Part shown: positions 1 to 64,000 of the stretch, in pieces
Numbering within the stretch: the first letter of the stretch is position 1
Layout of the letters: each line of letters begins with the position of its first letter
Assembly (NCBI RefSeq): GCF_000243395.2
Contig: NZ_CM001484.1
Coordinates: forward strand, 3,218,524-3,282,523
DNA: 64,000 nt
Direction of reading: 5' to 3'
DNA from: Saccharomonospora glauca K62
GTDB lineage: Bacteria; Actinomycetota; Actinomycetes; Mycobacteriales; Pseudonocardiaceae
Position numbers and translations under genes: made by a program
The notes under the pieces: generated by a model
Told to the model about the DNA's origin: nothing
The model's input: only the letters and a program-made list of their open reading frames with translations
Databases searched by the model: none

Positions 1-193
1 TGACGGTGCGCCCGTGTACCTGCTCCATCCAGGCGAGCCGGTCCTCGGCGAGCCCCAGTTCGGCGGCCAGCCGACGTCGGTTGGCCGCCACGGCCTCCGG
101 GTCGTCGCCCACGTGATCGCCCAGGTTGAAGGAGTCGTACGGCGGCTTCGACCGTCCTCCCGCCCTGGTGGTCACCACTCGCCGAATGCGCAC
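1..193 (-). CDS. pgeF: PgeF/YfiH-type multicopper oxidase family protein (5' part only)
   Basis: Only the first 64 codons are present; the gene runs off the left edge of the window. The encoded N-terminus carries the family's opening pattern: TTRAGG, then PPYDSFNLGDHVGDDP, then an NRRRLA stretch and WMEQVHG. Members are purine nucleoside phosphorylases/laccase-fold proteins also named peptidoglycan editing factor, and in actinobacteria they normally sit just downstream of ftsZ, as here. A GTG start at 193 is chosen because GAAAGGG lies about 9 nt upstream; a TTG at 202 is possible but would sit on that ribosome site. Only 70 bp separate it from the ftsZ stop, so co-transcription with ftsZ is likely. 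Confidence 0.85.
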   Translation of the reverse strand, partial: MRIRRVVTTRAGGRSKPPYDSFNLGDHVGDDPEAVAANRRRLAAELGLAEDRLAWMEQVHGRTV

Positions 194-263
194 CGCGTTC
201 AACCCTTTCGCCCGTTTTCTCGCTTAATCGACGTCCGCGAGCTTAGCGACGCGGCGCGGCGAC

Positions 264-1586
264 TCAGCGGCGCATGAAGGGGGGAACGTCGACGTCGTCG
301 TCCGACGGGTCGTCGTTGACCGGGAACGACCGCCCGGAGAGGTTGCCCTGGGTGCGGTGCACCGACGGCGACGGGGAGGACGAGGGCACCGAGTAGCCAC
401 GCGTGGTCCCCGTCGTGGGCAGCGAACCGGACTGGCTCCCCTGCCCGGCGGGAGGAGGCGTCCGCCTCGCCACCGGCGGGGTGGGGTTGTTGGCCTCGCC
501 GTGCGGGGTGCGAGCGGCCCCGTCACGCTGCTCACGGGCGCCGGCTCCGCTCCCGGACGACGCGCTTCCCTTCTCGGAACCGGTGCCCGACCCGCGCGTG
601 CCGAACGTGTCGGGAGGATCGAGCTTCTTGTGCGTCGGCGCGCCCGCGTCGAACCCGGCGGCGATGACCGTGACCCGCACCTCGTCACCGAGCGAGTCGT
701 CGATGATCGTCCCGAAGATGATGTTGGCGTCGGGGTGAGCGGACTCCTGGACCAACGAGGCGGCCTCGTTGATCTCGAAGAGACCGAGGTCGGAGCCTCC
801 GGCGATGGACAGCAGCGCTCCGTGGGCGCCGTCCATCGACGCCTCCAGCAGCGGGGAGTTGATGGCCTTCTCGGCGGCCTGCACCGCGCGCCCCTCGCCC
901 CTCGCCGAACCGATACCCATGAGGGCGCTGCCCGCGCCCGACATCACGCTCTTGACGTCGGCGAAGTCGAGGTTGATGAGGCCCGGCGTCGTGATGAGGT
1001 CGGTGATGCCCTGGACACCGGACAGCAACACCTCGTCGGCCGAGCGGAAAGCGTCCATGAGGGACACACCGATGTCCCCGAGCTGCAGCAGTCGGTCGTT
1101 CGGAATGACGATCAAGGTGTCGCACTCGTTGCGCAGAGCCTGGATGCCGTCCTCCGCCTGCCGAGCCCTGCGCTTGCCCTCGAAGGAGAACGGCCGAGTG
1201 ACGACGCCGATGGTGAGCGCCCCCAGCTTGCGCGCGATCTGCGCGACCACGGGAGCCCCACCGGTGCCGGTCCCACCGCCTTCACCCGCGGTGACGAACA
1301 CCATGTCGGCGCCCTTGAGAACCTCTTCGATCTCCTCGCGATGGTCCTCCGCGGCCTTCTGTCCGACCTCGGGGGAGGCTCCCGCACCGAGGCCCCGCGT
1401 GAGCTCGCGGCCGATGTCCAGCTTGACGTCCGCATCGGACATCAGCAGAGCCTGCGCGTCGGTGTTCACCGCGATGAACTCCACGCCTTTCAGGCCGACC
1501 TCGATCATGCGGTTCACGGCGTTCACGCCGCCGCCGCCGATTCCGACGACCTTGATCACCGCGAGGTAATTGTGCGGGGGCGTCAT
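264..1586 (-). CDS. ftsZ: Cell division protein FtsZ
   Basis: Tubulin-like GTPase that polymerises into the Z ring at the future septum. The 440-residue product has the tubulin signature GGGTGTG at residues 103-109, the N-terminal nucleotide-binding [13 protein letters not shown] at 15-27 and a T7 loop with NLDFADV near residue 205. The globular part ends near residue 320. A Gly/Ser/Pro-rich linker of about 100 residues follows, then the C-terminal peptide [12 protein letters not shown], which in actinobacteria binds partners such as SepF and FtsW. The ATG at 1586 is preceded by AGGAAGG at good spacing. It is separated from ftsQ by 410 bp containing a strong palindrome, so it probably has its own promoter. 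Confidence 0.98.
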
Positions 1587-1996
1587 CGGGTTGCCTTCCT
1601 GATCGTGGTGGTGCTGTCGTGCGTCGGCGCTGGATCGTCGACGAGTACCGGCTAATCCGCCAAACCCTGAACCTGAACTTGAGGTTTAGAGTTATGTCAA
1701 CTACCAACGTTGCTGACGGACCGTATGCAGACTGCAGCCAGGAATCCAGCAGCCACGCGGCGTGTCGCGAACGTCTTTCGCCACACTGGGTTTCATTCCG
1801 GTCGCTCCTCGGGCGGAACACCGCTCGAGGAGCACGAAATGCCGAGGTAACCGGCGTGCAACACCCGATCCCCTCGATCAGGTGAGCCGGGCCGAAGCGG
1901 ACGCCCACCGTGGCACGCGAACGGGTGCCTCCGCGTCGCGAACGCGGGCCTCGGCGCGTTCGTGTGCGGGGACTGACCGTGGCGGGCCCGCCACGG
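1587..1996. other. ftsQ-ftsZ intergenic region (410 bp)
   Basis: No convincing gene is seen here. The ftsQ-proximal end holds the palindromic terminator. About 110 bp before the ftsZ start is an A/T-rich island, 1661-1700, that stands out from the surrounding high-GC sequence and contains a TTGACA hexamer on the minus strand. The rest is unstructured GC-rich sequence. Confidence 0.7.
1661..1700 (-). promoter_or_regulatory. Probable ftsZ promoter region
   Basis: Read on the minus strand, this block begins with TTGACATAACTCTAAACC and continues into two direct copies of GTTCAG. It is the only A/T-rich stretch between ftsQ and ftsZ and contains a consensus -35 hexamer (1700-1695). I cannot place a clean -10 at 17 nt spacing, so the exact transcription start is open. 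A similar AT-rich motif precedes ftsZ in other actinobacteria, from memory. Confidence 0.5.
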
Positions 1997-2000
1997 TCAG
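1973..2000 (-). terminator. Perfect palindrome at the ftsQ stop codon
   Basis: A 28-nt perfect inverted repeat with 14-bp arms (CTGACCGTGGCGGG and its complement) and no unpaired loop. It overlaps the ftsQ stop codon, TGA at 1999-1997. There is no T-tract, which is common for GC-rich actinobacterial terminators. It probably ends or attenuates dcw transcription before ftsZ. Confidence 0.7.
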
Positions 2001-2818
2001 GACACGGTGGGCAGCTCCGGGCTCGACACGTCGTACACGGTGCCCTCGCGCGTCAGGAGCACCTTGAGAACCTCGGCCTTGGCCCTGTTCTGGTGCGCGT
2101 CACCCCACCGCACGATGCGGTCGTCGGTGAAGTCGAACTCGACGTCGCCGGGGGTGGTGGCCCTGGCGGCGACGACCTGGTCCGCCAGCTCCGCAGGCAG
2201 GGAGGAGAGCACCCTCGTGACGGCTCTCGTCGCCTCGTCGGCGGGGCCGGGGGCGAGCAGTTCCAACCTCGGCAGTCCCTCGGGGGGCTCGCTCACCCGC
2301 TTGTACGGCACCCCACCGGAGTCGACGAGCCGTATCCCCTCGCCACCTTCGTGGTAGGCGACGGGCTTGCGCTCTGTCACGGTGATCGTCAGCGTCGACG
2401 GCCACGACCGGGTCACCTCCGCCGTCGCGATGTCGGGCAACCCGCTGACACGCGCGGCGACCTCGGCGGTGTCCACACGCAGCAGAGGGTGTTCCTCCGG
2501 CACGTCAGCCGCCGCCCGGACCGCGTCGGCGGACACCGTGCGGGTGCCCACCACCTCGATCGCGCGCACCCCGAGGAACGGCGTGAACCACAACAGATAG
2601 CCCAGCGCCACGACCGTGACGAGGCTCAGCAGGGCGATACGGCGACGTTGTACCACCCGGCGGTGGGAGGCCCCGCCCTTGCCCCGCCGTGCCTTCGCCC
2701 GCCCGCGTCGGGCGGGCGGCCGCCGCGTCCCGGCGCCACGGACGGCCGAGCGCGACGCCCGCCCCGTCCGGGAAGGGCTGGGGGTGCGTTGTCTCGTGGT
2801 GGCCACGCCCGTCGCCAC
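1997..2818 (-). CDS. ftsQ: Cell division protein FtsQ/DivIB
   Basis: Bitopic division protein that works with FtsL and FtsB in the divisome. The 273-residue product has a basic cytoplasmic tail (about 1-60), one membrane helix (61-80), a POTRA domain starting at FLGVRAIEVVG, and the beta-rich FtsQ domain with the conserved TERKPVAY segment. The GTG start at 2818 lies 1 nt past the murC stop codon, so translation is probably coupled to murC. The stop codon lies inside the palindrome at 1973-2000. The extended Arg/Lys/Pro-rich N-terminus is typical for actinobacteria. Confidence 0.95.
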   Translation of the reverse strand: MATGVATTRQRTPSPSRTGRASRSAVRGAGTRRPPARRGRAKARRGKGGASHRRVVQRRRIALLSLVTVVALGYLLWFTPFLGVRAIEVVGTRTVSADAVRAAADVPEEHPLLRVDTAEVAARVSGLPDIATAEVTRSWPSTLTITVTERKPVAYHEGGEGIRLVDSGGVPYKRVSEPPEGLPRLELLAPGPADEATRAVTRVLSSLPAELADQVVAARATTPGDVEFDFTDDRIVRWGDAHQNRAKAEVLKVLLTREGTVYDVSSPELPTVS

Positions 2819-2819
2819 C

Positions 2820-4244
2820 TCAGCGGTCGCGGCGGTCCAGCTCGGCGAGCAGCTCGGGGCCGAGCTGGGTGACGTCCCCGGCTCCCATCGTCACCACGAG
2901 GTCACCGGGCTTGGCCAGGTCGGCGACCAGGTTGACGGCCCGGTCGAACGCCGGCTCGTAGTGCACCCCGGCGCCGGTGATGCGCGAGGCCACCAACTCA
3001 CCGGTGACGCCGGGTTCGGGGTCTTCCCGCGCCCCGTAGACGTCCAGCACCACGACCTCGTCGGCCAGCCCCAGCGCCTCCGCGAACTCCCCCGCGAACG
3101 CCTTGGTCCGCGAATACAGGTGCGGCTGGAAGACCACCACGACCTTGCCCGCGCCCGCGGTCTGCCGCACCGCCTTCAACTGCGCGGCGACCTCGGTGGG
3201 GTGGTGCGCGTAGTCGTCGTACACCCGGACGTCGGCGGCGCGTCCCTTGAACTCGAACCGCCGTCGCACCCCACCGAAGGCCGCGAGTCCCTCGATCAGA
3301 GCGTCGAGATCGGCGCCGAGTTCCAGGCCGGCCAGCAGGGCTCCCACGGCGTTGAACGCCATGTGCTCGCCGGGCACCGCGACCTTCACCTGCAGTTGTT
3401 CACCGCCGAGCACGACCTGCACGGTGCCCCCGTCCTCGCCGGGGTGGTACTCCAACACCATGGCGTCGGACTCCCCGGACGCCGAGCGACCGTAGCGCCG
3501 TACCCGGACCCCGAGCTCCTCCGCGCGGTCGCCCAACGCGGCCGCCGCCGAATCGTCGGCGCACACGATGAGCACGCCGCCCGGTTCGATCCGGCGCACG
3601 AAGTCCGCGAACACCGCGTGGTAGGCGTCGGCCGTCCCGTGGTGGTCGAGGTGGTCCGGCTCGATGTTCGTGACGACGGCCACCGACGGCGAGTACGTCA
3701 AAAACGACCCGTCGCTCTCGTCGGCCTCGGCCACGAAGATCCCGCCCTCACCGTGGTGGGCGTTGGCCCCGGACTCGTTGAGATCCCCGCCGATGGCGAA
3801 CGACGGGTCGAGCCTGCAGTGCTGCAACGCCACGGTGAGCATCGACGTGGTGGAGGTCTTGCCGTGCGTGCCCGCGATGCACGCCACCCGGTGTCCCTCC
3901 ATCAACGCCGCGAGCGCCTCTGCCCGGTGCAGCACCGGAATGCCGCGTTCCCGCGCCGCGGCGAACTCGGGGTTGGTCTTCCTGATCGCGGTGGAGACGA
4001 TCACGGCGGACGGCGTGTCGTCGAAGACGTCGAGGTTCTCCGGCTTCTGCCCCACCTCGATGCGCGCGCCCTGAGCACGCAGGGTGAGGAACGCCCTGGA
4101 GTCCTTCGCGTCCGAACCCGACACGCGGGCGCCCCTCGCGAGCAGGATGCGGGCGATCCCGCTCATCCCCGCCCCACCGATGCCGATCAGATGCGGGCGT
4201 CGCAGGAGCTCGGGCAGGTTGCGTTCCCCGAGTGTCTCAGTCAT
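2820..4244 (-). CDS. murC: UDP-N-acetylmuramate--L-alanine ligase MurC
   Basis: Cytoplasmic ligase adding L-Ala to UDP-MurNAc, the first amino acid of the peptidoglycan stem. The 474-residue product has the Rossmann motif GIGGAGMSGIA (21-31), the Mur-ligase P-loop GTHGKTST (125-132), the EADESDGSF segment, and DDYAHHPTE in the C-terminal domain. The start at 4244 (MTETLGERN) is preferred over the upstream in-frame 4265 because GGAAGG lies about 10 nt before it and homologues begin near here. It lies between murG and ftsQ in the usual dcw order; the gap to murG is 33 bp. Confidence 0.97.
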   Translation of the reverse strand: MTETLGERNLPELLRRPHLIGIGGAGMSGIARILLARGARVSGSDAKDSRAFLTLRAQGARIEVGQKPENLDVFDDTPSAVIVSTAIRKTNPEFAAARERGIPVLHRAEALAALMEGHRVACIAGTHGKTSTTSMLTVALQHCRLDPSFAIGGDLNESGANAHHGEGGIFVAEADESDGSFLTYSPSVAVVTNIEPDHLDHHGTADAYHAVFADFVRRIEPGGVLIVCADDSAAAALGDRAEELGVRVRRYGRSASGESDAMVLEYHPGEDGGTVQVVLGGEQLQVKVAVPGEHMAFNAVGALLAGLELGADLDALIEGLAAFGGVRRRFEFKGRAADVRVYDDYAHHPTEVAAQLKAVRQTAGAGKVVVVFQPHLYSRTKAFAGEFAEALGLADEVVVLDVYGAREDPEPGVTGELVASRITGAGVHYEPAFDRAVNLVADLAKPGDLVVTMGAGDVTQLGPELLAELDRRDR

Positions 4245-4277
4245 GGCCCCAGCCTTCCCCCTCATGGAGCGCGCCGC

Positions 4278-5474
4278 TCACCGGCGCCTCCCCTCAGCCT
4301 GTTCCAGCACCATCGCCGCGAGAACTTCGTCGGCCTCCTTGTGACCCAGCCCGACCGCCGCCGCGCTCATGCGCGCCAGCCGTTCCGGGTCGGTCACCAG
4401 AGGTACCACGAGTTCGGCCACCTTGTCGCTCGTCAGCTCCTGATCGGGCACCAACAACGCCGCCCCCGCGTCCACCGCGGGCCGGGCGTTGAGCGCCTGC
4501 TCGCCGTTGCCGTGGGGCAGCGGCACGAACACCGCGGGGAGGCCGACGGCCGACACCTCGGCCACCGTCATCGCCCCCGAGCGGCAGAGGACGAGGTCGG
4601 CCGCCGCGTAGGCGAGGTCCATTCGTTCCAGGTACGGCACCGGGACGTACGGGGGGCGGCCGGGGAACTCCTGCACCGCGAGCGTGTTCTTGGGGCCGTG
4701 GGCGTGCAGCACGGACACCCCGGCGTCGGCGAAGTGCTTGGCCGCCTGCGACACGGCGTTGTTGATCGAGCGCGCCCCCTGGGAACCGCCGAACACCAGC
4801 AGCGCGGGAGCGTCGGGATCGAGCCCGAAGTGCCGTCGCGCCTCGGCACGCAGGCTCTTGCGGTCCAGCGCCGTGATGGACCGCCGCAACGGGATGCCCA
4901 CCACCTCCGCGCCGGGCAGCGACGTGCCGGGCACCGCGGCCACGACCCGCGCGGCGAACCGGGCGCCGACCTTGTTCGCCAACCCCGCGTGCTGGTTGGC
5001 CTCGTGCACCACGATCGGCACGCGACCGCGCGCGGCGAGATAGGCGGGCAGCGACACGTAGCCGCCGAAGCCCACGACGACGTCGGCGTTGACCCGGTCG
5101 AGCACCTGCCGGGTGCGGCGCACGGAGTCGGCCACCTTCACCGGAAGTTTCAACAGGTCCAAGGTGGGTTTGCGCGGCATGGGCACCGGGGGGATCAGCT
5201 CCAGCTCGTAGCCCCGCTCGGGCACGAGCCGGGTCTCCAGGCCACGTGCGGTGCCCAACGCGACCACGCGCGCATCCGGCCGCAGCCGCATCACCGCGTC
5301 GGCGAGCGCCATCGCGGGCTCGATGTGCCCCGCTGTTCCACCGCCCGCCACCACGACGGTCGGCGCGGGCTTGGCTCGCTCCGGCGAGCCCTCGGCTCGG
5401 GAACCTTCCACCGTGTCGCCCACCTGCGACTGTGCACGCGACGCGTCAGCGTCGCCGGGCCTTGCCTCGGTCAC
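4278..5474 (-). CDS. murG: UDP-GlcNAc:lipid I GlcNAc transferase MurG
   Basis: Peripheral membrane glycosyltransferase that turns lipid I into lipid II. The 398-residue product has the donor-side motif GGGTAGH at 44-50, [24 protein letters not shown] and the [10 protein letters not shown] loop, and the acidic/His segment [12 protein letters not shown] in the C-terminal half. Residues 1-37 form a polar extension before the catalytic fold, longer than in E. coli. The GTG at 5474 follows GAAGGA at good spacing. A 105-bp gap with a hairpin separates it from ftsW, which is wider than other junctions in this cluster. Confidence 0.97.
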
Positions 5475-5504
5475 GTCCGTCCTTCTCCAGTGTCTCCCGC
5501 ACGC

Positions 5505-5522
5505 CGCGCCGCCCGCGGCGCG
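5505..5522 (-). terminator. Hairpin between ftsW and murG (possible attenuator)
   Basis: Perfect 8-bp stem, CGCGCCGC and its complement, with a CC loop, placed in the ftsW-murG gap about 30 nt before the murG start. It could reduce read-through or shape the murG leader. Sequence this GC-rich forms such hairpins by chance fairly often. Confidence 0.3.
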
Positions 5523-5579
5523 CTCACGCCTTCCCGCGGAGCACGGCGACCGCCTCGGTCCCGTTCGGCCGGACGCCGC

Positions 5580-7085
5580 TCACCGGCGCCCCCTCCTCGG
5601 TACCGTCGTCCGCCTCACCGTCGCGCGGGAGGTCGTGCGGCGACCGTACTCCGGTGCCGCCCGCCTCCGTTCCCCCGCCACGGCCCGACCGGTCCGGTTC
5701 GCGCGTCGGGCCGGGCGGCCCGTCCGGCCCGCGCCCACGCGGTTGCCACCGCGACGCCGCGCGGGTGGCCGGTACGGCTCCGGCGCGGGCAGTCGCATCA
5801 GGCGTCCGAACTTACCGGGTCCCTGGGTCCGGAGCGCCGCCACCGCCTCGGGCTCGTGCCGGGCGCAGTTGGCCAGCAACCCGAACAACAGCATGGTGAC
5901 GACCAGCGACGTTCCGCCGTAGGAGATCATGGGCAGCGTCACGCCGGTGACGGGGAGCAGGCCCACGACGTAACCGATGTTCACCGCGGCCTGTGACACG
6001 ACCCATGTCGTGAGCGTGCCCGCGACGATCCGGATCCACGGGTCGAGGTTGCGCATGGCGATCCGGAGGCCGACGAAACCCAGTAGGCCGAACAGCGCGA
6101 GCACCACCAGGCACCCGACGAAGCCCAGCTCCTCGCCGATCAACGCGAAGATGAAGTCGTGTTGGACATTCGGCAGGTACATCCACTTGGACTGCCCCTG
6201 GCCGAGGCCCTTGCCGAACAACCCGCCGTCGGCCAGCGCGTACAGCGCCTGGCTCGCCTGCCATCCCACGCCGAGCGGGTCGGCCTCCGGGTCGAGGAAC
6301 GCCGTCACTCGTTCGAGCCGATACGGCGCCGCGAGGGCCAGGACCACCGCCCCGGCCACGGCACTGGCCAAAACGATCGCGAACAACCGCTTCGGAGCAC
6401 CCGCGAACCACAGCAGCGCCAACAGCACCACGGCGAGCGTGATGGTGCCGCCGAGGTCGGGCTGGGCCATGACCAAGGCGAACATCAGCAGCGCCGCGGG
6501 CACGACCGGCACCAGCAGGTGCCGCCACTGGTGCAGCACCTCGTACTTCACCACCAGGACGTGCGCGCCCCACAACGCCAGGCCCACCTTGGCGAGTTCG
6601 ACGGGTTGCAGCGACACCGGGCCCACCACGAACCAGCCCTGGGAGCCGTTGCTGTACGTCCCCAACGGGGTCAGCACGAGCGCCAACAGCCCGAGGCACA
6701 CCACCATGATCGTGGGCGACAGCGCCCGGATGCGCGGCAGCGGGATCCGCACCCCCAGCCAGAACGCCACGGCACCCACGCCCATGAACATCAGGTGTTT
6801 CTGGAACTGCGCGTAGACGCTGCTGTCGCTGCCGGGGCTGTACGAGGTGACGGAGGAGGCGGACAGCACCATCACGACGCCGAGCGCCCCGAGCGTGCCG
6901 CACAACGCGAGGATGAGGTGGAAGTCGGCGAGCGGCCGGGAGAGCCATGCCGTCAACGGCGTGTTCGGCACGACGGTGCGCCGGTCGGAACGCGCCCTGG
7001 GCGAACGCTCGGGAAAGCGCTGCCGGACCCGCCGGCGGCGGATCGTCGCACGCGGCTCGTTGCGGTCGGCGCCCACCGCCGTCAC
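5580..7085 (-). CDS. ftsW: Septal peptidoglycan glycosyltransferase FtsW (SEDS)
   Basis: SEDS-family polytopic protein that polymerises glycan strands at the septum with its partner transpeptidase FtsI/PbpB. The 501-residue product starts with a basic cytoplasmic tail, then about ten membrane helices. Family signatures are NGSQGWFVVGPVSLQPVELAK, MAQPDLGGT, and PVTGVTLPMISYGGTS near residue 375. Residues from about 410 form a long Arg/Pro/Gly-rich cytoplasmic tail; such tails bind FtsZ in mycobacteria. The GTG start overlaps the murD stop in GTGA, indicating translational coupling. The cognate pbpB gene is not in this window. Confidence 0.96.
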   Translation of the reverse strand: MTAVGADRNEPRATIRRRRVRQRFPERSPRARSDRRTVVPNTPLTAWLSRPLADFHLILALCGTLGALGVVMVLSASSVTSYSPGSDSSVYAQFQKHLMFMGVGAVAFWLGVRIPLPRIRALSPTIMVVCLGLLALVLTPLGTYSNGSQGWFVVGPVSLQPVELAKVGLALWGAHVLVVKYEVLHQWRHLLVPVVPAALLMFALVMAQPDLGGTITLAVVLLALLWFAGAPKRLFAIVLASAVAGAVVLALAAPYRLERVTAFLDPEADPLGVGWQASQALYALADGGLFGKGLGQGQSKWMYLPNVQHDFIFALIGEELGFVGCLVVLALFGLLGFVGLRIAMRNLDPWIRIVAGTLTTWVVSQAAVNIGYVVGLLPVTGVTLPMISYGGTSLVVTMLLFGLLANCARHEPEAVAALRTQGPGKFGRLMRLPAPEPYRPPARRRGGNRVGAGRTGRPARRANRTGRAVAGERRRAAPEYGRRTTSRATVRRTTVPRRGRR

Positions 7086-8470
7086 CGCGACAGCTCGCCG
7101 ACCGCCGCCGCGAACGCCTCGCCACGCTCGGCGTAGTCGCGGAACATGTCCAGCGACGCCGCAGCGGGCGCGAGAAGCACCGCATCACCCGGACGCGCCA
7201 TCTCACGCGCCGCCTTCACCGCCGCAGTCATGGGCTCATCGTCGCCCGAACCGACGCGCCTGACGAGGACATCCGGGGCGTGTCGCGCCAGAGCCTCGGC
7301 GAAGCTGTCGGCGTCGGCCCCGAGCAGCACCACCCCTCGCAGCCGATCGGCCACGGCCGCGACCAGCTCGTCCACGGACGCGCCCTTGAGAAGCCCGCCC
7401 GCGATCCACACCACGCTGCGATGCGCCAGCAACGACCCGGCGGCGGCGTGAGGGTTGGTGGCCTTCGAGTCGTCGACGTAGCGGACGCCGTCGAGTTCGG
7501 CGATCTCCACGGACCGGTGCGCGCCGGGCCGGAAGGTGCGCAGCCCCTCGACCACCGCCTCGGAACTCACCCCGATCGAGCGCACCAGCGCGGCCGCCGC
7601 CAACGCGTTGGCCACGTTGTGCGGACCACTGGGGCGAACGTCGGCCAGAGTGCCCAGCTCGTCGGCCGTGTGGACGGGATCGGCCACGAACGCGCGGTCG
7701 ACGAGCAGGTCCTCCACCACGCCGAGCTGTCCGGGACGCGGAGTGTCCAAGGTGAACCCCACGCGCCGCGCGTCGTCGGACGCGTGCGCGTCGGCCAGCG
7801 TCTTCGACCACTGGTCGTTCAGGTTCGCCACCACCGTGGCCGAGCCCCGGTGAATGGTGCCCTTGGCCTCGGCGTACTCGGTGAAGCCGCCGTGCCAGTC
7901 GAGGTGGTCCTCGGCGACGTTGAGGACCACGGAGGCGGCGGGCGCCACCGTGCTCGACCAGTGCAACTGGAAGCTCGACAACTCCACGGCCAGTGTCGAG
8001 TGCCCGGCGAGCACCGCGTCGAGCACCGCGAAGCCGACGTTGCCGCACGCCACGGCGTCGATCCCGGCCGCCCGCAGCATCGACTCGACCATGCCGACCG
8101 TGGTCGTCTTGCCGTTGGTTCCCGTCACCGCGAGCCACGTCGGCGGGTTCGGGCGCTCCCGCGCGATCCGCCACGCGAGCTCCACGTCTCCGATGACCTC
8201 GATGCCCGACGCGGCCGCCGAGGTCAGCAGCGGCGCCGTGGGCCGCCAGCCGGGGCTGGTGACCACGAGCCGCGTGTCCTCCGGCGGCGCGTCGAGACCG
8301 GGTACGAGCCGGACGTCGAGGTCGTCGAGACGCGCGAGCCGCTCGGAGTCGGCATCGGTGACGGTGACCCGCGCTCCCATGTCGGAGAGCGCGGCGGCCA
8401 CCGAACGTCCGGTCACCCCGGCGCCCGCGACGCACACGGCGACCCCGGCGAGATCCATGACTCGGCTCAT
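7082..8470 (-). CDS. murD: UDP-N-acetylmuramoylalanine--D-glutamate ligase MurD
   Basis: Cytoplasmic ligase adding D-Glu to UDP-MurNAc-L-Ala. The 462-residue product has [10 protein letters not shown] near the N-terminus, the Mur P-loop GTNGKTTT (117-124), [11 protein letters not shown] in the central domain and [11 protein letters not shown] in the C-terminal domain. The ATG at 8470 overlaps the mraY stop in ATGA, but GGAGG sits too close to it. A second ATG at 8458 (MDLAGV) is about 12 nt from GGAGG and may be the real start; the difference is four residues. It is coupled to ftsW downstream by a GTGA overlap. Confidence 0.96.
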
Positions 8471-9552
8471 CCTCCTCCGAGGCCGAGCTGTTCGCTGTAG
8501 AACAACCCGAGCCCGAACATGCAGCACGTCGCCGCCAACAACCAGAACCGGATGATGACGGTCGTCTCGGCCCAGCCTGCCAGTTCGAAGTGGTGGTGGA
8601 ACGGCGCCATGCGGAACAGCCGCTTCCGAGTGGTACGGAACACGGCGATCTGCAGCACCACCGAGATCATCTCGACGACGAACAGACCACCGATGACGAT
8701 CGCCAGCAGCTCGGTGCGGGTGGTCATCGACAGACCCGCGACCAGACCACCGAGCGCGAGCGAACCCGTGTCGCCCATGAAGATCTTCGCGGGTGCGGCG
8801 TTCCACCAGAGGAAGCCGATGCAGGCGCCCGTGGCGGCCGCCGCCACCACGGCGAGGTCCAGCGGGTCACGCACGTTGTAGCACGCGGGCTGGAACGCCT
8901 CGACACAGCTGAGCCGCCCCTGCCAGAACGAGATCACCACGTAGGTGGCGAGCACCATGGCACCCGCCCCGCCCGCGAGGCCGTCGAGGCCGTCGGTGAA
9001 GTTCACCGCGTTCGACCACGCCGACACCAGCAGGTAGCAGAACAGGATGAAGATCGGGAGCGGGAAGAAGATCAGCTCGATGTCCCTGGCGTAGGACAGG
9101 TGCTGGGACGCCGGGGTGAGCCCGTTGGCGTCGGGGAACTGCAGCACCATGATCGCGAAGGCCACCGCCACCACGAGCTGACCGACGAGCTTGGCCGTCT
9201 TGTTCAAGCCCAGGTTGCGCTGCTTGCGAATCTTGATGAAGTCGTCGATGAAACCGACGAGACCGAGCCCCACGGACAAGAACAACACCAGAAGCGCCGA
9301 CGCGGTGGGACCGTCGCCGCTCACCCCACGCCAGTAGTCCACGAGATGAGCGGCGAAGTAGCCGACCACCATCGCCACGATGATGGCGACACCACCCATC
9401 GTGGGCGTACCGCGCTTGGACTTGTGACCTTCCGGGCCCTCCTCCCTGATCTCCTGCCCGAAGCCCTGCTTCGAGAAGAACCGGATGAGATACGGCGTGA
9501 GCAGGATGGAAACGCCCAGTCCCACGGAGGCCGCGATCAAGATGCTGATCAC
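8467..9552 (-). CDS. mraY: Phospho-MurNAc-pentapeptide transferase MraY
   Basis: Integral membrane enzyme that transfers phospho-MurNAc-pentapeptide to undecaprenyl phosphate, making lipid I. The 361-residue product has about ten membrane helices. Catalytic motifs are FIDDFIK in the second cytoplasmic loop, [23 protein letters not shown] and the uridine-site triad in PFHHHFE. The GTG at 9552 (MISILIAA) matches the family N-terminus, where the first membrane helix starts at once. It overlaps murD by ATGA and lies 70 bp after murF. Confidence 0.97.
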
Positions 9553-9622
9553 GCTTCGGTCCTCCCGGTCCTCGGGCCCCGCTCGGCCGTGTCAGTGCCG
9601 CCTTTCGGTGCGTCGTGTCGCC

Positions 9623-11086
9623 TCACGCGCGACCGTCCTCCTCCAACAGCGCGTCGGCCACCTTCCAGAGCTGGGCGACCTTCGATGCCTTGACAAGAAC
9701 AACGTCGTCGGGCCGCAGTTCCGCGCGCAGCAGCGCGATCGCGGCGTCGGTGTCCGGTACCAGGACGGACTCCTCTCCCCAAGAACCTTCATGGCTCGCC
9801 CCGTGATGCATGGGGGCTGCCTGCTCGCCAACCACGACGAGCCGGTTGATGTTCAACCGAACGGCGAGCCGACCGATCTCGTCGTGCGCGGACACGCTAT
9901 CGGCCCCCAGTTCGCCCATGACACCGAGGACCGCCCAAGATCGTCTGGCCGAGGTCATGGACGCGAGAGTCTTCAACGCGGCCCGCATCGACTCGGGATT
10001 GGCGTTGTAGGAGTCGTTCAGCACGGTGACGCCGTCGGAGCGGGTGGTGACCTCCATGCGACGGCTGGAACGCCGGGTGGCGGCACTGAGCCGGGCGGCG
10101 ACGTCGGACAGCGGCGTGCCGAGTTCGAGGGCCACGGCCGCCGCGGCGAGGGCGTTGCCGACGTGGTGCTCACCGACGAGCCGCAACGTCACCGGCGCCC
10201 GCTCCTCCCCGACGACGAGGTCGAACGAGGCGTGCGCGTGCTCGTCGAGCCGGACGTTCTCGGCCCGGACGTCGGCGTCGGGGGACTCACCGACGCGCAC
10301 GACCCGCGCTCGGGTACGGGAGGCCATCGCGGCCACCAGCGGGTCGTCGGCGTTGAGGACGGCCACCCCGCCAGGCGGCAACGCCTCCACGAGTTCGCCC
10401 TTGGTCCGGGCGATGCCCTCCTGCGAACCGAACTCGCCGACGTGGGCACTACCGACGTTGAGCACCACCCCGATCCGGGGCGGGGCGACCGCCGCGAGTT
10501 CGGCGATGTGTCCGGGACCGCGCGCCGAGAGTTCCAGCACGAGATGCTTGGTCTCCTCGTCGGCCCGCAGTGCCGTCCACGGGTGGCCGAGTTCGTTGTT
10601 GAACGACCCCGGCGGCGCCACCGTCGGTCCGAGCGGTTCGAGCAGTTGCGCGATGAGGTCCTTGGTGGAGGTCTTGCCGGAGGATCCGGTGACGCCCACA
10701 ACCGTCAGCCCGGTCTCCGCCAACCGCGTCACCACGTGACGGGCCAACGCGGCGAGCGCGGCGAGCACCGCGGCACCCGACCCGTCGGTGTCCCCGGTGA
10801 GTGCCACGGAACGCTCGTGGGCCTTGCCGGGTGGCAGCGGCGGGACCACGACGGCGGGGGCGTCGACCTCGCGTGCCGCGAGCACACCGACCGCGCCGGA
10901 GTCCACCGCCGCCGCGGCGAAGTCGTGACCGTCCACCCGCTCACCGGGCAGCGCCACGAACAACCCACCCTTGGTGAGCTTGCGCGAGTCGAACTCGACG
11001 GTTCCCGTGACACGCTCCGTGCCGTCGGCCCGGTGCAGTCGTCCCCCGACCGCCTCGGCGATCTCGGCGAGAGTGAGTTCGATCAT
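9623..11086 (-). CDS. murF: UDP-MurNAc-tripeptide--D-Ala-D-Ala ligase MurF
   Basis: Cytoplasmic ligase that attaches D-Ala-D-Ala and completes the UDP-MurNAc-pentapeptide. The 487-residue product has the N-terminal substrate domain with TVEFDSRKLTKGGLFVALPG, the P-loop GSSGKTSTKD (134-143), SFNNELGHPWT, NVGSAHVGEFGS and LNDSYNANPESM in the C-terminal part. It starts inside the murE stop (ATGA at 11083-11086), so the two ligases are probably translated together. Confidence 0.97.
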   Translation of the reverse strand: MIELTLAEIAEAVGGRLHRADGTERVTGTVEFDSRKLTKGGLFVALPGERVDGHDFAAAAVDSGAVGVLAAREVDAPAVVVPPLPPGKAHERSVALTGDTDGSGAAVLAALAALARHVVTRLAETGLTVVGVTGSSGKTSTKDLIAQLLEPLGPTVAPPGSFNNELGHPWTALRADEETKHLVLELSARGPGHIAELAAVAPPRIGVVLNVGSAHVGEFGSQEGIARTKGELVEALPPGGVAVLNADDPLVAAMASRTRARVVRVGESPDADVRAENVRLDEHAHASFDLVVGEERAPVTLRLVGEHHVGNALAAAAVALELGTPLSDVAARLSAATRRSSRRMEVTTRSDGVTVLNDSYNANPESMRAALKTLASMTSARRSWAVLGVMGELGADSVSAHDEIGRLAVRLNINRLVVVGEQAAPMHHGASHEGSWGEESVLVPDTDAAIALLRAELRPDDVVLVKASKVAQLWKVADALLEEDGRA

Positions 11087-12684
11087 TGCGTGGCACCCAG
11101 CCTTTCGCGGATGGCGGCTTCCAACTCGTCGCGGTCGGAGAACGGGTGGACCACCCCGTCGATCTCCTGACCGCTCTCGTGTCCCTTGCCCGCGATCAAC
11201 ACGACGTCGCCCACCTCGGCCCGTTCCACCGCCGTGGCGATGGCCGTACGCCGGTCACCGATCTCCAGCACCTCGCACCCTTCCGAGGGGCCGACGGCAC
11301 GGGCGCCCGCCAACATCGCCTCACGGATGGCCGCGGGGTCCTCGCTGCGTGGGTTGTCGTCGGTGACGATCACCAGGTCACTGCCTCGGACGGCGGCCTC
11401 GCCCATCACGGGACGCTTGGCCGTGTCCCGGTCACCCCCACAGCCGAGGACCGTGATGATGCGACCTCGTGTCCTGGCCCGCAGCGCCCGCAACGCCTGG
11501 GTCACCGCCGCCGGTTTGTGGGCGTAGTCGACCACCGCCGTGAACGGCTGGCCGAGGTAGACCCGCTCCATCCGCCCCGGCACCTCCACGGTCGCGAGCC
11601 CGGCGACGACGTGGTCGAGGTCGACCCCGACCACGTCGAGGATCGCGGCGGCAAGCACCGCGTTGGCGACGTTGAACTCGCCCGGCAGCGGCAACGTGGC
11701 CTTCGCGGCGCGCCCGTCCGGTGCGTGCAGGGTGAACGACTGTTCTCCCGTCTCGGTGAGGGAGATGTCGGTGGCCCGCCACGCCGCGTCGCTGCCCGGT
11801 TCCGTGGACACCGTCACCGTCCGCGGGGTGACCAGCGCCTGGCCCCACGGGCTGTCGACCACCACGACCTCGTGGGTCGACCGTCCGTCGAACAACAGCG
11901 ACTTGGCCGAGAAGTAGTCCTCCATGTCGCGGTGGAAGTCCAGGTGGTCCTGCGAGAGGTTGGTGAAGGCACCGACCGCGAACCGGGTTCCGTTGACCCG
12001 CCCCAACGCCAACGCGTGACTGGAGACCTCCATGGGGACGTGCGTCACCCCGCGCTCCACCATCACGGCGAGCAGCGCCTGGAGGTCGGGGGCCTCCGGG
12101 GTGGTGAACGCGCTCGCCAGGCGTTCGGTACCGATGCGGGTCTCGACCGTGCCGATGAGCCCGGTGTGGTATCCGGCCGCGCGAAGCCCGGACTCCACGA
12201 GATAGCTGGTGGTGGTCTTGCCCGACGTGCCCGTGATGCCGAGCACCGACAACGTCAACGACGGTTCGCCGTAGATCCACGCCGCCACCGAGCCGAGCAC
12301 GCCTCGGGGGTCCGGGTGGACCAGGACGGGCAGGCCGGACTCCCGCACGGCGGGCCGCGCCGCGCCCGCCTCGTCGGTCAGGACGGCCACCGCGCCTCCG
12401 GCGACGGCGTCGGCGACGAAGTCCGCGCCGTGTGCGCGCGCGCCGGGAAGGGCCGCGAACAGGTCTCCGGGGAGCACGTGCTGCGCCCGCAACGTCGCAC
12501 CGGTGACGGCCACGGCCTCCGCGACGGCCGGGTCGGCGACGAGCCGCGCGTCGGCCCGCGCCACCAGCGTCGTCAGGGGAACGGGTTCGATCAGGTGCGG
12601 GCGGGGCGGTGCCACCACGGCCTTGGCCTGGTTGTCCCGGCGTGCTCGTCCCCGCGCGAGCGCCTCATCGTTGTTCACAGACAC
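11083..12684 (-). CDS. murE: UDP-MurNAc-L-Ala-D-Glu:meso-diaminopimelate ligase MurE
   Basis: Adds the third stem-peptide residue. The 533-residue product has the P-loop GTSGKTTTS (152-160), TTPEAPDLQ, NLSQDHLDFH and the DNPR motif (in DDNPRSEDP), which recognises meso-diaminopimelate and so predicts a DAP-type wall. Residues 1-30 are a polar extension before the domain. Here it is the first gene of its run: 222 bp of non-coding sequence precede it, then a gene on the other strand, and pbpB is not upstream. The GTG at 12684 has no ribosome site but has TAACCT exactly 6 nt before it, suggesting a leaderless message. GTG at 12678 is an alternative. Confidence 0.97.
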   Translation of the reverse strand: MSVNNDEALARGRARRDNQAKAVVAPPRPHLIEPVPLTTLVARADARLVADPAVAEAVAVTGATLRAQHVLPGDLFAALPGARAHGADFVADAVAGGAVAVLTDEAGAARPAVRESGLPVLVHPDPRGVLGSVAAWIYGEPSLTLSVLGITGTSGKTTTSYLVESGLRAAGYHTGLIGTVETRIGTERLASAFTTPEAPDLQALLAVMVERGVTHVPMEVSSHALALGRVNGTRFAVGAFTNLSQDHLDFHRDMEDYFSAKSLLFDGRSTHEVVVVDSPWGQALVTPRTVTVSTEPGSDAAWRATDISLTETGEQSFTLHAPDGRAAKATLPLPGEFNVANAVLAAAILDVVGVDLDHVVAGLATVEVPGRMERVYLGQPFTAVVDYAHKPAAVTQALRALRARTRGRIITVLGCGGDRDTAKRPVMGEAAVRGSDLVIVTDDNPRSEDPAAIREAMLAGARAVGPSEGCEVLEIGDRRTAIATAVERAEVGDVVLIAGKGHESGQEIDGVVHPFSDRDELEAAIRERLGATQ

Positions 12685-12690
12685 GCCGGA

Positions 12691-12696
12691 AGGTTA
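12691..12696 (-). promoter_or_regulatory. Candidate -10 for a leaderless murE transcript
   Basis: TAACCT on the minus strand ends 6 nt before the murE GTG, the spacing expected when transcription starts at the start codon. No good -35 is visible. It would make murE the first gene of the shortened dcw operon. Confidence 0.45.
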
Positions 12697-12894
12697 CCGG
12701 CGGGGTTGACGGACCGCTGAGCCGCCCGCACGGCCGTGTGGACGCCTTCACGCGCCCCCTTTCGCCGTTCGAGGTGCCACGCGCGACGACCTCGGTCTCG
12801 TCCCGAGCACGGGCGTCTGGTCCGATCGGGGGACCCCATCGGACATCCGTGTCAATTTTTCACCGAATACTGGGTGCCTCGGTGACCCTCCCCC

Positions 12895-12900
12895 TACCGT
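12895..12900 (+). promoter_or_regulatory. Candidate -10 for a leaderless transcript of the secreted protein gene
   Basis: TACCGT ends 6 nt before the ATG at 12907, and no ribosome site is present in the preceding CCC-rich sequence. The -35 element is not obvious. Confidence 0.45.
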
Positions 12901-12906
12901 GCCCGC

Positions 12907-14082
12907 ATGAAACGTCGTGGAATCGCTGCACGTTCGTTCGCACTGGCCGCGCTCGCCGCGCTCACGATCACCACCGCCGTCGGCGCTCCCGCGGCCTCCG
13001 CCGATCCGACCGCCATCCCGGCCGCGCACTTCCGTCTTGAGGAGAGCGCGTACAACCCGACCATCGCCCGCCTCGACGAGCTGCTGCCGAACGCCTCGGT
13101 GTCGGACGTGCTGGCCAGCGCCAACCGCACGGCCACCTCCTGCTCCGCCGGCGCCGCGCACGAGGTGGCGGCGTTCTGCTGGAACTCGGGGGACGACGGC
13201 ACCGCCGACTGGTACCCGCAGGGCATCAGCTCCACGGCCGACGCCTACGGAAACGGCACCTACGAGGGCGAGACGGCCCTCTTCGTGAGCTGGTACTACC
13301 GTCACGACAACCCGAACAAGGGCGTCCGCGTCTCCTTCGTGAACGACCCCTCCTCGAAGACGCCGACCTACCGGCACGTGCTGCTGGTCGAGCCGTACAC
13401 CGACTCGGCGGGCAACCCGAACTTCCGGCCCGTCACCGTCCACGCGGGCGGCATCTTCACCTACGGCCACTTCCTGTACGTGGCCGACACCTGGGGCGGG
13501 TTCCGCGCCTTCGACCTCCGTCACATCTGGCGCGTGTCGACCGGCGACAAGAACCGCATCGGCCGCCAGTCCGACGGCACCTACCACGCGTTCGACTACC
13601 TCTACGTGCTGCCCCAGGCGCACACGTTCACGGCGTCCACCACGGACGGCACCGCCCGGCTGCGTTTCTCCGCCGCCTCGCTCGACCGGACCAGCACTCC
13701 CGACAGCGTCGTCGTCCCCGAGTACAACGCCGACGGCACCGGCACCCGCGTCGTGCGCTTCCCCATCGACTACACCGACCGCAAGTTCAAGGAATCCGAC
13801 GACGGCTACACCCACGCCACCGAGGCCTACCGCGTGGACATCGCCAGCATGCAGGGAGCCACGGCGATCGACGGGACGTTCCTCGTCTCGGCCAGCGCGG
13901 GAGGAAGCTCCAAGGGAGCGATATACACGTTCACCGCGACCAGTGGGCCCACCGAGCACTCCGGCGCCCAGCCCGTCGGCCCCGAGGACCTGTCGTACTG
14001 GGGCCCCCGCGAGCAGCTCTGGGGGCTGACCGAGTACCCGGACCGACGCTTCGTCTACGCCGTCGACCCGTCGGGTTTTTGA
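12907..14082 (+). CDS. Secreted protein of unknown function
   Basis: The 391-residue product has a clear Sec signal peptide: basic MKRRG, a hydrophobic core rich in Ala/Leu, and an AxA site at about ASADP (residue 33). The mature part is rich in aromatic residues and short repeats of the kind seen in beta-propellers or beta-sandwiches (for example GHFLYVADTWGGFRAFD and LWGLTEYPDRRFVYAVDP near the end). One Cys pair (in TSCSAG and AFCWN) could form a disulfide. I do not recognise the family. The gene sits alone at the break of the dcw cluster, and its last 28 bp overlap the convergent acetyltransferase gene. An opposite-strand reading frame over the same DNA lacks any signal and was rejected. 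Confidence 0.8.
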   Translation: MKRRGIAARSFALAALAALTITTAVGAPAASADPTAIPAAHFRLEESAYNPTIARLDELLPNASVSDVLASANRTATSCSAGAAHEVAAFCWNSGDDGTADWYPQGISSTADAYGNGTYEGETALFVSWYYRHDNPNKGVRVSFVNDPSSKTPTYRHVLLVEPYTDSAGNPNFRPVTVHAGGIFTYGHFLYVADTWGGFRAFDLRHIWRVSTGDKNRIGRQSDGTYHAFDYLYVLPQAHTFTASTTDGTARLRFSAASLDRTSTPDSVVVPEYNADGTGTRVVRFPIDYTDRKFKESDDGYTHATEAYRVDIASMQGATAIDGTFLVSASAGGSSKGAIYTFTATSGPTEHSGAQPVGPEDLSYWGPREQLWGLTEYPDRRFVYAVDPSGF

Positions 14083-16814
14083 CCCGAGGGCTCGGACTCG
14101 GCGGGAGTCACGATCTGTCGCAACCGTCGCGGTCCGGTGTCGGGCCGCGACGGCGGCGGGCCGAGCACGATACGCGCGTTGGTGACGAACGCGCCCTCCG
14201 GTGAGGCGAGCACGGGGTCCAACGACAACGACCGCACCTCCGGGTGGTCCTCGGCCAGGGCCGAGACCCGCAGCACCAAATCCTGGAGGGCGGCCAGGTC
14301 GGCGGGCTCGTCGCCGCGGTAACCGGTGAGCAGCGGCGCGGTGCGCGGCTCCCGCACCAGCGTCGCGGCGTCCACGTCCGTCAACGGAACCGCCCGGAAC
14401 GCCTGATCGCCGAGCAGGGTGCTCACCACCCCCGACAACCCGAACGACACCAAGGTGCCGAAGGAGGGGTCGTCCTGGAGCCCGATCGCGCAGGACAACC
14501 CCTTGGGCGCCATGCGCTGCACGTACACCTCGTCGCGCCCCGAGACCTCACGCAGATCCCGGTAGGCCACCCGCACCGACTCCGGGGTCGAAAGATCCAA
14601 CCGCACCCCCGCGAGGTCGGGCCGGTCCCGAAGGCTGTCGTCGAAGGCCTTGAGGGTCACGGGGAAGCCGAGCTCCTCCGCCGCGGCCACTGCTTCATCC
14701 ACATCGGACACCACTCGGAACGCCACGACGTCGATGCCGTAGCAGTCGAGCAACCGCACCATGTCGTCCACATGCAACACCACGTTGCGGTCCTCGGTCA
14801 GCTCCCGCACCAAGGTCTGGGCCCGCTCGACGTGCAGCCCCTCGGGGCGCACCAAGCTGCCCTGCGGACGTCGCCGCCACTCGGCGTAACGCACCACCCT
14901 CGCCAACGCGTTCACCGCTCGCTCCGGGCTCGGGTACGACGGGATGGAACCGAACACCACGGTGCCGTCCTCGTCGGTGACCGCCAACTCGTCCGGCACG
15001 CCCTCCGCCGCGAGGAACGTGGAGACGATGGGTTTCTCCGGTGTGGTGGGCGTGGCCGTCACCGTCTCCCGCAACGCGCGCGCGTACGCGGTCCCCGGAA
15101 TCGCGACCGGAGGGACGAACACGACGACGAGGGCATCCACCTCCGGCGACGCGAGCGCCTCCCCCACCGCGGCGGCGAACTTCTCCGGCGACGCCTGCGA
15201 CCCCACGTCCACCGGCTCGATGCCCAGGCGCAGCCCCTGCGCCCTCGCCGTGTCGGCGGCGAGCAGGGCGATCGCCGAGGAGTTCCCCACGATGCCGATG
15301 CGCGGGCCCGCCGGCAGTGGTTGGTTGGCGAACACCAGGGCCGTGTCGAACAACTGCGCCAGCGTGTCCACCCGCACCACGCCGGCCTGTTCGAACAAGG
15401 TCTGCACGCTCGACTCGTCGATGTCGGTGGACGTCGCCGCCAACTGCGGGCGCACCGCGTGCCGCCCCGACTTCACCGCCACCACGGGCTTGGTGCGAGC
15501 CAGTCTCCGGGCGAGCCGCGCGAACTTCCGCGGGTTGCCGAACGACTCCAGGTACAGCAGCACGACATCGGTGTGCGGGTCGGTCTCCCAGTACTGCAGC
15601 AAGTCGTTGCCGGAGACGTCGGCGCGGTTGCCCGCCGAGACGAACGTCGACAGCCCCAGCCCCCGTGCCTCCGCGTCGGCGAGGATCGCGATTCCCAGCG
15701 CACCCGACTGGCAGAAGAACCCCGTGCGACCCCGCCGGGGCAGCCGGGGCGCCAGCGTGGCGTTCAACCGCACCTTCGGGTCGGTGTTGAGCACCCCGAG
15801 CGCGTTGGGACCCACCACCCGCATGCCGTGGGCCCTGGCCTCCCCCACCAGCCGCAGCTCGGCGTGCAGACCGTGCGGGCCGGACTCGGCGAACCCGGCC
15901 GAGACGATCACCAGTGTCTGCACGCCCTTGGCCAGGGCGCCGTCGAGGACCGACTCCACCTGGTCCGCCGGGACCGCCACCACCGCGAGATCGACCGGGT
16001 CGGGGATCTCCAACACGGACTTGTACGCCCGCACGCCCCGCACCGACACGTGCTCGGGGTTCACCGGGTACACCGGGCCCGCGAAGTCCGCCGCCAGCAA
16101 GTTCGACAACACCGCGTAGCCGATCTTGGTGGGGTCGGTGGAGGCCCCGATCACCGCGACCGAACGAGGATGCAGCAGGTTGTGCACGCTGCGTGCCTCC
16201 GCCGCCTGCTCCCTGGCCCGCGCCACCGCAAGCGACTCGTCGGTGGGGTCGATGTCGAACTCCAGGTGCAGCAGCCCTTCTTCGAACTCACGGCTCACCT
16301 GGTAGCCCGCGTCGCGGAACACCCGCGTCATCGCCACGTTCTCGGCCAACACCTCGGCCACGAACCGACGCAGCCCGCACTCCGACGCCGCCGCGGCGAG
16401 ATGTTCGAGCAGGATCGAACCCAGCCCGCGTCCCTGGTGGGCGTCGTCCACCACGAACGCCACCTCCGCCGAGGACTCGCTGACCCGCTCGTAGCGCCCG
16501 ACCGCCACGATGTCGTCGCCCAGCAACGCCACGAACGCCACTCGGTCGTGGTGGTCCACCGTCGTGAAGCGCTTCAGGTCGCGCGCGGGAATCCTCGGAT
16601 ACGCCCCGAAGTACCGCAGATAGCGAGTGCGTTCGGACAGCCGCGCGTGCAGGGCCACGATGCGGTCGGCGTCCGTGGGCACGATCGGCCTCAGGTGCAC
16701 GGTGCGGCCGTCCGCCAGCACCACGTCGGCCTCCCAGTGCCGGGGATAGTCGAACGGATCGCGCCCCTTCTCACCACCACTCACGTCAGGGGAGACATCG
16801 CCCGTCGAGACCAT
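14055..16814 (-). CDS. GNAT acetyltransferase fused to NDP-forming acyl-CoA synthetase-like domain (Pat-type)
   Basis: The 919-residue product has a GNAT domain at about 30-190 with the acetyl-CoA loop HQGRGLG (126-132). It then has a full acyl-CoA synthetase (ADP-forming)-like part: CoA-binding SVAVIGASTDPTKIGYAV from about 213, a flavodoxin-like ligase region, and a C-terminal ATP-grasp domain. In active synthetases the phospho-histidine lies in an SHTG motif; the matching place here (about 450-475) reads AATSTDIDES, so the key His is absent. This fits protein lysine acetyltransferases of the Pat family, where the synthetase part senses ligands. GNAT-first order is the actinobacterial arrangement. 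It starts 9 bp after acuC, with a GGTGGAG ribosome site. Confidence 0.88.
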   Translation of the reverse strand: MVSTGDVSPDVSGGEKGRDPFDYPRHWEADVVLADGRTVHLRPIVPTDADRIVALHARLSERTRYLRYFGAYPRIPARDLKRFTTVDHHDRVAFVALLGDDIVAVGRYERVSESSAEVAFVVDDAHQGRGLGSILLEHLAAAASECGLRRFVAEVLAENVAMTRVFRDAGYQVSREFEEGLLHLEFDIDPTDESLAVARAREQAAEARSVHNLLHPRSVAVIGASTDPTKIGYAVLSNLLAADFAGPVYPVNPEHVSVRGVRAYKSVLEIPDPVDLAVVAVPADQVESVLDGALAKGVQTLVIVSAGFAESGPHGLHAELRLVGEARAHGMRVVGPNALGVLNTDPKVRLNATLAPRLPRRGRTGFFCQSGALGIAILADAEARGLGLSTFVSAGNRADVSGNDLLQYWETDPHTDVVLLYLESFGNPRKFARLARRLARTKPVVAVKSGRHAVRPQLAATSTDIDESSVQTLFEQAGVVRVDTLAQLFDTALVFANQPLPAGPRIGIVGNSSAIALLAADTARAQGLRLGIEPVDVGSQASPEKFAAAVGEALASPEVDALVVVFVPPVAIPGTAYARALRETVTATPTTPEKPIVSTFLAAEGVPDELAVTDEDGTVVFGSIPSYPSPERAVNALARVVRYAEWRRRPQGSLVRPEGLHVERAQTLVRELTEDRNVVLHVDDMVRLLDCYGIDVVAFRVVSDVDEAVAAAEELGFPVTLKAFDDSLRDRPDLAGVRLDLSTPESVRVAYRDLREVSGRDEVYVQRMAPKGLSCAIGLQDDPSFGTLVSFGLSGVVSTLLGDQAFRAVPLTDVDAATLVREPRTAPLLTGYRGDEPADLAALQDLVLRVSALAEDHPEVRSLSLDPVLASPEGAFVTNARIVLGPPPSRPDTGPRRLRQIVTPAESEPSGQKPDGSTA

Positions 16815-16823
16815 CGCTCCACC

Positions 16824-18005
16824 TCAGTCCCTCGGATCGTCGGGATCGAGCCCGTGCAGCGGGAAGACCGCACGGCGCGTGTCGCGGACCGCGATGTCGA
16901 CGGCGTCGTCCATGCCGTCGCCCCAGCGCGCGAACGTCGGTTCCGCGCCGTCCGGACCATCGGTCATGCGCGCGGGAATCTCCGCGGTCGGCGCCAACGC
17001 CAACACGTACTCGGTCCATTCCCTCGGCAGTGGGGTCGTCGGGTCCACATCGCGATCCAACACCGTCGCCAGCAGATGTGTCCATGACCGAGGCACCACT
17101 CTGATCAACTGGTAGCCGCCGCCCCCCACGGCCAACCACCGCCCCTCCGCGAAGGTGTCCGCGAGTTCCCGCAACGTCCGATAGATGGCGCGGTGGCCGT
17201 CCACGGTCAGCGACAGATCCGCCAACGGGTCCTCCTCATGGGAGTCCACGCCGCACTGCGTCACCAGGATCTGCGGCCGGAACGCGGCGAGCACGGACGG
17301 CACCACCGCGTGGAAGGCACGAAACCACCCGGAGTCTTTCGTCGCGGGCGGCAGTGGGAGGTTCACCGCGCAGCCCTCGGCCTCGCCCTCACCCGTCTCG
17401 CCCGAGTAGCCGGTGCCGGGGAACAACGTGAACGGGTGCTGGTGCAGCGAGATCGTGAGCACCCGCGGGTCCCCGTAGAAGGCGGCCTGGACGCCGTCGC
17501 CGTGATGCACGTCCGTGTCGACGTAGGCGATGCGGTCGAAACCGTGGTCGAGCAACCACGAGATCGCCACCGCGCAGTCGTTGTAGACGCAGAAACCCGA
17601 GGCTCGGGCACGCATGGCGTGATGCAGCCCGCCCGCGATGTTCACCGCGCGCCGCGCTCTGCCCTCGGCGATCCGGCGCGCGCCCAGCAGCGTGGACCCG
17701 ACCACGAGCGACGACGCCTCGTGCATGTCGGTGAACACCGGGTTGTCCGGCGTGCCGAGCCCGTGGCCCACGTCCCAGCCGGCCATGGGTGCCTGTTTGA
17801 CCGCCTCGACGTACTCCGCGGAGTGCGCCCGGTACAACTCCTCCGCCTCGGCGGGCTCCGGCACGAGGAACGGCACGTCGTCCAGCACCCCGAGCGCGGT
17901 GGCGAGCCGAATCGTGAGGTCGAGGCGGACCGGATTGAACGGATGGTCGTTGCCCAGGTTGTAGGCGAGGAGGGCGGGGTCCCAGACAACGGCCGAGCTG
18001 GACAT
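16824..18005 (-). CDS. acuC: AcuC-type class I histone-deacetylase-like protein
   Basis: Zn-dependent deacylase of the HDAC superfamily, predicted to remove acyl groups from lysines of acetyl-CoA synthetase and other enzymes. The 393-residue product has the family motifs in order: GGLHHAMRARASGFCVYND (tandem active-site His region nearby), DTDVHHGDGVQAAFY with the metal-binding Asp/His, TQCGVDSHEEDPL, and GGGGY near the catalytic Tyr. The ATG at 18005 (MSSSAVVWDP) is chosen because all recognisable homology begins there; an open frame continues upstream without it. It lies between a sulfurtransferase and the Pat-type acetyltransferase, so writer and eraser are probably co-transcribed. Confidence 0.92.
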   Translation of the reverse strand: MSSSAVVWDPALLAYNLGNDHPFNPVRLDLTIRLATALGVLDDVPFLVPEPAEAEELYRAHSAEYVEAVKQAPMAGWDVGHGLGTPDNPVFTDMHEASSLVVGSTLLGARRIAEGRARRAVNIAGGLHHAMRARASGFCVYNDCAVAISWLLDHGFDRIAYVDTDVHHGDGVQAAFYGDPRVLTISLHQHPFTLFPGTGYSGETGEGEAEGCAVNLPLPPATKDSGWFRAFHAVVPSVLAAFRPQILVTQCGVDSHEEDPLADLSLTVDGHRAIYRTLRELADTFAEGRWLAVGGGGYQLIRVVPRSWTHLLATVLDRDVDPTTPLPREWTEYVLALAPTAEIPARMTDGPDGAEPTFARWGDGMDDAVDIAVRDTRRAVFPLHGLDPDDPRD

Positions 18006-18055
18006 GGCACCAGAGCTTAGGGCGTGGACCGGCCGATCGCCCTCCCATTGCTCCA

Positions 18056-18907
18056 TCAGCCGGGCTCGGAGCCGGTCGCGGCCGGCCGCGTCGGGTCGGC
18101 CACCCAGTTCGACCACGATCCGGCGTAGAGCGCCGCGGGCCGCTCGGGCCCGGCGAGCCCCGCCAGTTCGAGCGCCAACAGCACCGAACACGCGGTGACG
18201 CCCGAGCCGCAGTACGCGCCCACCGGGGTGTCCGCCCTCACGCCGAGCGCGGCGAAGTGCCGGGCCAGTTCCTCCGGCGGCCGCCACCGCCCGGCGTCGT
18301 CCACGTGCGCGGAAAAAGGCGCGTTGACCGCGCCCGGAACGTGCCCCGCTCGCGGGTCGACCGGCTCCACCTCACCCCGGTACCGCTCCGGGGCACGCGC
18401 GTCGAGCAACACACCGTTCCGGGCCAGTTCCGCGGCGCCGTCCGCGTCGAGCACGGGCAGTGCGCCGGGCCGAACCACGACGTCCCCCGGTGCCGGCCGC
18501 GGCGTCTCGCGACTGACCGGACGCCCTTCCGACCGCCAGGCGGCGAACCCACCGTCGAGTACCGCGACCCGGTCGTGGCCCGCCCAACGGAGCAGCCACC
18601 ACGCCCTCGCGGCCACCGAACCGTCGGCGTCGTCGTAGGCGACCACGAGCCGTGACCCACTGACTCCGGCGGCACGCAAAGTCCGTTGCAACGCCTCGGA
18701 ATCGGGAAGGGGATGCCGGCCCTCGGGCCCCGGCTCGCCCGCCAGGTCACCGTCGATGTCGAGAAACACCGCGCCGGGCACGTGAGCTTCGTGGTAGGAC
18801 TCTCGACCGGAGGGGCCACCGAGACGCCAACGCACGTCGAGCACGGTCGGCGGGTGCTCCGAGTTCAGCAGGTCCGCGAGTTCGGAAGTCGAGATGACGG
18901 GTCGCAT
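18056..18907 (-). CDS. Sulfurtransferase (3-mercaptopyruvate/thiosulfate type)
   Basis: Two-domain rhodanese-fold enzyme of 283 residues. The inactive N-terminal domain has [11 protein letters not shown] and [12 protein letters not shown]. The C-terminal domain carries [13 protein letters not shown] and the active loop CGSGVT with the catalytic Cys near residue 233. A CG[S/T]GVT loop is typical of mercaptopyruvate sulfurtransferases, whereas thiosulfate enzymes usually have CRKGVT; substrate choice is therefore inferred. The ATG at 18907 (MRPVIST) is used, as homology starts there. It is the first gene of a minus-strand unit with acuC (50 bp gap) and is divergent from ideR with 95 bp between them. 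Confidence 0.88.
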
Positions 18908-19002
18908 ACCCCCATCCTGCCCGCTACGGGCCGACAACGGCGTGTGCTCTCAGCCTCGGTACCAGCCATTACTATGGGGAGGGGCGAACAAAGGGGACAG
19001 GC

Positions 19003-19701
19003 GTGAACGATCTCATCGATACCACCGAGATGTACTTGCGCACCATCTACGAGCTCGAAGAGGAGGGGGTCGTCCCGCTGCGCGCTCGCATCGCGGAGCG
19101 GTTGCACCAGAGCGGACCCACCGTGAGCCAGACCGTGGCGCGCATGGAACGCGACGGCCTCGTGGTCGTCGCCGACGACCGGCACCTTCAGCTCACCGAC
19201 CACGGACGGGAACTGGCGGTCGCGGTCATGCGGAAACACCGGCTCGCCGAACGACTGCTCGTCGACGTCATCGGGCTGGAATGGGAGCACGTGCACAACG
19301 AGGCATGCCGCTGGGAGCACGTCATGAGCGAGGCGGTGGAGCGCAAGCTCATCAAGCTGCTCAACCACCCCACCACCTCGCCGTACGGCAATCCGATCCC
19401 CGGCCTCGACAAGCTCGACGCCGCCAGCGAACCGGCTCCCCCCGCCGAGGCCGATCTGGTGCGACTGGCCGATGTGGCGAAGGCCGGCGGCGGCAAGGTC
19501 GAGATCCGCCGGATCGCCGAGCACGTCCAACTCGACGAGAACCTGATGAGCGAGCTTCGTTCAGTCGGCGTCGTTCCGGGCCGGACCGTCACCGTGGGCG
19601 CGCTCGTCAACGGGGCCTCCACCGTCGAGGTGTCCGACGACACCACCACGGCGCAGATCCCGACCTCAGCGCTGCACGCGGTGCTCGCGCAAGCACGATG
19701 A
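19003..19701 (+). CDS. ideR: Iron-dependent transcriptional regulator IdeR/DtxR
   Basis: Fe(II)-activated repressor of siderophore and iron-uptake genes. The 232-residue product keeps DtxR numbering exactly: Met10, Cys102, Glu105 and His106 of the primary metal site, and His79, Glu83 and His98 of the ancillary site. A winged-helix domain occupies 1-73, the dimerisation domain 74-140 (with [11 protein letters not shown]), and an SH3-like domain about 150-230. The GTG start at 19003 follows GGGGACAGG. A TACTAT hexamer near 18970 may be its -10. Downstream is a long hairpin that probably ends the transcript. In mycobacteria ideR is beside sigB; sigB is not seen here. Confidence 0.95.
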
Positions 19702-19740
19702 GAACGAGCCCGGAAGATCCGGCGCATCGATGAATCACCT

Positions 19741-19776
19741 CGCTCCGTACGGCATCGAACGATGTCGTACGGAGCG
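19741..19776 (+). terminator. Hairpin downstream of ideR
   Basis: Inverted repeat with 17-bp arms (CGCTCCGTACGGCATCG and its partner) around an AA loop. The single mismatch becomes a G-U pair in RNA. It begins 39 bp after the ideR stop and lacks a U-tract. Probable terminator. Confidence 0.65.
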
Positions 19777-19960
19777 AATCTCGGCCCACGTGGCCGATCC
19801 TCACACTCATCCGGCCCGATCGACGAACACCCCGATCACGGGCTTTCTCTCCTCCCGAATTCGGCCTCGCCGCGCGGGGCACCCCTCGACGAGGGCACCC
19901 GAGACGAGCCGGATCCGAAATCGACTTCGACGCTTCGGTCTTCGTCCCTCCCACACCGAC

Positions 19961-20020
19961 GTCTCGCTCCATTGCGTCTCACTCCACTGCGTCTCGCTCC
20001 ATTGCGTCTCACTCCACTCC
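19961..20020 (+). repeat. 15-bp tandem repeat, four units (two alternating versions)
   Basis: The 60 bp read as four 15-mers: GTCTCGCTCCATTGC, GTCTCACTCCACTGC, GTCTCGCTCCATTGC, GTCTCACTCCACTCC. Units 1 and 3 are identical and units 2 and 4 differ by one base, so the array is a duplicated 30-bp block (29 of 30 identical). It lies about 180 bp before the galE start. Confidence 0.9.
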
Positions 20021-20198
20021 GGGATCTCACCGGAACATGCTCAACTCCTCACACCTGGTCACGGCGGTGACTGTTTCCGGATGAGAGCCGAATCCACCGT
20101 CCCCGTCGACCCCGCTCCCCGGACCGGTCGGCAAAGGGTGCACACTGTCGCCTCGTACCGGTTGGAACGTTCTTCCCTACGAGAAAGGGCCCGCACGA

Positions 20199-21197
20199 AT
20201 GCCCACCGACACCACGACGTCGAGCTCGCCTATGAAACTCGTTGTCACGGGCGGCGCAGGCTATATCGGCAGTGTGTGCACGGCTCGGCTACTTGAGGCG
20301 GGACACGAGGTGACCGTCGTCGACGACCTGTCCACCGGCCACGCCGACGCGGTGCCCGAGGGAGCGCGGTTCATCCAGGGTGACGCGGCGGAGGTCGCCG
20401 GCACCCTGCTGGCCGAAGGCTTCGACGGCGTCCTGCACTTCGCCGCCAAGAGTCTCGTGGGGGAGTCGATGCAGGACCCGAGCACTTACTGGCGTGGCAA
20501 CGTCCTCACCTCCCTGCGGCTGCTGGACGCGATGCGGACACACGGTGTGCCGCGTCTGGTGTTCTCCTCGACGGCCGCGACCTACGGTGAGCCGGAAGTG
20601 ACGCCGATTCCGGAGACCGCACCGACTGACCCCACCAACACCTACGGCGCCACCAAGCTCGCCATCGACCACGCCATCACGAGCTACGCCCGAGCTCACG
20701 GACTCGCGGCGGTGAGCCTGCGCTACTTCAACGTCGCGGGCGCCTACGGCAACTACGGTGAACGGCACACCACCGAGACCCACCTCATTCCGTTGATCCT
20801 TCAGGTCGCCACCGGAGACCGCGCCCAGGTGCAGATCTACGGCGACGACTACCCCACCGAGGACGGCACCGCGATCCGCGACTACATCCACGTGGTCGAT
20901 CTCGCCGACGCGCATCTGCTCGCGTTGTCCCACGCGAAGCCGGGCGAGCACGCGATCTTCAACCTGGGCAACGGCACCGGTTTCTCGGTGCGTCAGGTGA
21001 TCGACGCCTGCCGCGAGGTCACCGGTCACGAGATTCCCGCCGTCGTGGCGCAGCGCCGCGCCGGCGACCCCGCCGTGCTCGTGGCCGCCAGCGACAAGGC
21101 TCAGGAACAGCTCGGGTGGAAGCCCCAACACACCGACCTCTCCGGCATCGTGGCCGACGCCTGGGAGTTCACCCGGCGTCGTCGGGAGGCCCGGTAG
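20199..21197 (+). CDS. galE: UDP-glucose 4-epimerase GalE
   Basis: NAD-dependent SDR enzyme interconverting UDP-glucose and UDP-galactose, supplying galactose for cell-wall arabinogalactan. The 332-residue product has the NAD-binding GGAGYIG motif (18-24), [22 protein letters not shown] with the catalytic Ser, and the Tyr-x3-Lys pair in [20 protein letters not shown] and [13 protein letters not shown] complete the family pattern. The start at 20199 has AAAGGG at 9 nt; ATG at 20232 (MKLVVTGG) fits homologue length but has no good ribosome site. Its 3' end overlaps the convergent DUF4192 gene by 29 bp. Confidence 0.94.
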
Positions 21198-22299
21198 GTC
21201 GGGCCGTCGGGTCGGTCGGTGAGGACCGGTTCGGCGACTCGCCGTCCTCGGGAGGCGTCCAGATCGGCCCGCCGTCGCACGACCGCGCGAGCCCGACGAG
21301 TTTCTCCGGCGGCAGTCCGTGCTGAAGCGCCTGCCTGAGCAACTGTGACAACACGTGGCCCGGATCGGCCTTCAGGGCCACGTCCAACGCCATCCCCGCG
21401 AGCGCGCCCTCTCCGCGTACGTACGCGGAGTACGCCAGCAAGGTCGCCGGCTGGGCGCGCTCCGGCGCGGGCGTGTGTTTCGTCAGCAGGAGCCAAAGCC
21501 GCTCGGCCGTCATCGCCCCGGCGCCGCCGACCGGCAACGCCGTGGCCAAGCAGGCATCACGGACCTCCGGGATCGACAGCGCGACGGCGAGTTCGACCAC
21601 CTCGGTGTCCGACAAAAGCGGTGTCCCCCTCCAGGTCCGCGCCAACACGGTGCGGACAGCCGCCCGGCCTCGACGCAGTGATGCCGCGTCGTCGCGAAGA
21701 CCGTCTCGCACACGACGCCTGAGCATCGCCGCCCTACGGGCGAGGACCTCGGACGCCACGGGATGGAGCTGCCGTTCCATGGCGGCCCGGCTGCCGTGGG
21801 TGACGAGACCGGCATGCGCGCTCACGGCGGCCATCACCGTACTGCTCGGATCGGGCAGATGCCCCGCACAACAGGAGTCCTCGTAGCACCGCCACGGAGC
21901 ACCGGCCCGGATCTTCGGAACCCACAGTGCGTGCAGCAGGGGCAGCCCCACCGACTCGAAGACCTCACCCACGGCCGCGACGACGTCGGCGGCGGGCGGC
22001 CCCACCGCACCCTCCGGACGCCCACCGACGATGGCCACGGTGACGGCGACCGACTGGTGGAGCAACGGCCCGAGGAGTTGCCGCGCCAGGTCGGTTTCCT
22101 CTCCGACCGAAGGCAGATCGGCTCTGACGACGTTGCCGATCCGGGTACCGGTGGCACCGCGATGACCGATCACGACCACGGAATCACTCGGTTCGAAGCC
22201 CAACAGGTGAGGAGTGGCGGCGAGGAGTTCGCCGGGGTCGCGCAGGTCGATCGGAGCGGGGTCGGTGATGTGGGAACCCGTCGTGGAAGAAGGTGTCAT
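21169..22299 (-). CDS. DUF4192 domain-containing protein
   Basis: An actinobacterial protein of 376 residues with no assigned biochemical function. It shows the family opening ([25 protein letters not shown]), a central segment with [19 protein letters not shown] containing adjacent Cys, and a C-terminal region reporting pooled counts ([21 protein letters not shown]), all typical of DUF4192. The C-terminal 25 residues are Pro/Ser/Thr-rich and disordered. No ribosome site precedes the ATG at 22299. It overlaps galE at the 3' end in convergent orientation. There is no signal peptide or membrane helix, so it is probably cytoplasmic. Confidence 0.88.
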
Positions 22300-22439
22300 G
22301 TGTCCACGATGAACCCGAACCCGAGCGAGGTGGGCGGCGTGGACGGCAACTGTGGACGACTCGGTGCGGTGTGGACAACCGGGGCCGAACGGGCCCCGGC
22401 GTCACCGAGATGTCGGTGGAGTGTGGTAGAGGCTCGCCC

Positions 22440-24203
22440 TCACCCGCGTAGGAACGCTCCTCGCAGTGACTTCTCTCCTCCCACCACGGGCACGGTCACC
22501 ATCGATCGGCCCACGTCGAGTCCGATCCCCGTCCCCGGTGCCGGGCGCAGGGTGAAGTCGTGGTCGCTCGACAACAGCACGAATTCCAGCCGGTGTCCCT
22601 CGGCCAGGACGTAGTCCTGCGGTTGCAGCTCGAAGGACAGCCAGTACGGCACTCCCGGACGCAGTGCCTTCGTCCGGGACAGCCCGTGCCGGTTCTGCGG
22701 GTCGGCCCAGCCTCGGGTGATGATGTGCGAGCTGCCGTCCGGCGCCCGGTCCACGAGCACGGCGGTGACGTTGGCGGCGGGACGGTCGAACTCCAACCGC
22801 AGCCGCACGGACGGTGTGCCGCTCAACCTGACTGGCATCGTCGCGGCCCCCGTGGCGTAGGACAACCTGTGTTCCGACACCGACGCGTCCACCAGGTCCT
22901 CGACCGTCTTCCCGGCGTCGTCGGTGAGCCACTCCACCACCGGCTTGCCCCGGAGCCGATCGAGGCCGAGTTCACCGCGCTCATCCCCGCCCGGACTCAG
23001 CCGCAGCGTGGCGTCCTCGGTGCCCGGTGCGGGCCAGTCGGCCTCTCGCATCCACGAGCCGTCCTCCCGCTGGATGGTGGCCCTCGGTTCGTGCTCGACA
23101 CCGTTGTCGATGTCGTAGAGGTAGTGGCTGAACCAGCGGTTCAGCATGGTGAGCCACTCCTCCTTGCGCAGCGAGTACGGATCGGTGTGGCCCGACTGGT
23201 GCAGCCAGATCGCGCGTTCGACGCCGTGTTCGGCCAGCGCGTCCCACCACTCGGCGACCTGGCTGACCGTGACGTTCCAGTCGGACAGACCGTGCACCGC
23301 CAGCACGGATGCCTTCACCCGGTGGACGTCGTTGAGGTAGTTGCGCTCGTCCCAGAATTCGCTGTAGTCGCCGGTGAGCCGATCCTGTCGCTCCCGCAAC
23401 TGGTCGATCACCGGGCGACAGATCTCCCGGTCGGTACGCGTGTAGACGTACTCGGCGAGCACGTCGGCGTCCTCGCCCTGGTATCCGCCCGGCGCCACGA
23501 CGGCACCGTTCTCGCGGTAGTAGTCGTACCAATTCGAGATCGCCGCGATCGGGACGATCGTCTCGAGGCCCTCGACACCAGTGGTGGCGACCGCGTTGGG
23601 CAGGGTGCCGTTGTACGACACGCCCATCATGGCGGTCCGCCCCGTGGTCCAGTCGGCGCTCACCTCGGTGCCGTCGGCGGTCCTGGCCTCGGCCCGACCG
23701 TTCAGCCAGTCGATGACCGCGGTCGCCCCGCGAGTCTCGTTCTCCCCACCTGTGGTCGGGCATCCCGTGGACCGCCCGGTGCCGAGCGACTCGGCATACA
23801 CGACGGCGAAGCCGCGGGCGAGGAAGTAGTCCTGGTACTGCCAGGTGATCTCGGCGAAGGGCTTGCCCGGAACGTACAGCTCGCGGTCCACGTCATGGTT
23901 GGCGACCGGGTTGCCGCCCGCGTAGTAGGGGCTGGCCTGGTACACCACCGGGACCCGAAGACCGTCGTCCGTGGCGCGGGGACGCACGACCTGGACGTGC
24001 ACCACGTCCTCGACACCGTCGTGGTCGCTGTCCACCCCCGCCTCGACCCAGACGTCCTCCCGCACGACGTCGATCGGGTCGTAGACCGGCTGGGCCTGTC
24101 CGTCGACGAACACCGGTTGCTGCACCTCGTCGGCCGTCGCGGTCACGGCGACGAGCGGCAATGACACGACCGCGGCGGCCAGGATCATCGACACACGTTT
24201 CAC
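22440..24203 (-). CDS. Secreted Xaa-Pro dipeptidyl-peptidase/CocE family hydrolase (S15)
   Basis: Alpha/beta hydrolase of 587 residues, predicted secreted. The GTG at 24203 (read as MKRVSMILAAAVV) gives a clean Sec signal peptide ending near ATADEVQQ and has GGGGG 5 nt upstream; the frame stays open for ten more codons but lacks a signal. The nucleophile Ser is in MGVSYNG, the acid in HGLSDWN and the His in HQSGHTDPY. The C-terminal jelly-roll domain (from about 400) is typical of X-Pro dipeptidyl-peptidases and cocaine esterase. Substrate (Xaa-Pro peptides or esters) cannot be decided from sequence. An inverted repeat lies 31 bp upstream. Confidence 0.9.
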   Translation of the reverse strand: MKRVSMILAAAVVSLPLVAVTATADEVQQPVFVDGQAQPVYDPIDVVREDVWVEAGVDSDHDGVEDVVHVQVVRPRATDDGLRVPVVYQASPYYAGGNPVANHDVDRELYVPGKPFAEITWQYQDYFLARGFAVVYAESLGTGRSTGCPTTGGENETRGATAVIDWLNGRAEARTADGTEVSADWTTGRTAMMGVSYNGTLPNAVATTGVEGLETIVPIAAISNWYDYYRENGAVVAPGGYQGEDADVLAEYVYTRTDREICRPVIDQLRERQDRLTGDYSEFWDERNYLNDVHRVKASVLAVHGLSDWNVTVSQVAEWWDALAEHGVERAIWLHQSGHTDPYSLRKEEWLTMLNRWFSHYLYDIDNGVEHEPRATIQREDGSWMREADWPAPGTEDATLRLSPGGDERGELGLDRLRGKPVVEWLTDDAGKTVEDLVDASVSEHRLSYATGAATMPVRLSGTPSVRLRLEFDRPAANVTAVLVDRAPDGSSHIITRGWADPQNRHGLSRTKALRPGVPYWLSFELQPQDYVLAEGHRLEFVLLSSDHDFTLRPAPGTGIGLDVGRSMVTVPVVGGEKSLRGAFLRG

Positions 24204-24234
24204 GAAGCCCCCAGGAACGGATGGCGGCGACAAG

Positions 24235-24250
24235 AATGGTGTTGACCATT
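24235..24250 (-). promoter_or_regulatory. Inverted repeat, possible operator
   Basis: AATGGT GTTG ACCATT: perfect 6-bp arms around a 4-nt centre, 31 bp before the S15 peptidase start and inside the divergent region shared with the prolyl oligopeptidase gene. No regulator gene is adjacent. Confidence 0.35.
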
Positions 24251-24462
24251 GCCGGGGACACGGCCGCTGTCAAGCGAGGACCGACACGATGCGACAAACG
24301 GCGGGGGCGACTCACCGGAAAGCAGTCACGCAACCCACCACTTCCCCCGCGATTACCCCGGCCGAGTGGCCGTTTCCCGTGCGCCGTCGACTCTCCGTGG
24401 TGACATCGGACGAAGGTTGTCGCCGTCCCGGTGCTCCTGACCCGGCTGGCAGACTGGCGGTC

Positions 24463-26496
24463 ATGGACGAGCTTGATGCGAGCGTGGAGCACGATCCGCA
24501 CCAGTGGCTTGAGGACGTCGCCGGAGAGGACGTGCTCGAGTGGGTACGGGGACACAACGCCGCGACGATCGACCGTTACGCGACGGGGGAACGGTTCGAG
24601 CAGCTGCGGGACGAGTTACGGGAGGTCCTCGACTCCGACACCCGGATTCCCTACGTCCGGCGCCGCGGCGACCACCTCTACAACTTCTGGCGCGACGCCG
24701 ACCACCCACGGGGACTGTGGAGGCGCACCACCCTCGACTCCTATCGCACGGAGTCCCCGGAGTGGGAGGTGCTCCTCGACGTCGACGCGCTCGCCGACCG
24801 GGAGTCGGAGAACTGGGTGTGGCAGGGCGCCACCATGCTGCGTCCCGGTTTCCGGAGGTGCCTGGTCGAGCTGTCCCGAGGCGGGGCGGACGCCGCCGTG
24901 GTCCGGGAGTTCGACCTCGAACGACGGGAGTTCGTGGAGGACGGATTCTTCCTGCCCGAGGCGAAGAGCCAGGTGAGCTGGATCGACGAGGACCGCATCT
25001 TCGTCGGCACCGACTTCGGGGAAGGTTCGCTCACCACGTCCGGTTACCCGAGGCTGGTGAAGGAGTGGAGGCGCGGGACCCCGTTGCGGGACGCCACCCT
25101 CGTGTTCGAGGGCAAGCCCGACGACGTGGCCGTCCGCGCGGCCCACGATCCCACCTCGGGCTGGGAGCGGGACGTCGTCCGCAGGGTGATCGACTTCTAC
25201 CGCACCGAGGTGTACCTGCGGACCGACACCGGTCTCGTCCGTATCGACGTGCCCGACGACGCCGCCGTGTCGATGCATCGGCAATGGCTGCTCGTCCGCC
25301 CCCGCAGCCCGTGGACGGTGGAGAACACCGAGTACCCGGCGGGGGCCCTGCTGGGTATCGAGCTGGACGCCTTCCTGGCCGGTGACCGGCGCCTGACGAT
25401 GCTGTTCGAGCCCGACGCGCACACGTCGCTCGACTACTACGCCTGGACCCGCAACCACCTGTTGCTGGGCACCCTCGTGGACGTCAAGACTCGGCTGCGG
25501 GTGCTCACTCCCGGACCGGATGGCTGGCGGGACGAACCGCTGACCGGGTTCGCCGACGTCGGCGCCGTCGAGCTCGTCGCCACCGACCCGCACGACAGTG
25601 ACGAGTTCTTCGTCGAGGCCACGGGCTACACCGAGCCGCCCGCCCTGATGCGCGGCGAGGTGGGCGGAACGCTGGAGACGGTCAAAAGCTCCCCCGCCTT
25701 CTTCGACGCCGAGTCGCTGAGCGTCAGCCAGCACTTCGCCACCTCCGACGACGGCACTCGGATTCCCTACTTCGTCGTCGGACCCCGCGACCGGAACTCG
25801 GCCGCGCCGACCCTGCTCACCGGCTACGGCGGGTTCGAGGTGTCGTTGACGCCGTCCTACAGCGGTGTGATCGGGCGTGGTTGGCTCGCGCGCGGCGGCA
25901 CGTACGTGGTGGCGAATCTGCGTGGCGGGGGCGAGTACGGACCCGACTGGCACAACCAGGTGGTCAAGACCAACCGCCTCAAGGTCTACGAGGACTTCGC
26001 CGCGGTGGCCCGCGACCTGGTGGCACGGGGAATAGCGACGCCCGAGACACTCGGTGTCCAGGGCGGCAGCAACGGCGGGCTGCTCACCGGCGTCATGCTC
26101 ACGCGCTACCCGGAGCTGGTGGGGGCCGTGGTCAGCCAGGTGCCGTTGCTCGACATGCGCCGCTACCACCGACTGCTGGCGGGCGCGTCGTGGATGGCGG
26201 AGTACGGCGACCCGGACAACCCGGAGGAGTGGGCCTACCTTCGCCGGTACTCGCCCTACCACAACGTCCACAGTGACCGGACGTACCCACCCACGTTGTT
26301 CGTCACGTCCACTCGGGACGATCGCGTCCACCCCGCGCACGCGCGCAAGATGATGGCGAAGATGCACGCCGACGGCCACGACGTGGCCTACTACGAGAAC
26401 ATCGAGGGCGGGCACGGCGCGGCGGCCGACAACGCGCAACTGGCGTTCAAGTGGGCGCTAGTGTTCGAATTCCTGTGGCAGCGGCTCAGCGGCTAG
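24463..26496 (+). CDS. Prolyl oligopeptidase family serine peptidase (S9A-like)
   Basis: Cytosolic peptidase of 677 residues. The N-terminal domain begins with DPHQWLEDVAG, the usual S9A opening, and is followed by a beta-propeller region (about 70-400) that gates access to the active site. The C-terminal hydrolase domain holds TLLTGYGGFE, GTYVVANLRGGGEYG, the nucleophile in GGSNGG, the Asp in STRDDRVHP and the His in EGGHGAAAD. The ATG at 24463 (MDELDASVEHD) is used; there is no signal peptide. It is divergent from the S15 peptidase and its last 11 bp overlap the convergent NAD(P)-binding gene. Confidence 0.92.
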   Translation: MDELDASVEHDPHQWLEDVAGEDVLEWVRGHNAATIDRYATGERFEQLRDELREVLDSDTRIPYVRRRGDHLYNFWRDADHPRGLWRRTTLDSYRTESPEWEVLLDVDALADRESENWVWQGATMLRPGFRRCLVELSRGGADAAVVREFDLERREFVEDGFFLPEAKSQVSWIDEDRIFVGTDFGEGSLTTSGYPRLVKEWRRGTPLRDATLVFEGKPDDVAVRAAHDPTSGWERDVVRRVIDFYRTEVYLRTDTGLVRIDVPDDAAVSMHRQWLLVRPRSPWTVENTEYPAGALLGIELDAFLAGDRRLTMLFEPDAHTSLDYYAWTRNHLLLGTLVDVKTRLRVLTPGPDGWRDEPLTGFADVGAVELVATDPHDSDEFFVEATGYTEPPALMRGEVGGTLETVKSSPAFFDAESLSVSQHFATSDDGTRIPYFVVGPRDRNSAAPTLLTGYGGFEVSLTPSYSGVIGRGWLARGGTYVVANLRGGGEYGPDWHNQVVKTNRLKVYEDFAAVARDLVARGIATPETLGVQGGSNGGLLTGVMLTRYPELVGAVVSQVPLLDMRRYHRLLAGASWMAEYGDPDNPEEWAYLRRYSPYHNVHSDRTYPPTLFVTSTRDDRVHPAHARKMMAKMHADGHDVAYYENIEGGHGAAADNAQLAFKWALVFEFLWQRLSG

Positions 26497-27259
26497 GCCG
26501 CACGTGCGCGTCGAGATGGTCTGCGAACGTGATCGTCCCGACGGCGTGCTCGGGTGCCAGGTGATACCCCGCGCGGTACCCCGCGTACACCGAACCGAAC
26601 AGCCCGATCGGTCTGACCCGGCGGCGTCGGCCGACGGCGGCCAGATAGCGCCGGGCCAGGTCGGGCAGGGTCGCGACCTCGGGGCCGCCCAGGTCGGGCG
26701 CCCGTCCCGAGGGAGGCGCGGTGGCCAGCGCGGCCAGCCGCGCGCCCACCTCGGTGGCGGCGACGGGCTGGACGGGCAGGTCGGGGACGAACGCCAGCGG
26801 CGGACGCGTCACACCGGACAGGAGCCGGACGACCAGCTCGTGGAACTGCGTGGCCCGCAGGACGGTCCACGGGACGCCGCCGTCCTCGACGAGCCGCTCG
26901 GTGGCGTGTTTGCTCCGGTAGTACGGCAGCGGTATACGGTCGACGCCCACGATGGAGATGTACACCAGGTGCCCGCACCCGGCGGTGCGAGCGGCGGTCA
27001 GCACGCGTCGCGTCAGCTCCACCTCCCCGCCGTGACGGCCGAGGGCGCTGGTGGCGCAGTGCACGACCGCGTCCACGCCGTCGAACGCGGCGGCGAGACC
27101 GGCGGGTGAGCGGTAGTCGACCCGAACCGTGCGCACACCGTTCCGTACCGAGGAGGTCGACCGACTGGTGACGACGACGTCGTGCCCGCCAGCGGCCAAC
27201 GCACCCACGACCTCGCGGCCGAGCGTGCCGGTTCCTCCCGTGACGGCCACCGTGCTCAT
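26486..27259 (-). CDS. NAD(P)-binding NmrA/atypical SDR family protein
   Basis: The 257-residue product has the Rossmann start VTGGTGTLGREV (GGTGTLG at 8-14), VDAVVHCATS, and YISIVGVDRIPLPYYRSKHATE. The Tyr-x3-Lys pair appears as YRSKHA, as in atypical SDRs that bind NAD(P)H and act as sugar-nucleotide modifying enzymes, reductases or redox sensors. No substrate can be inferred. The ATG at 27259 is preceded by CAGGGGG at 6 nt. It stands alone, divergent in neither direction, and converges on the peptidase gene with an 11-bp overlap. Confidence 0.82.
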   Translation of the reverse strand: MSTVAVTGGTGTLGREVVGALAAGGHDVVVTSRSTSSVRNGVRTVRVDYRSPAGLAAAFDGVDAVVHCATSALGRHGGEVELTRRVLTAARTAGCGHLVYISIVGVDRIPLPYYRSKHATERLVEDGGVPWTVLRATQFHELVVRLLSGVTRPPLAFVPDLPVQPVAATEVGARLAALATAPPSGRAPDLGGPEVATLPDLARRYLAAVGRRRRVRPIGLFGSVYAGYRAGYHLAPEHAVGTITFADHLDAHVRPSR

Positions 27260-27337
27260 CGATACCCCCTGAGGTACGGGTTCAATTCTCACTGTGGCAC
27301 AGCGGCGGCGACAGTCGCGAGCGGTCCGAGGGCCACG

Positions 27338-27370
27338 CCGAAAGCCGAACCGCAGCGGCTCGGCTTTCGG
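27338..27370 (-). terminator. Terminator of the esterase-ABC operon
   Basis: Perfect 11-bp stem (CCGAAAGCCGA and its complement) with an 11-nt loop, 16 bp after the stop of the second ABC gene. No T-tract. Confidence 0.7.
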
Positions 27371-27385
27371 CAGCGACTCGAACGA

Positions 27386-29092
27386 TCATCCGGGGACCAG
27401 CGACATTCGCCAGAAGTCGGCGTACCGGCCACCGCGCCGCAGCAGCTCGTCGTGCCTGCCTTCCTCCACGATCCGACCGCCGTCGAGGAAGACGACACGA
27501 TCGGCGTCGCGTACCGTCCGCAGTCGGTGCGCGACCAGCACCACCGTCCGGCCCGCCATCAGACGTTGGATGCCCTCGTGCACGGCCGCCTCGTTGACGG
27601 GGTCCAACGCGGAGGTCACCTCGTCCAGCAGCACGATGGGAGCGTCCTTCAGCAGCGCTCGCGCGATCGAGACACGCTGACGTTCACCACCCGACAGCGA
27701 CTCGCCACCCTCGCCGACGTTCGTGCTCCACCCGGCGGGCAGTCGTTCGATTACCTCGTCCAACCGCGCGGCGGCCGCCGCGGCCCTCACCTCGGCGGCA
27801 CTGGCGTCCGGGCGCCCCAGTCGCACGTTCTCCTCGATCGTGCCGTCGAAGAGATAGACGTCCTGGAAGACCATGGCGATCCGCGCCGTCAGCTCCTCGA
27901 AGCTCGTCGCACGCACGTCCACGCCTCCCACCCGCACGGCACCGGCGTCGACATCGTGGAACCGCGCGATCAACTGCAACAGCGTGCTCTTGCCCGCGCC
28001 CGACGGCCCGACGACGGCGAGTCGCTGCCCTTGCGGCACGGTCAGCGACACGTCCTCGAACACCGTGCGACCGGCGTGCGCGAAGGAGACGGAGTCGAAC
28101 TCCAGGCTGTGGTCCGCCGGTTGGATCGGCGTGTGGGGCTCCGGCAGAGGCTCGGTCCGCAGTATCGCGTCGAGTCGCATCAGCTCGGCACGGGCACTGC
28201 GGAGTTTGCCGCCGATGTCCGACAACGCCAGCAGTGGATCGGCGCAGCGAGCGGCGAGTACCAGGATCGTCAGAACCTCCGCCGCGCCGACGCTCCCGTC
28301 GAGCGCCAGATAGGCCCCCAGGACCAGCAACGCGGTGAACACCGCCTGCACCGTGAGCGCCAGGCCCACCACCCCCGGCAACGCCGACAGCGCGGTACGG
28401 CGGGACGCGCGTTGGACCTCCCGCAACGCACGGTCGAGCAACTGGAAGCGCTGGGTGGTCCGGCCTCCGGCTCTCAGCACGGGCTGAGCTCGGAGGTACT
28501 CGAGGACCCGCCCGGTGGCCTCGTGATCTCGCTCGACTCGTTCCGCGTCGGCAGCGGCCATCGACCGCCCGGCCCGATGCTGGATCACCGCCACGAGCGG
28601 AACGGCGACCAGAGCAGCCACGCCCAGCTGCCAGTTGAAGGCGAGGATCACGGCAACGATCGTCAACGGGGTCACGCAGGCGAAGACGAACGGAGCCAAC
28701 AGATGCGCGATCACGCTCATCGCCTGCAGCACACCCTGGCTGGCCAGCACCGACACCGATCCGACACGGGCGGCGCTGTACCACCCCACGGGCAACCGAG
28801 CCAGATGCTCGCCGAGCCGGTGATACATGCCACGCAACAACGCGGTCCCGGTCCGGAAGCCGGACAGATCACTGGCGAACCGCAGGGCCGCGTAACCGGC
28901 GACGGCCACCCCGAAGGCACCCAACCAGGGCCAGGCACCCTGGGGGGTGTCCCCGAACAGCGCCCGCAGTACGGGAACCAGTAGCGCGTAGGACAACCCC
29001 TCCGCCATCGCGGTCGCCGTCATCAAGGCAATGCTGCGGCGCACCGGCCGGGCGTATTCGGATCCCAGCACCCGGAGCAGCGTTCGGATCAC
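27386..29092 (-). CDS. ABC half-transporter, IrtB/YbtQ-like (exporter fold)
   Basis: The 568-residue product has an N-terminal six-helix transmembrane domain (about 1-300) and a C-terminal ATPase. The ATPase has Walker A GPSGAGKST, a Q-loop in VFQDVYLFDGTIEENVRLG, signature LSGGERQR, Walker B IVLLDEVTSALDP and switch His in LVAHRL. The VFQDVYLFDGTIEEN stretch resembles siderophore importers of the IrtAB/YbtPQ type, which use the exporter fold; this is a resemblance, not proof. The GTG at 29092 overlaps the stop of the partner gene in GTGA, so the two are expected to form a heterodimer. A terminator hairpin follows. Confidence 0.9.
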   Translation of the reverse strand: MIRTLLRVLGSEYARPVRRSIALMTATAMAEGLSYALLVPVLRALFGDTPQGAWPWLGAFGVAVAGYAALRFASDLSGFRTGTALLRGMYHRLGEHLARLPVGWYSAARVGSVSVLASQGVLQAMSVIAHLLAPFVFACVTPLTIVAVILAFNWQLGVAALVAVPLVAVIQHRAGRSMAAADAERVERDHEATGRVLEYLRAQPVLRAGGRTTQRFQLLDRALREVQRASRRTALSALPGVVGLALTVQAVFTALLVLGAYLALDGSVGAAEVLTILVLAARCADPLLALSDIGGKLRSARAELMRLDAILRTEPLPEPHTPIQPADHSLEFDSVSFAHAGRTVFEDVSLTVPQGQRLAVVGPSGAGKSTLLQLIARFHDVDAGAVRVGGVDVRATSFEELTARIAMVFQDVYLFDGTIEENVRLGRPDASAAEVRAAAAAARLDEVIERLPAGWSTNVGEGGESLSGGERQRVSIARALLKDAPIVLLDEVTSALDPVNEAAVHEGIQRLMAGRTVVLVAHRLRTVRDADRVVFLDGGRIVEEGRHDELLRRGGRYADFWRMSLVPG

Positions 29093-30924
29093 GACGACTC
29101 CTCTCCACGCAGCGGAACGCCGGGGCTCGGAGGCTCGTCGGCGATCGCGGACCGGCTGCTCCGCCAGAAGTCGGCGAACCTTCCGTTCCGTGCCAGCAGT
29201 TCGGAAGGCTCACCTCGTTCGACGATCTCCCCGTTTTCGAGGAAGACCACGGTGTCTGCGTCGGCGACCGTTTCGAGACGATGGGCGATGACCAGGATCG
29301 TCCGGTCGCCCGGCAGCGTCTGCAACGCGCGACGCACCGCCTGTTCGGTCTGCGGGTCGGCGAAGGCGGTGGCCTCGTCGAGCACCAGCACCGGAGCCTC
29401 GGTGACGAGGGCGCGAGCGAGCGAGATCCGCTGGGCCTCCCCGCCCGAGAGTTCGACCTCGTCGTGGAGCACCGTCTCGTATCCGCGTGGCAGTTCGAGG
29501 ATCCGGTCGTGGATGTTCGCCAGCTTCGCCGCACGAACCACGTCGTCGAGGTCGGTATGCGGTACCGCCAGCGCGATGTTGTCCGCCACCGACGCCCGCA
29601 GCAGGTGGGTGTCCTGGAAGACGAACGCAACCCTCCGGTACAACTCCCGGCTGTCCAGTTCACGCAGGTCGACACCGCCCAGCCGGACGGACCCGTGAGT
29701 CGGGTCGAAAAAGCGCGGCAACAACTGGACGAGCGTCGACTTTCCGCTCCCCGACGGTCCGACGACCGCGGTGAGGGTCCCCGGTTCCAGCACGAGGTCG
29801 ATCCCTCGTAGCACCTCGTGCCCGGCTTCGTAGCCGAACCGGACGTTCCGCAGCTCCACCCGATGTCCTCGCGGTTCGACCGGACGCGTCGGCTCCGGCA
29901 GTGCCGGCACCGCGAGGACCTCCCGGATCCGCCCGACAGCACGTCGGGCGGCCTGCAGATCGTCGAAACCGTGACCGAGAGCCGCCACCGGAGCCGTGAG
30001 TCCCAGGCCGAGAAGCACGAACGGCAACACGTCGGCCGGGGTCATGCCACCGCTCGTGATCAGGACCGCTCCGCCGATCAGCACGACCAGCAACACGAAC
30101 GGCGGCGACAACGCCAGCTGCATCGCGGCGGCGGGCCCGGACATGCCGCGCACCCAGCGATTGAAAACATCGACGAAATCGTTGGCGGCCTTCCGGAATC
30201 CGCGGTGGGCGCGAACGGCACCGCCGAACGCCTTGACCACGGCGATGCCTCGGACGAACTCGACGGCCGCACTCGTCATACGCCCCATCGCGGCGTCGAA
30301 CTCCTTCTGCTCGCGCACCCGCGCCGGGACCATCAGCAGGGGGACGAAGGCCACCGCCAGTAACACCGGGACGAGCGTGATCAGCGTGAGTCGCCAGTCG
30401 ACGGCGAACAGGTAAACCAACGACACCAGGGGCACCACGAACGCCGAGACGAGTTCGGCCGGGGCGTGAGCGATGAACGGGTGCACGGCACTCACGTCGT
30501 CGCCCACGACCTTCGCCAGCTCGCCGCTCCTCCGCCGGGCGAACCAACCGATCGGTGCGCGCCCGAGATTCGCGGCGAGCTGGCGCCGAAACGACAGTTG
30601 CACCCGATCGTCCAGCAGGTGACCGATGGCGGACGACGCGGCCGTGAACAGCAGCCGTACCAACAACCCGACCACTCCCACGACCACGACCGTCCGAATC
30701 TCGTCCGGCCGAATCGGTCCGGGCGACAGCAACGCCCGCCCCAGTTCGATGATCGCCAGCAGCGGCGCCAACCCCGCCACGGCACCGATCACCTGGAGGA
30801 TCACGACAGCGGCGAAACGTCCGGCGTGGGGACGCAGCAGCCGGGCGACGTTCCCGGCTTCGGGCTCGACGATCGAGGAGGGCGCGGGCCGTTCCCCCGC
30901 TTCGGAAAGTTCGACGGCGGTCAT
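29089..30924 (-). CDS. ABC half-transporter, IrtA/YbtP-like (exporter fold)
   Basis: Partner of the downstream half-transporter. The 611-residue product has a short polar N-terminus, six membrane helices (about 40-335) and an ATPase with Walker [18 protein letters not shown], signature LSGGEAQRISLARAL, Walker B VLVLDEATAFADP and switch His in VIAHRL. ATAFADP after Walker B is common in the YbtP/IrtA group and rare in multidrug exporters, which favours siderophore traffic. There is no N-terminal siderophore-interacting (reductase) domain, unlike mycobacterial IrtA. The ATG at 30924 overlaps the esterase stop in ATGA. A longer open frame upstream overlaps the esterase and was rejected. Confidence 0.9.
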   Translation of the reverse strand: MTAVELSEAGERPAPSSIVEPEAGNVARLLRPHAGRFAAVVILQVIGAVAGLAPLLAIIELGRALLSPGPIRPDEIRTVVVVGVVGLLVRLLFTAASSAIGHLLDDRVQLSFRRQLAANLGRAPIGWFARRRSGELAKVVGDDVSAVHPFIAHAPAELVSAFVVPLVSLVYLFAVDWRLTLITLVPVLLAVAFVPLLMVPARVREQKEFDAAMGRMTSAAVEFVRGIAVVKAFGGAVRAHRGFRKAANDFVDVFNRWVRGMSGPAAAMQLALSPPFVLLVVLIGGAVLITSGGMTPADVLPFVLLGLGLTAPVAALGHGFDDLQAARRAVGRIREVLAVPALPEPTRPVEPRGHRVELRNVRFGYEAGHEVLRGIDLVLEPGTLTAVVGPSGSGKSTLVQLLPRFFDPTHGSVRLGGVDLRELDSRELYRRVAFVFQDTHLLRASVADNIALAVPHTDLDDVVRAAKLANIHDRILELPRGYETVLHDEVELSGGEAQRISLARALVTEAPVLVLDEATAFADPQTEQAVRRALQTLPGDRTILVIAHRLETVADADTVVFLENGEIVERGEPSELLARNGRFADFWRSSRSAIADEPPSPGVPLRGEESS

Positions 30925-31838
30925 CCGTCGCTCCCCCTCGCCAGCGCGCGCCGCAGTGCGTTGGTGAGTTCGGTGATCTGCCGCTGCGACACCTCGGCGG
31001 ACAGGATGGCCTGCGACCCGTGGAAAGTACCGGCCCACTGGTGCAGCTCGACCGAGACGCCCGACCGAAGCAGCCGTAGTGCGTACTCGATGTTCTCGTC
31101 GCGATTCGGACAGAACTCCGCGCTGGCGATGTAGGCGGGCGGCAGGCCGGACAGGTCCGTGGCCCTGGCCGGAGCGGCATACGGCGACGGGCTCGCGGAA
31201 CCCAGGTACTGCTTCCAGCTCGCGGCGACCATGGCACGGGTCGCCCAGGGCGTGTCGGTGAAGTTCCGCTGGGACCACGTCTCCTGGCGGTCGTCGAGGG
31301 ACGGTTCGTTGAGCAGCTGGAAACAGATTCGGGGCCCCTGTTGGTCGCGGGCCCGCAGAGCCACCGCCGCCGCGAGGTTCGCGCCCGCGCTGTGCCCGCC
31401 GACAGCGATGCGGTCCGGCTCGATGCCCAGCTCGGTGGCGTGCTCGGCCGCCCAGACCAGCACGGCATAGACGTCGTCGAGCGCCGCGGGGAACGGATGC
31501 TCGGGAGCGAGCCGGTAGTCCACCGCGATCACCACCGCACCGGAGCCTTCCGCGAGGCGTCCCGCGAACGGAGCGTCGCTGTCGAGATCGCCCATCACCC
31601 ACCCACCGCCGTGCAGCCAGACGACGGCGCCGTGCGACCGCTGTGGGCGGTAGATCCGCACCGGCACGGCCGGGTCGGCGGGCACCACGAGGTCCTCGAT
31701 CTCCATCCCCGCGGTGTTCGCGGGCGGCTTCCCCGCGGCCAGTTCGGAGTAGAGCCGACGCGCGGCGGGCGGATCGGTGAGGTCGATCTTGGGGAACAGC
31801 GGGACGAACGCTTCGAGTTCGGGATCCATGCCGGCCAT
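30921..31838 (-). CDS. Hormone-sensitive-lipase-type alpha/beta hydrolase (esterase)
   Basis: Cytoplasmic esterase of 305 residues in the HSL family. It has the oxyanion-hole motif WLHGGGW, DYRLAPEHPFPAALDD, and the nucleophile elbow GGHSAGANLA. Near the C-terminus are an acidic segment (AEFCPNRDEN) and the catalytic His in GTFHGSQ. The start at 31838 (MAGMDPE) or 31829 (MDPELEAF) cannot be decided; ribosome signals are weak. It is the first gene of a three-gene unit with two ABC half-transporters, joined by ATGA and GTGA overlaps, so its substrate is probably what the transporter moves. It is divergent from a PucR-like regulator, 84 bp away. Confidence 0.9.
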   Translation of the reverse strand: MAGMDPELEAFVPLFPKIDLTDPPAARRLYSELAAGKPPANTAGMEIEDLVVPADPAVPVRIYRPQRSHGAVVWLHGGGWVMGDLDSDAPFAGRLAEGSGAVVIAVDYRLAPEHPFPAALDDVYAVLVWAAEHATELGIEPDRIAVGGHSAGANLAAAVALRARDQQGPRICFQLLNEPSLDDRQETWSQRNFTDTPWATRAMVAASWKQYLGSASPSPYAAPARATDLSGLPPAYIASAEFCPNRDENIEYALRLLRSGVSVELHQWAGTFHGSQAILSAEVSQRQITELTNALRRALARGSDG

Positions 31839-31910
31839 GTTTCCGTTCGGCGGGCCCGAATTCGTCCGCCGGCTGTCGCGTATTCGGCTCGATCGCGCAC
31901 CGATCGTCGC

Positions 31911-31916
31911 TAGCAT
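31911..31916 (+). promoter_or_regulatory. Candidate -10 for a leaderless regulator transcript
   Basis: TAGCAT ends 6 nt before the ATG at 31923 and no ribosome site is present. It lies in the 84-bp region shared with the divergent esterase operon. Confidence 0.45.
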
Positions 31917-31922
31917 GGCCGC

Positions 31923-32963
31923 ATGGAGGCACTGGTCGCACGGCTGTCGCAGCTGGACCCCGAAGCCGAAGGTGTCCTCCGGATCGTGATGTTCTACGAC
32001 ACCCTGATGCGACGACGGGTGGATCTCCCCACCCTCGCCCGCGCCTCGGCGGGGCTGGCCGAGTGCGTGGTCGGCGTCCGGCTCCACAGCACCGGTCGGA
32101 CGATCCGGGTCTCCCCGGACGGCGGGGAAGTACCCGCGTCGCAGTCCCGAGTGTCCAGCGCCGTGCCGATCACCCTCGACGACGAGGAGATCGGCACGGC
32201 GTGGTTGGAACGCCCCGGCCCCCACAAGTCACTCGACGAGGCACTGCTGGAGCGGCTGGCCATCGCCGTCGCGGCGGTCGTCGAAAGGTACGGACCGGCA
32301 CGCACCACCATGGCCGATCCCGCGCTCGTCGAACTCGCCATCAGTTCCGACGACGACGCGGCCCGAGCCAGGGCGTTACGTCTCCTGGGCTTCGCCGCCG
32401 ACCTCCCTCCCCGCGTGGTGGCGGTCCGCTCCCGGCTTCCGCTCAACCGGATCAGCGGCCTCATCTGTCCCGACCGTCCCGTGAAGGCCGCGCTGCTCTC
32501 CGGGACCGGAGTCATCCTGGCCACCACTGTGGACGCAAAACGGTTCCCGGCCGGGGTACGCTCGGGCATCGGCGTCGCCGAAAGTCCCGACCGGGCCTGG
32601 CGGGAGGCCCGCACCGCCCTGCGCTTCACTACTCCGCGCCGTCCGGTCGTGCACTACGAGGAATTGGGGGCTCTGACGCTGCTCTCCCTGGTTCCCCGAG
32701 ACACCGTGCGTGACAACACCGACGTGGCCGCGATCGCTCGGCTGGCCGACGGTGCGGGAATCCCGGACGCTCTGGACACCTTGGACGCGTACTGCGCCAC
32801 GGGCTCCCTACGCCGGGCCGCCGAGCTGCTCCACGTGCACCACAGCAGTGTCTCCCGCCGCCTCGAACAGATCGGGAAGGCGCTCGGCATCGACCTCGCC
32901 GACCCCACCGGGTTACTTCGGGCGCAACTCGCGTTGACCGCGTGGCGGCTCCTCCCCGGCTGA
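31923..32963 (+). CDS. PucR/CdaR-like transcriptional regulator
   Basis: The 346-residue product ends in a helix-turn-helix of the PucR C-terminal type (about 280-340): LDTLDAYCATGSLRRAAELLHVHHSSVSRRLEQI, in which the phrase SLRRAAELLHVHHSSVSRRL is the HTH. The N-terminal two thirds look like a GAF-type or CdaR-type sensor domain with no named motif. Such proteins usually respond to a small metabolite. It is divergent from the esterase-ABC operon and so is the likely regulator of that cassette. It ends at a bidirectional terminator shared with nrdJ. Confidence 0.82.
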   Translation: MEALVARLSQLDPEAEGVLRIVMFYDTLMRRRVDLPTLARASAGLAECVVGVRLHSTGRTIRVSPDGGEVPASQSRVSSAVPITLDDEEIGTAWLERPGPHKSLDEALLERLAIAVAAVVERYGPARTTMADPALVELAISSDDDAARARALRLLGFAADLPPRVVAVRSRLPLNRISGLICPDRPVKAALLSGTGVILATTVDAKRFPAGVRSGIGVAESPDRAWREARTALRFTTPRRPVVHYEELGALTLLSLVPRDTVRDNTDVAAIARLADGAGIPDALDTLDAYCATGSLRRAAELLHVHHSSVSRRLEQIGKALGIDLADPTGLLRAQLALTAWRLLPG

Positions 32964-32983
32964 GCACGCACACGGTGAACGAG

Positions 32984-33019
32984 GAAGGGGGAGCCGGCTC
33001 GTCGGCCGACTCCCCCTTC
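32984..33019. terminator. Bidirectional terminator between the regulator and nrdJ
   Basis: Perfect 10-bp stem, GAAGGGGGAG and CTCCCCCTTC, with a 16-nt loop, between two convergent genes. It lies 20 bp after the regulator stop and 10 bp after the nrdJ stop. Confidence 0.75.
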
Positions 33020-33029
33020 ACGGAATCCG

Positions 33030-35891
<2,862 letters not shown>

Positions 35892-35945
35892 GACTCCCAC
35901 TCCCGCGTTCGAAATTGGCGGCGACGTGACTCGTCGTCCGCGTTC

Positions 35946-36425
35946 TCACTCGCTGCGGTCCTGCTGGGCCGACGATTCGGCGATCGCCTCACGCAGGTTC
36001 TTGATCTCAGCCTCGAAGTCCTCGATCGACGAGAAGGACCGGTAAACACTCGCGAACCTCAGGTAGGCGACGGCGTCGAGCTCCCGAAGCGGCCCCAGGA
36101 TGGCCAGCCCCACCTCGTGGCTCGGAATCTCCGCGACCCCGGACGCCCGGATGGAGTCTTCGACCTTCTGGGCGAGCTGCTTCAGGGCGTCGTCGTCGAC
36201 GGGCCGCCCCTGACAGGCACGCCGCACTCCCCGAATCACCTTGTCCCGGCTGAACTGCTCGGTGACTCCCGATCGCTTGACGACAGCGAGTACCACCGTC
36301 TCCGACGTGGTGAACCGGCGACCACAGACCGAGCACGACCGACGCCGTCGTATCGCCTGGCCCTCGTCCACCTCTCGCGAATCGACGACTCGGGAGTCCG
36401 CGTGCCGACAGAACGGACACCGCAC
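35946..36425 (-). CDS. nrdR: Transcriptional repressor NrdR
   Basis: ATP/dATP-sensing repressor of ribonucleotide reductase genes. The 159-residue product has an N-terminal zinc ribbon with CPFC (3-6) and CSVC (31-34), then an ATP-cone domain (about 49-139) with [24 protein letters not shown] and FASVYRSF. The GTG at 36425 ([10 protein letters not shown]) has GGAGG 10 nt upstream and gives the usual family length; the longer open frame upstream is ignored. Paired NrdR boxes lie 130-180 bp upstream, so it probably represses itself and nrdJ. Confidence 0.96.
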
Positions 36426-36730
36426 GGCCGAACACCTCCCGAAACTCCCCTGCACAGCAGGAACGTCACCGACAACGCACACCACGGCGCACCACACGCG
36501 AGTGTCGTCCACGTCGCGACCGGAGACCACCGGCAGCGTACGTAGAACCGATCCTACCCCAACTTGTGGACCAATTACAGCGATGTAACTACTAGATGTA
36601 GGGGTTGACCATAAGACTCGGCCCGGTCCGACGCAACCGCTACCCCCCGCCTCGGTGGCACGGAATCGGGCTTAGGATGCCGCGGTTTCGAACCCGTGCC
36701 ACTCCGCACGCGAACGCGGCCCGGAACAGC
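36426..36730. other. Upstream region of nrdR (305 bp)
   Basis: No gene. It contains the paired NrdR-box candidates (36557-36604), embedded in the only A/T-rich stretch here, and a possible minus-strand promoter with TTATGG just upstream of the boxes. The remainder is featureless. Confidence 0.65.
36557..36604 (-). promoter_or_regulatory. Paired NrdR boxes upstream of nrdR-nrdJ
   Basis: Read on the minus strand, box 1 (36604-36589) is CCCCTACATCTAGTAG, with core CTACATCTAG matching 8 of 10 positions of the general core CwAtATaTwG. Box 2 (36572-36557) is GGTCCACAAGTTGGGG, a weaker 6 of 10 match. Their centres are 32 bp apart, three helical turns, the spacing usual for NrdR box pairs. Consensus is from memory. 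Confidence 0.7.
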
Positions 36731-37033
36731 CTACGGTGTGCCGAAAACGGCCGAACCGGGGCCGGGCTCCACGAAGGCCGGGTCCGTGGCGACGAGGCCG
36801 AGCCCCACCACCGCCGCCACCACGACGAGCGCCATCACCACGAGCCACGGCCAGGGGACCCCGCCGCGACCCGGTCCCCCTTCACCGAGATCACCACGCG
36901 CGGTTCGCCCCCGCCACAGCCCGGGAGCGGCCGGGGGCCTCGTCGGAGGACGGCACCCCCGGCGAGCGCCGGCACCCGGCGGACGGGCCGGAGCCGACCG
37001 AACGGCACCCGAGCGCCCCCTCGCCGCCACCAT
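36731..37033 (-). CDS. Small SOS-box-associated membrane protein (position of Rv2719c/DivS, no LysM domain)
   Basis: The 100-residue product has an Arg/Pro/Gly-rich N-terminus, one strong membrane helix at about 67-86 (WPWLVVMALVVVAAVVGLGL), and a short outside tail that stops at SAVFGTP. The ATG at 37033 has GGAGG 8 nt upstream; an earlier in-frame ATG at 37132 would place the SOS box inside the coding region. The gene is divergent from lexA, as are the SOS-induced division inhibitors Rv2719c (mycobacteria) and DivS (corynebacteria). Unlike Rv2719c, no LysM domain follows the helix. Function as a division inhibitor is inferred from position and SOS box only. Confidence 0.65.
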   Translation of the reverse strand: MVAARGRSGAVRSAPARPPGAGARRGCRPPTRPPAAPGLWRGRTARGDLGEGGPGRGGVPWPWLVVMALVVVAAVVGLGLVATDPAFVEPGPGSAVFGTP

Positions 37034-37081
37034 GCCAACCACCTCCAGCGTGTTCGCCCACTCACGCACGGACACGGGCAT

Positions 37082-37097
37082 TCGAACACGAGTTCTA
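37082..37097 (-). promoter_or_regulatory. SOS (LexA) box, gene side of the small membrane protein
   Basis: TCGAACACGAGTTCTA matches the actinobacterial LexA site TCGAAC-N4-GTTCGA at all but one arm position. On the minus strand it covers a possible -10 (TAGAAC). It lies 49 bp upstream of the start at 37033. Confidence 0.75.
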
Positions 37098-37161
37098 TCG
37101 AACGCCCGTGCGAATGTGTACCACCGAGTCATGCGAAAATCGAGCCCCCACGGCGTGTCGC

Positions 37162-37177
37162 TCGAACAAACGTTTGA
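37162..37177 (+). promoter_or_regulatory. SOS (LexA) box upstream of lexA
   Basis: TCGAACAAACGTTTGA fits the actinobacterial SOS box TCGAAC-N4-GTTYGA perfectly. It lies 88 bp before the lexA start, consistent with autorepression. Confidence 0.9.
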
Positions 37178-37264
37178 AATCCCCGGCGAAGCGGACTAGC
37201 GTCACCGACGGACGTGTAAAAAGCCCCGCATCGGCTCGGGCTCACGACTGGGAGGCATATCGCG

Positions 37265-37984
37265 GTGGCACGCAAGACAACGGGCGACGACGTGAGCGGC
37301 GGCGAGGTCTCCGACCTTCCGCGCACGGTCGAGAACCCGGACGAAAGCCTGACACCGCGGCAACGGAAAGTCCTCGAGGTGATCAGGACCTGGGTGGACA
37401 AGTACGGATATCCCCCGAGCGTCCGGGAAATCGGAGAAGCGGTCGGGCTCACGTCCACCTCGTCCGTCTCCCATCAATTGAAGGCGCTCCAACGCAAGGG
37501 GTACCTGCGTCGCGACGCGAATCGTCCGCGCGCGGTGGGGGTGTTGGCGGTAGATCGCGAACGACCGACCACTCCGGCCACCACGCAGACCGGAAACGCG
37601 ATGCCCCAGCCCGCGTTCGTGCCCCTGGTGGGCCGCATCGCGGCGGGTGGTCCGGTGCTCGCCGAGGAATCGATCGAGGACGTCTTCCCGCTGCCGAAGG
37701 ACATCGTCGGTGAGGGAGAGGTCTTCCTGCTCAGCGTCACCGGTGACTCGATGATCGGCGCCGCCATCACCGACGGCGACTGGGTCGTGGTACGGCAACA
37801 GCCCACCGCCGAAAACGGCGACATCGTGGCGGCGATGATCGACGGCGAGGCCACCGTGAAAACGTTCAAGCGCAAGGACGACGGGCACGTCTGGTTGCTG
37901 CCCCACAATGAGGCGTACGACCCGATTCCCGGTGACGACGCCACGATCCTCGGAAAGGTCGTCGCGGTTCTGCGGAGGCTGTGA
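37265..37984 (+). CDS. lexA: SOS response repressor LexA
   Basis: Represses DNA-damage genes until RecA filaments trigger self-cleavage. The 239-residue product has a winged HTH (about 28-92) with [26 protein letters not shown]. The S24 peptidase domain has the cleavage site Ala127-Gly128 in RIAAGGP, catalytic Ser162 in TGDSMIG and Lys199 in VKTFKRK. The GTG at 37265 has GGGAGG 10 nt upstream. Residues 1-27 are a polar extension. An SOS box at 37162-37177 and a second box towards the divergent gene indicate shared LexA control. Confidence 0.98.
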
Positions 37985-38084
37985 GAAGCGGCCTCACAAT
38001 CACGGCACGAGAACCGTCGTACCACACGCCACGGAAGGCCGAACGACGTTTCACGCGCCGTTTCGGACTTTCTCGGGGAATCGC

Positions 38085-39152
38085 TCACGCGTCGTTCCGC
38101 CGACGGCGGCGACTTCCCCACGCGACGAGTACCGCGGCGGTGATCACCGCGATGACGAGTGCGGGAGCCACGCCGAGACCGGATTCGTGCTCGACCGGTT
38201 CCTCGGGTGTCTCGGCCGCATGGCTCGCCGGTTCCTCCGCTTCGTCCGCGTCCGCTTCGCCGGAGGAGCGCGTGTCGACCAGCGAGACGGCATTCGGTAC
38301 GGCCCGCAACGGCTCACCGCGCCCCTCACTGGCGGACAACAGCGTCCCGTCGGGGGTGAAGGCAATGGCCTCGCCCTGTTTTTCGTCGGGCAGCGGAACG
38401 CGCACCGGCTCCCGTGTGAACGCCGCCACGATGTCCCCGTCGGTCACCGGGTAGAGATAGGCGTCCGTGTACGTGCGTAGGGCCACCACACTGCCGTCGG
38501 CCGACAGCGCGGCTCCCGTGACGAGTACGGACCCGAGCTCGCCCACCGGGCCACCGGGGGTGTCGGTCGTCCGCAACGACACCGTCCCGACGTGTTCGAG
38601 CGGGGTCGGTCCCGGACTCACCAGAGGCTGCGCCGGCCGGTAGACGCGGGCGGTACCCAAGACGTTCTTCGTGATGATGTAGGGCGTCCCCGTGTGGTCC
38701 ACCACGAGCGCCTCGGCGTCCTGCGGGCCGTCCGGATACGTGAGGCGATACAGCACCGACGTGCCGTCCCGCGACAGCGCGTGCACGGCCGCCGTCTCCC
38801 GCCTGCGGCGGTTGTCGCCGGTGTCACCGAGCCACAGCGTCCCGTCGGGCCCGAGCGCGAGGTCCTCCACGTCGTAGGGGTCCGTCGGGGCCGTGATCAC
38901 ATCCCGCACTCGGCAGTCGTCGTCCAGGACGGCGACTTCCAGCCGGGTGCCGCCGTCGTTCACGGCGTACACGTGCTCGGCGTCGGCGGCGAGCCCGGAC
39001 AGCTCCTCCAACCGAGGATCGTCGATCGAACACACCACCTCGGGCACGGCCGAGGTGGTGGTGTCCTCCGTCTGGTCGGCGGCGGAGGCCCCCACGGGCA
39101 GCGCCACCGCCACGAGTGTCGCCGTCACCAGCGCGGAGCCGAATCGTCTCAC
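38085..39152 (-). CDS. Secreted, membrane-anchored beta-propeller-like protein
   Basis: The 355-residue product has a signal peptide (cleavage near GASAADQ, residue 25), repeated short motifs of propeller type (GPDGTLWLGDTGDNRRRRE, SADGSVVALRTYTDAYLYP, TPDGTLLSASEGRGEPL), an acidic Pro/Glu linker at about 290-320, and a C-terminal membrane helix followed by SRRRRRNDA. The layout suggests an extracellular sensor or binding domain held at the membrane by its C-terminus. There is no LPxTG sortase motif. It begins 15 bp after the hflX stop, so it is probably co-transcribed with hflX. Function unknown. Confidence 0.8.
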   Translation of the reverse strand: MRRFGSALVTATLVAVALPVGASAADQTEDTTTSAVPEVVCSIDDPRLEELSGLAADAEHVYAVNDGGTRLEVAVLDDDCRVRDVITAPTDPYDVEDLALGPDGTLWLGDTGDNRRRRETAAVHALSRDGTSVLYRLTYPDGPQDAEALVVDHTGTPYIITKNVLGTARVYRPAQPLVSPGPTPLEHVGTVSLRTTDTPGGPVGELGSVLVTGAALSADGSVVALRTYTDAYLYPVTDGDIVAAFTREPVRVPLPDEKQGEAIAFTPDGTLLSASEGRGEPLRAVPNAVSLVDTRSSGEADADEAEEPASHAAETPEEPVEHESGLGVAPALVIAVITAAVLVAWGSRRRRRNDA

Positions 39153-39167
39153 CCCGCTACGGTAGCG

Positions 39168-40613
39168 TCACACGCGCGAACCGTTCGTGACGTAGTCGGC
39201 AAGCGCGGCCGCGAGTTCCGGATACACCCTCGCCTTCAGCCACGTCCCCTCGGGCCGGTGCTCCTCCGCCAGCACCTCGCCGTCCGAGTGCACCCGAGCG
39301 ACGAGTTCGCCACGCGTGTAGGGCACGAGGACCTCCACGAAGGTCTCCGGCCGGGGAAGTCGGGCCGCGATCTCGGCCAGCAATGTGTCGAGCCCCTCCC
39401 TGCTGTGCGCCGAGACGACCACGGCGTCGGGCAGCAGGTTACGCAGCCGGGCGAGTGTCACCTCGTCGGCGACGTCGGCCTTGTTGACGACGATCAACTC
39501 GGGAGGCAACGGTTCCGACCGCTTCGCGGCGATCTCGCCGAGCACCGCCCGCACCGCGGCGACCTGGTCCTCGGGCGAGGGGGCAGCACCGTCGACCACG
39601 TGGAGCAGCAGGTCCGCGTCCGCGGCCTCGTCGAGCGTCGAGCGGAACGCGTCCACCAACTGGTGGGGCAGGTGCCGCACGAACCCGACGGTGTCGGTGA
39701 TGGTGTATTCGAGCCCGTCGGGCGTGGTGGCCCGACGGGTGGTGGGGTCGAGCGTGGCGAACAGCGCGTCCTCCGCCAGCACCCCCGCGCCCGTGATGGC
39801 GTTGAGCAGGCTGGACTTGCCCGCGTTGGTGTAGCCGACGAGCGCGACGCTGGGCACCTCGTTGGCCACCCGGCGTCCCCGCTTGGTGGCCCGGATGGTG
39901 TCCATCGCGGCGATGTCCTTGCGCAGCTTCGCGATGCGCTTGTTGATGCGCCTGCGGTCGGTCTCCAGCTTCGTCTCACCGGGACCACGCAGACCCACAC
40001 CGCCGTTGGCGCCACCGGCACGACCACCGGCCTGCCGCGACAGTGACTGGCCCCAACCCCGCAGCCGTGGGATGAGGTACTGCAACTGCGCGAGTTCGAC
40101 CTGCGCCTTGCCCTCCCGCGACCGGGCGTGCTGGGCGAAGATGTCGAGGATCAGCGCCGTGCGGTCGATGACCTTCACGCGCAGCTTCTCCTCCAGTTGC
40201 CGCAGCTGGCCGGGGGAGAGCTCACCGTCGCAGATCACCGTGTCGGCGCCGGTGGAGGCGATGATGTCAGCGAGTTCCCTCACCTTGCCCGACCCGATGT
40301 AGGTGGCGGGATCGGGCCGCGAACGACGCTGGATGACCCCTTCGAGCACCTCGGAGCCCGCCGTCTCGGCCAGTCGCGCGAGTTCGGCGAGCGACTCCTC
40401 GGCCTGTTCCGCCGTTCCCTCGGTCCACACGCCGACGAGCACGACCCGTTCCAGCCGCAGCTGCCGGTATTCGACCTCGGTGACGTCGGTGAGTTCGGTG
40501 GACAGCCCCGCGACCCTGCGCAGGGCCGCGCGGTCGGAGAGTTCCAAGTCCCCCTGCGACAGCTCGACCTCGTCGAGCTGCTCGGGAACGACGTTGCGTG
40601 TCAGTTCTGTCAT
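39168..40613 (-). CDS. hflX: Ribosome-associated GTPase HflX
   Basis: GTPase that splits stalled or hibernating 70S ribosomes. The 481-residue product has the N-terminal HflX domain with TYIGSGKVREL (about 104-114) and the glycine-rich GGANGGVGLRGPGETKLE linker. The G domain starts with G1 GYTNAGKSS (260-268), then G3 DTVGF, G4 NKAD. The ATG at 40613 follows GGGAGA closely. The order hflX, dapF, miaA reproduces the mycobacterial block. A 365-bp gap with a hairpin separates it from dapF, so it may have its own promoter. Confidence 0.96.
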   Translation of the reverse strand: MTELTRNVVPEQLDEVELSQGDLELSDRAALRRVAGLSTELTDVTEVEYRQLRLERVVLVGVWTEGTAEQAEESLAELARLAETAGSEVLEGVIQRRSRPDPATYIGSGKVRELADIIASTGADTVICDGELSPGQLRQLEEKLRVKVIDRTALILDIFAQHARSREGKAQVELAQLQYLIPRLRGWGQSLSRQAGGRAGGANGGVGLRGPGETKLETDRRRINKRIAKLRKDIAAMDTIRATKRGRRVANEVPSVALVGYTNAGKSSLLNAITGAGVLAEDALFATLDPTTRRATTPDGLEYTITDTVGFVRHLPHQLVDAFRSTLDEAADADLLLHVVDGAAPSPEDQVAAVRAVLGEIAAKRSEPLPPELIVVNKADVADEVTLARLRNLLPDAVVVSAHSREGLDTLLAEIAARLPRPETFVEVLVPYTRGELVARVHSDGEVLAEEHRPEGTWLKARVYPELAAALADYVTNGSRV

Positions 40614-40978
40614 CGTCTCCCTATCGTCCCACGGTCGGCGGGAAAGAACGAGCCAATTAGCCACCGGATGCCGCTCTCGGACACGCCAATGGGACCGTGC
40701 CCGAGGGCCGGGCCGGCGTCCGCATACCGGGTCCCGGTGGGGAGATCTCACGTCCGGTGAGTCCGGACGTGCTCGTGGCCGATCCAGCCCGATCGGCTCG
40801 TTGGTGATAGCTGTCACAGGGGGCAACGGAAGAAGCCGCGGACCTATTCCCGAAGTGTTCCCGCCCGGTCGTCGGCGCGGGCGTGTTCGATCGATTCCCG
40901 CGCGACAACACCTCGGCCGGGAAAGGCCCCGTTCAGCCCTCCGGACGGGCCGCGGCGGGGTGTGGTCGCCGTGAGCGA
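40614..40978. other. dapF-hflX intergenic region (365 bp)
   Basis: No gene is supported. The only structure seen is the perfect hairpin at 40749-40771. The hflX-proximal half (40614-40740) should contain the hflX promoter, but no clear -35/-10 pair was found. Confidence 0.6.
40749..40771 (-). terminator. Hairpin between dapF and hflX
   Basis: Perfect 9-bp arms, CACGTCCGG and CCGGACGTG, around a TGAGT loop, about 210 bp after the dapF stop. Terminator or operator; the distance from dapF makes either possible. Confidence 0.45.
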
Positions 40979-41815
40979 TCAGTCGAGGGCGTCCCACCAG
41001 GCGGCGTCGAGTTCGCCCCTCGCGACGAACACCGCGGGCCCGGTGAGGGTCGCCGTCCCCCTGCCCACCGTCACGGACACCCGACCCCCTGGAACCTCCA
41101 CTGTGGACTGCCCGGTGTCGTCACCGCGAAGGTGCAGCGCCGCCGCGACCGCCGCGACCGTGCCGGTGCCGCACGCACGCGTCTCGCCCACCCCGCGTTC
41201 GTAGACGCGCATGCGCAGTGACTCGGGCCCGAGGACGTTGACGAACTCCAGATTGACGCCGTCGGGGAAGACCTCGGTGTCGTACCTCGGGGTTCGGCTC
41301 AAGTCGAGCGTGCTCACGTCGTCGTCGATCACGGACACGAGGTGCGGGTTGCCCACGTCCACGGCGACCCCGGAGACCTGCTTTCCGGACACGACGGCCA
41401 CCGAGGTGCCGGTCACGGCGGCCGGTCCCATGTGCACGGTCACGGCGAGATCGCCCGACGAGTCGGTGTGCACCCGAACCGGGCGATCGCCCGCCCTGGT
41501 TCCCACGACGAACTCCGGTCCGACCTCCAGCCCCGCGTCGACGAGGTAGCGGGCGAACACGCGAACGCCGTTGCCGCACATCTCGGCCAGCGACCCGTCG
41601 GCGTTGCGGTAGTCCATGAACCACTCGCCCGCCGAGTCGACGCCGAGCGCGGCCGAGCGCACGACCCGGAGCACTCCGTCGGCACCGATCCCCTGCTGCC
41701 GGTCGCACAGCGCCGCGATCCGCCGCGGAGTCAGCTCCAGCGACGCGTCGGGATCGGGCAGGAGCACGAAGTCGTTCTGGGTGCCGTGCCCCTTGAGGAA
41801 CTCGATGCCAGCCAT
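40979..41815 (-). CDS. dapF: Diaminopimelate epimerase DapF
   Basis: Converts LL- to meso-diaminopimelate, the substrate of MurE and precursor of lysine. The 278-residue product has FLKGHGTQNDFVLL, GIGADGVL, the first catalytic Cys in MCGNGVR and the second in ACGTGT. The ATG at 41815 (MAGIEFLKG) is preceded by TTGGGGG. It begins 10 bp after miaA ends, placing it in the LigB-like/miaA/dapF unit. The neighbourhood matches Rv2726c-Rv2728c of M. tuberculosis. Confidence 0.97.
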   Translation of the reverse strand: MAGIEFLKGHGTQNDFVLLPDPDASLELTPRRIAALCDRQQGIGADGVLRVVRSAALGVDSAGEWFMDYRNADGSLAEMCGNGVRVFARYLVDAGLEVGPEFVVGTRAGDRPVRVHTDSSGDLAVTVHMGPAAVTGTSVAVVSGKQVSGVAVDVGNPHLVSVIDDDVSTLDLSRTPRYDTEVFPDGVNLEFVNVLGPESLRMRVYERGVGETRACGTGTVAAVAAALHLRGDDTGQSTVEVPGGRVSVTVGRGTATLTGPAVFVARGELDAAWWDALD

Positions 41816-41825
41816 GCCCCCAAGG

Positions 41826-42728
41826 CTACTGGTCGAGGTGTGCCAGCACGGCGTCGACCAGGTTCTCCGCACCGCCGTCCAGCCAGGTGATGCGGTCGTC
41901 ACGCCGGAACCACGACCGTTGTCTGCGGACGAACCGCCTCGTGGCCACGACCGTGTCCCGCGCGGCGGCTTCCAGATCGCCGTCACCGGCGAGCGCGTCG
42001 AGCACCTGACGGTAGCCGAGGGCTCGCGACGCCGTCCTTCCCTGCCGCAGTCCCCGTTGTTCGAGCAACCGCACCTCGTCCACGAGCCCGGCGGCGAACA
42101 TGTGCTCGACCCTGCGTTCCACCCGCTCGTCGAGCTCGGCCACCTCCCGGTCGATTCCGATCAGGACGGTCCCGTATCGCGGAGGCCCCGGAGTGGGCAG
42201 GTTCGCCGAGAACGGCTCTCCCGTGAGCGTGATGACCTCCAACGCGCGTACGACACGTCGCGTGTCGCTGGGCAGGATCGTCGCGGCGGCCTTCGGGTCG
42301 AGCATCGCGAGCCTGCGGTGCAGCGCGGCCGTCCCCTCCGCCCGAGCCTGTTCCTCCAGCTTTCGCCGCACGTCGGGATCCGTTCCGGGAAACCGCAGGT
42401 CATCCACGATGGCCTGGACGTACAGCCCCGACCCGCCGACGATCACCGGCACCCGGCCCGCCGCGAGCAACTCCTCGATGGTGGCGCGTGCCCGCTTCTG
42501 GTACTCGGCCACCGACGCGGTCTCGGTCACGTCCAGGACGTCGAGCAGGTGGTGAGGCACGCCCTTGCGCTCCTCCGGCGTCGCCTTCGCCGTCCCGATG
42601 TCCATGCCGCGGTACAACTGCATGGCGTCGGCGTTGACGACCTCCCCACCCAGCGCGAGCGCGAGTTCGACCCCGAGCGCGGTCTTCCCGGTGGCGGTGG
42701 GACCGACGACGGCCACGGGCTTGATCAT
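41826..42728 (-). CDS. miaA: tRNA dimethylallyltransferase MiaA
   Basis: Adds the dimethylallyl group to A37 of tRNAs reading UNN codons; MiaB, also in this window, then methylthiolates it. The 300-residue product has P-loop GPTATGKT (9-16), [31 protein letters not shown], and [14 protein letters not shown] near the C-terminus. Its ATG overlaps the stop of the LigB-like gene in ATGA, indicating coupled translation. Confidence 0.97.
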
Positions 42729-43456
42729 CGCCGGGTCCACCTTGCGACGTGGTAGGCGACACCGAACGGCGCCTCCGAGTACAACAGTTCCCCGCTCCAG
42801 CGGCCGGACGACCGGGCGAACCCGGCGAGGACCTGCCACGCCGCCCGGCCCTGCGCCTGAAGCTCCACGGCGAGCGCCGGGTCCAGCGACAGCAAGGCCT
42901 CGCAGTCGGCCTCGGCCAACGCCGTACGCACCACGGTGTCGAATCCCTCCGCCCTGGTGTCGGCCCAGCCGGGCGGCGCCGTGTCGTGGCGCGTGGACCC
43001 GTCCCCGAGCACGAGCAGACCAGCTTCCTCCGCCCCGGCGATCCGTTCGCCGAGAGCCACGCACTCCGCGACGTCGGTGTCCTCGGCCAGCAGCTCCACC
43101 CGCACCGACTCGGCGCCGGCCCGCTCCCGAAGCCAGGCCGCCACCAGGACGGGCAGTGGGAGCCGTTCCGGAGCGGAACCACGGGCGGAATCCGACAGCG
43201 AGACCGGGACGTCCACGCCGAAGCCGCGGAAACTGCCGTGTGCCTCGGCGCTCACCGTTCGGCGCTCGGACGCCACCCCCACGGCCACCCAACGTCGGCC
43301 GACCTGCGCCAACGCCCGCGCGGCGGCCACCGTCGCGTCCCGCACGGCGGCACTGCGCTCCACCAAACCGGGAACGAGAGCGGGCACGAGCAGCGGTGGG
43401 GAGGGCACCACGACGGCACACGAGATCACGCGTCCCGAGGTTACCGGCAGCGCCAC
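42725..43456 (-). CDS. LigB-like (class III extradiol dioxygenase-like) protein, Rv2728c type
   Basis: The 243-residue product has the N-terminal [16 protein letters not shown] pattern of actinobacterial proteins found upstream of miaA, related in fold to class III extradiol dioxygenases. The usual metal-binding His of the first loop is not present (the loop reads PSPPLL), so catalysis as a dioxygenase is doubtful. Start choice: GTG at 43456 has TAGGTA 6 nt upstream (leaderless pattern), while GTG at 43429 fits homologue length better. It is the first gene of the miaA-dapF unit and is divergent from the DUF349 gene. Confidence 0.72.
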
Positions 43457-43560
43457 GAGAGGTACCTATCGAGGCATGGAGTACCCATCGGCGGTATTAC
43501 CTGTTTGAATGCGGCCTACAGACCCGTACACGCAGCACCCGGCCCCGCACCCTGCGGGGC

Positions 43561-43579
43561 GCCCGCGACTCACGCGGGC
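43561..43579 (+). other. Hairpin in the leader of the DUF349 gene
   Basis: Perfect 7-bp arms GCCCGCG and CGCGGGC around ACTCA, ending about 10 nt before the AAGGAG ribosome site. It could influence translation start; chance formation is possible in GC-rich sequence. Confidence 0.3.
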
Positions 43580-43602
43580 CGGACAGTGAGAAGGAGCCGG
43601 CC

Positions 43603-44967
43603 ATGGCCGAGCAGAACACCCCCCGCGGCAGTGACGTCCCCGACGTCGACAACGCCTCCGCCACGTCGGAGGTGCCGTCGGACGTCCCCACGCCACACCA
43701 GGTGCCCCAGTCATCCGGGGGTACCCAGGCGCCCACTGTGCCGGTCGCCGAGACACACCCGTCGCGGTGGGGACGTGTCGCCGACGATGGCACCGTCTAC
43801 GTCCGCACGGCCGACGGTGAACGCGCCGTGGGCGTATGGCAAGCCGGCTCGGCCGAGGAGGGGTTGAAGCACTACGCCCGCAGGTTCGACGACCTGCGCA
43901 CCGAGGTCGAGTTGTTGGAGACGAGGCTGGCCTCGGGCGCGGGCGACCCGAAGCAGGCGCTGTCCAGCGCCGTGCACCTGCGGGACGGTCTCGCCGAGGC
44001 GGCCGTCGTGGGAGACCTCGACGCCCTTCGCGCCCGACTCGACTACGTCGTCGCACACGCGGAGCAGGCCCTCGAACGCGCCCGCCGGGAGCGGGAGCGG
44101 GCTCGGGCCGAGGCGGTGGCGCGCAAGCAGGCCCTCGTGGAGGAGGCCGAGGAGATCGCCGCGTCGTCGACCCAGTGGAAGGCCGCGGGCGACCGGCTCA
44201 AGGCCATCTTCGAGGAGTGGAAGACGATCAAGGGCGTCGACCGCAAGACGGACGACGAGCTGTGGAAGCGGTTCTCCAAGGCCAGGGAGTCGTTCAGCAG
44301 GCGCCGGGGCTCCCATTTCGCCGAGCTCGACAAGCAGCGAGCCGCCGCGAAGCGCCGCAAGGAGGAACTGATCGCGGAGGCCGAGAGCCTCTCCGACTCC
44401 ACCGACTGGGGACCGACCACGGCGCGCTACAAGGAACTCATGGCCGAGTGGAAGGCCGCGGGCCGGGCGCCCAAGGACGCCGACGACGCCCTGTGGCAGC
44501 GGTTCCGGGCGGCGCAGGACGCGTTCTTCTCCCGGCGGGCCGCGGCGTTCTCCGAGCGGGACGCGGAGTTCGCGGAGAACGCGGCACGCAAGGAGGAGCT
44601 GCTGAAGGAGGCCGAGAAGCTCGACCCGTCGACCAACCTGGACGCCGTCAAGGCGCAGTTCCGGCGTATCCAGGAAAGCTGGGACCAGATCGGAAAGGTG
44701 CCGAGGGACCGCATCCGCGAACTCGACGGGCGGTTGAAGGCCGTCGCCGACCGCATCCGCGCGGCCGAGGACGCCCGCTGGCGCCGCACCGACCCGGAGG
44801 CCGAGGCGAGGGCGGCGCAGTTCCGGGAACGCGTCGAGCAGCTGGAGGCCCAGGTCGCGAAGGCCCGCGCCGCGGGCGACGAGCGACGCGCAAAGCAGGT
44901 CGAGGAGCAGGCCGCGCAGTGGCGGGAGTGGTTGCGCACGGCGGAGGAGGCACTCGCCAACCGCTGA
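43603..44967 (+). CDS. DUF349 domain-containing protein (Rv2731 type)
   Basis: The 454-residue product has a disordered N-terminus (1-55), a short beta segment, then a long, highly charged alpha-helical rod. Three DUF349-type repeats are visible, each with a W-x(n)-W pattern: QWKAAGDRLKAIFEEWKTI, DWGPTTARYKELMAEWKAA and LDAVKAQFRRIQESWDQIG, starting at roughly 185, 265 and 345. A final coiled coil (QLEAQVAKARAAGDERRAKQ) ends the protein. Function is not established. The ATG at 43603 has AAGGAG 7 nt upstream. The neighbours and orientation match Rv2731. A bidirectional terminator follows. Confidence 0.85.
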   Translation: MAEQNTPRGSDVPDVDNASATSEVPSDVPTPHQVPQSSGGTQAPTVPVAETHPSRWGRVADDGTVYVRTADGERAVGVWQAGSAEEGLKHYARRFDDLRTEVELLETRLASGAGDPKQALSSAVHLRDGLAEAAVVGDLDALRARLDYVVAHAEQALERARRERERARAEAVARKQALVEEAEEIAASSTQWKAAGDRLKAIFEEWKTIKGVDRKTDDELWKRFSKARESFSRRRGSHFAELDKQRAAAKRRKEELIAEAESLSDSTDWGPTTARYKELMAEWKAAGRAPKDADDALWQRFRAAQDAFFSRRAAAFSERDAEFAENAARKEELLKEAEKLDPSTNLDAVKAQFRRIQESWDQIGKVPRDRIRELDGRLKAVADRIRAAEDARWRRTDPEAEARAAQFRERVEQLEAQVAKARAAGDERRAKQVEEQAAQWREWLRTAEEALANR

Positions 44968-44983
44968 CGTGGCATCAGCACGG

Positions 44984-45012
44984 GTGGTGGGGAGCGGTGA
45001 GCTCCCCACCAC
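44984..45012. terminator. Bidirectional terminator between the DUF349 gene and the small membrane protein gene
   Basis: Perfect 12-bp stem (GTGGTGGGGAGC and its complement) with a GGTGA loop filling the 45-bp gap between two convergent genes and abutting the stop codon on the right. Confidence 0.85.
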
Positions 45013-45504
45013 TCAGTGCCGCGACCACGCGAGCTTCATCCACTGGAACGCCAGCACCGCCATCGCCACGGCCGCGATCACCAGCCCGATGCCGGGCCCC
45101 GCGCCGGCGACACCGCTGACTCCCGACGACTGCTGGGACCACACGGCGAGAATGCCATCGACGAACGCGAACCAGCCGCCGACCGCGCACACCCACGTCA
45201 GCCACCACCGGCGAGTCGCCAGCGCGATCGCCGAGGCGAGCACACCGAATCCGCTGGACGTCGCGGCGAACAACTGCGGGATCGCACCCGCCTCTCCGAG
45301 TAGCGCCCGCCAACCCGGATGACCGTCGACCCACGGCAGGACGAACCCGACCAACAGGACGAACACGAACACCGCGATGGTGAAGCCACGCCGTCCGAAC
45401 TCCACCGTCCGTACGGTCCTGCCGAGCGTGGCGTCGACGTCGGCGACGAGTCGGTCGAGGTCGTCCCCGTTCTCCGGCCGCTTCGAACCGGACTCGTCAC
45501 TCAC
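45013..45504 (-). CDS. Small polytopic membrane protein (Rv2732c type)
   Basis: The 163-residue product has a polar N-terminus followed by four membrane helices, at about 40-60, 75-95, 99-118 and 133-152. The [17 protein letters not shown] stretch before the first helix is probably cytoplasmic. It has no recognised enzymatic motif. The GTG start overlaps the miaB stop in GTGA, so it is translated with miaB; the same pair occurs in mycobacteria (Rv2732c-Rv2733c). Function unknown. Confidence 0.82.
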
Positions 45505-46997
45505 AGCGAACAGCCTCCCGCGTCGGCACCCGCGGAGGCGCCGACGGACGCCGTCGGCTTCGGACCGAACGAGGGCAGTCCGAGGCTGACCCCCTTCGTC
45601 TTCGGGCGCAGCCCGGCCTCCACGTTGTCCCCGGCCCTGGTGCGGCGGTGCGACACCACGTCGCCGTCGGCGACCAGGTGGTGCGGGGCCGCGTACGTGA
45701 TCGTGGTCTCCACGATGTCGCCCGGCCGGATCTCCCGGTCGACGGCGCTGCCGGTGGGCGTGAAATGCACGAGCCTGCCGTCACGAGCGCGACCGCTCAT
45801 CCGGTTGGTCTCGGTGTCCTTGCGTCCCTCACCGGTGGCGACGAGCAACTCGACGGTGCTGCCCACCAACTTCTTGTTCTCCTGCCAGGAGATGTCGTTC
45901 TGGAGCTCGACCAACCGGTCGTACCGCTCCTGCACGACCTCCTTGGGCACCTGGTCGGGCATCTCGGCCGCGGGCGTACCGGGACGCGGGGAGTACTGGA
46001 ACGTGAACGCGCTGGAGAACCGGGCCTCCCGCACGACCTCCAGGGTCTGCTCGAAGTCCTCCTCGGTCTCCCCTGGGAAACCGACGATGATGTCGGTGGT
46101 AATGGCCGCGTCGGGCATGGCCTCCCGCACCCGCTCCAGGATCCCGAGGAAGCGCGTGGACCGGTAGGACCGTCGCATCGCCTTCAACACGCGGTCGGAG
46201 CCCGACTGCAACGGCATGTGCAACTGGTGGCAGACGTTCGGCGTCTCGGCCATCGCCTCGATCACGTCGTCGGTGAAGGCGGCCGGATGCGGCGAGGTGA
46301 AACGCACCCGTTCGAGCCCCTCCACGGAACCGCAGGCCCGGAGCAGCTTTCCGAACGCGTGCCGGTCTCCGAACTCGACGCCGTAGGAGTTGACGTTCTG
46401 CCCGAGCAGCGTCACCTCCAGCACTCCTTCGGCCACGAGCGCCTCGACCTCGGCGAGGATCTCGCCGGGACGCCGGTCGCGCTCCTTGCCGCGCAGCGAC
46501 GGGACGATACAGAAGGTGCACGTGTTGTTACAGCCGACGGAGATCGACACCCAGCCCGAGTAGGCGGACTCCCTGCGCGCGGGCAACGTCGACGGGAAGG
46601 TCTCCAGCGCCTCCAGGATCTCCACCTGGGCCTCGGCGTTGTGCCGGGCGCGCTCCAGCAGCACGGGCAGCGACGCGATGTTGTGCGTACCGAAGACGAC
46701 GTCCACCCACGGCGCCCGCTTCACGATCTCACCGCGGTCCTTCTGGGCGAGACAACCGCCGACGGCGATCTGCATTCCCGGCTTCGCCGTCTTGGCCGCC
46801 CGCAGGTGACCGAGGTGTCCGTAGAGCTTGTTGTCGGCGTTCTCACGCACCGCGCAGGTGTTCAGCACGACCACGTCGGGTTCCTCGCCGTCCGCGGCGA
46901 GCGCGTAGCCGGCGTCCTCCAACTGACCGGCGAGACGTTCCGAGTCGTGCACGTTCATCTGGCACCCGAAGGTGCGAATCGCGTAGGTGCGGGTCAC
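45501..46997 (-). CDS. miaB: tRNA-2-methylthio-N6-dimethylallyladenosine synthase MiaB
   Basis: Radical-SAM methylthiotransferase acting on i6A37 made by MiaA. The 498-residue product has the N-terminal UPF0004 domain with Cys12, Cys48 and Cys82 (second Fe-S cluster), the radical-SAM triad Cys156, Cys160 and Cys163 in GCNNTCTFC, and a TRAM domain (about 375-440). The last 45 residues are low-complexity. The GTG at 46997 has no ribosome site but has TACCCT 7 nt upstream, suggesting a leaderless transcript. Confidence 0.97.
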
Positions 46998-47004
46998 GTC
47001 TGCC

Positions 47005-47010
47005 AGGGTA
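47005..47010 (-). promoter_or_regulatory. Candidate -10 for a leaderless miaB transcript
   Basis: TACCCT on the minus strand, 7 nt before the GTG start. A TTGACC directly upstream is too close to serve as its -35. Confidence 0.4.
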
Positions 47011-47080
47011 GGTCAACGGCATCTCGCCACCTCACCGCGTCCGGACGGCACTCTCCCATTAGGGTTCGGTAACACTCGCG

Positions 47081-47094
47081 CGGGGGCGCCCCCG
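47081..47094. promoter_or_regulatory. Palindrome in the miaB-gluA divergent region
   Basis: CGGGGGCGCCCCCG is a perfect 14-nt palindrome, followed by TAGTCT, a possible -10 for gluA. Its position between divergent genes suggests an operator, but no known consensus fits. Confidence 0.3.
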
Positions 47095-47223
47095 GGTAGT
47101 CTCCGTGAACACTTAAGGTTGCTTTTTGATTCAAAGAGCGCGTCGGATTGCCCCAAAGGTGTTAAATCCACGTGTTGCCCGTGACAACCCGCGACCCGCG
47201 GCTTGCCGTGTGATGGAGGTCAG

Positions 47224-47979
47224 ATGAGCACCGCGACGCCAGCACCGCCGATGATCAAGGCGGCGGCGGTGAACAAGCATTTCGGCGACCTGCACGTGCT
47301 CAAGGACATCGACTTCGAGGTGCCCAAGGGCCAGGTCGTCGTGATCCTCGGGCCGTCGGGTTCCGGCAAGTCGACCCTGTGCCGCGCCATCAACCGGCTC
47401 GAACCGATCGACTCCGGCGAGATCCGTATCGACGGCAAGCCGTTGCCCGCGGAAGGCAAGGCACTCGCCGCCCTCCGCGCGGACGTGGGCATGGTCTTCC
47501 AGCAGTTCAACCTGTTCGCCCACAAGACGATCCTCGAAAACGTCACGCTCGGCCCCACGAAGGTGCGCCGGGTCAGCGCCGAGGAGGCCCGGAAGACCGC
47601 GATGGAGCTGCTCGACCGGGTGGGGATCGCCAACCAGGCGCAGAAGTACCCCGCGCAGCTCTCCGGGGGGCAACAACAACGAGCCGCGATCGCACGGGCG
47701 CTGGCGATGCGCCCCAAGGTGATGCTGTTCGACGAGCCGACCTCCGCCCTGGACCCCGAGATGGTCCAGGAAGTGCTCGACACGATGACCGAGCTGGCCG
47801 ACGACGGCATGACGATGCTCGTGGTGACCCACGAGATGGGCTTCGCCCGCAGGGCCGCTCACCGCGTCGTGTTCATGGCCGACGGCGAGATCGTGGAGGA
47901 CACGACCCCCGACGAGTTCTTCACCGCTCCGAAGTCCGAAAGGGCGAAGGACTTCCTCGGGAAGATCCTCACTCACTGA
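47224..47979 (+). CDS. gluA: Glutamate ABC transporter ATP-binding protein GluA
   Basis: ATPase of a polar amino acid uptake system. The 251-residue product has Walker [10 protein letters not shown] (43-51), Q-loop [12 protein letters not shown], signature LSGGQQQR, Walker [14 protein letters not shown] and switch His in [10 protein letters not shown]. The ATG at 47224 has GGAGG a few nt upstream. It heads gluABCD, the same order and chromosomal setting (near recX-recA) as the glutamate importer of Corynebacterium. Glutamate specificity is inferred from this context. Confidence 0.95.
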
Positions 47980-47990
47980 CACATTGTCGT

Positions 47991-48006
47991 GGCGGCGTGG
48001 GCCGCC
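47991..48006 (+). other. Small hairpin between gluA and gluB
   Basis: GGCGGC GTGG GCCGCC: 6-bp arms and a 4-nt loop, 11 bp after the gluA stop. It could adjust the ratio of ATPase to binding protein. Confidence 0.3.
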
Positions 48007-48032
48007 CTCAACCGGGAACAGGAGAGGTGCAC

Positions 48033-48950
48033 ATGAAGATCCGCACCCTGACGGTGGGCCTGTTGGCCGCGAGCCTCGCCCTCACCGCATGCGGCAAGGA
48101 AGGGTCGCCGGCAGACGACGGAGGCTCGAACGGCGACGGTGGCAACACCCCGGCCCTGAGCTACGAGGTGGCCGAGAACGTCACCGTGGAGGGCTCCCCC
48201 ACCTTCGACAAGATGAAGAAGGCCGGCCACGTCGTCGTCGGCGTCAAGGACGACCAGCCGAACCTCGGCTACAAGGACCCGACGACGGGTGAGTACAGCG
48301 GCTTCGACATCGAGATCGCCCGGCTCGTTTCGGCCAAGCTCGGCTTCGACCCGAAGACCATCGAGTACAAGGCCGTCCCCTCCGCCGGCCGTGAGCAGGC
48401 CATCATCAACGGCGACGTCGACTACTACGTCGGCACCTACACGATCAACGACAAGCGCAAGCAGCAGATCAGCTTCGCGGGTCCGTACTTCGTCGCCGGC
48501 CAGGGCCTGCTGGTCGCCAAGGACAACAACGACATCAACGGCAAGGACGACCTCAAGGGCAAGAAGGTCTGCTCGGTGAGCGGGTCCACGCCGATCCAGA
48601 ACGTGCGGGACCAGGGTCTGCACCAGCCCGGCGGCGAGCTCGTCGAGCTGCAGACCTACTCGCAGTGCGTGTCCGAGCTGCTCAACGGCCAGGTCGACGT
48701 CGTCACCACCGACGACGCCATCCTGCTCGGCTACGCCGCCCAGCAGCCCGACGAGCTGAAGGTCGTCGGCGAGACCTTCACCGAGGAGCCCTACGGCATC
48801 GGTCTTCCGAAGGAGGACGACGCCCTCCGGGACAAGGTGAACGACATCCTCGAAGAGGCCATGGAAGACGGCACGTGGCAGGAGATCTACGACGCCACGC
48901 TCGGCAAGTCGGGCAACAAGGCCGAGATGCCGAAGGTCGACCGCTACTGA
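48033..48950 (+). CDS. gluB: Glutamate-binding lipoprotein GluB
   Basis: Extracytoplasmic solute-binding protein of 305 residues. The signal peptide ends in the lipobox LTAC with Cys20 as lipid anchor, followed by a Gly/Asp/Asn-rich linker. The SBP3 fold shows GVKDDQPNLGYKD, GFDIEIARLVSAKLG and DYYVGTYTINDKRKQQISFAGPYF. Two Cys (KVCSVSG and YSQCVSE) may pair. The ATG at 48033 has GGAGAGG upstream. A long stem-loop follows before gluC, a common way to make more binding protein than permease. Confidence 0.94.
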   Translation: MKIRTLTVGLLAASLALTACGKEGSPADDGGSNGDGGNTPALSYEVAENVTVEGSPTFDKMKKAGHVVVGVKDDQPNLGYKDPTTGEYSGFDIEIARLVSAKLGFDPKTIEYKAVPSAGREQAIINGDVDYYVGTYTINDKRKQQISFAGPYFVAGQGLLVAKDNNDINGKDDLKGKKVCSVSGSTPIQNVRDQGLHQPGGELVELQTYSQCVSELLNGQVDVVTTDDAILLGYAAQQPDELKVVGETFTEEPYGIGLPKEDDALRDKVNDILEEAMEDGTWQEIYDATLGKSGNKAEMPKVDRY

Positions 48951-48951
48951 C

Positions 48952-49017
48952 GCCGACAGCGGCCCTCGGCGGTGATCCGTCCCCACGACGGAAACGCCGA
49001 GGGCCGCTCATGTCGGC
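48952..49017 (+). terminator. Long stem-loop between gluB and gluC (attenuator/stabiliser)
   Basis: Perfect 14-bp stem (AGCGGCCCTCGGCG at 48958-48971 with its complement at 48995-49008), extended by GCCGAC/GTCGGC arms across a 3-nt bulge. It starts directly after the gluB stop. Probably partial termination and mRNA protection of the binding-protein message. Confidence 0.75.
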
Positions 49018-49053
49018 AGCCGCCCCATCTGTCCCCGCACCACCGAGGGAAAC

Positions 49054-49701
49054 ATGGACGTACTGCTGGACAACCTCGACCTGTACGGGTCGGGTTTTCT
49101 CAACACCATCAAACTGTTCGTCTTGTCGGCGATCGGCTCGTTGGTGCTGGGCACGATCCTGGCGATGCTGCGGGTAAGCCCGGTTCCGATCCTGCGCGCC
49201 GCCGGTGCCGCGTACGTGACGTTGTTCCGGAACACGCCGCTGACGCTGCTGTTCTTCTTCTTCGTCTTCGCCTATCCGCTTCTCGACATCCTCGACCTGA
49301 CGTACTTCTGGGCCGCCGTCGTGGCGTTGATCGTGTACACGTCGGCGTTCGTGTGCGAGGTCGTGCGGTCGGGTATCAACACCGTGCCCGTCGGTCAGGC
49401 GGAGGCCGCTCGCGCCATCGGCCTCACCTTCGGCCAGACACTGAGCCAGATCATCCTTCCACAGGCGACGCGCTCCGTGGTGCCGCCGATGGTCAGCACG
49501 ATGATCGCGTTGCTCAAGAACACCACGATCGCGGCCGGGTTCTCGGTCGTCGAGGCGGGAGCGATCCAGAACTACCTGTCCGAGCGCGGCTACAGCGTGC
49601 TGATCGGTCTGCTGTGGGTGGCCCTCGGTTTCGTCATCCTGATCACCCCGATGACCCTGTTGCAACGTAGCCTCGAGAAGCGCTGGAGCGTGGCCCGATG
49701 A
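49054..49701 (+). CDS. gluC: Glutamate ABC transporter permease GluC
   Basis: Inner-membrane permease of 215 residues with about five helices. The HisMQ-type domain includes RNTPLTLLFFFFVFAYPLL near residue 50 and the EAA loop EAARAIGLTFGQTLSQIILPQA that contacts the ATPase. The ATG at 49054 follows GAGGGAAAC. Its stop overlaps the gluD start in ATGA, and the two permeases are expected to form a heterodimer. Confidence 0.94.
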   Translation: MDVLLDNLDLYGSGFLNTIKLFVLSAIGSLVLGTILAMLRVSPVPILRAAGAAYVTLFRNTPLTLLFFFFVFAYPLLDILDLTYFWAAVVALIVYTSAFVCEVVRSGINTVPVGQAEAARAIGLTFGQTLSQIILPQATRSVVPPMVSTMIALLKNTTIAAGFSVVEAGAIQNYLSERGYSVLIGLLWVALGFVILITPMTLLQRSLEKRWSVAR

Positions 49702-50558
49702 GCGCCGTCCTCTTCGACGTCCCCGGCCCGAAAGCGCGAGTACGGCACCGCGCCTACGCCGTCGTGGGTGTCCTCGCCCTCGTCGCGGTCATCGGATACG
49801 TCGTCTACAAGTTCGCCGAAGCAGGCCAGTTCGACGCCGAGATCTGGGAGTGGATCCTCTACGAGCAGATCCAGCTCGAACTCCTCGACGCGCTGCTCAA
49901 CACGCTGCGCGCGTTCGCGGTCGCGGCGGTACTGGCACTCGCGTTCGGTGCGATCTTCGCCGCGGCCAGGCTCTCCGACCACGCGATCCTGCGCATCCCG
50001 GCGACGGCGATCGTGGAATTCTTCCGCGCCGTGCCGCTCGTAGTGATGATCTTCTTCTTCCACTACGGACTCGCGCTGGGTGCGCCGTTCTACTCCGTGG
50101 TGCTGGGCCTGACCCTGTACAACGGCTCGGTGCTCGCCGAGGTGTTCCGCGCGGGCATCCTCTCCCTGCCCAAGGGGCAGAGCGAGGCGGCGTACGCGAT
50201 CGGCATGCGCAAGGCCCAGGTGATGCGCCTGGTGCTGCTGCCGCAGGCCCTGCGCGCGATGCTGCCCGCCATCATCAGCCAGCTCGTGGTGTTGCTGAAG
50301 GACACCGCGCTGGGCTTCCTCATCACCTACGAGGAACTGCTGCGCTACGCCCGCTATCTCGGCGGCATCATCCAGTTCGACCGACCGCTCATCCCGATCA
50401 CCATCGTGGTCGGCGCGATGTACATCCTCATGTGCCTGGCCCTGACCGGTGTGGCGAAGTGGCTGGAGTCCCGGAACCGCCGCAGCAAAAAGGCACTGAC
50501 GGTGGACGTCACGGCCGAGACCGAGGAAGCCACTCTCACCGACGGCAAGCCCGCCTGA
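49698..50558 (+). CDS. gluD: Glutamate ABC transporter permease GluD
   Basis: Second permease, 286 residues, with an extra N-terminal helix (about 20-38) and a HisMQ domain: FFRAVPLVVMIFFFHYGLAL, then the EAA loop EAAYAIGMRKAQVMRLVLLPQA. The C-terminal 35 residues are polar and acidic. ATGA overlap with gluC. A strong bidirectional terminator follows. Confidence 0.94.
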   Translation: MSAVLFDVPGPKARVRHRAYAVVGVLALVAVIGYVVYKFAEAGQFDAEIWEWILYEQIQLELLDALLNTLRAFAVAAVLALAFGAIFAAARLSDHAILRIPATAIVEFFRAVPLVVMIFFFHYGLALGAPFYSVVLGLTLYNGSVLAEVFRAGILSLPKGQSEAAYAIGMRKAQVMRLVLLPQALRAMLPAIISQLVVLLKDTALGFLITYEELLRYARYLGGIIQFDRPLIPITIVVGAMYILMCLALTGVAKWLESRNRRSKKALTVDVTAETEEATLTDGKPA

Positions 50559-50579
50559 TCGGTTCGTCTGCTCGGGACC

Positions 50580-50620
50580 CGAAGGCCGTCGTCACCCGGA
50601 GACGGGGACGACGGCCTTCG
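50580..50620. terminator. Bidirectional terminator between gluD and sdhB
   Basis: Perfect 14-bp stem (CGAAGGCCGTCGTC and its complement) closing a loop that itself has CCCG/CGGG arms. It lies between the convergent glu and sdh operons, 7 bp from the sdhB stop. Confidence 0.9.
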
Positions 50621-50627
50621 GCGTTCC

Positions 50628-51383
50628 TCACCCCTTGTCGCGGCGGAACAGCTTGTTGCCCAACCACACCACCGGGTCGTAGCGCCGGTCCGCGACCCGC
50701 TCCTTCATCGGGATCAACGCGTTGTCGGTGATGTGGATGTTCTCCGGGCACACCTCGGTACAGCACTTGGTGATGTTGCAGTAACCGAGTCCGTGCTGGG
50801 TCTGGGCGGCGTCCCTGCGATCGGCCACGTCGAGCGGGTGCATCTCCAGCTCCGCGATGCGCATGAGGAAACGCGGACCGGCGAAGGCGGGCTTGTTCTC
50901 CTCGTGATCGCGGATCACGTGGCAGACGTTCTGGCACAGGAAGCACTCGATGCACTTGCGGAACTCCTGCGCACGCTGCACGTCGACCTGCTGCATGCGG
51001 TACTCGCCCGGTTCCAGCTCCGGCGGCGGCGTGAACGCCGGGATCTCGCGCGCCTTGACGTAGTTGTAGGACACGTCCGTCACGAGATCCCGGATCACCG
51101 GAAACGTCCGCATCGGCGTCACGGTGATGACCTCCTCGGGCCGGAAGGCCGACAACCGCGCCATGCACAACAACCGCGGCCTGCCGTTGATCTCGGCCGA
51201 GCAGGACCCGCACTTGCCCGCCTTGCAGTTCCACCGCACGGCCAGGTCGGGGGCCTGCGTGGCCTGCAGCCGGTGGATCAGGTCCAGCACGACCTCGCCC
51301 TCGTTGGCCTCCACGGTGTAGTCGCGCAACTCGCCGGAGCCGTCGTCCCCGCGCCAGATCCGCAGCTTCGCCTCGTAACCCAT
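50628..51383 (-). CDS. sdhB: Succinate dehydrogenase iron-sulfur subunit SdhB (Sdh1 type)
   Basis: Carries electrons from FAD to the membrane quinone. The 251-residue product has the [2Fe-2S] ligands in WNCKAGKCGSCSAE and LLCMARL, the [4Fe-4S] ligands in CIECFLCQNVCH, and the [3Fe-4S] region CCTEVCPENI. The ATG at 51383 lies 1 nt past the sdhA stop, with GGAAAGGA upstream inside sdhA. Together with the long five-helix SdhC this matches the mycobacterial Sdh1 class more than the SdhCDAB type. Confidence 0.95.
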   Translation of the reverse strand: MGYEAKLRIWRGDDGSGELRDYTVEANEGEVVLDLIHRLQATQAPDLAVRWNCKAGKCGSCSAEINGRPRLLCMARLSAFRPEEVITVTPMRTFPVIRDLVTDVSYNYVKAREIPAFTPPPELEPGEYRMQQVDVQRAQEFRKCIECFLCQNVCHVIRDHEENKPAFAGPRFLMRIAELEMHPLDVADRRDAAQTQHGLGYCNITKCCTEVCPENIHITDNALIPMKERVADRRYDPVVWLGNKLFRRDKG

Positions 51384-51384
51384 G

Positions 51385-53301
51385 TCAGGCCGTCCTTTCC
51401 GGATGGTCGGCCAATTCCTCGTCGGTGTAGTACTTCTCCAGCTCCGACAGTTCGAACAGTCCGAGTAGGTCGGCCCGCATCGGTTCCTGTTCCTTGACGG
51501 TGACCTCGATGTGGGGGACCGGGTCCTCGTCGCCGGTGGCCGAGCACACGAGCAGCCGGTTGCGCCACCGCGGGTCCATCTGCGGGTAGTCGTCGCGGGT
51601 GTGGCCGCCCCTGCTCTCGGTGCGCTGCAACGCCGCGCGGGCCACGCACTCGCTGACGAGCAGCATGTTCCGCAGGTCCAGGGCCAGGTGCCAGCCGGGG
51701 TTGTACTGGCGGTGTCCCTCCACCGTGACGGCACGGAGCCTGCCCCGAATCTCGTCGAGCTTCTCCAAGGCCTTCTCCATCTCGTCGGCCGTGCGGATGA
51801 TGCCCACGAGATCGTTCATGCACTGCTGCAGTTCGGCCTGCAGCGTGTAGGGGTTCTCCGGGGTCCGCCCGTCACGTGGTGGGTCGAACGGCGCCAGCGC
51901 GGTCCGGGCGGCCACCGCGACGTCGACCTCGGACACCGTGGGGCGTTCGGTGAGCGATTCGACGTAGTCGGCCGCCCCGAGCCCGGCCCGGCGACCGAAC
52001 ACCAGGAGGTCCGACAGCGAATTGCCCCCGAGGCGGTTGGAACCGTGCATTCCACCGGCGCACTCGCCCGCCGCGAACAGGCCGGGCACGCTCGACGCCG
52101 CCGTGTCCGGGTCGACCTCGACCCCACCCATCACGTAGTGACAGGTCGGCCCGACCTCCATCGGCTCCGCCGTGATGTCCACGTCGGCGAGTTCGGCGAA
52201 CTGGTGGTACATCGACGGCAAGCGCCGCTTGATCTCCTCGGCCGACATCCGACTCGCGATGTCGAGGTACACCCCGCCGTGAGGCGAGCCGCGTCCCTCC
52301 TTGACCTCGGTGTTGATCGCTCGGGCGACCTCGTCACGCGGCAGCAGGTCCGGCGTCCGCCGGTTGTTGTCGGGGTCGGTGTACCAACGGTCGGCCTCCT
52401 CCTCGGTCTCCGCGTACTGGCCCTTGAAGACGTCCGGGATGTAGCGGAACATGAACCGCTCGCCCTCGGAGTTGCGCAGCACACCGCCGTCGCCGCGCAC
52501 GCCTTCCGTCACGAGGATGCCCTTCACGCTGGGAGGCCAGACCATCCCCGTGGGATGGAACTGGACGAACTCCATGTTGATCAACTTCGCGCCCGCCCGC
52601 AGCGCCAGGGCGTGCCCGTCGCCGGTGTACTCCCAGGAGTTCGACGTGACCTTGAACGACTTGCCGATGCCGCCGGTGGCGAGCACGACGGCGGGGGTCT
52701 CGAAGAGCACGAAGCGACCCGACTCGCGCCAGTAGCCGAACGCTCCGGCGATGGCGCCGTCGGACGTGAGCAACTCCGTGATGGTGCACTCGCTGAAGAC
52801 CTTGAGCTTGGCCTCGTAGTCGCCGTAGGTGGCGTGGTCCTCCTGCTGCAGCGACACGATCTTCTGCTGCATCGTGCGGATCAGTTCCAGACCGGTCCGG
52901 TCTCCGACGTGCGCCAGCCGGGGATAGGTGTGCCCTCCGAAGTTGCGTTGGCTGATCCGGCCGTCCTCGGTGCGGTCGAACAGCGCGCCGTACGTCTCCA
53001 GCTCCCACACGCGGTCGGGAGCCTCTTTGGCGTGCAGCTCCGCCATCCGCCAGTTGTTGAGGAACTTCCCGCCTCGCATGGTGTCGCGGAAGTGCACCTG
53101 CCAGGAGTCGTTCGAGTTGACGTTGCCCATCGCCGCGGCACATCCGCCCTCCGCCATGACGGTATGCGCCTTGCCGAACAACGACTTGCACACCACCGCG
53201 ACGGAGAGTCCCCGCTGCCGCGCCTCGATCACGGCCCGCAGGCCCGCACCGCCGGCACCGATCACCACCACGTCGTAGCTGTGCCGTTCGACCTCGGTCA
53301 T
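51385..53301 (-). CDS. sdhA: Succinate dehydrogenase flavoprotein subunit SdhA (Sdh1 type)
   Basis: Oxidises succinate to fumarate. The 638-residue product has the FAD dinucleotide motif GAGGAGLRA, the covalent-FAD His in GKAHTVMAEGG, HPTGM, EGVRGDGG, and RLGGNSLSDLLVFGR. The ATG at 53301 (MTEVERHSYDVV) is used because the flavoprotein fold starts there; 16 further in-frame codons upstream are unlikely to be translated. It lies 63 bp after sdhC. Confidence 0.95.
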   Translation of the reverse strand: MTEVERHSYDVVVIGAGGAGLRAVIEARQRGLSVAVVCKSLFGKAHTVMAEGGCAAAMGNVNSNDSWQVHFRDTMRGGKFLNNWRMAELHAKEAPDRVWELETYGALFDRTEDGRISQRNFGGHTYPRLAHVGDRTGLELIRTMQQKIVSLQQEDHATYGDYEAKLKVFSECTITELLTSDGAIAGAFGYWRESGRFVLFETPAVVLATGGIGKSFKVTSNSWEYTGDGHALALRAGAKLINMEFVQFHPTGMVWPPSVKGILVTEGVRGDGGVLRNSEGERFMFRYIPDVFKGQYAETEEEADRWYTDPDNNRRTPDLLPRDEVARAINTEVKEGRGSPHGGVYLDIASRMSAEEIKRRLPSMYHQFAELADVDITAEPMEVGPTCHYVMGGVEVDPDTAASSVPGLFAAGECAGGMHGSNRLGGNSLSDLLVFGRRAGLGAADYVESLTERPTVSEVDVAVAARTALAPFDPPRDGRTPENPYTLQAELQQCMNDLVGIIRTADEMEKALEKLDEIRGRLRAVTVEGHRQYNPGWHLALDLRNMLLVSECVARAALQRTESRGGHTRDDYPQMDPRWRNRLLVCSATGDEDPVPHIEVTVKEQEPMRADLLGLFELSELEKYYTDEELADHPERTA

Positions 53302-53364
53302 GGAAAGTTGGCCACCTTCGGTTGTTCGCCGTACCGCGCCGGAGCGCACGGCTGTGTTCGGAAT

Positions 53365-54225
53365 TCAGTTGAACAGGCGCAGGTCGGGGATCGTGTCCGT
53401 CGACACCAGCCACACGTAGAGGTCGGTGAGGACGAGCGTGCCCAAGGTGATCCAGGCGAACTGCATGTGCCGGACGTTGAGCTTGCTGACCTGCGTCCAG
53501 ATCCAGTAGCGGACGGGATGCTTCGAGAAGTGCTTCAGTCTTCCGCCCGTGACGTGTCGACACGAGTGGCACGACAGCGTGTAGCACCAGAGGAAGAACA
53601 CGTTGACCAGGAGGATGATGTTGCCGAGGCCGATCCCGAAGCCTCGCTGCCCGTCGAACGCCACGACGGCGTCGTACGTGTTGATCACCGTGATGACGAA
53701 GGCGACGTAGAAGAAGTACCGGTGCACGTTCTGCACGATGAGCGGCAGCCGGGTCTCACCCGTGTACCGCGCGTGGGGTTCGGCCACCGCACAGGCGGGA
53801 GGCGCGAACCACACCGAACGGTAGTAGGCCTTGCGGTAGTAGTAGCAGGTGATCCGGAACAGCAGCAGGAACGGCAAGGACAAAAACGCCAGCGGGATGA
53901 AGCTCGGCAGCTCGCCGATCGGTGTGCCGAAGTGGCTCGACCCCGGCACGCAGGACTCGCTCAGGCACGGCGAGTAGAACGGCGTCAGGTAGTGGTACTC
54001 GGCGTCCCAGTAGCCCTCGCGCATGAACGAACGAATGGTCGCGTAGACGACGAACGCCGTCAGGCCGAGCGTGGTGAACAGCGGGGAAAGCCACCACCGG
54101 TCGGTGCGCAGGGTGCGGCTCGCCAAGGCCGCGCGCGTCCGTACGGGCCCGGCCCCCGCTTCGGCACCGGGGTTCGTGGTCTCGCTCCTGTGCGGATGAT
54201 CAGTGCTGGTCACGTTGATAACCAC
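53365..54225 (-). CDS. sdhC: Succinate dehydrogenase membrane anchor SdhC (five-helix, Sdh1 type)
   Basis: Single large membrane anchor of 286 residues with about five helices, instead of separate SdhC and SdhD. Charged and His-containing helix edges (VQNVHRYFFY, LSCHSCRHVTGG, HFSKHP) could hold hemes or quinone. A periplasmic loop with two Cys (SPCLSESCVPG) is unusual and may form a disulfide. The GTG at 54225 with GAGGG 5 nt upstream is chosen; it overlaps the small upstream gene by 26 bp. GTG at 54213 is an alternative. Confidence 0.88.
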   Translation of the reverse strand: MVINVTSTDHPHRSETTNPGAEAGAGPVRTRAALASRTLRTDRWWLSPLFTTLGLTAFVVYATIRSFMREGYWDAEYHYLTPFYSPCLSESCVPGSSHFGTPIGELPSFIPLAFLSLPFLLLFRITCYYYRKAYYRSVWFAPPACAVAEPHARYTGETRLPLIVQNVHRYFFYVAFVITVINTYDAVVAFDGQRGFGIGLGNIILLVNVFFLWCYTLSCHSCRHVTGGRLKHFSKHPVRYWIWTQVSKLNVRHMQFAWITLGTLVLTDLYVWLVSTDTIPDLRLFN

Positions 54226-54490
54226 CCACGCCCTCGTCGTCGGCTCCCTTCCACAACGCGGGGTCGTACGGGGTGTCGGGAATCTTCACGATGTCGTGCC
54301 GAGGTCGGGACGCCTGCGCCGGTACGGGCGGCGCCTGCGCGAGTTCCTCGGCGTCGATGTCCAGCCGGTCGATGTCGTTGGTGATCCGGCGCAGGGCGGG
54401 AGACTCGCCGTAGCGGGATCGGAGCCCGCCGACGCACTGCCTGAGCTGGCCGATGACCCGTCGCAGCTCCGTCATCTCGGCACTGGACAT
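54200..54490 (-). CDS. Small conserved protein at the head of the sdh operon (Rv0250c type)
   Basis: The 96-residue product is soluble and helical in its first half (TELRRVIGQLRQCVGGLRSRYG), with a flexible Pro/Ala middle and a C-terminal IPDTPYDPALWKGADDEGVG segment. A gene of this size lies at the same place before sdhC in the mycobacterial Sdh1 operon (Rv0250c, from memory). The ATG at 54490 has GGAGG 6 nt upstream. Its stop overlaps the sdhC start, so translation is coupled. It may be an assembly or regulatory factor for Sdh1, by position only. Confidence 0.78.
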   Translation of the reverse strand: MSSAEMTELRRVIGQLRQCVGGLRSRYGESPALRRITNDIDRLDIDAEELAQAPPVPAQASRPRHDIVKIPDTPYDPALWKGADDEGVGGYQRDQH

Positions 54491-54558
54491 GCTCACCCTC
54501 CGAATTCGTTGTCCGCGTCCGACACCGGTAGGGCCGACTCTGCACCTCGGTACGTCAA

Positions 54559-54574
54559 TGTGACAAGTAGCACA
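54559..54574. promoter_or_regulatory. CRP/GlxR-type site 1
   Basis: TGTGACAAGTAGCACA matches TGTGA-N6-TCACA with one mismatch. It lies 69 bp before the start of the sdh operon and also upstream of edd. GlxR is known to act on sdhCAB in Corynebacterium. Confidence 0.6.
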
Positions 54575-54589
54575 CCCCGACCGTTTGAC

Positions 54590-54603
54590 GTGAGCAAGAT
54601 CAC
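54590..54603. promoter_or_regulatory. CRP/GlxR-type site 2
   Basis: GTGAGCAAGATCAC has perfect GTGA-N6-TCAC half-sites. Its centre is 30 bp from that of site 1, about three helical turns, in the region between the divergent sdh and edd operons. Confidence 0.6.
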
Positions 54604-54627
54604 TCTAAATTGCGGTCTGGATCGATT

Positions 54628-54655
54628 TTGTGGCCCTGGTGCTGGGCTGTATCGT
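54628..54655 (+). promoter_or_regulatory. Candidate edd-eda promoter
   Basis: TTGTGG (54628-54633), 16 nt, TATCGT (54650-54655), about 110 bp before the edd start and downstream of the two CRP-type sites. Confidence 0.4.
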
Positions 54656-54764
54656 GCAAGCTGCCACACAGTCGCGACGCCATCGCCGCCGTCTCGTCTC
54701 TTCAGTTGCTCACCCTGAGTAACCAGTTCGTGTGCCGCTCGCCCGCCGTAATCGACCGGAGAAC

Positions 54765-56642
54765 ATGCCGTTGAGCCTTCATCCCGTCATCGCCGACGTC
54801 ACCCAGCGCATCGCCGAACGCAGCGCCGAGACACGACGGACCTACCTCGCTCGTGTCGAGAGCGCCGCCGCCGAAGGCCCCGCTCGCGCGGCACTGGGGT
54901 GCAGCAACCTCGCACACGGCTTCGCGGCCTGCTCGGGCCCCGATCTCCTCGCCGTCAAGGAAGCCCGCAAGCCCGGCATCGCCATCGTGTCGGCCTACAA
55001 CGACCTGCTCTCGGCACACCAGCCGTTCCACGAGTTCCCCGCGTGGATCAAGGACGCCGCCAGGGAGGCGGGTGGCGTCGCCCAGTTCGCCGGAGGCGTG
55101 CCCGCGATGTGCGACGGCATCACGCAAGGCCGTACGGGCATGGAGCTGTCCCTGTTCAGCCGGGACGTCATCGCGATGGCCACCGGCATCGCGCTCTCCC
55201 ACGAGATGTTCGACGGCACGCTCCTGCTCGGCGTCTGCGACAAGATCGTGCCGGGGCTGCTCATCGGCGCCCTCGCCTTCGGACACCTTCCCGCCATGCT
55301 GGTCCCCGCGGGCCCCATGACCTCGGGCCTGCCGAACAGGGAGAAGGCCCGCATCCGGCAGTTGTACGCCGAGGGCAAGGCCACTCGGGAGGACCTCCTC
55401 GACGCCGAAGCCGCCGCGTACCACTCCCCCGGCACCTGCACCTTCTACGGCACCGCCAACTCCAACCAGCTCGTGGTCGAGGTGATGGGGCTCCACCTGC
55501 CCGGAGCCACCTTCGTCCACCCCGGCACGCCACTGCGCAAGGCGCTCACCGAGCAGGCCGCCCGCCGCATCGTGGAGATCACGCGCGGCGGGAAGGAGTA
55601 CACCCCGCTCGCACGCGTCGTCGACGAGCGCAGCATCGTGAACGGGATCGTCGCCCTGCTGGCCACCGGCGGCTCGCAGAACCACACCCTGCACCTGCCC
55701 GCCGTCGCCGCCGCGGCGGGGATCAAGCTGACGTGGGACGACTTCGCCGACCTGTCGGCGGTCGTGCCGTTGCTCGCGAACGTCTACCCCAACGGCAGCG
55801 CGGACATCAACCACTTCCACGCCGCGGGTGGCGTCCAGGTGCTCGTCGGAACCCTCCTCGACGCGGGTCTGCTGCACCCCGACGTCGAGACCGTCGCCGG
55901 GCCGGGACTCCACCGGTACCGCGAGGAGCCGATCCTGGACGACGGCAAGCTGATCTGGCGCGAGGTGCCCACGGCCACGCTCGACGACACCGTGCTCCGC
56001 ACCGCCGACAACCCCTTCGCCCCCGAGGGCGGCCTGCGCATGGTCTCGGGCAACCTCGGACGCGCCGTCATCAAGGTGTCGGCCGTGGCGCCGGAGAACC
56101 GCGTCGTGCAGGCGCCCGCGCGCGTCTTCTCCTCGCAGGCCGACTTCACCCGAGCGTTCCGGGCCGGGGAACTCGACCGCGACGTCGTCGTGGTGATACG
56201 CAACCAGGGGCCTCGCGCAAAGGGAATGCCGGAGCTCCACGCGCTGATCCCCGCGCTCGGCGTGCTCATGGACCGCGGTCACCGCGTCGCCCTCGTCACC
56301 GACGGCCGCATGTCCGGCGCCTCGGGCAAGGTCCCGGCCGCCATCCACGTGACGCCGGAAGCCGCCGTCGGCGGTCCTCTGTCCAAGGTGGAGGACGGCG
56401 ACGTCGTGCGCCTCGACGCCGACGCCGGGGAACTGGACGTGCTCGTGGAGGCGAGCACACTGGCACAGCGCCGACCCGCCGAGCCTCCGGCTCCGGAGGA
56501 GTGGTGGGGCAACGGACGCGAGCTCTTCACCGCCCTGCGCAGTACCGTGGGACCCGCCGACCTCGGCGGTAGCGTCTTCGGCGACCCCGCCCCCTGGGCC
56601 ATCACCACCGAGAAGCCGGTCGACGTGAAAGGACACGCATGA
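54765..56642 (+). CDS. edd: 6-phosphogluconate dehydratase Edd
   Basis: First dedicated enzyme of the Entner-Doudoroff pathway, making KDPG from 6-phosphogluconate. The 625-residue product of the IlvD/Edd family has Fe-S ligand Cys in FAACSGPD and [49 protein letters not shown] and [18 protein letters not shown]. The Edd-specific N-terminus ([23 protein letters not shown]) separates it from dihydroxyacid dehydratase. The ATG at 54765 has GGAGA just upstream. It overlaps eda by ATGA, which confirms Edd over IlvD. This pathway is uncommon in actinobacteria. Confidence 0.95.
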
Positions 56643-57283
56643 ACGCCGACACCCTGCTGACCCTTTCCCCCGTCCTGCCCGTGGTGGTGTTGCCCGACGC
56701 GGACCAGGCCGTCCCCGTGGCCAGAGCCTTGCACGCGGGCGGTGTCCGCGTGGTGGAGATGACCCTGCGCACCGATGCCGCGCTGGAGGCCATCCGCCGA
56801 GTGACCGCCGAGGTTCCCGAGGTGGTGGTCGGCGCCGGCACCGTGATCACCCCGGAACAGGCACGGGCGGCGGCGGACGCGGGCGCGGCGTTCCTCGTGA
56901 CTCCCGGCACCACCGACGCCCTGCTCGACGCCGTGGTCGCCACCGGACTTCCGGTGCTGCCCGGCGCCTCCACCGTCTCCGAGGCCATGCGGTTGGCCGA
57001 GCGCGGCTTCGACCGACTGAAGTTCTTCCCCGCCGAGGCCAGCGGTGGCGTCGCGGCCCTGTCGGCCATCGCAGGGCCCTTGCCGCACTTGCGGTTCTGC
57101 CCCACCGGAGGCATCACCGCCGAGAGCGCTCCGCGCTACCTGGCGCTTCCCAACGTGGGATGCGTCGGGGGTTCCTGGCTGACGCCGAAGGACGCGCTCG
57201 CGGCGCGGGACTACGCGCGCATTGAGACACTGGCCAAGGAGGCCACCGCTCTCGGAACGGAGGCCGGGACGGCGACGACGTAG
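56639..57283 (+). CDS. eda: KDPG aldolase Eda
   Basis: Splits KDPG into pyruvate and glyceraldehyde 3-phosphate. The 214-residue TIM-barrel protein has [15 protein letters not shown] with the proton-shuttle Glu, [19 protein letters not shown], the Schiff-base Lys in RLKFFPAE, and [11 protein letters not shown] overlaps the edd stop. Gap to the following membrane protein gene is 47 bp, so that gene may be in the same unit. Confidence 0.95.
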
Positions 57284-57330
57284 CGGGCACGGCGGGCTCC
57301 ACCCGTCGTGGAGGGAGGTCTGCCGGAAGC

Positions 57331-58773
57331 ATGTCGTGGGACTGGTTCACCTCCGACGAGTACTGGATTTCGCGGCTGGTCTTCCAGAAGATGCTGGCCG
57401 CGCTGTACCTGGTGGCGTTCCTCAGCGCCGTGAACCAGTTCCGCCCGCTGCTCGGCGAGCGGGGGCTGCTGCCCGTTCCGGAATTCCTGGCACGCGTGAA
57501 CTTCCGCCGCGCGCCGAGCCTGTTCCACCTGCACTACTCCGACCGGTTCTTCGCCGCGGTGGCGGTGACCGGCGTCGTCGTGTCGGCCGCGTTGGTGGCC
57601 GGGGTGGCGGACCTGCTGCCCGTATGGGGATGTCTGCTGCTGTGGGCAGTGCCGTGGGTGCTGTACTTGTCGATCGTCAACGTCGGACAGACCTGGTACG
57701 CGTTCGGCTGGGAATCGTTACTGCTGGAGACGGGTTTCCTGGCGATCTTCCTCGGGCCGGCGCACACGGGTGTGCCCACGCTGGTGCTCTGGCTGCTGCT
57801 GTGGTTGCTGTTCCGACTGGAATTCGGCGCCGGGCTGATCAAGATGCGGGGCGATCGGTGCTGGCGTGAGCTGACCTGCCTGTACTACCACCACGAGACC
57901 CAGCCGCTGCCCGGCCCGTTGAGTTGGTACTTCCACCATCTGCCGCGGTGGATGCACCGCGTGGAGGCGGCGGCCAACCACGTGGCACAGCTCGTGGTTC
58001 CGTTCGTGCTCTTCGCGCCCCAACCCGCGGCGAGTGTCGCGGCGGGCGTCGTGATCGTCACCCAGGGCTGGCTGGTGCTCAGCGGCAACTTCTCCTGGCT
58101 GAATGCTCTCACCATCACGCTCGCCGTCCCCGCTCTCGACGGCGAGCTGCTGGGCGTGTCGCCTCCGGAGGAGCTCGCCACGCCGCCGGTGTGGTACGGA
58201 GCCCTCGTGATCGCCGTGACGGCCGGGGTCGCGGTGTTGAGCTACTGGCCCGTGAAGAACCTGCTCGGCAAGGGCCAGTTGATGAACTACAGCTTCAACC
58301 AGTTCCACCTCGTCAACACCTACGGCGCCTTCGGCAGCGTCACCCGCGACCGGTACGAGGTGATCATCGAGGGTACCGACGAGGAGACCATCGGCCCGGA
58401 AACCGTGTGGCGCGAATACGAGTTCAAGGGCAAACCGGGCGATCCGTACCGACGTCCGCGGCAGGTCGCGCCGTACCACCTACGGCTGGACTGGCTGCTG
58501 TGGTTCCTCTCGCTGTCGTCGCGATACGGGGGCCGCTGGCTTCCCGCCCTGGTCCGGAAGCTGCTCGACGGCGACCCGCAGATCCGCCGTCTGCTCCGTC
58601 ACGATCCCTTCGACGGGAAGCCACCCACGCATCTCCGGGCCCGGCTGTTCCACTACCGCTTCACGACCCCGGCCGAACGAGCCGAGACCGGCGCGTGGTG
58701 GGTCAGGGAGCCCGTGGGCACGGTGGTCCGCACCTGCCGCCTCAATGCCGACGGCACTCCCGTTCCCGTGTGA
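57331..58773 (+). CDS. Lipase maturation factor family (LMF1-like) membrane protein
   Basis: The 480-residue product is polytopic, with about eight hydrophobic segments between 15 and 320, then a soluble C-terminal part. The conserved block [29 protein letters not shown], from about residue 170, is the hallmark of the LMF family, whose eukaryotic members help fold secreted lipases in the [14 protein letters not shown] and [26 protein letters not shown] are further LMF features. The bacterial role is not established. The ATG at 57331 has GGAAG close upstream. It ends at a region of 21-bp tandem repeats shared with the convergent recX gene. Confidence 0.87.
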
Positions 58774-58809
58774 GACGGTCCGGCGGGCGAGCGGCGCAAT
58801 CAATCACAC

Positions 58810-58872
58810 GTGCGGAAAGTACGGACACCCGTGCGTGAAGTGCGGCCACGCGTACCGGAACTGCGGACACGC
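58810..58872. repeat. 21-bp tandem repeat, three units
   Basis: Three head-to-tail 21-mers: GTGCGGAAAGTACGGACACCC, GTGCGTGAAGTGCGGCCACGC and GTACCGGAACTGCGGACACGC (each unit is given once; they are written separately here). Shared core is GTxCxxxAAxTxCGGxCACxC. The array fills the 101-bp gap between the convergent LMF and recX genes and ends 2 bp before the recX stop. Units 1-3 differ at several positions, so it is old or under structural constraint. Confidence 0.85.
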
Positions 58873-58874
58873 GG

Positions 58875-59393
58875 TCAGGGGTCCACGTCATCGAGGAAGG
58901 TCGGTTCCGCTCCCACTTCGCGGAGTTCCTCGCGGACGACCCGGTATGACAGGCCCTGCGGGTATCCCTTACGAGCCAACATACCGAGCAGCCGACGCGT
59001 GGCCTTCTGCTCGTCGAGGCCGGCCATGGTCCGCAATTTCTTGCGCACCAGTTCCCGAGCCCGCTGTTCCTCGGCATCGGAGTCGATCGCCCCGGCGGCC
59101 TCGGCCGCGACCTCCGGGTCGACCCCTTTGCGCTTCAACTCGGCGACCAACGCCTTGCGCGCGAGACCCCGGTGAGTGTGCCGCGAGCGCACCCACATCT
59201 CGGCGAACGCGGCATCGTCCACCAGCCCCGCATCGTCGAGCTTGCCGAGCAACCTCTCGCCGATGTCGTCGGCGAAGCCCTTCCGGCGCAACGCCTGACG
59301 CAGCTCGTCCTTGGTACGCGGCCGCGCGGCCAGGAGGTCGAAGCAGAACTCCTTGGCCTTGCGCCACGCCTCCTCGGGCGGCAGGTTGTGCAT
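58875..59393 (-). CDS. recX: RecA regulatory protein RecX
   Basis: Small helical inhibitor of RecA filament growth. The 172-residue product shows three RecX three-helix repeats: AKEFCFDLLAARPRTKDELRQALRRKGF, then VDDAAFAEMWVRSRHTHRGLARKAL, then RELVRKKLRTMAGLDEQKATRRLLGMLARKGYP. The ATG at 59393 lies 16 bp after the recA stop; no ribosome site is evident, so translation probably depends on recA read-through. A longer open frame upstream overlaps recA and is rejected. Confidence 0.93.
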   Translation of the reverse strand: MHNLPPEEAWRKAKEFCFDLLAARPRTKDELRQALRRKGFADDIGERLLGKLDDAGLVDDAAFAEMWVRSRHTHRGLARKALVAELKRKGVDPEVAAEAAGAIDSDAEEQRARELVRKKLRTMAGLDEQKATRRLLGMLARKGYPQGLSYRVVREELREVGAEPTFLDDVDP

Positions 59394-59409
59394 CGACGCG
59401 CCGGTTTCG

Positions 59410-60447
59410 TCAGAAGTCGACCGGAGCGGGAGCGCTGTCCTCACCCTCCTCGGCCCCGATGCCGAGCTTTTCCTTGATCTTCTTCTCGATCTCGTTGGCG
59501 ACGTCCGGGTTCTCGCGCAGGAACCGCCGGGCGTTCTCCTTGCCCTGACCGAGCTGGTCGCCCTCGTAGGTGTACCAGGCGCCCGACTTACGGACGATGC
59601 CCTGGTCGACACCCATGTCGATCAAGGAACCCTCACGCGAGACACCGATTCCGTACAGGATGTCGAACTCGGCCTGCTTGAACGGCGGCGCGACCTTGTT
59701 CTTGACGACCTTGACCCTGGTGCGGTTACCGACCGGCTCACCGCCGTCCTTCAACGTCTCGATCCGGCGCACGTCGAGGCGGACGGAGGCGTAGAACTTC
59801 AGCGCCTTACCACCGGTGGTGGTCTCGGGGCTGCCGAACATGACGCCGACCTTCTCGCGGAGCTGGTTGATGAAGATCGCCGTGGTGCCCGAGTTGTGGA
59901 GGGCACCGGTGATCTTCCGCAGCGCCTGGCTCATCAGGCGTGCCTGAAGACCCACGTGGGAGTCGCCCATCTCACCCTCGATCTCGGCCCTGGGCACGAG
60001 AGCGGCCACGGAGTCGATGACCAGGATGTCGAGCGCGCCCGAGCGGATCAGCATGTCGGCGATCTCCAGCGCCTGCTCACCGGTGTCGGGCTGGGACACC
60101 AGCAGGGCGTCGGTGTCGACCCCCAGCGCCTTGGCGTACTCGGGGTCGAGCGCGTGCTCGGCGTCGATGAAGGCCGCGATACCTCCCGCCTTCTGCGCGT
60201 TGGCCACGGCGTGCAGCGCGACCGTCGTCTTACCCGACGACTCCGGGCCGTAGATCTCCACGATGCGGCCTCGTGGCAGGCCCCCGATACCCAGCGCGAT
60301 GTCCAGCGCGATGGCTCCCGTCGGGATGACCTCGACCGGCGGCCTGGTGTTCTCACCGAGGCGCATCACCGATCCCTTGCCGAACTGCTTGTCGATCTGG
60401 GCAAGGGCCAAATCGAGCGCTTTGCCCTTGTCCGGTGCTGCTGGCAT
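59410..60447 (-). CDS. recA: Recombinase RecA
   Basis: DNA strand-exchange ATPase and LexA co-protease. The 345-residue product has Walker A GPESSGKT (67-74), the Walker B strand [14 protein letters not shown], loop L1 [36 protein letters not shown], and the acidic C-terminal tail [12 protein letters not shown]. No intein is present. The ATG at 60447 ([10 protein letters not shown]) has GAGGTGG upstream. The 200 bp before it hold a PafBC-like promoter, an inverted DnaA-box pair and an SOS box, so control is both LexA-dependent and LexA-independent, as in mycobacteria. Confidence 0.98.
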
Positions 60448-60527
60448 GGAATCCACCTCATTGGCTGTTCATCGGGGCCCGCAGATGCGCTGTCGGGAGT
60501 CCGCGGGATGTCTGTTGTTCGAGTCCG

Positions 60528-60550
60528 ACGTTACGGGCCGGGTCTGACAG
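60528..60550 (-). promoter_or_regulatory. PafBC-type (RecA-NDp) promoter of recA
   Basis: On the minus strand: CTGTCAGAC, 8 nt, TAACGT. The mycobacterial LexA-independent DNA-damage promoter is TTGTCRGTG-N8-TANNNT; here 6 of 9 upstream positions match, with exact spacing and a matching -10. It lies about 80 bp before the recA start. Confidence 0.72.
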
Positions 60551-60568
60551 TTCGCGGCCGCGCCGGGT

Positions 60569-60602
60569 GGTTGTCCACAGCCGGACCTCGTTGTGGACAA
60601 CC
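60569..60602. promoter_or_regulatory. Two inverted DnaA-box sequences upstream of recA
   Basis: TTGTCCACA (60571-60579) and TGTGGACAA (60592-60600) are both perfect copies of the actinobacterial DnaA box, in opposite directions, inside an 11-bp-arm inverted repeat with a 12-nt centre. It lies between the SOS box and the PafBC-like promoter. Confidence 0.6.
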
Positions 60603-60609
60603 ACGATAG

Positions 60610-60625
60610 CCGAACACGTGTTCGA
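60610..60625 (-). promoter_or_regulatory. SOS (LexA) box upstream of recA
   Basis: CCGAACACGTGTTCGA differs at one base from TCGAAC-N4-GTTCGA. It is 163 bp upstream of the recA start, so it would act on the more distal of two promoters. Confidence 0.8.
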
Positions 60626-60646
60626 CGTCGAAACGACACGCCTCCG

Positions 60647-60841
60647 CTACCGTCGTTCGACGGGGATGTCGAACTCCGCGCACACCGCCCGCCAGATCTC
60701 CTTGGCCGGAACGCCGTCGTCGAGAGCCTGGTCGACGGTCCGGCCCCCGAGTCCGCTGAGCACGTGGTCGGAGGCCAGCGTCGCCGCACGCACCTGGCCG
60801 AACTCCTCGGCCATGAGTCGCCGGAACACCGTAATTCGCAT
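60647..60841 (-). CDS. DUF3046 domain-containing protein (Rv2738c type)
   Basis: A 64-residue actinobacterial protein found just upstream of recA. The sequence has the family pattern MRITVFRRLMAEEFG, then SDHVLSGLGGRTVDQALDDGVPAKEIWRAVCAEFDIP. Function unknown. The ATG at 60841 has TACGCT 7 nt upstream, a possible leaderless -10; an upstream ATG at 60859 is less likely. It is transcribed towards recA; the SOS box lies 20 bp after its stop. Confidence 0.88.
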   Translation of the reverse strand: MRITVFRRLMAEEFGQVRAATLASDHVLSGLGGRTVDQALDDGVPAKEIWRAVCAEFDIPVERR

Positions 60842-60883
60842 CGGCTCCAGCGTAGTCATCCCCGCGGTACGCCCGAAGGACCG

Positions 60884-60889
60884 TAGGGT
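60884..60889 (+). promoter_or_regulatory. Candidate -10 for the 40-residue membrane protein
   Basis: TAGGGT ends 6 nt before the ATG at 60896; no ribosome site lies between. Confidence 0.45.
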
Positions 60890-60895
60890 GGTCCC

Positions 60896-61018
60896 ATGGT
60901 GTTGTCGCAGGGCTTCTCCGATCTCCAGTCCACTGCGCTCACGCTGGCGTCGATCGCCGTGGTCGGCAGCTCACTGGTCGTGCTGATCATCAGCGTGCTC
61001 CGCAACCGGAGGAAGTGA
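60896..61018 (+). CDS. 40-residue single-helix membrane protein
   Basis: The product begins MVLSQGFSDLQSTA, has one membrane helix at about 15-35 (LTLASIAVVGSSLVVLIISV) and ends in the basic LRNRRK. It is divergent from the DUF3046 gene, 54 bp away, and converges on the Hsp70-like gene, 7 bp apart. A TAGGGT hexamer at the leaderless spacing and the orderly layout (helix plus positive-inside tail) support a real gene, but its short length leaves doubt. Function unknown; a partner or regulator of a membrane complex is possible. Confidence 0.5.
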   Translation: MVLSQGFSDLQSTALTLASIAVVGSSLVVLIISVLRNRRK

Positions 61019-61025
61019 CCCGAGC

Positions 61026-62945
61026 TCACTCGCCCGGTTGCACGGTGTTCTCGAAGTAGTCCGCCATCGCGTTCGCCGAGGTGGTCTCGCCCTCTCCCGT
61101 GAGATTGACCTGGTAGACGAACCCGGCGAGCGGGCGATCGTCCACGGTGAACACCACCACCGACGAGTTGCGTCCCGCCGAGGCCGCGTAGCGGCCGGAC
61201 AGTCCGTTGCCCTGCCACTCCGCCTGCACCTGCTCGCCCCCACCCGTGCGGGTCAGTAGTCCGTCGAGGTACTGCTCGATGGCGCCTTCCGACGCGGAAT
61301 GCAGGTAGGTGATCTGCGCTCCGGGCAGGCCGGGAGCCGAGCAGGTCACCGTGACGCCGAGTTCCTCCTCGTTCGCCGCGGCCGCGGGGCCCGTACCGGT
61401 GCCCGGCGCGCAGTTGTTGTCCCGAGGCACGGTGCCCGCGAGCTGGCGCATGCACCCGGTGAACCCCTGCTCGTCGGGTGTCCCCGGCTGTCCGCATTCC
61501 GACGCCGCGTACGTCTCGGCCGAGGAGGACGGCCAGAACAGCCACGTCGCCACGCCCCCGAGCACGGCCACGGCACCGACGGCCACGGCCGCGATCAGCC
61601 CGGTGCGCTTCTTCGTGCCGCCGGTCTTCGGCACCGAGGGGAAGTTGGCGGGCGCGGTCCCCGTGGAGCCGAGAGGCGTCCCCGAGGTCGGCTGCGGCCC
61701 GGTGGTCGGATAGGTCGCGGGGTACTGCTGCTGCGGTGCGGGCTGGGCCGGCACCGCCCCGGCGGGAGGCGAGTAGGGACCCGTCAGGTTCGGCGTCGGG
61801 GCGGGCGCGACCGTCGCGGGGGCCGACTGTGCCCCCACCACGTCGCCGTCGACCTGCTGCGTCCGCATGCTGAGGCCGTCGGGGCCCACGTGGTGCGCGC
61901 CGAACGCCACGGCCGTCTCGGGCTGGTCGAGACTCGACGGCACCACGCCGAGCTTCTCGGCCAACAAGCTGCCCACGAGCGGCAACCTGCTCGACCCCCC
62001 GACGAGGTAGATCCCGGCGAGCTGGTCGGGGGTCAGTCCCGCCGAGCGCACCGTGCGCGCGAGCAACTCGACGCTGCGCAGCATCATGGGCCGCACCAGC
62101 GCTTCCAGCTCCGCCCTGGTCACCAGCACGTCCGAGAACGGCTCGGGCATGGGCACCTCGGTCTGCGGGAGCCGGGAGAGCGCCTCCTTCGCGGCCTTCA
62201 CGTCCTCCTGCAAGGCCCTGCGGGCCCGGCGGTCGGCGGTCGACTCCGGACGCAGGAGACGCTGCCACCGCTGCGGGTCGCTGTGGGAGACCTCGCGACC
62301 GACGTGCACGAGCAGGGCCTGGTCGACGTCCAGGCCACCGAGGTCGGGAAGACCGTCCTCGGCCAGTACCGTGAAGCCGTTCTGGGTGGCTCCGAGCACC
62401 GCGACGTCGAACGTGCCCGCGCCCAAGTCGTAGACGGCGAGCGTCTGCCCCGGCGCGAGTCCCTTGCCGGGGAAGGACGCGAAGTGCGCCGCCGCGGCGA
62501 CGGGCTCGGGCACCAGCGTGATCGCGTTGCCCATGCCGGCGAGTCGAGCCGCGGACAACAGGACGTTGCGCCGCACGGGGCCCCACTGGGCGGGGTGGGT
62601 CAGGCGCACCTCCTCGGGCGGCTCACCCCCGAGCTGCCGCACGGTCTCGTCCAGCACACGGCGCAGCACGGCGGCGAGCGCCTCGTTCACGGGCACCACG
62701 TCGGTGCCGAGCAGGAGGGTCTGCTCGTCCACCCTGCGCTTGGGGTTCGGCTCGAAACGGGTGGGATCGAGCCGCGCGCGACGTTCGGCGTCCCTGCCGA
62801 CCACGAGGCCACCCTCTTCCTCGGCGAACACGGCCGAAGGCATCGTGGCCGAGCCGTCGACGTCGATGACCCTGGGTGGTCGCCCGTGTGCGGAGAGGAC
62901 GGCCACGGTGTTCGACGTACCGAGATCGACGGACAGAATCCCCAC
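61026..62945 (-). CDS. Membrane-anchored Hsp70-like ATPase with extracytoplasmic domain
   Basis: The 639-residue product starts with an Hsp70/actin-type ATPase (1-375): phosphate-1 DLGTSNT (7-13), phosphate-2 YDLGAGTFDVAVLG, and adenosine motif GGSSRLPLVG. No substrate-binding domain of DnaK follows. Instead there is a Pro/Ala/Gln/Thr-rich linker (about 390-445), one membrane helix (about 449-471) and a 168-residue outer domain with four Cys (ECGQ, GCMR, NNCA, VTCS) that probably form two disulfides. GTG at 62945 with GGGAGAA upstream is chosen; homology starts there. Function unknown; the layout suggests signalling across the membrane driven by ATP state. Confidence 0.87.
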   Translation of the reverse strand: MGILSVDLGTSNTVAVLSAHGRPPRVIDVDGSATMPSAVFAEEEGGLVVGRDAERRARLDPTRFEPNPKRRVDEQTLLLGTDVVPVNEALAAVLRRVLDETVRQLGGEPPEEVRLTHPAQWGPVRRNVLLSAARLAGMGNAITLVPEPVAAAAHFASFPGKGLAPGQTLAVYDLGAGTFDVAVLGATQNGFTVLAEDGLPDLGGLDVDQALLVHVGREVSHSDPQRWQRLLRPESTADRRARRALQEDVKAAKEALSRLPQTEVPMPEPFSDVLVTRAELEALVRPMMLRSVELLARTVRSAGLTPDQLAGIYLVGGSSRLPLVGSLLAEKLGVVPSSLDQPETAVAFGAHHVGPDGLSMRTQQVDGDVVGAQSAPATVAPAPTPNLTGPYSPPAGAVPAQPAPQQQYPATYPTTGPQPTSGTPLGSTGTAPANFPSVPKTGGTKKRTGLIAAVAVGAVAVLGGVATWLFWPSSSAETYAASECGQPGTPDEQGFTGCMRQLAGTVPRDNNCAPGTGTGPAAAANEEELGVTVTCSAPGLPGAQITYLHSASEGAIEQYLDGLLTRTGGGEQVQAEWQGNGLSGRYAASAGRNSSVVVFTVDDRPLAGFVYQVNLTGEGETTSANAMADYFENTVQPGE

Positions 62946-63073
62946 CAGTTCTCCCTTGTCGAGTTCCCGAGAAACCGCGGTGATGCTTTCACGTCGGGCG
63001 ACGACGCGGGGACGCACCCGGCAGTTCCGGCCGCTCGACGAACGACGCGAGGCCGAACTGTCGGGGTGGCACG

Positions 63074-63079
63074 CATGAT
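63074..63079 (+). promoter_or_regulatory. Candidate -10 for a leaderless lhr transcript
   Basis: CATGAT ends 6 nt before the GTG at 63086. GGAG within the spacer is only 2 nt from the start, too close for a ribosome site. Confidence 0.4.
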
Positions 63080-63085
63080 GGAGAT

Positions 63086-64000
63086 GTGCCCGACGACGTC
63101 CGCCCAGCCGTACTGGAATTGTTCTCGCCCGCCACCCGGCAGTGGTTCGAGGGCGCGTTCGCCGCGCCCACGGCCGCTCAGGAGGGGGCGTGGCGGGCGG
63201 CCGAGGCGGGCGAACACGCGCTGGTGGTCGCACCCACCGGCTCCGGCAAGACGCTGGCCGCGTTCCTGTGGGCACTCGACCGGCTGGTCACGTCGGCACC
63301 ACCCACGCGGGAGCGACGCTGCCGAGTGCTGTACGTCTCCCCGCTCAAGGCGCTCGCCGTGGACGTCCAGCGCAACCTCCGAGCACCACTGGCCGGTATC
63401 TCGCAGGCCTCCCGCAGGCTGGGGCTGGAGGCCCCCGACATCACGGTGGGCACTCGCACGGGCGACACCACGCCCGCCGAACGCCGCGCGTTCGCGCGCA
63501 CCCCGCCCGACATCCTGGTGACCACGCCGGAATCGCTGTTCCTGCTGTTGACGTCCGCGGCGCGCGAAGCCCTGCGCGGTGTCGAGACCGTGATCGTCGA
63601 CGAGGTACACGCCGTCGCGGGCAGCAAGCGCGGCGCACACCTCGCGTTGTCCTTGGAACGGCTCGACGACCTGCTCGAACGCCCCGCGCAGCGCATCGGG
63701 CTCTCGGCCACGGTGCGTCCCGTCGACGAGGTGGGCACGTTCCTCACCGGTGGCAGGCCCGTCCGTCTCGTCCAGCCCCCGGCGAGCAAGACGATCGAGG
63801 TGCGGGTCGAGGTCCCCGTCGAGGACATGGGTGAACTCGACGCCCCACCCACGCGGGAGGAACCGGCCTCGCTGCCCTCGGAGGCGGACCCGGAGGGCGC
63901 TCCGGACGTACCCGAGCGGGCCGGACGGGCGTCGATCTGGCCCGCCGTGGAGGCACGAGTGCTCGACCTCGTGCGCGCACACCGTTCCACCATCGTCTTC
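63086..64000 (+). CDS. lhr: Lhr-type DNA helicase (5' part only)
   Basis: The first 305 residues of a superfamily 2 DNA helicase; full-length actinobacterial Lhr proteins have about 1500 residues, and the gene runs off the right edge. Visible motifs are Q-motif region PTAAQEGAW, Walker A APTGSGKT, motif Ia VLYVSPLKALAVD, TGDTTPAERR, motif Ib TTPESLFLLL, motif II DEVHA, and motif III GLSATV. Lhr is a DNA-damage-related helicase in mycobacteria. The GTG at 63086 has the leaderless pattern upstream. It is divergent from the Hsp70-like gene, with 140 bp shared. Confidence 0.92.
   Translation, partial: MPDDVRPAVLELFSPATRQWFEGAFAAPTAAQEGAWRAAEAGEHALVVAPTGSGKTLAAFLWALDRLVTSAPPTRERRCRVLYVSPLKALAVDVQRNLRAPLAGISQASRRLGLEAPDITVGTRTGDTTPAERRAFARTPPDILVTTPESLFLLLTSAAREALRGVETVIVDEVHAVAGSKRGAHLALSLERLDDLLERPAQRIGLSATVRPVDEVGTFLTGGRPVRLVQPPASKTIEVRVEVPVEDMGELDAPPTREEPASLPSEADPEGAPDVPERAGRASIWPAVEARVLDLVRAHRSTIVF

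Follow-up and report, generated by a model that had tools for sequence, protein, structure and literature searches.

The gene that we call Hsp70L, found in a 64,000-nucleotide stretch of the Saccharomonospora glauca K62 chromosome (hereafter the window), belongs to a family of Hsp70-like ATPases in actinobacteria, of which it forms one branch and whose members have a membrane helix and exchangeable outer domains. Its product belongs to the Hsp70 nucleotide-binding domain (NBD) superfamily and is a paralogue of proteins carrying the TIGR03931 domain, being itself neither an Hsp70 chaperone nor a member of the TIGR03931 family. Strong selection preserves the Hsp70 engine in this protein, in which a membrane tether and an outer domain stand where the chaperone arm would be. 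Two thirds of the genomes sampled from the host's bacterial family have the gene (outer domain in 134 of 200 genomes and 33 of 46 genera), and a search of the open-licence literature found no published account of this branch or of the family. Tentatively, and at somewhat less than an even chance, we read Hsp70L as a tethered Hsp70-type ATPase switch, which the outer domain would place and whose ATPase would act on a partner in the cytoplasm that serves membrane remodelling or secretion.

Coordinates of Hsp70L, of its domains and of its neighbours within the window
Feature	Position	Strand	Remarks
Hsp70L gene: Hsp70-type NBD, linker, membrane helix, outer domain	61026..62945	-	639 aa, GTG start
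Hsp70-fold ATPase domain, residues 1-355	61881..62945	-	D7, T10, K69, E147, D173, T178, D180 present
Pro-rich linker, disordered, residues 356-448	61602..61880	-	from model, dN/dS and length counts
Membrane helix (one), residues 449-469	61539..61601	-	from model and charge counts
Outer domain with four conserved Cys, residues 470-639	61029..61538	-	from alignment, models and family searches
Single-helix microprotein gene, 40 aa, convergent	60896..61018	+	GTAGGGT shortly 5' of ATG in 7/7 genus members
DUF3046 gene, 70 aa, frequent neighbour	60647..60859	-	PF11248, E 2e-29
recA, frequent neighbour	59410..60456	-	named from its sequence
lhr-type DEAD helicase gene	63086..64000	+	DEAD, E 5.5e-32; leaves the window; lhr is the name given by the sequence-only reading
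Divergent intergenic region, Hsp70L/lhr-type gene	62946..63085	.	conserved blocks among 9 aligned sequences

The GTG start is supported both by the conservation of the first residues and by AAGGGAGAACTG, which lies shortly 5' of it and is kept in 7/7 aligned genus members. The full-length model, built from 26 aligned sequences (mean pLDDT 78.3, pTM 0.54), is ordered over residues 1-355, disordered (pLDDT <50) over 359-450 and, following the helix at 449-469, ordered again in the outer domain as far as residue 639. The sequence-only reading, which had described an Hsp70-like ATPase devoid of the DnaK peptide-binding domain and joined by a Pro-rich linker to a single membrane helix, is borne out by this model and by the ends of the HSP70 matches; as to the 168-residue outer domain with four Cys that it had announced, the four Cys are there and the length is about 170 residues.

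Conservation was followed in two sets. The first consists of the window copy and 25 locus-mates (L035-L059), these being the top of the matches listed, with the fragmented G001, G005 and G006 left out; the second consists of 79 named relatives and leans to close relatives, since it was drawn from the top 80 of at least 304 confirmed loci, and has at least nine contigs in common with the locus-mates. For counts on whole proteins the second set was reduced to 76 by setting aside three proteins of less than 550 aa, namely L154 and L182 (contig ends) and L178 (outer domain lost).

The N-terminal part matches the Pfam family HSP70 (PF00012) with E 4.2e-34 and 118.2 bits (cut-off 20.6; best stretch 88-350), its score for MreB_Mbl (27.6 bits, cut-off 27) being far lower, and a search of solved chains gave the DnaK NBD 1dkg as the closest solved relative (E 4e-36). 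Superposition of the ATPase model on Hsp70 NBDs yields Z 32-34, the value for 1dkg_D being 33.4 (336 aligned residues, rmsd 2.8), whereas the cut-offs of HscA and DnaK are widely missed by the whole protein (134.7 vs 620 and 127.6 vs 648 bits, respectively). The matches to solved Hsp70 chains stop in most rows at residue 350-352, a few reaching 380-400, within the linker (60 of 124 matches), and neither the ends of the profile and solved-chain matches nor the full-length model showed a peptide-binding domain in Hsp70L.

The ATP-site residues, which we take to be those of the phosphate loops, the catalytic Lys and the GG of the adenosine motif, are conserved: D7, T10, K69, E147, D173, T178, D180 and the residues of LVGG do not change in 26/26 members of the locus set, and the same seven together with G316 and G317 are kept in 79/79 named relatives (best 80 of at least 304). 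The corresponding figures are 25/26 and 77/79 for G177 and 26/26 and 78/79 for G204, the larger set being again drawn from the top 80 of at least 304. A general loss of the ATPase residues across orthologues, one of the two outcomes that would have told against the sequence-only reading, is therefore not what was found. In 35 paralogues D7, E147, D173 and D180 are kept in 35/35, K69 and T178 in 34/35 and T10 in 33/35, and in an alignment to DnaK of the same genome K69 falls on the K-R. Eight pairwise comparisons with relatives gave dN/dS values of 0.017-0.10 for the ATPase part, on account of which the conservation exceeds chance.

Hsp70 proteins are known as chaperones, and in DnaK an interdomain linker of the VLLL type carries allostery; the genome's own DnaK has this linker as DVLLLD, and none was seen after residue 350 in the 26 aligned Hsp70L proteins. 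Hsp70L thus resembles the NBDs of DnaK and HscA in the fold of residues 1-355 and in the ATP-site residues and differs from both in having a membrane helix and an outer domain and in lacking the peptide-binding domain and the VLLL-type linker. Having retained the ATPase engine and lost the chaperone arm, Hsp70L should, as judged from its sequence, bind or hydrolyse ATP and swap partners without refolding clients.

The linker has a pLDDT of 31-38 in the full-length model and a length that ranges from 43 to 172 residues in the 26 proteins and from 43 to 217 in the 76 (best 80 of at least 304); against eight relatives its dN/dS is about 0.3-0.8 (0.31-0.79) and that of the short helix segment 0.39-0.96. 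When the 15 residues on either side of the helix are compared, the N-terminal flank is the more positive one in 26/26 proteins of the locus set and in 75/76 of the larger one (best 80 of at least 304), where the exception is the frame-broken L169. Exactly four Cys follow the helix in 24/26 and 73/76 proteins, the exceptions being L056 (domain lost), L059, L152 and L181 (five Cys) and L169 (broken frame), and the ATPase part is without any Cys in 15/26 and 53/76, the larger sets deriving in both cases from the top 80 of at least 304. Because of this charge bias and of this Cys distribution, a topology with the ATPase inside and the outer domain outside is favoured, and a cytoplasmic outer domain, the other outcome that would tell against the sequence-only reading, is disfavoured. 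In L169 (Saccharomonospora saliphila) the Hsp70L frame is seemingly broken in the linker, either by a sequencing error or because the gene is a pseudogene.

These properties bear on the idea, put forward by the sequence-only reading, that the ATP state is relayed across the membrane by the helix and alters the outer domain. The two parts do travel together, the outer domain being found by tblastn in 76/79 loci (best 80 of at least 304; for 10 of them a second, tandem copy gives the best match), and the constancy of the four Cys also speaks for the idea. On the other hand, the sole link between the two is a tether that is disordered, variable in length and fast-evolving, the helix is poorly conserved and there is no allosteric linker of the VLLL type, so that passage of a conformational signal through the linker is unlikely and transmission from inside to outside appears very improbable. 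The linker would offer reach and local concentration rather than a path for a signal.

The four Cys of the outer domain are kept in 24/24 aligned sequences, and its dN/dS against the eight relatives is 0.17-0.35. Structure prediction and profile searching, the two approaches that the sequence-only reading had recommended for this domain, had different outcomes: modelled alone, the domain gave a confident structure (pLDDT 90.1, pTM 0.87), and the searches gave no credible family. Indeed, no Pfam or NCBIfam family was matched by more than one of the 24 members (the best E values were 0.021 and 0.033, none PknH-like), no solved chain was found by profile at E up to 10, and, with E values up to 1 considered, TIGR03931 did not appear among the matches of full-length Hsp70L or of the 24 outer domains. 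Foldseek returned nothing at E 0.001 or better, its first match being TiME (E 0.0048). Structural comparison gave TplEi (Z 7.8), the PknH sensor 4esq (Z 7.2, 128 aligned residues, rmsd 4.1 Å), Apa (7.0), TiME (6.9), Mog1 (6.1), PsbP (5.5) and LpqN (5.4), all of them below 8, a range for which the tool cautions that two structures may share no more than a common arrangement, with the PknH row tied with others. Our best guess from the model is that the domain has a mixed alpha-beta fold like those of the PknH sensor, PsbP and Mog1, the likeness being weak.

Across 296 genomes of the phylum the outer domain was found only in the window's own genome, presumably because the phylum sample held few members of the host's family. 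Two loci from another family, L057 and L059, have a plausibly related domain whose Cys pattern aligns and which tblastn with the domain of the window misses. In Haloechinothrix halophila (L056 and L178) the ATPase, linker and helix are kept and the outer domain is lost, which leaves a protein of 503 aa (L056:4787-6295).

The layout of PknH is kinase-linker-helix-sensor, and the resemblance of Hsp70L to this layout suggests an outside-in receptor, in which a PknH-like ligand sensor with two disulfides would undergo ligand-driven clustering and so alter the activity of the ATPase or its choice of partner, in parallel to what has been proposed for receptor Ser/Thr kinases and with an Hsp70 ATPase instead of the kinase. 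Clustering, unlike the movement of a rod, tolerates a floppy linker, and the PknH sensor, which is among the best structural matches, contains, according to PMC4118811 and PMC3601408, two disulfides as well as a cleft in which a small ligand may bind. The resemblance in fold is weak, however, with tied Z values and no sequence similarity found to a PknH-type receptor, Hsp70L has an ATPase where the latter has a kinase, and no output partner is known; a receptor of this kind is possible, though on balance unlikely.

The switch reading that we prefer draws its partners from the context of the paralogues. The genome has four places that match PF00012, corresponding to DnaK, Hsp70L, an ESX-4-linked paralogue and a divergent gene. 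The ESX-4-linked paralogue follows EccCb, carries the TIGR03931 domain (77.6 bits vs a cut-off of 47.6), has the same ATPase-linker-helix-outer layout as Hsp70L and is 46% identical to it over residues 5-465. According to PMC4791881, the ancestral ESX-4 cluster includes rv3446c. What the sequence-only reading had called unusual must be weighed against a whole family of paralogues.

This relationship invites the possibility that Hsp70L is a second ESX-4 factor, i.e., a relative of the ESX-4-linked protein serving the same secretion system in trans. The shared architecture, identity and position after EccCb of the paralogue are in line with such a role, as is the presence of the ESX-4 outer domain in 185/200 genomes of the family; nevertheless, the seven ESX-4 loci form one separate set in the tree (100/100 support), the outer domain of the Rv3446c family (TIGR03931) has two Cys vs the four of Hsp70L, hhalign finds no similarity between the two outer domains (probability 0.1), and EccCb or EccD, neighbours of the ESX-4 loci, are matched at 0 of the 25 locus-mates of the Hsp70L branch. 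A second ESX-4 factor is accordingly improbable.

Other paralogues adjoin genes for dynamin-like GTPases, which are found within about 5 kb at 11/28 other paralogue loci vs 0/25 locus-mates and 0/7 ESX-4 loci, the 28 paralogue and 7 ESX-4 loci having been picked by hand from part of the matches listed. The eleven loci (L061-L064, L067, L069, L072, L073, L197, L199 and L203) belong to several families of the order, and their Hsp70-like ATPases are single-pass or tail-anchored. The dynamin calls were made with an in-house model derived from seven dynamins, whose own loci match by construction; 9/11 are backed by Pfam and two (L062 and L064) by the in-house model only, and L196 (Pfam 21.2 bits vs a cut-off of 27) and L201 (E 1e-8) were excluded from the count. 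EccD-like genes are also found at two of the dynamin-linked loci, L061 and L062. The dynamin-linked paralogues do not form a single clade (6 changes on the tree), and 5/11 of the proteins (L063, L064, L067, L072 and L073) stop 2-8 residues past the helix, so that the part shared by these paralogues is the ATPase at the membrane and not the outer domain. The divergent Hsp70-like gene of the window's own genome is separated by 1.8 kb from a dynamin gene, and no Hsp70L was seen in the 12 kb looked at around a tandem dynamin pair at about 4460900-4464900 of G000:C1. Hsp70L is connected with the actinobacterial dynamin loci in that some of its paralogues adjoin them and is set apart in that none of them lies beside its own branch.

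Dynamins occur in 132/134 genomes with the outer domain vs 34/66 without it, but this co-occurrence is confounded by lineage, because the ESX-4 outer domain is split in a similar manner (132/134 with the Hsp70L outer domain vs 53/66 without; hand count); the genomes are not independent, and, judging from their matching handles, the same 200 served for all three counts. In genus g26 the dynamin match reads over one in-frame stop, which is TGA in G389, G416, G436, G452, G467, G482, G494 and G505 and TAA in G515.

The family context hints, through its gene neighbourhoods, at membrane-remodelling or secretion machines as partners, and a mechanism can be envisaged for the tethered switch. With the ATPase domain predicted to lie in the cytoplasm and the outer domain, carrying two putative disulfides, in the envelope, the latter would bind an envelope ligand or protein and so position the ATPase; the long floppy linker would let the ATPase reach a membrane-bound partner on the cytoplasmic side, upon which it would act through its ATP cycle. 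The likeliest partner would be a dynamin- or ESX-type membrane-remodelling machine whose genes lie elsewhere in the genome, and Hsp70L would be a localised switch or recruiter and not a rod sending its nucleotide state outward. We hold this mechanism only tentatively because no partner is encoded near the Hsp70L branch (a dynamin or ESX gene was seen at 0 of the 25 loci and none beside the window copy) and because the dynamin co-occurrence is confounded; the Z values below 8 of the outer-domain fold and the retention of ATPase and helix without the outer domain in L056 also count against it, as do the scatter of the dynamin-linked paralogues over the tree and the missing outer domain in five of these eleven proteins.

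A broader scheme, in which receptor-like tethered Hsp70 ATPases would serve dynamins, ESX-4 and, for the lhr-recA branch, an orphan dynamin pair, with the outer domain acting as an envelope address, is rather doubtful. If correct, it would define an undescribed actinobacterial family servicing membrane-remodelling machines, and confirmation of a dynamin or ESX partner would provide a testable ATP-driven cofactor for bacterial membrane remodelling and for ESX-4.

Within flanks of about 5 kb the 25 locus-mates have the lhr-type gene in 23 cases, DUF3046 in 23 and recA (so we take the gene to be, from its sequence) in 22; for the 79 named loci (best 80 of at least 304), several of which lie on short contigs, the counts are 70, 68 and 66, with recX at 64, and the lhr-type gene lies within about 0.75 kb in 57/79 (hand count, same best 80 of at least 304). 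In two genomes from another family of the order (L057 and L059) DUF3046 and recA adjoin Hsp70L and no lhr is nearby. In the tree a branch with 97/96 support separates all 26 members, together with one moved copy, L060, from the other sequences. Judging from these loci, the linkage of Hsp70L to the lhr-type helicase, DUF3046 and recA genes is old. The divergent region that the sequence-only reading had assigned to Hsp70L and lhr is as described, the DEAD-helicase gene starting at about 63086 with some 140 bases in between; most of the 9 aligned sequences of this region have conserved blocks, around CATCATGCGTGCC on the lhr side and CGTGAAAGCATC on the Hsp70L side. A scan for promoters and terminators returned 0 and 0.

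These neighbours could indicate a role in DNA repair or in nucleoid-membrane contact, a view strengthened by the persistence of DUF3046 and recA beside Hsp70L in the other family. Gene order may, however, reflect mere chromosomal conservation within one family, other genes separate Hsp70L from DUF3046 in many loci, and a four-Cys domain past a membrane helix is ill-suited to a purely cytoplasmic DNA role; such a function is quite improbable. DUF3046 is discussed together with PSP in PMC11237479, and a link to the PSP envelope-stress operon was considered and dropped because the genome's single PspA match lies about 345 kb away and no PSP-like gene was seen in ten loci whose proteins were judged by eye from their first residues.

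Ten of 16 rescanned named loci, all from Actinokineospora or Actinophytocola, have two or three tandem Hsp70L copies (L151, L152, L155, L158-L161, L167, L170 and L176).

The 40-residue gene on which Hsp70L converges, as had been noted from the sequence, ends 7 bases from the Hsp70L stop. Its co-occurrence with Hsp70L holds in part: it is found in 15/26 syntenic loci, a count made without a control, and, by stricter rules, in 24/76 named loci with enough flank (best 80 of at least 304) vs 0/76 and 1/76 in two controls. Measured against the window copy, its dN/dS ranges from 0.18 to 0.37 among genus members (6 comparisons with few sites); the next two relatives give 0.42 and 0.53, and the two most distant ones compared exceed 1. 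In part of the family the microprotein is genuine, its distribution being patchy, and, since it was not found in many relatives that keep Hsp70L, it is no obligate partner. GTAGGGT shortly 5' of its ATG would fit a leaderless promoter, and its 40 residues end in RNRRK.
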